From Pseudomonadota bacterium (GTDB taxonomy: Bacteria > Pseudomonadota > Gammaproteobacteria > Xanthomonadales > Rhodanobacteraceae), in contig JAJZET010000169.1 in the NCBI GenBank assembly GCA_021805685.1, positions 22,732-55,265 on the forward strand: a stretch of 32,534 nucleotides of DNA, given 5' to 3'. Position numbers and translations under genes: made by a program. Positions 1 to 32,534 of this stretch are shown here, in pieces. Every line of letters begins with the position of its first letter. Position 1 is the stretch's first letter. Below the pieces are notes generated by a model. It was not told where the DNA came from, ran no database searches, and saw only the letters and a program-made list of their open reading frames with translations.

Positions 1-2054
1 GCCTGCTGATCGCGCCGCGCTGGCTGGTGCGATTGTTGCGCGTGGCGCTGGTGGGCTTGCTGGCGGCCCTGCTCGCCAAGCTGCTCGACAGCCTGCGGCC
101 GTGGCGGCTCTCCTGGCCTGCCGCGCGTGGCGCCAAGGCGGCGGCCGCGCTGTTGCTCGCCGCCGTGCTGCTGCCCTCGCATGCGCACGCGCAAAGCCTG
201 CCCAGCCAGCAACTACTCGACGAGTTGAAGGATCGCCTCACCGAGGCGCCGAAGTGCGCGCCCGATTGCGCCAGCGTGGCGCAGGCGCAGCTGCAGGCCA
301 GCGGCAACACGCTGGACGTCGCGCTGGACGTGGACGCCGGCGCCACGGTGGCGCTGCCATTGCCGCAGCCCGCCGCCGCGCTGCAACTGCTCGACGCCAG
401 CGTGGATGGGCATCCTGCCGTGCTGGCCCGCGACGACGATGGAGCGTTGCTGCGCCTCGACCGTGGCGTGCATCGTGTCGCCCTGAGCTACCGCATCGGC
501 GCCGTGGACAGCGCCAGCCTGCGCTTCGCGCTGCGTCCACAACGCGTGGCGTTCGACGGGCAGGGCTGGTCGCTGGACGGCGTGGATGGCGGGCACATGC
601 TGGGCGACAGCCTTGCGCTGCAACGCGTGCGTAGCACCGATAGCAGCGGCCCGGCCGTGGCCGCCCAGGAGTTCCCGCCCTATGTGCGGTTGACCCGTCG
701 CCTGTTGCTGGGCGTGGATTGGCAGGTGCAGAACACGGTCGAGCGCATCGCGCCGGCGAACGGCGGCTTCAGCCTCAGCCTGCCGCTGTTGCCCGGTGAG
801 CATCCGCAGGGCGACGGCGCGCTGGTGAAGCACGACCGCATCGACGTCACCTTCAACGCCGGCAGCAACCAGGTGCGCTGGACCAGTCGGCTGGATCACG
901 CGGCCACGCTCGCGCTGACGGCGCCGGCGCTGGGCAAGCGCGCCGAAGTGTGGGAAGTCGTCGCCGCGCCGATGTGGCACGTCGACGCGCAGGGCGTGCC
1001 GACCAGCGCCAGCGACGCCGGCCTGCGCTTCCAGCCGTTGCCTGGCGAGACCCTGCGACTCGGTTTCAGCCAGCCGGTCGCGGTCGACGGCGGCAGCCTC
1101 GCCTTCGATCGCGTGGCCGTGCAGAGCGACGTGGGCGAGCGCAGCACCGAGACCACGCTCACGCTCGATGCGCGCAGCACGCGCGGCGGCGAACACGCGA
1201 TCGCGCTGCCGGCAGGTGCACAATTGCTGGGGGCGAGTCGCGACGGCGAGCCGGTGAACCTCGCCGTGCGCAACGGCAAGCTCGGTCTGCCGCTGCTGCC
1301 CGGTGCGCACGAGTACCGCGTGCGCCTGCGCGAGCCGCATGGCGTGGCGCTGCGCACCGTCACGCCATCGTTCGCGCTGGATGCGCCCGCGGCGAACATC
1401 GGCAGCGGATTGAGCCTGCCGCAGGACCGCTGGGTGCTGTGGACCTGGGGGCCGACCACCGGTCCCGCGGTGCTGTACTGGCCGCAGCTCCTGGTGCTGC
1501 TGCTCGTCGCGTGGCTGCTTGGCCGCTACGCGCCAGCGCCGCTGCGCTTTCGCCACTGGCTGCTGCTGGGGCTGGGCTTTTCCGCCTTCGCCTGGGGCGC
1601 GTTTGCGCTGGTGGTGGCGTGGCTGGTCCTGATCGGCCTGCGCGCACGCTGGATGCCGGCGGAAAAGTCGCCGGCCATGCCGTTCAATCTCGCGCAGGTG
1701 GCGCTGGCGCTGTTCACCGCGCTGGCGCTGGCAGCGCTGGTCGCTGCGGTGCCCAAGGGGCTGCTCGGCGTGCCGGACATGCACGTGGCCGGCAACGGGT
1801 CCGCGGCGTGGCAACTGCGCTGGTTTGCCGATCAGAGCCGTGGCGTGCTGTCCGCAGGAGGCGTGATCAGCGTATCGCTATGGTTCTACAAGCTGGCGAT
1901 GCTCGCCTGGGCGTTGTGGCTGGCCTTCGCACTGATCGGCTGGCTGCAGTGGGCCTTCGCCGCATGGACGCACGGCGGCTACTGGCGCCCCCGCGAAGCG
2001 AAGAAGGTGCCGCCATCGTTGCCGCCGTCGCCGGGAGCGTCGCCGCGTGGCTGA
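1..2054 (+). CDS. Large conserved membrane/periplasmic protein, 5' end outside the window
   Basis: The reading frame is open from base 3 with no stop, so the start probably lies left of the window; an internal GTG at 27 is the first possible start inside it. Residues are counted from that GTG (675 aa). Residues 1-55 hold hydrophobic stretches, the second ending in an Ala-His-Ala-Gln cleavage-like site. A short Cys-containing segment (C77, C81) follows, then about 400 residues of beta-rich, probably periplasmic sequence. Four or five hydrophobic helices follow (about 481-498, 510-537, 553-577, 614-645), then a short basic, Pro-rich cytoplasmic tail. No catalytic motif is recognisable. From general knowledge, similar long proteins sit beside prmC in xanthomonads, without known function. 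The end overlaps prmC by 8 nt, suggesting translational coupling. Confidence 0.75.
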
Positions 2055-2898
2055 CGTGCGTACGGTGCTGGCCGCCGCCACGCTGCGCCTCGGCGACCGC
2101 GTCGATGCCGAGGCGTTGCTGTTGCACGTGCTTGGCCAATCGCGCAGCTGGCTGTTCGCGCATGCCGACGACGCACTGGGTCGGGACGTCCAGACGGCTT
2201 TCGAAGACCTGGTCGCCAGGCGCGCGACCGGCGAGCCGGTGGCGTACCTCACCGGTCGGCGTGGCTTCTGGACGCTGGAGCTGGAAGTGACGCCGGCCAC
2301 CCTGATCCCGCGTCCGGAGACCGAGCTGCTGGTGGAGCTGGCGCTCGAGCGCCTGCCGCGCGACGCGGTGGCGGACGTGGCCGACCTCGGCACCGGCAGC
2401 GGTGCGGTCGCCCTGGCCATCGCCAACGAACGGCGACAGGCGCGAGTCGTCGCCACCGACGCCAGTGCCGACGCACTCGCCGTCGCGCGCCGCAATGCGC
2501 AGCGGCTCGGCACCGCCAACGTGCGCTTCGTGCATGGCGATTGGCTGGCGCCGCTGACGGGCGAGCGCTTCGCGCTGATCGTCTCCAACCCGCCGTACAT
2601 CGAGGCATCCGACCCGCATCTCGCGCAAGGCGACCTGCGCCATGAGCCAGCCTCGGCATTGGCCTCCGGCGCCGATGGCCTGGACGACATCCGCCGCATC
2701 GTCGCGGACGCGCGCGCGCATCTCGAACCCGGTGGCTGGCTGCTGTTAGAGCACGGCTGGAACCAGGGCGACGCCGTCCGTGCACTGCTCGCGGTGGCGG
2801 GTTATGCCGGGGCTTTCACGGCGCGCGACCTCGAAGAACGCGATCGGGTCAGCGGTGGTCGCTGGCGGCCGGGCGAACTCGACGCCGGCGCGGAATAA
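2047..2898 (+). CDS. prmC: Release factor glutamine methyltransferase PrmC (HemK)
   Basis: PrmC transfers a methyl group from S-adenosylmethionine to the glutamine of the GGQ motif in release factors RF1 and RF2, in the cytoplasm. The 283-aa product has the usual family length. An N-terminal helical release-factor-binding domain (about 1-75) precedes a Rossmann methyltransferase domain. The SAM-binding loop [11 protein letters not shown] and the substrate-glutamine motif NPPYIEA are both present, and [10 protein letters not shown] before the fold is typical of the family. The start is GTG, overlapping the end of the upstream membrane gene by 8 nt, so it is probably translated by coupling. A hairpin begins 2 nt after the stop. 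Confidence 0.95.
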
Positions 2899-2899
2899 A

Positions 2900-2928
2900 G
2901 CGGCAGCGTGCATTCCCGCACCTGCCGC
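2900..2928 (+). terminator. Hairpin directly after prmC, possible terminator
   Basis: A 7-bp outer stem (GCGGCAG / CTGCCGC) encloses one bulged C, a 4-bp inner stem (GTGC/GCAC) and a 6-nt loop. It starts 2 nt after the prmC stop. It is followed by GCTTGC rather than a T-run, so termination may be weak or Rho-assisted. Confidence 0.45.
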
Positions 2929-3006
2929 GCTTGCAGGGCGGCGATCCGGCAATGACAGCGAAGGCGTGCCGTGCGTCGATGCGCGGCGGACGCGACGGCG
3001 AAGCGC

Positions 3007-3180
3007 ATGGCGCGCAACCACGGTGCAAGCAAATCCCGCCGCGACGACATTCAGCTGCCGGACGCGCGGAACGACGCGAGCCTGCCGGATCGGGTCATTT
3101 GCGCGGAGATGGCGTGCATGGCGCGCCGCTTCGACCACGCGGCGTTCATGTGGATTAATCCCGGCGAACCGCAGCTTTAA
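3007..3180 (+). CDS. Possible small protein, 57 aa, unrecognised
   Basis: An ATG-to-TAA frame sits in an otherwise empty stretch. About 80% of third codon positions are G or C, which fits coding sequence here, and its composition is less Arg/Ala-skewed than the obvious antisense shadows nearby. Against it: no Shine-Dalgarno sequence before the ATG (nor before the in-frame ATG at 2971), and I recognise no family. It is a candidate only. Confidence 0.25.
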   Translation: MARNHGASKSRRDDIQLPDARNDASLPDRVICAEMACMARRFDHAAFMWINPGEPQL

Positions 3181-3192
3181 TCGGGCCTGACC

Positions 3193-3220
3193 GGAATCGC
3201 GGGCTTTCACGACCGTCTAA
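3193..3220 (+). promoter_or_regulatory. Sigma-E (RpoE)-like promoter upstream of the stress cluster
   Basis: GGAATCG, exactly 15 bp, then GTCTAA. The RpoE consensus is GGAACTT-N15-GTCTAA, so the spacing and whole -10 element match and four of seven -35 bases match. It would give a leader of about 155 nt before the BON start codon. The target, a periplasmic BON protein, suits envelope-stress control. This is a motif match only. Confidence 0.35.
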
Positions 3221-3383
3221 CCGCCCGCTCCCTATCACTGGAATCGCCTTCGCTCGCCGTGTGCGCATGCCGTCGAACGCGAGGGCACCAGCGATCCGCT
3301 GGCCGGTCGTCGAAATCGACGCGCGACATCGCGCCGATGTCCGCAACGATGGCCGTTTCCATCCACAGTTGCCGGAGGTACCG

Positions 3384-3722
3384 ATGAAAACCATGACAAC
3401 CCTGACTGCGCTGGCTCTGGCTGCGGCGCTCGGCCTTGGTGGCCTGGCCTCGCCGGCGCAGGCTCAAACCACCCCGAGCAGCGATCATGCGGCGAACATG
3501 GCGCAAGCCGGCAGCGATGCCTGGATCACCACCAAGGTGAAGACGGAACTCGCCACCACCAAGGGTGTGCCGAGCACCGACATTTCCGTCGAGACCGTCG
3601 ATGGCGTGGTGACCCTGACTGGGGTGCTGCCCAGCAAGCTTGCGCTGAAAAAGGCCGTTGCCGCGGCCAAGAGCATCAAGGGCGTGAAGAGCGTGGACGA
3701 CTCCGGCCTCAAGGTGAAGTGA
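3384..3722 (+). CDS. Periplasmic BON-domain protein (OsmY-like)
   Basis: A 112-aa exported protein with one BON domain. Residues 1-22 form a signal peptide (MKTMTT, an Ala/Leu/Gly core, cleavage near AQAQ). The BON domain runs from about residue 40 to the end, with the typical DAWITTKVKTEL opening and the VDGVVTLTGVL strand. BON proteins such as OsmY bind envelope or phospholipid surfaces and are induced by osmotic and envelope stress; OsmY has two BON domains, this one has one. The start is fixed by GGAGG five bases upstream and by the signal peptide; the frame extends upstream without support. CsbD and DUF1328 genes follow on the same strand. In E. coli osmY is likewise next to the DUF1328 gene ytjA. 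Confidence 0.85.
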   Translation: MKTMTTLTALALAAALGLGGLASPAQAQTTPSSDHAANMAQAGSDAWITTKVKTELATTKGVPSTDISVETVDGVVTLTGVLPSKLALKKAVAAAKSIKGVKSVDDSGLKVK

Positions 3723-3790
3723 CCGGCCACGTTGCAGGACGAACGCTGGCGACCCGCCGGCGCCCTCCTTTCCCATCGAGAGAGACAGTC

Positions 3791-3988
3791 ATGAACGAAG
3801 ATCGCATCAAGGGACAGTGGAAGCAGCTCCACGGCAAGCTCAAGGCGCGCTGGGGCAAGCTGACCGAGGACGACCTGAAGATCGCCGACGGCAATGCCGA
3901 GTACCTCGTCGGCAAACTGCAGGAACGCTACGGCATCGCCAAGGACGAGGCGCAGAAGCAGATCCGGGAATTCGACCGCGGCTTGTAG
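3791..3988 (+). CDS. CsbD family stress-response protein
   Basis: A 65-aa cytoplasmic, highly charged protein. The N-terminal MNEDRIKGQWKQLHGKLK and the following WGKLTEDDL are diagnostic of the CsbD family (Bacillus CsbD, E. coli YjbJ). Members are small, abundant, predicted helical proteins induced by general or osmotic stress; the molecular role is unknown. The start is the ATG opening the conserved MNEDRIKG; the upstream ribosome site is a weak purine run (GAGAGAGA). It lies 68 bp after the BON gene and 165 bp before the DUF1328 gene, making a three-gene stress cluster. Confidence 0.9.
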   Translation: MNEDRIKGQWKQLHGKLKARWGKLTEDDLKIADGNAEYLVGKLQERYGIAKDEAQKQIREFDRGL

Positions 3989-4001
3989 CCGCTTCCCGCG
4001 G

Positions 4002-4028
4002 GCCGCCAGGGCAGGGAGGCCTGGCGGC
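4002..4028 (+). terminator. Hairpin after the CsbD gene
   Basis: A perfect 9-bp GC-rich stem (GCCGCCAGG / CCTGGCGGC) with a 9-nt loop lies 14 nt after the CsbD stop. There is no T-run, so it may attenuate or stabilise the mRNA rather than terminate. Confidence 0.35.
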
Positions 4029-4153
4029 AACATGCAAGTGCGGGATCCTCTTCGCGGCAGCCGCAGGGATGGCATGGCGGTACACGCGCTCACCGCTGCC
4101 GCACCAACGCGCGCAACAGAACACCGGGTCGCGCTCCATCACGGGAGAAACCC

Positions 4154-4318
4154 ATGCTCTACTACGCCATCGTTTTCCTGATCATCGCCCTGATCGCCGG
4201 CTTCTTCGGCTTTTTCGGCATCGCCGGCCTCGCCGCGAGCATCGCCAAGATCCTGTTCGTCGTCTTCATCATCCTGTTCGTCATATCGCTGGTTTTCGGT
4301 CGCCGCCGGCGGCTGTGA
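4154..4318 (+). CDS. DUF1328 (UPF0391) small membrane protein
   Basis: A 54-aa, almost wholly hydrophobic protein with two predicted membrane helices (about 3-22 and 29-48) and a basic Arg-rich C-terminus. The opening [16 protein letters not shown] and the central [14 protein letters not shown] match the DUF1328/YtjA family, which is about this size. Function is unknown; genes of the family often sit beside osmY/BON and CsbD genes, as here. The ATG has GGGAG upstream at suitable spacing. Confidence 0.9.
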
Positions 4319-4342
4319 CGGATGCGGCTCCACCCATGGGCG

Positions 4343-4392
4343 TGCGGAAGGCCGCCGTCTCGGGCACTTGCCTGGCACGGCGGCCTTCCGCA
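4343..4392. repeat. Perfect 16-bp inverted repeat between convergent genes
   Basis: TGCGGAAGGCCGCCGT (4343-4358) and its exact reverse complement (4377-4392) are separated by 18 bp. It lies between DUF1328 (plus strand) and dxs (minus strand), 24 nt after the DUF1328 stop. No T-run follows on either strand. It could be a bidirectional Rho-assisted terminator, an mRNA-end stabiliser or one copy of a REP-like element. The rest of the gap to dxs shows nothing recognisable. Confidence 0.6.
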
Positions 4393-4599
4393 TGCGGCAG
4401 TCCCGGTGAAAGCCAACATGGCCGAGCCAGCGAGCGCCCTGGTGGTGGGGCCAACGACAGGCGTCTGGTCGCCGATCGTCCGGAATTGCCGTGCAGGCGA
4501 AGCGCGCAGCGGGTGATCCACCGGGGCTGAAACCGCTACGGCGAGGATGGCGTTGCGGTTGGCGCCGGCGGCACGAGTCTCGCGGCCGTGGCGCGGCGC

Positions 4600-6492
4600 T
4601 CAGCCGGCGCTGGCGAGGTTGCCGCTGGTTGCCTGCGGGAACCGCGCCAGGATGGCATGGCGGATCCCGGGCAGGTCGAGGCCGGCCATGCTGAGCACCT
4701 CCTCGCGGCTGCCGTGTTCCAGATAGACGTCCGGCAGGCCGAGATGGAGGATGGGCTTGACGATGCCATGTGCGGCGAGGCATTCAGCCACGGCGGAGCC
4801 GGCGCCGCCGGCGATGGCGTTGTCCTCCAGCGTGACGAAGGCGTCGTGGGTCTTGGCAAGCTCCACGATCAGCGCCTCGTCGAGCGGCTTCACGAAGCGC
4901 ATGTTGACCAGGGTGGCGTCGAGCTCGCCGGCGATCACCGCGGCGGGCGCCAGCATCGCGCCGAAGCTCAGCAGGGCGAGGCCGCGACCGCGGCGGCGCA
5001 GCTCGGCCTTGCCGATCGGCAGGGTGTCCAGTTGCGGACGGATGGCGATACCGGGGCCGGTGCCGCGCGGGTAGCGGATCGCGGCGGGTCCGGCATGCTG
5101 GAAGCCGGTGCTCAACATCATGCGGCATTCGTTCTCGTCGGCCGGCGCCATGATCACCAGGTTGGGGAGGCAGCGCAGGAAGGAGAGATCGAAGCTGCCC
5201 GCGTGGGTGGCGCCATCGGGGCCGACCACGCCAGCGCGGTCGATCGCGAAGGTGACGTCGAGGTTCTGCAGCGCCACGTCGTGGATCGCCTGGTCGTAGG
5301 CGCGCTGCAGGAAGGTGGAGTAGATCGCCACCACCGGCTTGGCACCCTCGCAGGCCATGCCTGCGGCCAGCGTCACCGCGTGCTGTTCGGCGATCGCCAC
5401 GTCGAAATAGCGCTCGGGGTAGGCCTTGGAGAAGCGCACCAGGCCCGAGCCCTCGCGCATCGCCGGGGTGATGCCCATCAGGCGGTCGTCGGCCGCGGCC
5501 TGGTCGCACAGCCAGTCGCTGAAGATGTCGGTGTAGGTGGGCTTGGCCGGCGCGGATTTCTTCGCCAGGCCGGCCTGCGGATCGAACGGGCCGACCGCGT
5601 GGTATTCGATCTGCGCCTCTTCGGCCGGGGCATAGCCCTTGCCCTTGGTGGTGATCACGTGCAGCAATTGCGGGCCGGGCAGGTTCTTCACCGTGCGCAG
5701 CGCGGCCAGCAATTGCGGGATGTTGTGGCCGTCGATCGGGCCGGTGTAGTGGAAACCCAGCTCCTCGAACAGCGTGGACGGCACGAACATGCCCTTGGCG
5801 TGCTCCTCCCAGCGCTTGAAGAAGCGGCCGGCGAACGACTGCTTGGGGATTGCGCGCTTGGCCTTCTCGCGCACTGCGTTCAGGCGACGGCTGGCCAGCG
5901 CGCGCGACATCATGCGGGTCATCGCGCCCACGTTCTCGCTGATCGACATGCCGTTGTCGTTGAACACCACCAGCATGTCCGGCTCGACGTCGCCGCCGTG
6001 GTTGAGCGCCTCGAACGCCATGCCGGCGGTCATCGCGCCGTCGCCGATCACCGCCACGAACTTGCGCGGATCGCCCTTGCGCTGCGCGGCGATGGCCATG
6101 CCGAGCGCGGCCGAGATCGAGGTGGACGAGTGGCCCACGCCGAAGGTGTCGTATTCGCTTTCCTCGCGGCGCGGGAACGGTGCCAGGCCGTCCTTCTTCT
6201 TGATCGTGGTGATGCGGTCGCGGCGGCCGGTGAGGATCTTGTGCGGGTAGCACTGGTGGCCCACGTCCCACACCAGGCGGTCGGAGGGCGTGTCGAACAC
6301 GTGGTGCAGCGCCACGGTGAGCTCCACCACGCCCAGCCCGGCACCGAAGTGGCCGCCGGAGCTGGCCACGGCCTCGATCAGGTATTGGCGCAGTTCGTCG
6401 GCGACGGCGGGCAGCTCCTCGTCGGGAACGCGGCGCAGGTCGGCCGGCGACTCGATCGTCGCCAGGTGGGGGTAACGTGCAGGATCCTTCAT
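4600..6492 (-). CDS. dxs: 1-Deoxy-D-xylulose-5-phosphate synthase
   Basis: A thiamine-diphosphate enzyme that condenses pyruvate with glyceraldehyde 3-phosphate to DXP, the first step of the MEP isoprenoid pathway, which also feeds thiamine and pyridoxal synthesis. The 630 aa match the family length (about 620). Visible elements: [11 protein letters not shown] with the conserved His (H48); the ThDP/Mg motif GDGAMTAG (150-157) through [12 protein letters not shown]; the catalytic Glu in [10 protein letters not shown] (E369); [15 protein letters not shown] (418-432); and the C-terminal transketolase domain. The ATG has no Shine-Dalgarno; a promoter-like element 6 nt before it suggests a leaderless mRNA. 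The HNH gene lies 75 bp upstream on the same strand. Confidence 0.97.
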
Positions 6493-6498
6493 CTGCCT

Positions 6499-6527
6499 AT
6501 TGTTGGCCCGGCGGCGGGGCAGGGCAA
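6499..6527 (-). promoter_or_regulatory. Candidate leaderless promoter of dxs
   Basis: On the minus strand: TTGCCC (-35), 17 bp, AACAAT (-10), then 6 nt to the ATG. Transcription would begin at or next to the start codon, consistent with the absent ribosome-binding site. The -10 is imperfect. Confidence 0.35.
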
Positions 6528-6567
6528 GGGCGGCGGGCTGGCCGTGGCGGGACGGGCGCCGGGTCGT

Positions 6568-7167
6568 TCAGCTCAGCGCGCGCCGCCGCTCGCGCGGCAG
6601 GTGGCTGACCAGGAAGTCCATCTGGTCGGCCAGGATGTTGCGGTTCGACAGGATGAGGTGTTCCACCCAGCTTGGCCGGTAGGGCACGGCCAGCAGTGGC
6701 ATGTGCGCCTGCTGCGGGGTGCGGTTGCTCTTCTTCAGGTTGCAGGCCATGCAGGCGCTGACCACGTTCTCCCACTCGTCGCGGCCGCCCTTGGAGACCG
6801 GCTGCACGTGGTCGCGGGTCAGCTCGCCGCGGCTGAAATGCTCGCCGCAGTAGAGGCACAGGTGGCGGTCGCGGGCGAACAGCGCGGTGTTGGTGAGCGC
6901 GGGCGCGGGGTCGATCGCCTGCTCGCGGCAATGGCCGGTGCTGGCGATGATGGGGTGCAGGTCGAGCCGACTCTGCACGCCCAGTGCGCGGTTGTGGCCG
7001 CCGTGCACGGTGAGGCAGGGGTCGCCCAGCGTCCACGCCACCACGCCGCGCACATAGAGGCACGCGGCGTCCTGCCAGCTGATCCAGTCCAGGATGCGGC
7101 CGGCGGCGTCCAGCGACAGCACGCGGGTCGAATGCAGGTCGGCCCGGTTGGCGACTCCCATCAGCAT
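6568..7167 (-). CDS. HNH endonuclease family protein
   Basis: A 199-aa protein with a clear HNH (beta-beta-alpha-metal) nuclease domain at about 95-150: CLYC (104-107) and CMAC (139-142) for zinc, the DH pair with the catalytic His (119-120), N134 and the closing CNLKK. Residues 1-90 are a conserved domain of unknown role. Stand-alone proteins of this type are common in Proteobacteria; targets and function are unknown, and no restriction, toxin or phage partner is nearby. The chosen ATG has AGGAAGG 9 nt upstream; the frame runs further upstream without support. An alternative ATG lies two codons in. Confidence 0.85.
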   Translation of the reverse strand: MLMGVANRADLHSTRVLSLDAAGRILDWISWQDAACLYVRGVVAWTLGDPCLTVHGGHNRALGVQSRLDLHPIIASTGHCREQAIDPAPALTNTALFARDRHLCLYCGEHFSRGELTRDHVQPVSKGGRDEWENVVSACMACNLKKSNRTPQQAHMPLLAVPYRPSWVEHLILSNRNILADQMDFLVSHLPRERRRALS

Positions 7168-7198
7168 GCGGTACGTCCTTCCTCGCGAGAAACAGACC

Positions 7199-7225
7199 CT
7201 GCAACGGTGCTCGGATGCGTTGCAG
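7199..7225. promoter_or_regulatory. Inverted repeat in the HNH gene leader
   Basis: Perfect 8-bp arms CTGCAACG and CGTTGCAG separated by 11 bp, 32-58 bp upstream of the HNH start codon. The shape fits either a dimeric repressor operator or a leader RNA hairpin. Confidence 0.4.
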
Positions 7226-7318
7226 CATAGAACAGATTGATGACAAAACACATGCGAAAGTCTTTGAGCTCAAGCAGATAGCCTGGGTGCCGGGGGGTTC
7301 GCGGGCAGGCGCTGGCAC

Positions 7319-7327
7319 TGATATAGT
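7319..7327 (+). promoter_or_regulatory. Extended -10 promoter for the SapC gene
   Basis: TGATATAGT is an extended -10 element (TGnTATAAT with one mismatch). The best -35 at 18-bp spacing is the weak TTCGCG. Transcription from about 7334 gives a leader of 40-80 nt depending on the start codon. Confidence 0.45.
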
Positions 7328-7412
7328 GCTTGTTCGTCTGTAGACCCGACGCCGGGTTTGGGAGGGGAAGCCGATGGTGGCAACCCCGGCACGGCGGGGC
7401 AGAGGTAATAAC

Positions 7413-8189
7413 GTGGCTGAAGTTCTTTTCTACGAGCGCCCGGTGCCGCTCAATCGCAACGACCACAAGGATCTGCGCCTGAAGCCGATCCCGAACATGA
7501 AGTTCGCGCTGCAGGCCCACTCGGTGCCGCTCACCGGCGTCGAATTCGGCCTCGCCGCGCGCGACATGCCGATCGTGTTCGCCGGCAACGACATTAGCGA
7601 TGCCGGCCCGGTAGCGCTGCTAGGCCTGCGCCAGAACGAAAACCTGTTCGTCGATGCCAATGGTCAGTGGGCGCCGAACATCTACATCCCCGCCTTCGTG
7701 CGCCGTTATCCGTTCGTCCTGGCGGAGAAGCCGGCCGGCCAGGAAGGTGACGACTTCGCCGTGTTCCTCGATGAGGGGTACGAGGGCTTCAACGCCACCG
7801 AAGGTGACCGTCTGTTCAACGAAGACGGCAGCGACTCCGAGATGCTGGCCCGCGCCGTGGGTTTCCTTGGCGAATTCCAGCAGCACGTGGCGCGTACCCG
7901 CTGGTTCATGGACCAGCTGCGCCAGCACGGCCTGCTGGAGACGCGCAACATCAGCATGCGTCGCGACTCTCCGGACGGTCAGGGCGGCAACATCATCAAT
8001 CTCAATGGCCTGTTCGTGGTCAATGAGGAAAAGCTGCGCCAGCTCGACGAGAAGACCGCACAGGAGTTCCTGCGCGAGGGCATCCTCGGCTGGATCTATG
8101 CCCACCTGATCTCGATGAACAACCTCGACCGCCTCGGCATGCGCCTGGGCGAGCGCGAGAACAACGAGGCGGGCGCCACCACGAACTGA
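7413..8189 (+). CDS. SapC family protein
   Basis: A 258-aa soluble protein of the proteobacterial SapC family. Seen: the typical opening LFYERPVPLNRNDHKDL, the central YIPAFVRRYPF, and FLDEGYEGF further on. The name comes from a Campylobacter surface-array locus; it is not the SapC permease of the peptide transporter. Function is unknown, though homologues often accompany TonB-dependent receptors in other genomes. GTG at 7413 gives the conserved N-terminus and has AGAGG 7 nt upstream. An in-frame ATG at 7374 has an even stronger site (GGAGGGG) and would add 13 residues, so the start is ambiguous. It is a single-gene unit with its own promoter and a strong terminator. Confidence 0.85.
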   Translation: MAEVLFYERPVPLNRNDHKDLRLKPIPNMKFALQAHSVPLTGVEFGLAARDMPIVFAGNDISDAGPVALLGLRQNENLFVDANGQWAPNIYIPAFVRRYPFVLAEKPAGQEGDDFAVFLDEGYEGFNATEGDRLFNEDGSDSEMLARAVGFLGEFQQHVARTRWFMDQLRQHGLLETRNISMRRDSPDGQGGNIINLNGLFVVNEEKLRQLDEKTAQEFLREGILGWIYAHLISMNNLDRLGMRLGERENNEAGATTN

Positions 8190-8223
8190 GGTCGTCCGGG
8201 CGTCCCGCACGCCCGAACCAGCA

Positions 8224-8259
8224 GCGCCGCGACGAGTGATCGTCGCGGCGCTTGCTTTT
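8224..8259 (+). terminator. Intrinsic terminator of the SapC gene
   Basis: A perfect 12-bp GC-rich stem (GCGCCGCGACGA and its complement) with a GTGA tetraloop, followed by TTGCTTTT. It is a classic Rho-independent terminator 34 nt after the SapC stop. A second small hairpin (7-bp stem, 8262-8280) follows. Confidence 0.9.
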
Positions 8260-8289
8260 GCGGCGATCCTTGAGATCGCCAAGATCAAC

Positions 8290-8313
8290 GGTGCGGCCAA
8301 CCAGGGCCGCACC
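8290..8313 (-). terminator. Hairpin downstream of the ester hydrolase gene
   Basis: A perfect 9-bp stem (GGTGCGGCC / GGCCGCACC) with a 6-nt loop, 45 nt past the stop of the minus-strand hydrolase gene. Its downstream side on that strand is only weakly T-rich. Confidence 0.4.
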
Positions 8314-8358
8314 TCTGCATGACCTGGAGATGCCGGCAGCGCAAAGTCCTTGCCGGGA

Positions 8359-10323
8359 TCAGTGCCCCACCACCGGCAGCGCGATGTAGCTGGCTTCGCC
8401 GGGTGCGTGGTACACGCGTTGGGTGGCCTTCACGTAGTCCGCCGGCTTGGCGAAGAAAATGTTCGGCACGAAGGTCTGCGGGTTGCGGTCGTACAACGGG
8501 AACCAGCTCGACTGCACCTGCACCATGATGCGGTGGCCAGGCAGGAACACGTGGTTGGCGGCGGGCAGGTCGAAGCGGTAGGCCAACGGCTTGTTGGGCG
8601 TCAGCGCTTCGGGGTTGTCCCAGCCGGTACGGTAGCGGCCGCGCAAGATGTCCATCGACACCGCCAACTGGTAGCCGCCCATTTCCGGCTGCTCGGCCAC
8701 CTGGTCGGGATACACGTCGATCAGCTTCACCACCCAGTCGCTGTCGGTGCCGCTGGTGGAGGCGACCAGGTGCACCACCGGCACGCCGGCGATGGTCAGT
8801 GGTGCGGTGAGCGGCGCGGTCTCATAGCTGAGCACGTCGGTGCGGCCGGAGGCTTCGCGCTGGTCGTCCACCAGCCACTGCGACCAAGTGAGGCCGTGGT
8901 CGTAGCCGATCGGCTGGATCGGTCGCGCGCGGAACGGCGCCGGGTGCGCCGGATCGGAGACGTATTCGTCGTAGGCGGCGCCGCCGGTGGGCGCGTCGAA
9001 GCCGAGCTGCATGCCGGGCTCAAGGTACAGCGGGCGGCTCTTGTCGGGACAGCCGCCGTTGCACGACAGCGGCCAGCGGTCCAGGCGCTGCCATTGGTCG
9101 GTGCCGGTCTGGAAGGCGGTGACCGGGGCGAGGTTGGCCTTCGGCGCGCCATCCTTGAGGTATTGCGCCAGGAACGGGCGCAGGATGTGTTCGCGGAAGT
9201 ATTTCGCGGTGTCGCTGCCGAAGCGGATCGCGCCCAGCGAGCTGCCTTCCTCGATTTCCTGGCCGTGGTGCCACGGGCCCATCACCAGCTTCACCATGTT
9301 GCCGGTGGTGTCCTTCGGCTTGATCGCGCGATAGACGGCCAGCGCGCCGTAGATGTCCTCCTGGTCCCACAGGCTGTGCACCAGCATCACCGGCACGGTG
9401 AGCGGCTGTGCGGCGAGCAGCTTGTCCACCGCCTGCTGCTGCCAGAACGCATCGTAGGCGGGGTGCGCCACCAGCTTGTTCCAGAAGCCGAGCTGCCGCA
9501 TGCCGTAGGCGTCGCCCATCGCGCCGGCGGAGCCGTAGTGCATGAACAGGTCGTACTCGTCGTGGTAGTTGGTCCACCACTTCGCGGTGTTGTCGCGGGT
9601 GGCTTCCTGCTCGTAGATGTAGCTCATGTTCTGTTCGCGGAAGGCGCCGTGGTGGAACCAGTCGTCGCCCATCCAGCCGTCCACCATCGGGTTCATCGGC
9701 ACCGCCGCCTTCAGCGCGGGATGTGGGTGCACCAGCGACATCAGCGGCTCGAAGCCGTCGTAGGAGATGCCGATGGTGGCGACCCTGCCGTTCGATTCGG
9801 GTATGTGCTTCACCAGCCAGTCGATGGTGTCCCAGGTGTCGGTAGCGTCGTCCACCGGCGTGGGGTTGAGCGGGCCGTGCACCGGCCGGTTCATCACGTA
9901 GTCGCCCTCGGAGCCGTACTTGCCGCGGATGTCCTGGATGACGCGGATGTAGCCGTCCTCGGCGATCACGTCGGCGGCGTTGTCGTAACCCTCCAGCAGC
10001 GGCTCGATGTGGCCGCTCATGAAGTTGTGGCTGAGCTGGTGCGCGTCGTACGGCGTGCGCGTGAGCACGATGCCGGCGTGCTTCGCACCTTTCGGGATCA
10101 GGATCACCGTGTTGAGCTTCACGCCGTCGCGCATCGGGATCATCACGTCGTGCTCGACGTAGTCGAAGCTGCCGGTGGCCGGCTTGAAATGGGCCGGCGT
10201 CTCGCTGGGATAGTCGGGATACCTGACCTGCGGCGCGTCCGTGGCGGACAGCGCGCCGCTGGCGGCGAGCAGGGCGGCAAACAGTGCGGGTCTCAGGCCC
10301 GCGACGATACGGCGTGGCGTCAT
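8359..10323 (-). CDS. Secreted alpha-amino-acid ester hydrolase (CocE/NonD, S15-like)
   Basis: A 654-aa alpha/beta hydrolase with an N-terminal signal peptide (1-27, basic start, Ala/Leu core, cleavage near ALSA-TD). The nucleophile is S187 in GISYDG, the acid D320 in HSLWDQED, and the base H353 in GPWHHG. Spacings S to D (133) and D to H (33) equal those I recall for the Xanthomonas citri enzyme (S174, D307, H340). The three acidic residues that bind the substrate amino group there (D208, E309, D310) fall on D221, E322 and D323. The enzyme should therefore hydrolyse or transfer alpha-amino acyl groups from esters and beta-lactams, in the periplasm. A C-terminal jelly-roll domain follows the cap. 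The ATG has AGGGGAG 8 nt upstream. The GNAT gene ends 55 bp upstream on the same strand. Confidence 0.9.
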   Translation of the reverse strand: MTPRRIVAGLRPALFAALLAASGALSATDAPQVRYPDYPSETPAHFKPATGSFDYVEHDVMIPMRDGVKLNTVILIPKGAKHAGIVLTRTPYDAHQLSHNFMSGHIEPLLEGYDNAADVIAEDGYIRVIQDIRGKYGSEGDYVMNRPVHGPLNPTPVDDATDTWDTIDWLVKHIPESNGRVATIGISYDGFEPLMSLVHPHPALKAAVPMNPMVDGWMGDDWFHHGAFREQNMSYIYEQEATRDNTAKWWTNYHDEYDLFMHYGSAGAMGDAYGMRQLGFWNKLVAHPAYDAFWQQQAVDKLLAAQPLTVPVMLVHSLWDQEDIYGALAVYRAIKPKDTTGNMVKLVMGPWHHGQEIEEGSSLGAIRFGSDTAKYFREHILRPFLAQYLKDGAPKANLAPVTAFQTGTDQWQRLDRWPLSCNGGCPDKSRPLYLEPGMQLGFDAPTGGAAYDEYVSDPAHPAPFRARPIQPIGYDHGLTWSQWLVDDQREASGRTDVLSYETAPLTAPLTIAGVPVVHLVASTSGTDSDWVVKLIDVYPDQVAEQPEMGGYQLAVSMDILRGRYRTGWDNPEALTPNKPLAYRFDLPAANHVFLPGHRIMVQVQSSWFPLYDRNPQTFVPNIFFAKPADYVKATQRVYHAPGEASYIALPVVGH

Positions 10324-10378
10324 GGCATCGGCTCCCCTGTGGCGAAATCGCCCGGGCAGCTTACTGCGCGTGGCCGGC

Positions 10379-10852
10379 TCAGCGCACCGGCTTGGCCAGG
10401 CGCAGCAGGTCGGTGGCGTAGCCCGCGGCTTCGTACAGCGCACGTGCGCGCTCGTTGCCGGGGAACACCGCCAGCGTCACCAGTTGGCAATGATGCTCGC
10501 GCGCCCACTGCTCGGCATGCGCCAGCAGCGCCTTGCCCACGCCGCGGCCTTCGTGCGCGGGCGCCACGGCGAGGTCGGAGATGTGGCAGTTGCCGCGGCC
10601 GGTGAAGAAATCCTCGGTACGCTGCAGGTGGATGAATCCCACCCGCGTGCCGTCGGTGTCCTCGGCCACGAACAGATGGCTGTTCGCGGGTTGGTCTTCC
10701 AGGTGCCGCAGCAAGTCGTCGCGGATGCCTTCGATGCACTCGTGCCGTCGCCGCCACGCGGGCAGCGGAAAGCCCACGAAACGCGGCACCAGCGAAAGGA
10801 TGAAGTCGTCGTCGTCTTCGGCCAGACGGATCAGCAGGGACGGGTCGCTCAT
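10379..10852 (-). CDS. GNAT family N-acetyltransferase
   Basis: A 157-aa single-domain GNAT protein that should transfer an acetyl group from acetyl-CoA to an amine; the substrate is unknown. Seen: the strand ISDLAVAPAHEGRGVGKALL (91-110) with the acetyl-CoA pyrophosphate loop EGRGVGKAL, the following helix AHAEQWAREH, and the C-terminal motif NERARALYEAAGY. The start at MSDPSLL gives a normal GNAT N-terminus; there is no Shine-Dalgarno before it, and the frame stays open upstream without support. It lies upstream of the ester hydrolase (probable operon) and is divergent from the RNB nuclease gene. Confidence 0.85.
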   Translation of the reverse strand: MSDPSLLIRLAEDDDDFILSLVPRFVGFPLPAWRRRHECIEGIRDDLLRHLEDQPANSHLFVAEDTDGTRVGFIHLQRTEDFFTGRGNCHISDLAVAPAHEGRGVGKALLAHAEQWAREHHCQLVTLAVFPGNERARALYEAAGYATDLLRLAKPVR

Positions 10853-10882
10853 GGTCGTTGCGGTTGCCCAGGATTTTGCGGT

Positions 10883-10912
10883 TCTACACCAGCACGGCCC
10901 GCGCCGTATAGT
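10883..10912 (+). promoter_or_regulatory. Promoter of the RNB ribonuclease gene
   Basis: TCTACA (-35), 18 bp, TATAGT (-10), followed about 30 nt later by the GGAGAG ribosome site and ATG. The same TATAGT -10 is found before the SapC gene. Confidence 0.4.
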
Positions 10913-10942
10913 GCGGGCTCCCTGCCCCGGAGAGTAGCGCCC

Positions 10943-12394
10943 ATGCCCGCGACCCGCATCCGCCTGCAGACCGGCGACGACCGCATGCTGGCGCAAGGCA
11001 TCGCCGCGATCCAGCAGGAGATGAAGCTGCCGCTGGCGTTCCCGCCCGAGGTCGACGCCGAGGCGGCGCGGGCGGCTGCGCAACCGCGCTTGCCCGACCT
11101 GGATCGCAGCGATATCCCGCTGGTTACCATCGACCCGCCCGGTTCGATGGACCTGGACCAGGCGCTGCATTTCGAGCGGCGCGACGGCGGCGGCTACCGC
11201 GTGCATTACGCCATCGCCGACGTGGCCGCGTTCGTGGCGCCCGGCGGCGCGCTGGATGCCGAGGCGCAGCGCCGCGGCGAGACGCTGTACGGCGCCGATT
11301 CGCGCATTCCGCTGCATCCGGCGAGCTTGTCCGAAGGTGCCGCTTCGCTGCTGCCGGATCAGCTGCGCCCGGCCCTGCTGTGGACGATCGACCTGGATGC
11401 CGGCGGCGAGATCGGGGCCGTCGACGTGCGCCGTGCGCGCGTGAGGAGCCGCGCACGGCTCGACTACGCCGGCGTGCAGCAGCAGCTCGATGCGGGGACG
11501 GCCGATCCCTTATGGACGTTGTTGCGCGAGGTGGGCGAGTTGCGCAAGCAGCGCGAGCAGGCGCGCGGAGGCATCAACCTCGCCCTGCCCGAACAGGAAA
11601 TCAGCGTGGTGAACGGCCACTGGCGGTTGGCCTATCGTGCCAACCATCCCGACGAGGACTGGAACGCGCAGATTTCCCTGCTGACCGGCATGGCCGCGGC
11701 GCGGCTGATGGTGAAGGGCAGGATAGGCATCCTGCGCACGCTGCCGCCGCCGCAGCCGCAGGACATTGCGCGGCTCAAGCGCACCGCGCAGGCGCTGGCC
11801 GTCGCCTGGCCGGATCGCCTGGGCTATGCCGATTTCATCCGCACCCTCGACCCGTCGAAGGATGTCCACGTCGCGATGCTCACCGCGTGCACCACCGTGC
11901 TGCGCGGTGCCGCCTACGCGGCCTTCGACGGCGAGTTGCCCGCGCAGCCCATGCAGTCCGCGGTGGCGGCGGAGTATGCCCACGCCACCGCGCCGCTGCG
12001 CCGGCTGGTGGACCGCTACGTGGGCGAGGTCTGCGTCGCGCTGTGCGCGAATCAGCCGGTGCCGGACTGGGTGCGCAGCGCGCTGCCCGCGCTGCCTGAC
12101 CTGATGGCCGAGGCGGATCGCCGCGCCAAGCACTACGAACGCCAGGTAATCGACCTGATCGAGGCGGTGCTGCTGGCGCCGCGGGTCGGCGAAGCCTTCA
12201 CCGGCGCCATCGTCGAAATAAACGGCGGACACGGCAACGGCCACGAAGGCGTGGTGATGCTGCGCGATCCGGCAATCGAGGCGCGCGTCAAAGCCCCCGC
12301 GCCGCTACCGCTGGGACAGGACGTGGCGGTGCGACTGGTCGAGGCCGATCCGGTGCGGCGGCTGGTGCGTTTCGAACTGGCGACCGGCGCATGA
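10943..12394 (+). CDS. Short RNase II-family (RNB domain) exoribonuclease
   Basis: A 483-aa protein consisting almost only of an RNB domain, against about 640 aa for E. coli RNase II and about 800 for RNase R. The active-site segment is IDPPGSMDLDQAL: D64, D70 and D72 match the first three acidic residues (D201, D207, D209 of RNase II) but the fourth (D210) is Q73. The second RNB motif HATAPLRRLVDRYV (347-360) with its Arg pair is intact. The N-terminal cold-shock domains are absent or reduced to about 50 residues. The last 65 residues look beta-rich, like a degenerate S1 domain. Predicted role: 3'-5' RNA degradation in the cytoplasm, with altered metal binding. The ATG has GGAGAG 8 nt upstream. 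It is divergent from the GNAT gene. Confidence 0.85.
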   Translation: MPATRIRLQTGDDRMLAQGIAAIQQEMKLPLAFPPEVDAEAARAAAQPRLPDLDRSDIPLVTIDPPGSMDLDQALHFERRDGGGYRVHYAIADVAAFVAPGGALDAEAQRRGETLYGADSRIPLHPASLSEGAASLLPDQLRPALLWTIDLDAGGEIGAVDVRRARVRSRARLDYAGVQQQLDAGTADPLWTLLREVGELRKQREQARGGINLALPEQEISVVNGHWRLAYRANHPDEDWNAQISLLTGMAAARLMVKGRIGILRTLPPPQPQDIARLKRTAQALAVAWPDRLGYADFIRTLDPSKDVHVAMLTACTTVLRGAAYAAFDGELPAQPMQSAVAAEYAHATAPLRRLVDRYVGEVCVALCANQPVPDWVRSALPALPDLMAEADRRAKHYERQVIDLIEAVLLAPRVGEAFTGAIVEINGGHGNGHEGVVMLRDPAIEARVKAPAPLPLGQDVAVRLVEADPVRRLVRFELATGA

Positions 12395-12582
12395 CAAGGC
12401 GGCCACCATGCCGTCCTGGCGCTTCAAGTTGCCTTTGCCCTGCCGATACAGGGCCAATGCAAACCGGTGACAGGAGCATGGCGGCGGGCAACGGGCAACG
12501 GGCGGCGAAGGCGGCATCGCTTGCGCAGGCATGCACCAGCCTCGATGCTGCCGACGCGCCGGTGGTCGCGTGCGATGGGGAT

Positions 12583-15500
12583 ATGCGTGTGAGTGGATGG
12601 AGGGCGGCATGCCTGGCCGGGTTGCTCTGCTGCATGGCGGCAGTCGCGGCCGCGCCCGTGTCGGAGGCTCCGGCCGCTACGGCGCTTCCCGCGCCGACGC
12701 TTGCGCGCATCCGGGTAGCCAGCAACGACGACTATCCGCCGTTCATCTTCCTTGATGCCGATGGCAAGCCGCACGGCTACGAAGTGGACATGTGGCGGCT
12801 GTTCCAGCAGCACACCGGCATCAAGGTCGACCTGATGCTGACGGACTGGGCAGGCGCCATGCAGAACGTGGAGAGCGGTCGCGCGGACGCGATCGACATG
12901 CTCTACCGCACGCCTTCGCGTGTGGCGTCGTACGACTTCTCCGCACCGTACGTGGACCTGCCGGTGGGCATCTACGCGGATCGCCGCATCAACGGCATCC
13001 GCGACGTGGCCACGCTGCGTGGCCTGCCGGTGGGTGTACAGCGCGGCGATGCCTGCGCGGAGCGCCTGCGCGACGATGGCATCACCAACCTGCAGTTCTT
13101 CGAGAATTACCAGGACATCATGCAAGCCGCGACCAAGGGCGACTTGCGCGTGTTCTGCATGGATCAGTACCCGGCGGATTACGACCTGTACCGCTATGCG
13201 GCGTTGAACCGCTTCTACGAGGCGTTCGTGCTGTTCACCGAGCAGTCGCACTGGGCCGTGCGCAAGGGCGATACGGCGATGTTCCGGGCGATCCAGAACG
13301 GCATGGCGCGCATCACGCCGGCCGAGCGCGAGGTGTTGCGCAAGCGCTGGCTGGACCACCCGTTCGTGGCGGTGCGCTATCGACGCGCCGCGGGCATCGC
13401 GCTGGCCGTGGTGGCGCTGCTTGCGGCATTGCTGGCGCTGTGGGTGTGGACGCTGCGCCGCACCGTGGCGGCGCGCACTGCCGCGCTGCGGGCCGAGGAG
13501 GGCAAGCTGCGTGCGGTGTTCGACGCCAGCCCGGACGCGATGTGGGTGAAGGATCTGCAAGGCGTCTACCGTGACGGCAATGACCGTGCGGAGGCCTTGT
13601 TCCGCGTTCCCTGCGAGACGCCGGCAGGGCGTCGTTGCGACGAGCTGTTCGACGCGGCGTTCGCGGCCAGGATACGCGAGCTGGACCGGGAGGCGACGCG
13701 CATCGGCAGCAATGCCGTTGCCCTGCTGCCGCTCGATGCCGGCGGTGGCCATGGCCGTCAGTTCGAAGTCATCAGTGCGCCTTTGTTCACGCCGCAAGGC
13801 GAGCTCTGCGGCGTGGTCAGCGCGGCGCGCGATGTCACCGAGCGGCAGCAGGCGGAGACGCAGCTGCGGCTATGGGCGCATGCGTTCGAGAATGCCGCGT
13901 TCGGCATGTACATCTGCGATGCGCGCAGCAAGACCCTGATCTCGGCCAACGCCACCTTCGCCGCCGAGCGTGGCTACGCGGCCGAGGAGATGGCCGGCAT
14001 GTCCGTGGATGCGCTGTATCCGCCCGACTTGGTGGCCGAGCGGGCGGCGCTGCGGGCGACGGTGGAACGGATGGACCACTACGTCTGGGAAACCGAGCAC
14101 GCGGCAAAGGACGGCCGGCGTTTCCCGGTGCTGCTCGACTGCTCGGTGTTCCACGACGCCGATGGCAATGCGCAGTATGTTTTCGTCCACAGCCAGGACG
14201 TCACCGAGCGCCAGCGGGTGGACAGCGAACTGCGCCTGGCCGCCGTCGCGTTTGAGACGCAGGAGGCACTGATGGTGCTGGACGCCGACCGCGTCATCCA
14301 GCGGGTCAACCAGGCTTTTACCAGGCTTACCGGGTACCGGGCCGAAGAGGCGGTCGGGCAGTCGTCGTCGCTGCTGCGCTCGCAGCAGCACGGGCAGGAA
14401 ATCTACGACGACTTCTGGGATGCGGTACGGCGCGACCGCTACTGGCAAGGCGAACTGTGGATCCACGTCAAGCAGGGTCAGCCCAAGGTGGCGCGCATCA
14501 CGATCTCGATCGTCGCCGGGCCCGAGGGCCAACTGAAGCACTTCGTCTGTTCGATGGTCGACCTGACCGGCGAACGCGAAGCGCATGCGAGCGTCGACCA
14601 CCTGACCTATTTCGATCCGCTGACCGACCTGCCCAACCGGCGCTTCCTGCACGGCCAGCTGCAGCACCTGCTCGCCGACGAAGGCACCCATCGGTTGGGT
14701 GCGCTGCTGCTGTTTGATCTCGATCACTTCAAGCGCGTCAACGACCTGCACGGCCATGCCGCCGGCGATCGTCTGCTCGAACTGATGGCGCAGCGCCTGC
14801 GCGGCCTGCTCAACGAGGATTGTGTACTGAGCCGGTTCGGCGGCGGCACGTTTGCGCTGCTGATGCCTTGCCGTGCGGAAGGACTGCAGATGCTGGCCGA
14901 CGAGGTGCCAGGCTTCGCCGAGCACCTGCGCCAGGTGCTGCGCGAGCCGTTCCGGCTGGACGGCAACCTGCTGACCGGCATGACCATCAGCCTGGGCTGG
15001 ACCGAACTGCTGCCGGGGCGCGACTCGGCGGAGACGGTGCTCAAGCAGGCGGAGCTGGCGATGTACGCGGCCAAGGCTGCCGGACGCAACCAAATACGCC
15101 GCTTCAAGTCGGCCATGCTGGTCGAGCTGGCGCGGCGCGAACTGCTGGCCGGCGACCTGATGCATGCGATCGCCGACGAGGCGCTGGATCTTTACTTCCA
15201 GCCGCAGGTCGACCGCCGTGGTCACGTGATCGGCGCCGAGCTGCTGCTGCGCTGGACGCGTCACGACGGTACGCCGGTGTCGCCGGATGAGTTCATTTCG
15301 ATCGCTGAGGAAAACGGGTTGATCCTGCCACTGGGCGACTGGGTGTTGCGGCGGGCCTGCGTGCAGCTGTCCGCCTGGGCCCGGTGGCCGGCGGGGCGCA
15401 AGCTGTCGCTGGCAGTCAACGTGAGCGCGCGGCAATTCGCCCAGCCGGGTTTCGTCGACGACGTGCAGCGTGCGTTGGTCCTGTCCGACGCCGACCCCAC

Positions 15501-15921
15501 GCGGCTGATGCTGGAAATCACCGAGACGGCCATCATGGACGACCTTGATGCAGCTGCCGACAAGCTCGCCCGTCTGCGTGCGCTCGGCCTGCGCGTCTCG
15601 CTGGACGACTTCGGCACCGGCTATTCCTCGCTGGCCTATCTGTCGCGCCTGCCGCTGGACGAACTGAAGATTGACCAGGCCTTCGTCGCCCGGCTGCCGG
15701 AGAACCACAGTGATGCGATGGTGGCCCAGACCATCATCGCGATGGGACGCGGCCTCGACCTGCAGGTGGTCGCCGAAGGCGTGGAAACCGAAGCGCAGCG
15801 AAACTTCCTGATGTCGCAGGGCTGCGACATCTTCCAGGGCTACCTGATCGCGCGGCCGCTGCCGCTGCACGCCTTCGAGCAGATTTTTGCCGGGCCGCCG
15901 GCAAACACCGCCTCGGCGTAG
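12583..15921 (+). CDS. Periplasmic-binding-domain / triple PAS / GGDEF / EAL c-di-GMP sensor enzyme
   Basis: A 1112-aa inner-membrane signalling protein. Domains from the chosen start: signal peptide 1-24; bacterial solute-binding domain (SBP_bac_3, as in amino-acid sensors) 40-265; membrane helix 270-291; three PAS domains at about 308-420, 430-545 and 548-663; GGDEF domain 672-843; EAL domain 850-1100. The GGDEF signature is degenerate (GGGTF, 753-757), so cyclase activity is unlikely. The EAL side is complete: E886 in ELLLRW, NVSARQF, E978 in EITETAI, DDFGTGYSS, KIDQAFV and AEGVETEAQ. It probably degrades c-di-GMP in response to a periplasmic ligand. Start uncertain: ATG 12583 gives a clean signal peptide, GTG 12589 has better spacing to GGGG, and the open frame reaches 12391, overlapping the RNB gene. 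Confidence 0.9.
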   Translation: MRVSGWRAACLAGLLCCMAAVAAAPVSEAPAATALPAPTLARIRVASNDDYPPFIFLDADGKPHGYEVDMWRLFQQHTGIKVDLMLTDWAGAMQNVESGRADAIDMLYRTPSRVASYDFSAPYVDLPVGIYADRRINGIRDVATLRGLPVGVQRGDACAERLRDDGITNLQFFENYQDIMQAATKGDLRVFCMDQYPADYDLYRYAALNRFYEAFVLFTEQSHWAVRKGDTAMFRAIQNGMARITPAEREVLRKRWLDHPFVAVRYRRAAGIALAVVALLAALLALWVWTLRRTVAARTAALRAEEGKLRAVFDASPDAMWVKDLQGVYRDGNDRAEALFRVPCETPAGRRCDELFDAAFAARIRELDREATRIGSNAVALLPLDAGGGHGRQFEVISAPLFTPQGELCGVVSAARDVTERQQAETQLRLWAHAFENAAFGMYICDARSKTLISANATFAAERGYAAEEMAGMSVDALYPPDLVAERAALRATVERMDHYVWETEHAAKDGRRFPVLLDCSVFHDADGNAQYVFVHSQDVTERQRVDSELRLAAVAFETQEALMVLDADRVIQRVNQAFTRLTGYRAEEAVGQSSSLLRSQQHGQEIYDDFWDAVRRDRYWQGELWIHVKQGQPKVARITISIVAGPEGQLKHFVCSMVDLTGEREAHASVDHLTYFDPLTDLPNRRFLHGQLQHLLADEGTHRLGALLLFDLDHFKRVNDLHGHAAGDRLLELMAQRLRGLLNEDCVLSRFGGGTFALLMPCRAEGLQMLADEVPGFAEHLRQVLREPFRLDGNLLTGMTISLGWTELLPGRDSAETVLKQAELAMYAAKAAGRNQIRRFKSAMLVELARRELLAGDLMHAIADEALDLYFQPQVDRRGHVIGAELLLRWTRHDGTPVSPDEFISIAEENGLILPLGDWVLRRACVQLSAWARWPAGRKLSLAVNVSARQFAQPGFVDDVQRALVLSDADPTRLMLEITETAIMDDLDAAADKLARLRALGLRVSLDDFGTGYSSLAYLSRLPLDELKIDQAFVARLPENHSDAMVAQTIIAMGRGLDLQVVAEGVETEAQRNFLMSQGCDIFQGYLIARPLPLHAFEQIFAGPPANTASA

Positions 15922-15939
15922 CGAGCTGCAGCGGGTGAA

Positions 15940-15961
15940 CGGCAGGCGCATAAGCCTGCCG
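15940..15961 (+). terminator. Hairpin after the EAL gene
   Basis: An 8-bp stem (CGGCAGGC / GCCTGCCG) with a 6-nt loop, 18 nt after the stop, without a T-run. A -10-like TACAAT at 15989-15994 follows, possibly serving the next gene. Confidence 0.4.
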
Positions 15962-16026
15962 CGGCACCCGTGCCGGGGCGACGGCCTCTACAATCGCGGC
16001 GGATTTCGCGATGGAGGCGGGACGGC

Positions 16027-17949
16027 ATGCGGGGCGATCCGGTCGGACACCTGTCGAGGCTTGCGATGGCGGCGCTGCTGCTGTGCCTCAACGCCTGTGC
16101 CATGGTCGGCGTGAGCCGGGTCAAGCCCGGCGATGTGGTGAACGAGCGCCGCGCCGACGTGATCGGCAGCGGACGGCTCAGCGACGGCACGGTGCAGGTG
16201 CTGAACGGCGTGGCGCTGACCGGCAAGCACTGCGCACAATCCTTCGGCGACTGCAGCGCGATCGTCGAGCACGCCAGTGGAGTGGACGAGGAGCGCCGCC
16301 TTTCCGCGCTGTCCGAGCTGTGGCTGGGCCGTGCGCTGCGCGGCGACCGCGGACCGTCGATGGACGACGCCACGCTGGACGCCTACCTGCAAAGCGCGCG
16401 ATACGCCTATGCCTACCTGTTCTACACCCGGCGCACCCCCGACGAGCGCGTGTTCGACCAGCGCCAGGCCAAGGTGATCGCGTTCTACGACTACGCGGTG
16501 GAGCGTGTGGTAGGGCGCTGGTTCCAGGAACTGCCGAAGCTCGATACCGCCTGGAAGCGCACGCAGCTGGCCGGCTGGACGGTCCTGCGGCCGGATACCG
16601 ACCTGCGGCTGGCCGCTGCGCCGACGGAGCTGCTGCCCGCCTCCTCGCTGCGCTTCAAGGGGCTGCGCAACGTGTACCGGCGCGATGGCTTCGGCTCGGA
16701 TTTCGTGGCGGTGGCGCCGCGCGCGCCGGATGCGGCCGCCGTGCCGTGGCGGCAGCCGCGCTACGTGGCGATGACCGGGGTGCTCGCGTTCGGCGGCAAC
16801 ACGCTGGACGCGGTGCTGCACACCCATCAGGTGCAATTGCTGGCGCGCGATCCTTACCGCGATGCGCAGGTGGACATCGCCGGGCGCAGCGTGCCGCTGG
16901 GCGCCAACTTCACCGCGCCCTACGGCCTGTGGCTGGCGCGCTCGGGCTTCGCGGTGCAGTCGATCCGTTCGCTGCTGGGGCGCGACGGCGGCATCAGGGC
17001 GCCGCGCGTGCTGCTGATGCAACCGTACGACCCCGACCGCCTTACCGTGGTGATGCTGCACGGCCTCGCCAGCAGTCCGGAGGCGTGGGTGAACGTGGCG
17101 AACGAGGTGTTGGGCGACGAGACGCTGCGGCGCAACTACCAAGTGTGGCAGGTCTACTACCCCACCAATGCGCCGATCGCGGTGAACCTGCTGCAGATAC
17201 GCCGTGCGCTGGACGCCACCATTCGCCACTTCGACCCTGCTGGCAGCGCGCGCGCCACCCGGCACATGATGCTGGTGGGCCACAGCATGGGCGGGGTGAT
17301 CGCGCGGCTGCTGGTCTCCTCCAGCGGTGACCGGCTATGGAGCCTGGTGCCGGACGGCAAGCACCTGTCCGCGGCGAAGCGCGCGCGGTTGCATCGACGG
17401 CTGGCACCCTACCTGCAGTTTTCGCCGATGCCGCAGGTGGATTCCGCAGTGTTCCTCGCCGCGCCGCAACGCGGCACGCCGACGGCACGGCACCGCCTCG
17501 CCCGCTGGGCGGCCGAGCTGATCCGCCTGCCGCTCAGCCTGCTCAAGGAAATGGCCAGCATCTCGGACCTGCTCAAGGACGAATCGGGTCAGGGCGCGCC
17601 GATCCACCTGCCGAACAGCGTGGGCAACCTCAGCGACACCGATCCCTTCATCGCCGCCACCGCGAAGCTGCCGATCTCGCCGAAAGTGCGTTACCACTCG
17701 ATCATCGGCCTGTACAAGCCGCACGGCGACCTGGCGCACAGCAGCGACGGCGTGGTGCCCTACGCCAGCGCGCACCTCGCGGGCGCGGCTTCGGAAGTGG
17801 TGATCCCGTCGTGGCACAGCGTGCAGGAAGCGCCGGCGGCGATCCTCGAGCTGCGCCGCATCATGCGGCGGCATCTGCAACGTATGGGAGGCGCTGCGTC
17901 CACGACGCTGCTGGAACAGGCCGGAGCCAAGGCTGCGGCTCCGGGTTGA
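16027..17949 (+). CDS. Alpha/beta-hydrolase lipoprotein (lipase/esterase-like)
   Basis: A 640-aa predicted lipoprotein. Residues 1-24 form a lipoprotein signal with lipobox LNAC (C24); Ala at +2 suggests outer-membrane sorting. About 300 residues without a recognised domain precede a C-terminal alpha/beta hydrolase. It has LHGLASSPEAW (344-354, oxyanion strand), GHSMGG with nucleophile S420, SSDGVVPY with probable acid D574, and SWHSVQE with probable base H597. The fold resembles PGAP1/triacylglycerol-lipase-like hydrolases; the substrate, probably a lipid or envelope ester, cannot be told. The ATG has GGAGG 9 nt upstream; an upstream in-frame start at 15970 lacks the lipoprotein signal at its N-terminus. 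It is 105 bp after the EAL gene. Confidence 0.85.
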   Translation: MRGDPVGHLSRLAMAALLLCLNACAMVGVSRVKPGDVVNERRADVIGSGRLSDGTVQVLNGVALTGKHCAQSFGDCSAIVEHASGVDEERRLSALSELWLGRALRGDRGPSMDDATLDAYLQSARYAYAYLFYTRRTPDERVFDQRQAKVIAFYDYAVERVVGRWFQELPKLDTAWKRTQLAGWTVLRPDTDLRLAAAPTELLPASSLRFKGLRNVYRRDGFGSDFVAVAPRAPDAAAVPWRQPRYVAMTGVLAFGGNTLDAVLHTHQVQLLARDPYRDAQVDIAGRSVPLGANFTAPYGLWLARSGFAVQSIRSLLGRDGGIRAPRVLLMQPYDPDRLTVVMLHGLASSPEAWVNVANEVLGDETLRRNYQVWQVYYPTNAPIAVNLLQIRRALDATIRHFDPAGSARATRHMMLVGHSMGGVIARLLVSSSGDRLWSLVPDGKHLSAAKRARLHRRLAPYLQFSPMPQVDSAVFLAAPQRGTPTARHRLARWAAELIRLPLSLLKEMASISDLLKDESGQGAPIHLPNSVGNLSDTDPFIAATAKLPISPKVRYHSIIGLYKPHGDLAHSSDGVVPYASAHLAGAASEVVIPSWHSVQEAPAAILELRRIMRRHLQRMGGAASTTLLEQAGAKAAAPG

Positions 17950-18006
17950 CCGGGCCAGCCCGGCGGTCGACATCAGGGTGTCGATCGGTCGGCCTCCGGC
18001 ATGCAT

Positions 18007-18031
18007 AAAAACGCCCGGGGTAGCCCGGGCG
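18007..18031 (-). terminator. Intrinsic terminator of the OmpA-like gene, partly bidirectional
   Basis: An 8-bp stem (CGCCCGGG / CCCGGGCG) with a 4-nt loop, followed on the minus strand by five T. On the plus strand it is followed by CTTTGG, so it may also stop the hydrolase lipoprotein transcript. It lies 33 nt past the OmpA-like stop. A second small inverted repeat (TCGACA / TGTCGA) lies nearby at about 17968-17985. Confidence 0.85.
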
Positions 18032-18063
18032 CTTTGGTGGGGTGATGCGCGGCGGCCGCCGAC

Positions 18064-18669
18064 TCAGGACGTGGGAGCCGCCGAAGCCATCGCGCCGGCG
18101 CCGGTGGAATCCACGGTGAGCGAAACGCGGCGGTTGTCGGCACCGCGGTCGCCGGTGGCACCCTTCACGACCTGGCGGTTCGCATCCTTGCCGTAGCTCA
18201 CCGCGCGGATCTGGTCGGCGTTGATGCCGCTGGAAACCAGGAAGTCACGCACCGCCTCGGCGCGCTTCATGCCGAGCCGCTTGTTGTAGGCGCGCGAACC
18301 GGCCGGATCGGCAAAGCCTTCCACGGTGATCAGCACGTTCGGGTGGTACTTGCTGATGGTCTGGGCGAAGTTCTGCAGGGCCGGCTTGTCCTGGTCGCTG
18401 AGCTCGGCGCTGTTGAAGGCGAAGTGCGCAACGGTGTCCACGCTGACGCGGCCCTGCATGGCGGTGATCTGCGAGTCGTACCTGGAGAACTGCGACTGCA
18501 TCTGTTGCTTGATCGCATCGATCTGCTGCTGCTGATCCTGCTGCTTCTGCTGCAGCTGCTGGATGGCGGCGTTGAGCTCGTCCTTCTTCACGTACTGCGA
18601 GCAACCGGCCAGGCCGACGGCGAGGATGCCTGCCGCAAGCATCGCGGCGCGTGGGGTTCGGATGTTCAT
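18064..18669 (-). CDS. OmpA/Pal-like peptidoglycan-binding lipoprotein
   Basis: A 201-aa lipoprotein. The signal peptide ends in the lipobox LAGC (C23). A Gln-rich coiled coil (about 30-62) follows, then an OmpA-like domain (about 77-190) with VEGFADPAGSRAYN and LGMKRAEAVRDFL, which hold the Asp and Arg that bind diaminopimelate in this family. It should tether the outer membrane to peptidoglycan. Unlike true Pal it carries a long Gln-rich coiled coil and stands alone, without tolA, tolB or ybgF. GGGAG lies 8 nt before the ATG. It has its own strong terminator. The C-terminal tail (GAGAMASAAPTS) is low-complexity. Confidence 0.9.
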   Translation of the reverse strand: MNIRTPRAAMLAAGILAVGLAGCSQYVKKDELNAAIQQLQQKQQDQQQQIDAIKQQMQSQFSRYDSQITAMQGRVSVDTVAHFAFNSAELSDQDKPALQNFAQTISKYHPNVLITVEGFADPAGSRAYNKRLGMKRAEAVRDFLVSSGINADQIRAVSYGKDANRQVVKGATGDRGADNRRVSLTVDSTGAGAMASAAPTS

Positions 18670-18881
18670 CGATGTATCTCCCGGGTGCTTGCCGGCATCG
18701 CGGGCGACAGCAGCGGTGCCGGCAGTTCATGGATGCCCCCTGTCGTGTGCTGCCTCGGGGAAGCTACCCCATGTGGGCGGCGAACCGCGCGCATGAACGA
18801 TCCATGGCTACGGGTGCGTTCAGTTTTCCGCGGCGACGGCGATGGACGGTCCGGACGTTGCCTCGCGTGGCGCGTGTCTCA

Positions 18882-18916
18882 TGAAAGCGAAGCCCGGCGG
18901 GTGCCGGGCTTCGCTT
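18882..18916 (-). terminator. Intrinsic terminator of the acyl-CoA dehydrogenase operon
   Basis: A perfect 14-bp stem (arms 18885-18898 and 18903-18916) with a 4-nt loop, 22 nt after the minus-strand stop. The T-run is short (the stem ends in TT plus one T). Confidence 0.75.
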
Positions 18917-18938
18917 CGACGCAGGTTCGGATCGTACG

Positions 18939-20714
18939 TCAGGCGATCTCGGGGAGGCTCGCCACGCCGGCCTCGATCGCCGCCTTGTGCATTAGCGTGC
19001 GCGGCAGGATGCGCGCGAAGTAGAACGCGGCGGTGTCGCGCTTGGCCTGCTTGAACGCCTCGGATTGCGCGCTGGCCTCGGCGGCGGCCACGCTGCGCGC
19101 CTGGAAGTAGGCCAGCGTGACGTAGCCCGAGTACCACAGGTAATCCGTCGCGGCGGCGCCCAGTTCCTCCGGGTTGGCCCGCACGCGCTGCGCCAGCGCG
19201 AGCGTGAGATCGCCCCACTGCTTCAGCGCGGCGCCCAGTGGCGCGACGAAGGCGGCGAGCCTGGCGTCGCCCGCGTGCGCCTTGCAGAACGCGCCGATCT
19301 CGGCGGCGAAGTGCTTGAAGCCCACGCCCTGCAACTGGAGGATCTTGCGGCCCAGCAGGTCGGCCGCCTGGATGCCGGTGGTGCCTTCGTACAGCGTGAT
19401 GATGCGCGCGTCGCGCACGAACTGCTCCATGCCGTTCTCGCCGATGAAGCCGTGCCCGCCGTACACCTGCAGTGCTTCCTTGGTGCACTCCTGCGCCAGT
19501 TCGGTGACCACGCCCTTGGCGATGGGGATCAGGAAGGCCACCAGTTCGCCAGCCTGCTGCCGGCTGGCCTCGTCGGCGCCGCGCGATTCGATGTCGGTCT
19601 GCAGCGCGGTGTAGTAGAGCAGGGCGCGCGAGCTCTCCACGAAGGCGCGCTGGGTCAGCAGCATGCGACGCACGTCGGGTTGCACCAGCAGGTTGTCGGC
19701 GGCCTTGTCGGGAAACTTAGCGCCCGACAGCGCGCGGCCCTGCAGGCGCTCGCGCGCGTAGTTGAGGCTGTTCTGGTAGGCGCGCTCGGCCAGTGCCAGG
19801 CCCTGCACGCCCACCGACAGGCGCGCGGCATTCATCATGGTGAACATCGCGGCCAGGCCCTTGTGCGGCTGGCCGATCAGGTAGCCTTCGGCGCCGTCGA
19901 AATTCATCACGCAGGTGGCCGAGCCCTTGATGCCCATCTTGTGCTCGATGGCTCCGGCGTAGGCACTGTTGCGCTCGCCCAGCGAGCCGTCGGCGTTTAC
20001 CTTGAACTTCGGCACGATGAACATCGAAATGCCGCGGCTGCCGGCCGGCGCGTCGGGCAGGCGTGCCAGCACCAGGTGCACGATGTTCTCGGCGAGGTCG
20101 TGCTCGCCCGCGCTGATGAAGATCTTGGTGCCGCTGATCGCGTAGCTGCCGTCCGCGTTCGGCTCCGCGCGCGTCTTCAGGAGGCCGAGGTCGGAGCCGG
20201 CCTGCGGTTCGGTGAGGCACATCGTGCCGGTCCAGCGGCCTTCCACGATGGGCATCATGTAGGTCTGCTGCTGTTCGGCGGTGCCGTGCAGCTCCATCGC
20301 ATGGCAGGCGCCCTCGCTGAGCAGCGGGTACAGGCTCCACGACAGGTTGCCGGACTGGAACAGCTCCGTGGTGGCGATGCCGACCACGCCCGGCAACGCC
20401 TGGCCGCCGAATTTTTCCTGCGCGGTCAGGCCGGCCCAGCCGCCTTCGGCGAACGCCTTGAACGCTTCCTTGAAGCCCTTGGGCGTGGTGACCGTACGGG
20501 TTTCCTTGTCGTAGTGGCAGCCTTCCTGGTCGCCCGGCCAGTTGGTTGGCGCCAGCACCTGCTCGGCGAGCTTGGCGGCCTCCTCGAGCACGGCGTCGAG
20601 CAGGTCGCGGCTGTGTTCCGCGCCACCCTGCAGCCTGGTCAGGATGGCCTCGGCGCCGAGCAGGTCGAAGAGGGCGAAGCGCTGGTCATCGAGCGGGGCC
20701 TTGTAGATCGTCAT
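18939..20714 (-). CDS. Acyl-CoA dehydrogenase with C-terminal extension (DmdC/FadE-like)
   Basis: A 591-aa FAD enzyme that introduces the alpha-beta double bond in an acyl-CoA. Domains: N-terminal helical (about 40-160), middle beta (TEPQAGSDLG at 169-178 and FISAGEHDLAEN at 199-210 contact FAD), C-terminal helical with the catalytic base E443 in LYEGTTGIQA, and a C-terminal acyl-CoA dehydrogenase extension (about 470-590). The 590-aa form with extension is that of the DmdC group (3-methylmercaptopropionyl-CoA dehydrogenase) and many general medium- or long-chain enzymes; the substrate cannot be assigned. The ATG has a weak site (GAGAG). It follows the lipoprotein gene by 23 bp, so the two are probably co-transcribed under the palindrome at 21260. 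Confidence 0.93.
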   Translation of the reverse strand: MTIYKAPLDDQRFALFDLLGAEAILTRLQGGAEHSRDLLDAVLEEAAKLAEQVLAPTNWPGDQEGCHYDKETRTVTTPKGFKEAFKAFAEGGWAGLTAQEKFGGQALPGVVGIATTELFQSGNLSWSLYPLLSEGACHAMELHGTAEQQQTYMMPIVEGRWTGTMCLTEPQAGSDLGLLKTRAEPNADGSYAISGTKIFISAGEHDLAENIVHLVLARLPDAPAGSRGISMFIVPKFKVNADGSLGERNSAYAGAIEHKMGIKGSATCVMNFDGAEGYLIGQPHKGLAAMFTMMNAARLSVGVQGLALAERAYQNSLNYARERLQGRALSGAKFPDKAADNLLVQPDVRRMLLTQRAFVESSRALLYYTALQTDIESRGADEASRQQAGELVAFLIPIAKGVVTELAQECTKEALQVYGGHGFIGENGMEQFVRDARIITLYEGTTGIQAADLLGRKILQLQGVGFKHFAAEIGAFCKAHAGDARLAAFVAPLGAALKQWGDLTLALAQRVRANPEELGAAATDYLWYSGYVTLAYFQARSVAAAEASAQSEAFKQAKRDTAAFYFARILPRTLMHKAAIEAGVASLPEIA

Positions 20715-20737
20715 GGTCGTTCTCTCGGGGATAGGAA

Positions 20738-21235
20738 TCAGCGGAAGGTATTGGCGATGCCCGGCACCGGCGACAGGAAATCGCTGTGCTGGAAGGGGAA
20801 GTCCTGCGGGTTTTTCTTGTCCGGGTGGTCGGCCAGGTCGGGCTGGGCGCGGATCGTGCCCCCGATGGCGTAGGCCAGCGAGCCGCTGCTGCCCTTGGCG
20901 GCCACCGCGGCGAGCGCGCTGGTCATCGCGGGCGTGGGCAGCACGTCCACCGTGACCACGTCACTGGCGAACGATGGAATGTCGCGGTGGAAGGCGGCGT
21001 GCAGCCGTACCGGCGTCGCGTTGGCCACTTGCAGCGATCCTTCGATGGACTGGAAGTCCACGCCGCCGTAGCTGTTGTTCTGGATGCGCACGGTGAGGCG
21101 CCAGGCTCCGTTCGGCAGTAGTTGCACCTGCTGCACCGTGAGCGAGGGCGGGAACACGCTTTTTCGCTGCGGTCCGCAGGCGGCAAGACAGGCGGCGAGG
21201 GCAATGAGCGCGAAACAGCGGATCAGTCGCATCAC
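20738..21235 (-). CDS. Small lipoprotein, possibly LEA14-like
   Basis: A 165-aa predicted lipoprotein with lipobox LAAC (C20); Gly at +2. Residues 32-115 form a beta-rich domain (LTVRIQNNSY, then FQSIEGSLQVAN) resembling the LEA type-2/WHy fold of bacterial lipoproteins; this match is weak and made by eye. The C-terminal part is Asp/Pro-rich. Start: GTG at 21235 has GAGG 8 nt upstream; the next codon is ATG (21232), so either may be used. It is the first gene of a probable operon with the acyl-CoA dehydrogenase, an odd partnership for a cell-envelope lipoprotein. Confidence 0.75.
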   Translation of the reverse strand: MMRLIRCFALIALAACLAACGPQRKSVFPPSLTVQQVQLLPNGAWRLTVRIQNNSYGGVDFQSIEGSLQVANATPVRLHAAFHRDIPSFASDVVTVDVLPTPAMTSALAAVAAKGSSGSLAYAIGGTIRAQPDLADHPDKKNPQDFPFQHSDFLSPVPGIANTFR

Positions 21236-21259
21236 GGCCGTGACCTCATGGCTAAGATC

Positions 21260-21275
21260 TCAAACGATTGTTTGA
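21260..21275. promoter_or_regulatory. PsrA-type palindrome upstream of the acyl-CoA dehydrogenase operon
   Basis: TCAAAC-GATT-GTTTGA, perfect 6-bp arms with a 4-bp spacer. AAGAT and ATCTT flank it, extending the symmetry with a one-base bulge. It lies 25 bp upstream of the lipoprotein start codon. The published PsrA site in pseudomonads is (G/C)AAAC-N2-4-GTTT(G/C), which this fits fully. PsrA is a TetR-type regulator of fatty-acid oxidation that responds to long-chain fatty acids. Probable operator; the regulator gene is not in the window. Confidence 0.55.
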
Positions 21276-21375
21276 ATCTTGACCCGGGCCGCCGCGCACG
21301 TCAATGGCGGACAGTTTCCACGGCTGCGTACTGCAGGCATCATGCGACGTTCCGCCACCGTCGCCAGCACGCCAC

Positions 21376-21843
21376 ATGACCCGTCGCATTGTCGCCCGTC
21401 GCTCCCCCATCCATGGCAATGGCGTGTTCGCCGTCGAGCCGATCAGGAAGGGCGAGGAAATCATCCAGTACCGGGGCACGCTGATGACCCACGCCGAAGC
21501 CGACGAGATGTACGGCGACGGCGGCGAAACCGGCCACACCTTCCTGTTCACCCTCAACGACGACTACATCGTCGATGCCAACCGCAAGGGCAACACCGCG
21601 CGCTGGATCAACCACAGCTGCGCCCCCAACTGCCGCGCCGTGATCGAGGAAAGCGCCAGCGGCGATCCGCGCAGGGACAAGGTGCTGATCGAGGCCGTCC
21701 GCAACATCAAGCCGGGCGAGGAGCTCACCTACGACTACGGCATCACGCTGGAAGTGCCGCACACGGCGCGGCTGAAGAAGCTGTGGAAGTGCCTGTGCGG
21801 TGCGCCGAACTGCACGGGCACGCTGCTCAAGCCGAAGCGCTGA
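21376..21843 (+). CDS. SET-domain protein lysine methyltransferase
   Basis: A 155-aa protein that is a minimal SET domain plus post-SET motif. Seen: RRSPIHGNGVFAVEPIRKGE (8-27), the SAM/lysine-channel motif RWINHSCAPN (76-85), ELTYDYG (116-122) with the conserved Tyr, and a post-SET zinc cluster CLCGAPNC (C139, C141, C146) that would pair with C82. All parts needed for SAM-dependent lysine methylation are present. Bacterial SET proteins occur sporadically and are often ascribed to transfer from eukaryotes; some act on host histones, some on bacterial proteins. The ATG before TRRIVARRS lacks a Shine-Dalgarno; the frame is open up to an ATG at 21304, also unsupported. It is divergent from the lipoprotein operon. 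Confidence 0.88.
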   Translation: MTRRIVARRSPIHGNGVFAVEPIRKGEEIIQYRGTLMTHAEADEMYGDGGETGHTFLFTLNDDYIVDANRKGNTARWINHSCAPNCRAVIEESASGDPRRDKVLIEAVRNIKPGEELTYDYGITLEVPHTARLKKLWKCLCGAPNCTGTLLKPKR

Positions 21844-21896
21844 GAGGCCGGTCACCGCTAAAGCGTGCGCCCTGCCCGCCGATGCAGTCTGCAGGT

Positions 21897-21914
21897 AGCG
21901 TGCCCTGGCACGCT
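21897..21914. promoter_or_regulatory. 18-bp palindrome before the TPR-GGDEF gene
   Basis: AGCGTGCC-CT-GGCACGCT, perfect 8-bp half-sites with a 2-bp spacer, 29 bp upstream of the TTG start of the diguanylate cyclase gene. The short spacer suits a dimeric DNA-binding protein better than an RNA hairpin. Confidence 0.45.
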
Positions 21915-21943
21915 GCGCCATCGCGTCGGGCGGAGGAGGCGAT

Positions 21944-23830
21944 TTGCGTAGCAGCTTGCAGGCGTTGCTGGCATGCATGGCGTTGGCCGTGCTCCCGACC
22001 CTGCGTGCGCAGAGGGCGGCGGCACCCGATCCGGCTGCGTTCGACCACTTGCTGCAACAATTGAACGACGGCACCGTCGCCCCCGACAGCGATGCGGCGG
22101 TGAAGAGGACACTGGCACAGTTGCATGCCCTGCTGCCGCCGCATGACGCGGCCCGTGAACGCAGCTATGGCTACATCTACTGCTTTCTCGCCTTCCAGAG
22201 CGACGCCAGCGGCGGCGTAGCCTACGCGAGGCGAGGCGTCGAGACGGCGCGGCAGGCCGGCGACCTGAACGCCGAGTCGAATTTCCAGATGTGCCTCGGT
22301 AATTACCTCATCCAGGCCAGCGGCGATCGCGAGGCACTGGCGAGCTTCGACGCCGCGGTGCGGACCGCGAAGCGACTGGGCGACCCTCATGTGATCGCGG
22401 ACGCGTTGACCTGGCGTGGCAGCGAGCTCTCCTTGCTGGGCGACCAGGCCAAGGCGATGATCGACCTGCTGGACGCGCAGACCGCCTACGAGAAGATCGC
22501 CAATGCCGCGGCGCCCGCGCGCGCCAACCTCGTCAACATCGCCAGCCTGTACCGGCGCATGGGCGAATACGACGATGCGGCCAATTACCTGCGCCAGGCG
22601 TTGGCGACGATCGGCCATGCCAAGGACAAGCAGCAATTGCTTGCCATCGACATGGAGCGGGGCTTCCTTGCCGGCGAGCGGGGCGAACCGGCCGCCGCGG
22701 TGGCACCGCTGCAGAAGGCGCTGGAGCTTGCGCGCGAGATCGGGCCGCCGCAAAGCGTTGGCTCGGCCCTGCTGGCGCAGGCGGAAATCAGCAACCAGCT
22801 CGGCCAGTACGACACCGCACTGCAGCAGCTCGCGGAGGCCTCCAGGATCTTCCGGTCCGTTTCGGACCACTCCAACGCCGACATGCTGGCGCTGCAGTCG
22901 GCGGAGGCGCACGCCGGGCTGGGCCAGCGCAGCCTCGCGGCACAGGAGTTCCAGGCCGCGGCAAAAGCCCTGGCCAGCAGCGGCAACCTGCGTTACCTCG
23001 CCGAACTCTATGCCGCGCGCTCGAAGAACGAGGAGGCGCTGGGCCAGACCCAGGCGGCGCTTGACGACCTCAAGCGCATGATCGCCACCAACAAGGAGCT
23101 GGAGCAGAAAACCAAGGCGCAGGTCACCACCTTGATGCGCTACCGCTTCGACACCGCGCGCCGCGACCTGGAAAACCGTCGCCTCGCCGACGAAAAGGCG
23201 TTGCAGAGCCAGCAACTGGCCTCGCTGGAAAGCGTGCGTAAATGGCAGTGGCTGGCGATCCTGCTGGGCGGCCTGCTGATGCTTGGCGTGGCCTGGCTGG
23301 CCTATCGGCAACTGCTGAAGAGCCGCCACCTGAACCGGTTGTCGCTGCTCGATCCGTTGACCGGCATCTCCAACCGGCGCCACATCGACCACCTGCTCGA
23401 GACGGCCATCGCGAGGGCAAGCCAGTCGCACGAGGAACTGACGGTGGCAATGCTGGACATCGACCATTTCAAGCATGTCAACGACGCCCACGGCCACCCG
23501 GTCGGCGACCAGGTGCTGCGCGAAACCGCCCGCCTGTGCCAGGACTCCATGCGCCAGCACGACCGCTTCGGTCGGGTCGGCGGCGAGGAGTTCCTGGTGG
23601 TGCTGCCGGGCACCGATCTCGAACACGGCGTAATGGTGGCCGAGCGCTTGCGCGCCAAGGTCGCGGCCGCCGTGTTCGCGGTCGGCGATGCACAGATCAG
23701 GATTACCGTCAGCTTGGGTGTCGCGTCGTTGCGCGCGAACGAGTCCGCCCCGGGCACGTTGGTCATGCGCGCCGACAGCGCGCTGTACCGCGCCAAGCAA
23801 ACCGGCCGGAATCGCGTCGAGTCGGCCTGA
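21944..23830 (+). CDS. TPR-repeat sensor diguanylate cyclase
   Basis: A 628-aa membrane protein: signal peptide (1-22), a periplasmic region of about 400 residues built of TPR-like helical pairs, a coiled segment, one membrane helix (about 432-455), and a C-terminal cytoplasmic GGDEF domain. The domain is complete: LTGISNRRHID, MLDIDHFKHVND with the metal-binding Asp, GGEEF at 546-550, and the inhibitory I-site RQHD (537-540) five residues before it. It should make c-di-GMP with product inhibition, tuned by a periplasmic protein or peptide partner bound to the TPRs. The start is TTG, chosen because GGAGGAGG lies 4-5 nt upstream and it opens the signal peptide; ATG at 21977 is the alternative. 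Its stop directly abuts that of the EF-G-like gene on the other strand. Confidence 0.9.
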   Translation: MRSSLQALLACMALAVLPTLRAQRAAAPDPAAFDHLLQQLNDGTVAPDSDAAVKRTLAQLHALLPPHDAARERSYGYIYCFLAFQSDASGGVAYARRGVETARQAGDLNAESNFQMCLGNYLIQASGDREALASFDAAVRTAKRLGDPHVIADALTWRGSELSLLGDQAKAMIDLLDAQTAYEKIANAAAPARANLVNIASLYRRMGEYDDAANYLRQALATIGHAKDKQQLLAIDMERGFLAGERGEPAAAVAPLQKALELAREIGPPQSVGSALLAQAEISNQLGQYDTALQQLAEASRIFRSVSDHSNADMLALQSAEAHAGLGQRSLAAQEFQAAAKALASSGNLRYLAELYAARSKNEEALGQTQAALDDLKRMIATNKELEQKTKAQVTTLMRYRFDTARRDLENRRLADEKALQSQQLASLESVRKWQWLAILLGGLLMLGVAWLAYRQLLKSRHLNRLSLLDPLTGISNRRHIDHLLETAIARASQSHEELTVAMLDIDHFKHVNDAHGHPVGDQVLRETARLCQDSMRQHDRFGRVGGEEFLVVLPGTDLEHGVMVAERLRAKVAAAVFAVGDAQIRITVSLGVASLRANESAPGTLVMRADSALYRAKQTGRNRVESA

Positions 23831-25870
23831 TCAGTCTTCCTCCAGCTTCGGCTTCCACCCTTCGCTGAGCTGTTTCTGCAGCGGCGGTGGTACCGGTTCG
23901 TAGTGGCTGAGGTCGAGGCTGTAGCGGCCGCGGCCACCGGTCATGGCCTTGAGCTCGGTGGGGTAGTCGGTGAGCTCGGCCAGTGGTGCCTGCGCCTTGA
24001 TCAGCAGCTCGCCACCGCGCCGGCTGTCGGTACCGAGGATGCGCGCGCGCTTGCCGGCGAGGCCGCCGGTGACATCGCCCACGTCGCTCTCGGGGATGGC
24101 CACCTCCACGTCCACGATCGGCTCCAGCAGGATGGGGCGTGCCTTGCCCACGGCGTCCAGGAAGGCCTTCTTGCCGGCACTGACAAAGGCGACTTCCTTG
24201 GAATCGACTGGGTGGTATTTGCCGTCGTACACGGTGACGCGCAGGTCCTGCAGCGGGTAGCCGGCCACCGCGCCGCGTTCCATCGCCTGGCGCACGCCCT
24301 TCTCGATGGCGGGCAGGAAGCTGCCGGGGATCACGCCGCCCTTCACCGCGTCCACGAATTCGAAGCCGGCGCCCCGCTCCAGCGGCTCCACGCGCAGGAA
24401 CACTTCGCCGAACTGGCCGGCGCCGCCGGTCTGCTTCTTGTGCCGATGATGGCCTTCCGCTGGCGCGGCGATGGTCTCGCGATAGGCGATGCGCGGCGGA
24501 TGGGTTTCCACTTCCACACCGTAGCGTTCGCGCATGCGCTCGAGCGTCACCTTGAGGTGCAGCTCGGAGAGGCCGCGCAGCACGGTCTCGTTGAGCTCCT
24601 TGTGATGTTCCATGCGCAGGCAGGGGTCTTCCTCGGCCAGCCGCGCCAGCGCGTTCGCCAGCTTCTGCTCCTGGCCCTTGTGCTTCGGCTCCAGCGCCAG
24701 GCCCGACATCGGATGCGGAAAGCGCATCGGCGCGAGGTGGATGTGGTCTTCCTCGTGCGCGTCGTGCAGCACGGCGTCGTAATGGATCTCCTCTACCTTG
24801 GCCACCGCGGCGATGTCGCCAGCCACGGCCTGTTCGATCTCCACGTGCTCCTTCGCGTTGAGCCGGAACAGGTGGCCCACGCGGAACGGTTTGCGGCCGT
24901 CGTCCACGTAGAGCTGCGCGTCGCGGCGCACCGTGCCCTGCCACACGCGGAAGATTCCGAGCTTGCCGACGAAGGGGTCGTTGACGATCTTGAACACGTC
25001 GGCGATCACGTGCTGCTTCGGGTCGGCGTTGACGGTGATCGCCTCGCCCTCGCCGTTGACGAAGGGCGGCGGGTTGCCTTCGGCGGGGTTGGGCAGCAGG
25101 CGGTCGGCGATGTCCAGCAGCTCCGGCACGCCCACGCCATTGCGCGCGCTGACGAAGCAGATCGGCACCAGGTGCCCCTCGCGCAGGCATTGCTCGAACG
25201 CGTCGTGCAGTTGCTGGCGGCTCAGCGCGGCCTCGCCGTTGTCGAGGTAGGCGCCCATGGTGGCCTCGTTGATCTCCACCACCTGGTCGAGGATGCGCTG
25301 GTGCGCGCTGGCCAGCGAGGAGAAGTCGGTGCTGCCCTCGGCATGGAAGAAGCAGTCCAGTACCCGCTTGCCGCCTTGCGCGGGCAGGTTCACCGGCAGG
25401 CATTCGGGGCCGAACTCCTCGCGCAGTGCCTCCACCAGCGCACCAAGATGGGCGCCTTCGTAGTCGATCTTGTTCACCACCAGCACGCGGGCGAGGCCGC
25501 GCGAACGGGCGTGTTCCATCATGCGGCGCGTGCCGTGCTCGGTGCCGTTGACCGCGTTCACTACCACCATCACGGTTTCCACCGCGGCGAAGGCGGACAG
25601 CGTGCCGCCGCGGAAGTCGTCGTAGCCGGCGGTGTCGATCAGGTTGATATGGCAATCGCCGCGGTCGATGCCGGCGATGCAGCTGTCGATGGAATGGCCG
25701 CGCGCCTTCTCCTGCGCGTCGGTGTCCGACTGCGTGGTGCCGCGCTCCACCGAGCCCTGCGCCTGGATCACGCCGCCGGCGTGCAGCAAGGCCTCGAACA
25801 GCGTGGTCTTGCCGCTGCCGGCGTGGCCGGCGAGCGCGATGTTGCGGATGCTTTCCGTGGTGTAGGACAC
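23831..25870 (-). CDS. Elongation factor G-like GTPase (EF-G2/FusA2 type)
   Basis: A 679-aa translational GTPase with all five EF-G domains. G1 is GHAGSGKT (15-22), G3 is DTAGYDDF (79-86), G4 is NKID (133-136). Canonical EF-G has DTPGHVDF, so Tyr83 replaces the catalytic His; this is typical of the EF-G-like paralogues (mycobacterial FusA2 also has Tyr), several of which show little or no translocase activity. Domain II lies at about 310-400; domain IV (KKQTGGAGQFGEV, then a tip loop with KYHPVDSKEVAF) and domain V follow. It stands apart from rpsL, rpsG and tuf, unlike the true fusA. Start: GTG at 25870 gives the family N-terminus MSYTTESIRN and has GAGGAGGG 7 nt upstream, but that site is buried in a hairpin; an in-frame ATG at 25906 has no ribosome site. 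Confidence 0.92.
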   Translation of the reverse strand: MSYTTESIRNIALAGHAGSGKTTLFEALLHAGGVIQAQGSVERGTTQSDTDAQEKARGHSIDSCIAGIDRGDCHINLIDTAGYDDFRGGTLSAFAAVETVMVVVNAVNGTEHGTRRMMEHARSRGLARVLVVNKIDYEGAHLGALVEALREEFGPECLPVNLPAQGGKRVLDCFFHAEGSTDFSSLASAHQRILDQVVEINEATMGAYLDNGEAALSRQQLHDAFEQCLREGHLVPICFVSARNGVGVPELLDIADRLLPNPAEGNPPPFVNGEGEAITVNADPKQHVIADVFKIVNDPFVGKLGIFRVWQGTVRRDAQLYVDDGRKPFRVGHLFRLNAKEHVEIEQAVAGDIAAVAKVEEIHYDAVLHDAHEEDHIHLAPMRFPHPMSGLALEPKHKGQEQKLANALARLAEEDPCLRMEHHKELNETVLRGLSELHLKVTLERMRERYGVEVETHPPRIAYRETIAAPAEGHHRHKKQTGGAGQFGEVFLRVEPLERGAGFEFVDAVKGGVIPGSFLPAIEKGVRQAMERGAVAGYPLQDLRVTVYDGKYHPVDSKEVAFVSAGKKAFLDAVGKARPILLEPIVDVEVAIPESDVGDVTGGLAGKRARILGTDSRRGGELLIKAQAPLAELTDYPTELKAMTGGRGRYSLDLSHYEPVPPPLQKQLSEGWKPKLEED

Positions 25871-25907
25871 GATGCGACCCTCCTCTTGCAGAGGTGCGGG
25901 TCGCATC
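25871..25907 (-). promoter_or_regulatory. Nested hairpin burying the EF-G-like Shine-Dalgarno
   Basis: On the mRNA (minus strand) a perfect 10-bp outer stem pairs GAUGCGACCC with GGGUCGCAUC, and inside it a perfect 5-bp stem pairs CCUCU with AGAGG around a GCA loop. The Shine-Dalgarno AGAGGAGGG is contained in the 3' sides of both stems, and the GUG start codon follows the last stem base. Translation should need the structure to open. Possible regulators are temperature, a protein or the ribosome itself; none can be told from sequence. Confidence 0.6.
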
Positions 25908-26176
25908 GGCATGAGCGGCGCCGCACGGAACCGCACGTGGCGGCTGACGATGGCGGGCCGTCATGGTCGTCCGGGCGCGGACGCGGGGGCGGTCATGGCG
26001 GGTGAGTTCGGCGATGTTACGTCGATGCGGGGTTAGGCTTGCGTCAAGGCCGGCGGGAACCGCCGCAAGGTATCGCGGTCTGAAAGCCGCGCCGCGCTTT
26101 CCGCCTTGCCGTGCGGGCGGGGGAGAGAGCTTCCCCCGCGTCGCCGCCCATCCGGAGCAGTCCCATCGTCCATCGC
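25871..26176. other. 306-bp divergent intergenic region
   Basis: It holds the leader hairpin of the EF-G-like gene. Nearer the TonB-like gene are two smaller hairpins: 26038-26069 (outer CTTGC/GCAAG, inner GGCGG/CCGCC) and 26117-26139 (8-bp stem GCGGGGGA/TCCCCCGC, 7-nt loop). No convincing promoter for the plus-strand gene was found. Confidence 0.5.
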
Positions 26177-27139
26177 ATGCAGGCCGACACCCGCGCCACG
26201 GCACCGACCGGCTCCCACCGGAGCGGCATGCACGCGCTCGACCACGCGACCATCGCCCGCCTGCGCCAGTTGCGCTGGCGCCAGCCGCAGCGCAACCCGC
26301 GACTGGCGTGGCTGGTGCTGGCCGTGGTCGTGCTGCTGCATGTCCTGTTCGCGGCGATGACCTGGTGGGCGATGCGACCGCCTGCCCCGGCGCAGGGCGG
26401 GCAAACCGAAGCGGCCAGCGATGTGCTCGAGGTGCGTTTCATCGCGGCGACGGCAGCGGCCGCGAAAGCGCCGCCGCCCGTGCCGCTGCCGCCGCCCACG
26501 GCGCAGCGGCCGGTACGGCGCGTCGTCGCCGAGCCCGTGTCGAAGAACGCCTTGAGCGTGCAGTTGCCCGCGCCCGCGGCCAGCGTGGCAAGGCCACCGC
26601 GCCTGTTCGACAGCAGCGGCATGCCCATCCTGCCGGCCGCCCCGGGCAGCGCACCCGTGCCGGACTACGTGCAGCACATGCCGCAGGGCGACACCCGGAT
26701 CATGCGGCACACCAACCCGGTGAAATACCGGCCCACGCGCTTCGAGAACGCCTGGCAGCAGGGCGGCGGCAGCGCCATCGACGACGCGTTGCAGAAGGTG
26801 GTGGACAAGACCACGGTGAAGCACACCTTCAACCTGGGGCATGGCATCCACATCCATTGCGGCCTATCGCTGGCCGCGCTGGCCGGCGGGTGCGGCGGCG
26901 ATCCGCCGTCGCCGCCGTCCCGCAAGGACGGCGACGTGCGCCTGGACATGCCGCCGCCCAGGCCATTGGCACCCGACCCGAACGCACCCAAGCCGCCTCC
27001 GCTGTCCCGCTGCATCGCCTTGTACCGTGCGGGCAAGCCGCTTGCCGACGGCTGCCCCAGCGACACGCCGCTGCGCGCCGTCGACCAGGAACTGCGCGAG
27101 CAGCGCGAGAAGCAGGCAAAACAGGCGGCCGGTCGCTGA
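26177..27139 (+). CDS. TonB-like proline-rich membrane protein 1, four-Cys C-terminal domain
   Basis: A 320-aa protein with TonB-like architecture: short basic cytoplasmic N-terminus, one membrane helix (43-66) carrying a His (H55), the segment LEVRFIA, a Pro/Ala-rich periplasmic stretch (about 98-163), and a C-terminal domain (163-300). The C-terminal domain matches the next gene's product: VPDYVQHMPQGDTRIM, VKYRPTRF, DKTTVKHTF, then four Cys (C228, C239, C279, C293) with CGGDPP around the second. In the helix the position four before His is Val, where TonB has Ser. It ends in a charged helix. I recognise no named family. ATG 26177 lacks a nearby ribosome site; ATG 26228 has GGAG 4 nt upstream and may be the true start (303 aa). 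The next gene starts 30 nt after the stop. Confidence 0.8.
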   Translation: MQADTRATAPTGSHRSGMHALDHATIARLRQLRWRQPQRNPRLAWLVLAVVVLLHVLFAAMTWWAMRPPAPAQGGQTEAASDVLEVRFIAATAAAAKAPPPVPLPPPTAQRPVRRVVAEPVSKNALSVQLPAPAASVARPPRLFDSSGMPILPAAPGSAPVPDYVQHMPQGDTRIMRHTNPVKYRPTRFENAWQQGGGSAIDDALQKVVDKTTVKHTFNLGHGIHIHCGLSLAALAGGCGGDPPSPPSRKDGDVRLDMPPPRPLAPDPNAPKPPPLSRCIALYRAGKPLADGCPSDTPLRAVDQELREQREKQAKQAAGR

Positions 27140-27163
27140 CAGGAGACGGCTGCCCGCTAAACT
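27136..27163 (+). promoter_or_regulatory. Leaderless promoter of the second TonB-like gene
   Basis: CTGACA (-35, five of six consensus bases), 16 bp, TAAACT (-10), then 6 nt to the ATG at 27170. Transcription should start at the A of ATG. The -35 overlaps the stop codon of the first TonB-like gene. No ribosome site is near the ATG; AGGAGA lies 23 nt away. Confidence 0.5.
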
Positions 27164-27169
27164 CGCGCG

Positions 27170-29104
27170 ATGCCGCTGCCCACGGATCCGAACGCGCCTC
27201 GCCCTTCCGCCCAGCGGCCGGCGCAGGTGCTGTTGAATTCCCCGCTCGCCGCCTCCTCGCGCATGCTCGGCCTGCGCGCATCGCGGCGACCGAAGCCGCG
27301 CCTGCTGTGGCGACGCGTGGTGGCGCTGGCCTGCAGCCTGCTGATCCACATCCTGTTCCTGCTCGGCTTCACGTTCGTGCCCGATTGGGAGATGCCGCCG
27401 GGCAAGGACACGCCCGCAAAGATGCAGGCCCGCTTCATCGAACTGCCTGACCTCGCCCCACCGCCGCCGCCGAAGGGCGAGCTGCCGCGTCAGGTCGGGC
27501 CGGTGCACCAGGGGCATGCCGCAGGCGCGGTGCGCGCCGCTAACCGCGTCGTGCGGCGGGCGCCGAGCGCGCCCGCCGTCGTCGCGAAGCCGGTGGCCTC
27601 GGCGACGACGCCGGCGAAGGTCACCGCGGCCCCCACCCCTCCGCCCAGCGTGCCGAGGCCGGCGCCTGTGCCCAGGTTGCAACCGGTGCCGGTCGCGAAC
27701 GCGGCGCCGCAGGTGAGCCTGTCCGCGCCCGCGTTGCGGCCGCCGGTACCGCCGGCATTCCAGCCGAAGCCCGTTCGCGCGCCGCAGCTCGAAGGCAACC
27801 AGCCGATGCTGCCGCCGCCCTCGCTGGCGCTGCCGACCGTGCAGGCGCCGGCGCAGCCCACGATCGCGCAGCCGTCGGTCGCGCTGGACCGCATGGTGCC
27901 GGATACGCAGACGCCGGCCATCGTGCAGCCCGCGCATGTGGACCTCTCCGCCGCGCCGCCCGCGCCTGAATTGCAGGCGGTGCCTCTGCCGGCACAGGTC
28001 GCGCCGCAGGTGAGCCTCCGGATGGCATTGAACGCGCCCGCGCCGAGCGTGCCGTTGTCGTTGCCGAAGCTGCAGGTGCCCGCACCGGTGCAGGCGCAGG
28101 CGCCTTCGCTCGCGGTGGTCCCGCTGTCCGCAACCGTCGCGTCCAGGCTGGCGCCTGCGGCCAAGGCCACGGTCGAGATCGCCAACGACACCTCGCTCAC
28201 CGCGATCGGCCAGCCATCGCCGGTGGCCTTGCCGCCCGCGGATAACCTGCCGACTGCCGCCGCCACGGCCAACGCCCCCGGCGATACGACGGACGTTGCC
28301 GCCGGCAAGGCTGGCGCGAGCGCCGCGGCCGACGTCAGTACGGCGCCCGACGCAAGCCCTCGGGGCAGCGACAGCGCCCGTCCCGGCGAGCCGCAGGGCA
28401 CCGGCAAGGGCCTCGAGACCGCCACCGTGCACGGCAACGGCCCGGCGACCTCGCACGGTGTCGGCAGCGCCACCCGGGGCGAGGCCGGCAAGGGTCTGGG
28501 CAAAGTGGCAGGCATGCAGCCCGGCCCCGCCAGCGCGGTCGCGCCGGCGTCAGGCGCGGAGGCGAACAAGGTGCCGGACTTCATCCAGCTCAAGCCCACC
28601 GGCGATACCGCGGTGATGAGCCATGGCATCAATGGCGTGAAGTACCGGCCGACCCGCTTCGATCCGTACTGGACGCCACCGGGCGAGAGCTCGCTGGACA
28701 CCGCGCTGCGCCACGCGGCGGAAAAGACCACGCTGCGACATACCTTCCATCTGCCGCGCGGCATCCGCATCAGGTGCGTGGTGATGCCGCTGGTGCCAGT
28801 GGCGCTGCTGGGCTGCGGCGGTGCCGATCCGCCGCCCGCGCCGGTGGCGCAGAAGGTCTACGACCACCTCAACCTGCCGGACCTGCCCGGCGGCAGCGTA
28901 CCCAGCATGCCGCCGCCCGCGCCCGCGGCGTCTGCCGCCGTTCCGGCGCGCGTCGTGCTGGACAATGCGGCGCAATGCGCTGCCGCCCGCGTCGCGGGCG
29001 GTCCGCTGCCGCCGGGATGTCCACCCACCGAGCCGGTGGTGAATGGCTACGTGCCGGCGGCTTCCTCGAGTTCGTGGGTGCCGGCCAGCGATCAGTTTCA
29101 TTGA
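27170..29104 (+). CDS. TonB-like proline-rich membrane protein 2, four-Cys C-terminal domain
   Basis: A 644-aa paralogue of the preceding protein. N-terminal cytoplasmic 1-46; membrane helix about 48-70 with S56-xxx-H60, the Ser/His motif through which TonB couples to ExbB/ExbD; MQARFIELPD; a very long Pro/Ala/Val-rich periplasmic span (about 96-330); a Gly/Thr/Asp-rich stretch (about 360-465); then the shared C-terminal domain from VPDFIQLKPTGDTAVM (468). That domain has VKYRPTRF, EKTTLRHTF and four Cys (C536, C549, C603, C617); the last pair is 14 residues apart in both paralogues. The periplasmic span is long enough to cross the periplasm. No TonB C-terminal domain motif is seen, so the outer partner is unknown. 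No exbB or exbD nearby. Confidence 0.82.
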   Translation: MPLPTDPNAPRPSAQRPAQVLLNSPLAASSRMLGLRASRRPKPRLLWRRVVALACSLLIHILFLLGFTFVPDWEMPPGKDTPAKMQARFIELPDLAPPPPPKGELPRQVGPVHQGHAAGAVRAANRVVRRAPSAPAVVAKPVASATTPAKVTAAPTPPPSVPRPAPVPRLQPVPVANAAPQVSLSAPALRPPVPPAFQPKPVRAPQLEGNQPMLPPPSLALPTVQAPAQPTIAQPSVALDRMVPDTQTPAIVQPAHVDLSAAPPAPELQAVPLPAQVAPQVSLRMALNAPAPSVPLSLPKLQVPAPVQAQAPSLAVVPLSATVASRLAPAAKATVEIANDTSLTAIGQPSPVALPPADNLPTAAATANAPGDTTDVAAGKAGASAAADVSTAPDASPRGSDSARPGEPQGTGKGLETATVHGNGPATSHGVGSATRGEAGKGLGKVAGMQPGPASAVAPASGAEANKVPDFIQLKPTGDTAVMSHGINGVKYRPTRFDPYWTPPGESSLDTALRHAAEKTTLRHTFHLPRGIRIRCVVMPLVPVALLGCGGADPPPAPVAQKVYDHLNLPDLPGGSVPSMPPPAPAASAAVPARVVLDNAAQCAAARVAGGPLPPGCPPTEPVVNGYVPAASSSSWVPASDQFH

Positions 29105-29210
29105 TCCGGGCGCGGGCGGTTTCGCCTGAGGCGCGCAACATCGATGGATCGCTCGTTGCGGCGTTGAGGCGGCTTTGTCCGTGGTCGCGCAAGCGCAGAG
29201 GGCACACGAA

Positions 29211-29300
29211 ACCGCTCTGTCGCTGATGGCAAGCAGACAAAACCGCTTGGTAGCTGCGGCGGACCCGCGAGACCGCTTCGCAGCTTGCGGCAGGCAACGG
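29211..29300. repeat. Three imperfect ~30-bp tandem repeats in an intergenic gap
   Basis: Units begin at 29211, 29242 and 29272, each with ACCGCT followed by a variable G-rich part containing GCT and GGC. Spacing is 31 and 30 bp. The surrounding gap (29105-29375) between two convergent genes holds no supported gene. Units 2 and 3 are the most alike. Confidence 0.4.
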
Positions 29301-29375
29301 AAGGCGCGCCTGCATGCAAAGACGGGCCAACCCGCCACGGGCGACGCAAGTCGCGACAGCGAATCCCGCGCCCGA

Positions 29376-31646
29376 TTAAGACAGCCGCAAGAACTCCCTC
29401 ATCAGCGGCAGTCGCCGCACGCGGACTGCGCTGACGCGGAACACCGAATTGGCGAGCGCCGGGGCGGCGGTGGGCATGGCCAGGAAACTGGCGCCGGCAG
29501 GCGGGCGGCCGTCGTCGGGGACGATGATGGTTTCCACGCTGTTCGGCAGCTGGGCCATGCTGGCCAGCGGGTAGGCCTTCCAGTCGTGCTGCTGCACCTT
29601 GCCGTCCCTGGTGGTGATGGCGAGGTTGAGCGCGGTGGAAAGCGCGTCCAGCGTGGCGCCGGCGACCTGGCCTTCCAGCCCCAGCGGGTTGATCACGCGG
29701 CCGACGTCCACCGCGCAGACCACGCGCTCGATGCCGAGCTTGTCGTTCTGCAGCGAGGTTTCGATGGCGTGCGCCACGTAGGCGCCGTCCATGTGCCAGC
29801 AGGCGATGCCGAGGCCGTTGACGCTGTGCAGCCAGTCCTTCCAGTCGATGCGGTCGGCGACCAGTTGCAGCACGTTGCGCAGGCGGCCGGTATCCAGCGT
29901 GCCGCCGCCCTGCAGCGTGATGCTGCGCGGCTCGCCGAGTAGGCGTAGGCGGGTCTTCATCGGATCCTCGCGCAACTGGTGCGCGATCTCGTCGATGAAG
30001 CTCTCGGCGGCGAAGGCGTTGGCCAGGTGCGGCATGGCGCGGTGCGGGCCGCGCGGCAGGGCGGACTGCTGCGCGTACCAGTCGCTGCGGAAGTTGGGCA
30101 CCAGGCCGGCCGGCAGCTGGTCCGCCGAGACTTCCGAACTCCACAGGCGGTCGGCCGGCACGCCGCGGCCGGCGAGCGCGGAGGCGCTGGCGACGCGCTG
30201 GTTCCAGCCGGCCAGGTTGCGCTTGCGGTCGATCACGGCGTTGATCTTGTGCACGCTGGCGGGGCGATAGTAGTCGTGCGTGAAGTCCTCGCCGCGCGTC
30301 CACAGCAGGCGCACGGGCTTGTTCGCGGCCTTGGCGAGCAGCACGGCTTCGGCCACGTAGTCGTGGTCGAGGCGGCGGCCGTAGCCGCCGCCCACGCGCG
30401 GCACGCGGATCGCGATGTTCTCGGGCGCGATGCCGGTGAGCCGCTGCACCACGGCGCAGGCCTGCTGCGGCGACTGGGTGGGCACCACCAGGCTGGCCTT
30501 GTCCTTGTCGATGCGCACGAGGCAGTTCATCGGCTCGGCGCAGGCGTGCGCGAGCCAGGGCTGGTAATAGGTCGCCTCGACGCGGATCGCGGCATATTTC
30601 GATGCTTTCTCCACGTCGCCGTCGTCGCGCACGCGCGTGGTGGGCGCGGACTGGCTGTCCAGCAGCGCGGTGGCCTGCTGCTCGAGCGCGGCGCTGTTCT
30701 CGGCGGCGCTGGGGCCGGGCTTCCATTCCAGCTTGAGTTTGTCGCGGCCTTGCAAGGCTGCCCAGGTGCTCTCGGCCAGCACGGCCACGGCGGGGGCGAT
30801 CACCGTGTGGCCCGGCGGCTGGTTTGCTTCCGGCTTGAGCTGCAGCACCTTGACCACGCCCTTCACCGCCAGCGCCGGCGCGGTGTCGATGCTGGCGAGC
30901 GAGCCGTCCGGCCACGGGCAGTGCGACAGCACGGCGACCAGCGCCTCGGCCTCGTGGTGGTCGATGGCGTATTTCGCCTGGCCGGTGACGATGGCGTGCG
31001 CATCCACGTCGCCCACCGGCTTGCCGATCAGGGTGTAGCGCTGCGGCGGCTTGGGCGCCGGCGCCTGCGTGGGCAGGTCGAGCTTGCTGGCGTCGTCCAC
31101 CAGGCTGCCGTAGGTGACGCGGCGGCCGTCCGGCGCGATCACCGTGCCGGCCTCGCAGCGCAGGCGATCGGCGGCGATGCCGAGGCGGCGCGCGGCGGCC
31201 TGGGTGATCAGCCAGCGCGCCAGCGCGCCGGCCAGGCGCAGGTCGGCCCAGGCGGCGGGGATGGAGTCGCCGGTGCCGCCGCGCTGGCGGCCGTAGGTCC
31301 AGCGGGGATGGCCGTCGTTGCCGGCCTCGACGCCCAGGCCGAGGTGCACCACGCTGACGCGGTTCCAGTCCGCGTCGAGTTCGTCGGCGAGGATCATCGG
31401 CAGCGCGGTGGCGACGCCGGTGCCGGTGTCGGGATCGCGCGCGCCGATCAGCACGTTGCCTTCGGAGTCGATGCGCACATAGGCACCGAGGTCGTGGAAG
31501 TCGTTGCCCAGCCATTCCGGCGGCAAGGGTGGCTCGCCGGCCTCGGCGAAGCGCACGCCCACCACCAGCGCGCCGGCGGCACCGGCGAGGACCTGCAGGA
31601 AGCGGCGGCGCGACAGCCGGATGCCGTTCGAGGTGTTCGCGCTCAT
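29376..31646 (-). CDS. Molybdenum hydroxylase large subunit, isoquinoline-oxidoreductase beta type, atypical active site
   Basis: A 756-aa subunit of the xanthine-dehydrogenase superfamily that should hold the molybdopterin-cytosine cofactor. It has a twin-arginine signal (SRRRFLQVLAG, about 13-23), so it is probably exported folded to the periplasm with its small subunit. Typical motifs are present: HACAEPMNC, PTQSPQQA, GGGYGRRLDHDYVAEA, WTRGEDFTHDYYRP, ANAFAAESFIDE. Near the C-terminus the family motif (about GVGEPGxPPxAPAxAN) reads GASFLAMPTAAPALAN, putting Phe721 where the catalytic Glu stands, and the QxEGG motif reads QVAGA. The frame is otherwise intact. Its ATG overlaps the small-subunit stop by 4 nt (ATGA). 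Substrate unknown; activity uncertain. Confidence 0.88.
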   Translation of the reverse strand: MSANTSNGIRLSRRRFLQVLAGAAGALVVGVRFAEAGEPPLPPEWLGNDFHDLGAYVRIDSEGNVLIGARDPDTGTGVATALPMILADELDADWNRVSVVHLGLGVEAGNDGHPRWTYGRQRGGTGDSIPAAWADLRLAGALARWLITQAAARRLGIAADRLRCEAGTVIAPDGRRVTYGSLVDDASKLDLPTQAPAPKPPQRYTLIGKPVGDVDAHAIVTGQAKYAIDHHEAEALVAVLSHCPWPDGSLASIDTAPALAVKGVVKVLQLKPEANQPPGHTVIAPAVAVLAESTWAALQGRDKLKLEWKPGPSAAENSAALEQQATALLDSQSAPTTRVRDDGDVEKASKYAAIRVEATYYQPWLAHACAEPMNCLVRIDKDKASLVVPTQSPQQACAVVQRLTGIAPENIAIRVPRVGGGYGRRLDHDYVAEAVLLAKAANKPVRLLWTRGEDFTHDYYRPASVHKINAVIDRKRNLAGWNQRVASASALAGRGVPADRLWSSEVSADQLPAGLVPNFRSDWYAQQSALPRGPHRAMPHLANAFAAESFIDEIAHQLREDPMKTRLRLLGEPRSITLQGGGTLDTGRLRNVLQLVADRIDWKDWLHSVNGLGIACWHMDGAYVAHAIETSLQNDKLGIERVVCAVDVGRVINPLGLEGQVAGATLDALSTALNLAITTRDGKVQQHDWKAYPLASMAQLPNSVETIIVPDDGRPPAGASFLAMPTAAPALANSVFRVSAVRVRRLPLMREFLRLS

Positions 31647-32179
31647 GCCTGGCCCGCCTTGCCGGCGGCGGCGCGCTTGATCGCCGCGCGCACCCGGGTC
31701 TGCACGCCGCAGCGGCAGCTGTTCGGCAACTGGTCGATGTCGCCGTCGTCGGGATGCGGCTTGCGCTTGAGCAGTGCCACGCCGGCGATCAGCCAGCCCG
31801 GCGTGCAGTAGCCGCAGCCGATCGCATCCTCGTCGATGAAGGCCTGCTGCAGCGGATGCAGCGTTCCGTCCTTGGCGGCCAGGCCTTCGACCGTGGTGAT
31901 GCGCTTGTCGGCGAGCCGGTTCATCGGCTGGCCGATCGCCGAGACCGGTTTGCCGTCCACCAGCACCAGGTCGGCGCCGTTCTCGCCGTGTCCGCCGCCG
32001 TATTTGGTGCCGGTGAGCCACAGCACGTCACGCAGGTACCACAGCAGCGGCATCTGAGGGTCGCCGGTGTGCACGAAGCGCTCGCCATTGATCTCGACCG
32101 CGATGCCGCTGCGCACTGCCACGGGCGTGATGCCGCTCTCCGGGACGGCCGGTATGCCGTGGGCTTGGGCTGGCGCCAT
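31643..32179 (-). CDS. [2Fe-2S] small subunit of the molybdenum hydroxylase, first cluster lost
   Basis: A 178-aa homologue of isoquinoline-oxidoreductase alpha subunits, which pass electrons from the molybdenum centre through two [2Fe-2S] clusters. The C-terminal cluster motif is intact: GCGYCTPG (C122, C125) and SCRCG (C155, C157). The N-terminal ferredoxin-like motif, normally GTKYGCGxxxCGAC with a fourth Cys later, reads GTKYGGGHGENGAD: G62, N67, D70 and I82 replace the four Cys. These are the only four Cys in the protein. The strand pattern (VEINGER, LLWYLRDVL, LVLVDGKPV) shows the fold is kept. The ATG has GGAGGAG 7 nt upstream. It is the first gene of the two-gene operon and overlaps the large-subunit start by 4 nt. 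Confidence 0.88.
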   Translation of the reverse strand: MAPAQAHGIPAVPESGITPVAVRSGIAVEINGERFVHTGDPQMPLLWYLRDVLWLTGTKYGGGHGENGADLVLVDGKPVSAIGQPMNRLADKRITTVEGLAAKDGTLHPLQQAFIDEDAIGCGYCTPGWLIAGVALLKRKPHPDDGDIDQLPNSCRCGVQTRVRAAIKRAAAGKAGQA

Positions 32180-32208
32180 GCGGGATCTCCTCCAAACGTA
32201 TCGCGCGC

Positions 32209-32238
32209 ATTGTGGCATTGCGGCGGGCGGCTTAGGAA
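32209..32238 (-). promoter_or_regulatory. Candidate promoter of the molybdenum hydroxylase operon
   Basis: On the minus strand: TTCCTA (-35, weak), 18 bp, CACAAT (-10) preceded by TGC, giving an extended -10. The start codon lies about 23 nt further on, leaving room for the observed GGAGGAG site. Confidence 0.35.
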
Positions 32239-32382
32239 CGCATGACGCCACGTCGAGCAAGGACTTGAGGGGTTTCCCCTGCGACGCCGTCGGTCCTCTC
32301 CCCCAAGACGACTGGCGCTGCGTCGCCCCCGAAGCCTAGGCGCCCGAATGGCGCAGGCGCAAGCGGCGGCGCGGCGGATCGC

Positions 32383-32421
32383 AAAAAAGTGCCGCCGCAG
32401 CGCGGTTCGCGGTGCGGCGGC
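32383..32421 (-). terminator. Intrinsic terminator for a minus-strand transcript entering from the right
   Basis: A perfect 9-bp stem (GCCGCCGCA / TGCGGCGGC) with a 13-nt loop, followed on the minus strand by AC and six T. No gene in the window ends here on that strand, so the transcript must come from beyond 32534 or be a short RNA. Confidence 0.75.
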
Positions 32422-32534
32422 CAGAGGGGGGAGTGGGGCAGCTTGTTATGGCTCGGGTGCTGCTCGACGCAGCCCCGTCCCTGCCCGGGGTTAACGGCGG
32501 GCTAGTCTGGAGCTTGAGTAGCCAGGGCCGCCGG

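Follow-up and report, generated by a model that had tools for sequence, protein, structure and literature searches.

A probable Tat-exported, molybdenum cofactor-free pseudo-hydroxylase of the xanthine oxidase family in Rhodanobacteraceae

Two adjacent genes in the stretch of DNA analysed here (32,534 nucleotides from a Rhodanobacteraceae MAG, hereafter the window) probably encode, judging from their sequences and those of their relatives, a Tat-exported pseudo-hydroxylase free of the molybdenum cofactor (Moco), which retains one [2Fe-2S] cluster and is repurposed rather than decaying. Since the pair is kept by relatives apparently unable to make the molybdenum cofactor, it probably does another job. 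According to the proposed mechanism, the product would be a heterodimer with the isoquinoline oxidoreductase/aldehyde dehydrogenase fold (xanthine oxidase, XO, family), performing no hydroxylation and carrying no molybdenum cofactor: it would fold in the cytoplasm around the one [2Fe-2S] cluster left and then cross the membrane by Tat to the cell envelope, where its candidate role is that of a scaffold or ligand-binding protein without catalytic activity. The old cofactor pocket would be re-lined by replaced residues of both subunits, and the remaining cluster may be a structural or one-electron site. A wider reading, to which an even chance is given, is that of a nearly always retained, family-wide periplasmic complex whose main function is not hydroxylation and for which molybdenum chemistry is dispensable, and which in one large clade has turned into a complex for binding or regulation that carries no cofactor. 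If so, the xanthine oxidase family would have given rise to a pseudoenzyme repeatedly.

The gene pair and its altered sites

The small subunit (IorA/AldH-small-like, P0002, 178 aa plus stop) is encoded at 31643..32179 on the minus strand; the initial annotation had these coordinates right and named no strand. The plus strand of the same interval holds an unrelated open reading frame. The former ferredoxin-type [2Fe-2S] loop (residues 57-82; 31934..32011, minus strand), whose residues 57-70 form the motif GTKYGGGHGENGAD, presents G62, N67, D70 and I82 at the canonical Cys positions, so that none of the four ligands is left. The second cluster is complete (C122, C125, C155 and C157), its ligands lying in CGYC (residues 122-125; 31805..31816, minus strand) and CRC (residues 155-157; 31709..31717, minus strand), and on both counts the initial annotation had read the protein correctly. 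In the Pfam scan, Fer2_2, the domain with four Cys typical of the xanthine oxidase family, matches at 75.7 bits, and no Fer2 domain was found in P0002.

The stop of this gene shares four bases (31643-31646) with the start of the large subunit (IorB/AldH-large-like, 756 aa; 29376..31646, minus strand), in agreement with the coupled operon already proposed. The large subunit has the MoCoBD_1/MoCoBD_2 fold and the two marks of the IorAB/AldH type, namely a twin-arginine (Tat) signal (RRRFLQ...; 31554..31616, minus strand; TIGR01409 at 18.4 bits, cut-off 16.7) and a permuted domain order, which is collinear with 8gy3_C and splits the matches to PaoC. At the site of the family's GxGE motif, whose Glu is catalytic, the window reads GASF (residues 718-721; 29484..29495, minus strand). 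The Glu is absent from all 41 loci of the Cys-free clade, including the window, with Phe in 40 and Leu in one (L013); two of these, L028 and L040, were left out of the alignment with intact relatives and their GASF was seen separately, that of L028 via G073. The Glu is present in 8/8 plasmid-borne relatives. These large-subunit changes, like the missing cofactor pathway described below, are not mentioned in the initial annotation.

Replacements in the pocket, the one at the catalytic site included, are fixed in 33 or 34 of the 34 Cys-free rows: Thr76, Gly126, Tyr422, Phe721 and Arg737 in the large subunit and Phe114, Gly121, Thr126 and Trp129 in the small one, positions which we take from related structures to line the pocket and which presumably include residues that hold Moco. 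Thr76 (31419..31421, minus strand) stands for the Gln of EMGQG in intact relatives and is Thr in 34/34 Cys-free rows. In addition, GGGYGRR (residues 419-425; 30372..30392, minus strand; GGGFGRR in the family) is retained, GGG(Y)GRR being kept in 33/34 Cys-free rows (one has GGAYGRR) and DxG in 34/34, and on this sequence evidence some cofactor-like ligand could still be bound. AlphaFold2 models predict that the folds of both subunits are intact: the small subunit (pLDDT 89.5) has 1rm6_C as its best PDB match, and the large one (pLDDT 79.2) is best matched by 8gy3_C, with TM 0.79/0.82.

Around the pair, Pfam gave no match for two convergent proline-rich neighbours, and the neighbours scanned in the window included no recognisable cytochrome c gene. 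The XdhC chaperone (XdhC_C) was not found in the window's genome, a MAG that is 87% complete.

Distribution, cofactor pathway and proposed order of losses

The state of the small subunit, with 0/4 ferredoxin-type and 4/4 second-cluster Cys, recurs in 40/40 close loci among the matches listed, which belong to Rhodanobacter, Dyella, Frateuria, Fulvimonas and two broadly named MAGs. Close homologues with the four Cys, which would have spoken for a sequencing defect or a strain oddity, are thus absent among these 40 loci, and that explanation was rejected. More widely, the Cys-free form occurs in 52/116 other family genomes with the locus read (33/96 and 19/20), a set whose species overlap with those of the 40 loci. 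The locus was read in 117/196 family genomes, including the window's, and 78 more have an unread match; G114 is the sole genome without a small-subunit match (195/196 matched). Outside the family all eight Cys are kept in 68/68 loci read among the matches listed (40/40 in L043-L082 and 28/28 in L226-L253), and a spread of the Cys-free form beyond the family was rejected on this ground. The ex-ligand loop varies in length, being two or three residues shorter in L022, L023 and L042 and having one insertion in L024. The second cluster keeps its full set of four ligands in 97/98 rows, seven of which are outside references, and an extra Cys beside CRC (CRCGC, column 159) is found in 28/34 Cys-free rows, the window having Val159.

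As regards the cofactor, MoeA was not found in 45/196 family genomes and MoaC in 46/196, both being missing in 43, which are here called Moco-less; G006, G010, G020, G114 and G182, each without one of the two, were not counted. The 43 comprise the window's MAG and 42 relatives whose genomes are at least 90% complete; seven are single-contig, and most of those other than the window's are drafts. MoaA was likewise found in none of the 43 and in 6/6 controls, so that none of these hosts shows the MoaC, MoeA or MoaA needed for making the cofactor. All 43 nonetheless retain the gene pair: the small subunit is present in each, 40 of them have exactly one MoCoBD_1 match, the catalytic Glu is absent in all (31, 11 and the window) and the distal cluster is missing in 34. 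Seen from the other side, no MoaA, MoaC or MoeA was found in 34/53 Cys-free genomes read, the other 19 not being Moco-less. The Glu can be lost without loss of the Moco pathway, because 34/60 relatives that do not lack the pathway are also without Glu.

On the tree, a quick one with long-branch warnings, the Cys-free rows form one clade (34 rows, SH-aLRT 100) explained by a single change, which bears out the monophyly and conservation that the initial annotation had proposed to test; the catalytic-Glu position has changed at least seven times (parsimony minimum). The tree covers the set without G009, G018, G008, G010, G115 and G126, the second copies G015b, G020b and G188b, and the reference L092, whose small subunit was not found in frame, and the pocket-residue counts additionally leave out G081. 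Only distant large subunits occur in G081 and G018, and G009 has a fragment. When Moco loss and Glu loss were compared in 13 independent pairs, a comparison without statistical power, the Glu trait differed in 0.7 on average (sign test p = 1): because the association is nested in the tree, it is to be read as an ordering and not as an independent correlation. The catalytic Glu appears to have been lost first, several times in the family; the ferredoxin-type cluster would have followed once, in the ancestor of the Rhodanobacter/Dyella/Frateuria group; and the Moco pathway seems to have been lost repeatedly, in most cases among relatives already Glu-less, genus g18 fitting either order.

The neighbourhood also suggests a shared history. 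An APC-type amino acid permease gene lies upstream on the same strand in 58/96 stretches, within 300 bases in 51, and it accompanies both 16/26 stretches with Glu and 41/65 without, which is in keeping with a single ancestral locus; on this evidence, a random mixing of paralogues was rejected. The permease gene was not seen in 38/96 stretches, each reaching only about 2.5 kb upstream, nor beside the window pair. It is the only positional hint to a candidate ligand or partner.

Selection and competing explanations

Purifying selection is evident in nine Moco-less pairs (dN/dS 0.07-0.28), and a pseudogene was rejected on these values. A catalytic residue has been lost with the fold predicted intact and the gene under purifying selection, as in a pseudoenzyme. 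A pseudogene in progress or an assembly artefact is scarcely credible. The variable length of the Cys loop, an altered large-subunit C-terminus in one species (L028/L100) and the dN/dS of the small subunit in the closest pair (window and L003), about 0.33 from few changes, would fit decay, but full-length frames persist in dozens of species, the replacements are fixed and a match occurs in all family genomes except one. The initial annotation, which also argued against simple decay, is upheld on this point.

Its first choice, electron exit from the proximal cluster or another acceptor, is not supported. Such readings are disfavoured because they assume that the large subunit still hydroxylates at molybdenum. 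The domain architecture and predicted fold are kept, and the Moco pathway is not missing in 19/53 Cys-free genomes read, which speaks for a still-active hydroxylase with rewired electron transfer; however, every Cys-free locus read has Phe (in one case Leu) in place of Glu, pocket residues are exchanged and no pathway was seen in 34/53 of those genomes, which makes continued hydroxylation very improbable. Somewhat better placed, and still improbable, is a protein bearing Moco or another pterin or nucleotide cofactor acquired by an unusual route, with a chemistry that dispenses with Glu. Against it, residues presumed to hold Moco are among those replaced, and three pathway genes were not found in 43 genomes; for it stand the retained GGG(Y)GRR and DxG and the new Moco biosynthetic components that a 2018 survey, in the part that deals with such proteins, also left open (PMC6147048).

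The structural or sensory role that the initial annotation had also offered is the option left standing. Its sensory variant, a one-electron redox protein in which the Moco site is dead and the second [2Fe-2S] cluster cycles or senses redox state, oxygen or NO in the envelope, would explain why the second-cluster ligands are kept almost everywhere while the pocket changed, and would give a use to the extra Cys of CRCGC. In this fold the second cluster lies deep inside the protein, close to the Moco site, and its connection to the surface would run through the distal cluster, which has been lost. The window itself lacks the extra Cys. This variant is unlikely, if less so than the preceding ones. 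The preferred explanation is the repurposed, Moco-free pseudo-hydroxylase.

Significance and likeness to known systems

The 2018 survey reported, as 'orphan molybdoproteins', members of the XO family from genomes that lack Moco biosynthesis; in the part concerned, it gave no sequence feature separating them and left open whether they use molybdenum at all (PMC6147048). In comparison with that account, which may not include the present genera, Glu is absent here in 43/43 Moco-less genomes and the distal cluster in 34/43. The missing GxGE Glu thus offers, within one family, a signature for Moco-less XO-family proteins, and the same family provides a natural series from the intact enzyme to Glu-less, single-cluster, Moco-less forms; therefore, the question of molybdenum use becomes testable in cultured Rhodanobacter and Dyella. 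A family name such as 'xanthine dehydrogenase family protein' is here no guide to molybdenum use or to hydroxylase activity.

NuoG of respiratory complex I is a known case of a molybdoenzyme scaffold that serves a different purpose; it has iron-sulfur clusters and works without Moco. NuoG belongs to the DMSO reductase family, not to the XO family, and differs in fold and role. Members of another molybdoenzyme family that do without molybdenum are reportedly the subject of one paper (PMC12636705). In domain content the window pair presumably resembles the isoquinoline 1-oxidoreductase type (IorA/IorB). The periplasmic aldehyde oxidoreductase PaoABC of E. coli (PDB 5g5g/5g5h) has the same domain content, and the GxGE of the intact relative L086 aligns with a PaoC stretch whose Glu counts to 692; PaoC, however, has its domains in a different order, and the window pair is without that Glu and without the ferredoxin-type cluster. 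For the large subunit the best match is the membrane-bound aldehyde dehydrogenase of Gluconobacter oxydans (PDB 8gy3, chains B and C), 8gy3_C being collinear over the length (E 1.1e-51); its catalytic site reads GLGEPG, against GASF in the window, and 8gy3_B, unlike the window small subunit, keeps the four ferredoxin-type Cys. Finally, the closest fold match of the small-subunit model, the gamma subunit of 4-hydroxybenzoyl-CoA reductase (1rm6_C), has the Cys of both clusters, whereas the window small subunit retains those of the second alone.

The small subunit and the loss of the ferredoxin-type ligands

The small subunit (31643-32179, minus strand, 178 aa) and the large subunit (29376-31646, minus strand, 756 aa) of this xanthine oxidase family heterodimer are encoded with a four-base overlap between the stop of the former and the start of the latter, in agreement with the coupled operon proposed in the initial annotation. 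In Pfam, Fer2_2 was matched in the small subunit and Fer2 was not; the small-subunit families for 4-hydroxybenzoyl-CoA reductase, xanthine dehydrogenase and aldehyde oxidoreductases that NCBIfam brought up all scored far under their cut-offs. The ferredoxin-type cluster is the distal cluster in molybdenum hydroxylases. Alignment with solved relatives placed GGGHGENGAD...I of the window at GCxxGxCGAC...C, that is, 0/4 Cys, while the ligands of the second cluster (C122, C125, C155 and C157) were complete (4/4), as had been read from the sequence alone.

A scan of genome contigs with 578 confirmed loci, of which the top 80 were retained, ruled out the loss as a single-genome oddity and established the Cys-free form as conserved among close homologues: in the best 40 of these (66-97% identity; Rhodanobacter, Dyella, Frateuria, Fulvimonas and two broadly named MAGs) the four ferredoxin-type Cys were lost and the four second-cluster Cys retained without exception, the former Cys loop being variable in length. 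Loci 41-80 in this ranking, which come from other groups, had all eight Cys (40/40), as did the 28 loci outside the family among the listed matches of a class-wide search (370 genomes, 106 matching at E 1e-25, at least 30 loci listed). Monophyly was recovered in a quick tree of 98 rows, built with the trait columns excluded, where the 34 Cys-free rows grouped together as a single clade with SH-aLRT support of 100, requiring one change, with a long-branch warning for outgroup rows, which did not fall on one side of a branch. The second cluster was intact in 97/98 tree rows (the exception being genome G016) and in the 20/20 genomes of a second locus-reading set.

An extra Cys follows CRCG (CRCGC, column 159) in 28/34 Cys-free rows and not in the window. 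Furthermore, the same MAG carries, on its own contig (L133, C46:1-6000), a second, partial small-subunit copy, 99% identical and stopping at the contig edge, which is probably an assembly strain variant; frames upstream of it resemble, by eye, the S53-type protease of locus L039 and a fumarase.

The catalytic Glu and the cofactor pathway

The large subunit carries a Tat signal and is collinear over its full length with 8gy3_C, from the Gluconobacter oxydans membrane-bound aldehyde dehydrogenase, whereas other solved relatives are matched in permuted pieces. In the alignment, GASF stands in the window where GxGE is found in 8/8 plasmid-borne relatives, and among 40 clade loci plus the window the Glu position is occupied by Phe in 40/41 and by Leu in one (L013), never by Glu. 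The motif aligns with a stretch of PaoC, from the E. coli periplasmic aldehyde oxidoreductase PaoABC, whose Glu counts to 692 and which we take to be the catalytic Glu of the family; no literature support was located for that assignment. In loci L028 and L100 (Dyella silvatica record) the frame diverges past PALANA into a longer, unrelated C-terminus, possibly a frameshift in one species.

XdhC_C, MoaC and MoeA were not found in the MAG of the window, which is 87% complete. Among 196 genomes of the GTDB family, all the others at least 90% complete, MoeA_N was missing in 45, MoaC in 46 and both in 43, the window's included (hereafter Moco-less). MoaA was also missing in 43/43 of these and found in 6/6 Moco-making controls of the same search; of the 43 assemblies, seven consist of a single contig (G014, G070, G082, G085, G161, G166 and G177). 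A small-subunit match was present in 195/196 genomes, including all the Moco-less ones. The sole genome without it, G114, also gave no MoeA or MoCoBD_1 match; MoaC was found there. Exactly one MoCoBD_1 match occurred in 40/43 Moco-less genomes, with two in G079, G116 and G125, and a single match was also seen in many Moco-making genomes.

The locus was read in 116 genomes (a first set of 96 and a second of 20) besides that of the window. Glu was present in 0/43 Moco-less genomes (31 of the first set, 11 of the second and the window). In the remaining genomes, the column held Glu in 26/60 readable cases of the first set, counting G081, which is not an orthologue, and another residue in 34; in the second set Glu was found in 1/9. 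G004, G017 and G019 retain Glu but with an altered motif. The ferredoxin-type Cys were absent in 33/96 and 19/20 genomes of the two sets and in the window, giving 53, of which 34 are Moco-less; another nine Moco-less genomes (G029, G030, G033, G113, G116, G117, G118, G122 and G125) have kept these Cys and lack Glu. Within one genus, g18, the motif is GAGE in G119, which makes Moco, and GAED in four Moco-less relatives.

In 58/96 stretches the pair is preceded, in the same orientation, by a gene for an APC-type amino acid permease, within 300 bases in 51; its family match scores under every curated cut-off. The gene is distributed across loci with Glu (16/26), without Glu (41/65) and Moco-less (22/31), consistent with one ancestral locus. 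It was unseen in 38/96 stretches, each covering about 2.5 kb upstream, and at the nearest kin of the window (G172, G174, G175, G177 and L003). Two proline-rich proteins (26111-27139 and 27170-29104, plus strand), convergent with the pair, show a membrane anchor by eye and no Pfam match at E 0.01; of 39 related loci, 17 encode a relative of the first and 19 a relative of the second. The window also encodes a large sensor with SBP_bac_3, PAS, GGDEF and EAL domains (12391-15921, plus strand) and a TPR-GGDEF protein (21944-23830).

Constraint, fold and probable order of the losses

Pairwise dN/dS (Nei-Gojobori) in nine Moco-less pairs, some sharing members, was 0.07-0.28 for the small and 0.07-0.24 for the large subunit, and in a comparison set of six Moco-making pairs and one mixed pair 0.09-0.39 and 0.07-0.38; the window against L003 gave about 0.33 on few changes and 0.06, respectively. 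Of the near-invariant columns of intact proteins, the Cys-free clade retains 89/105 in the large and 32/50 in the small subunit; DxG is kept in every row (34/34) and GGG(Y)GRR in all but one (33/34), which reads GGAYGRR. Lost residues have often been swapped for new fixed ones (Q76T, S126G, F422Y, E721F and A737R in the large subunit; C70D, W114F, Q121G and Q129W in the small, each 34/34, and Q126T, 33/34), a pattern which speaks for repurposing over drift; the three other former Cys positions vary. Several replaced residues are presumably Moco contacts in related structures. These replacements and the dN/dS of the Moco-less pairs uphold the earlier argument against simple decay.

AlphaFold2 models reached pLDDT 89.5 and pTM 0.82 for the small subunit (38 rows), with lower confidence (77) at block 61-70, which holds the former Cys loop, and 79.2 and 0.80 for the large (22 rows). 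The best solved folds were 1rm6_C, the gamma subunit of 4-hydroxybenzoyl-CoA reductase (TM 0.81/0.91; 8gy3_B at rank 8), and 8gy3_C (TM 0.79/0.82), respectively.

On the tree, Glu changed state at least 7 times and Moco at least 16, as parsimony minima without direction, regain of the pathway by transfer being a possible alternative. All Moco-less rows adjoin Glu-less rows, and outside g18 these neighbours still have the pathway, so that Glu loss appears to have preceded Moco loss, with either order possible in g18. An independent-pairs test of the association gave p = 1, and has no power here because the Moco-less rows are nested among Glu-less ones.

A putative non-catalytic complex

At the sequence level, the distal-site ligands and the catalytic Glu are gone and the cofactor pathway was not found, while the frame, the second cluster and the Tat motif are conserved; the models predict that the fold is retained. 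The pair would assemble around one [2Fe-2S] cluster, be exported folded by Tat and, most likely, have a binding or scaffolding rather than a catalytic function in the envelope. The strongest rival is that the remaining cluster has a redox or sensory role.

NuoG is a Moco-free member of another molybdoenzyme family. No literature on this locus or on any pseudo-molybdenum hydroxylase was found, most subscription literature lying outside the coverage. In one survey, several hundred organisms have part of the Mo trait, notably orphan XO- and DMSOR-family proteins with an incomplete Moco pathway, for which unknown Moco components or Mo-independent forms are offered as explanations (PMC6147048). No significant sequence-level feature is reported there for orphan molybdoproteins, whereas in the family studied here the catalytic Glu is absent in 43/43 Moco-less genomes.
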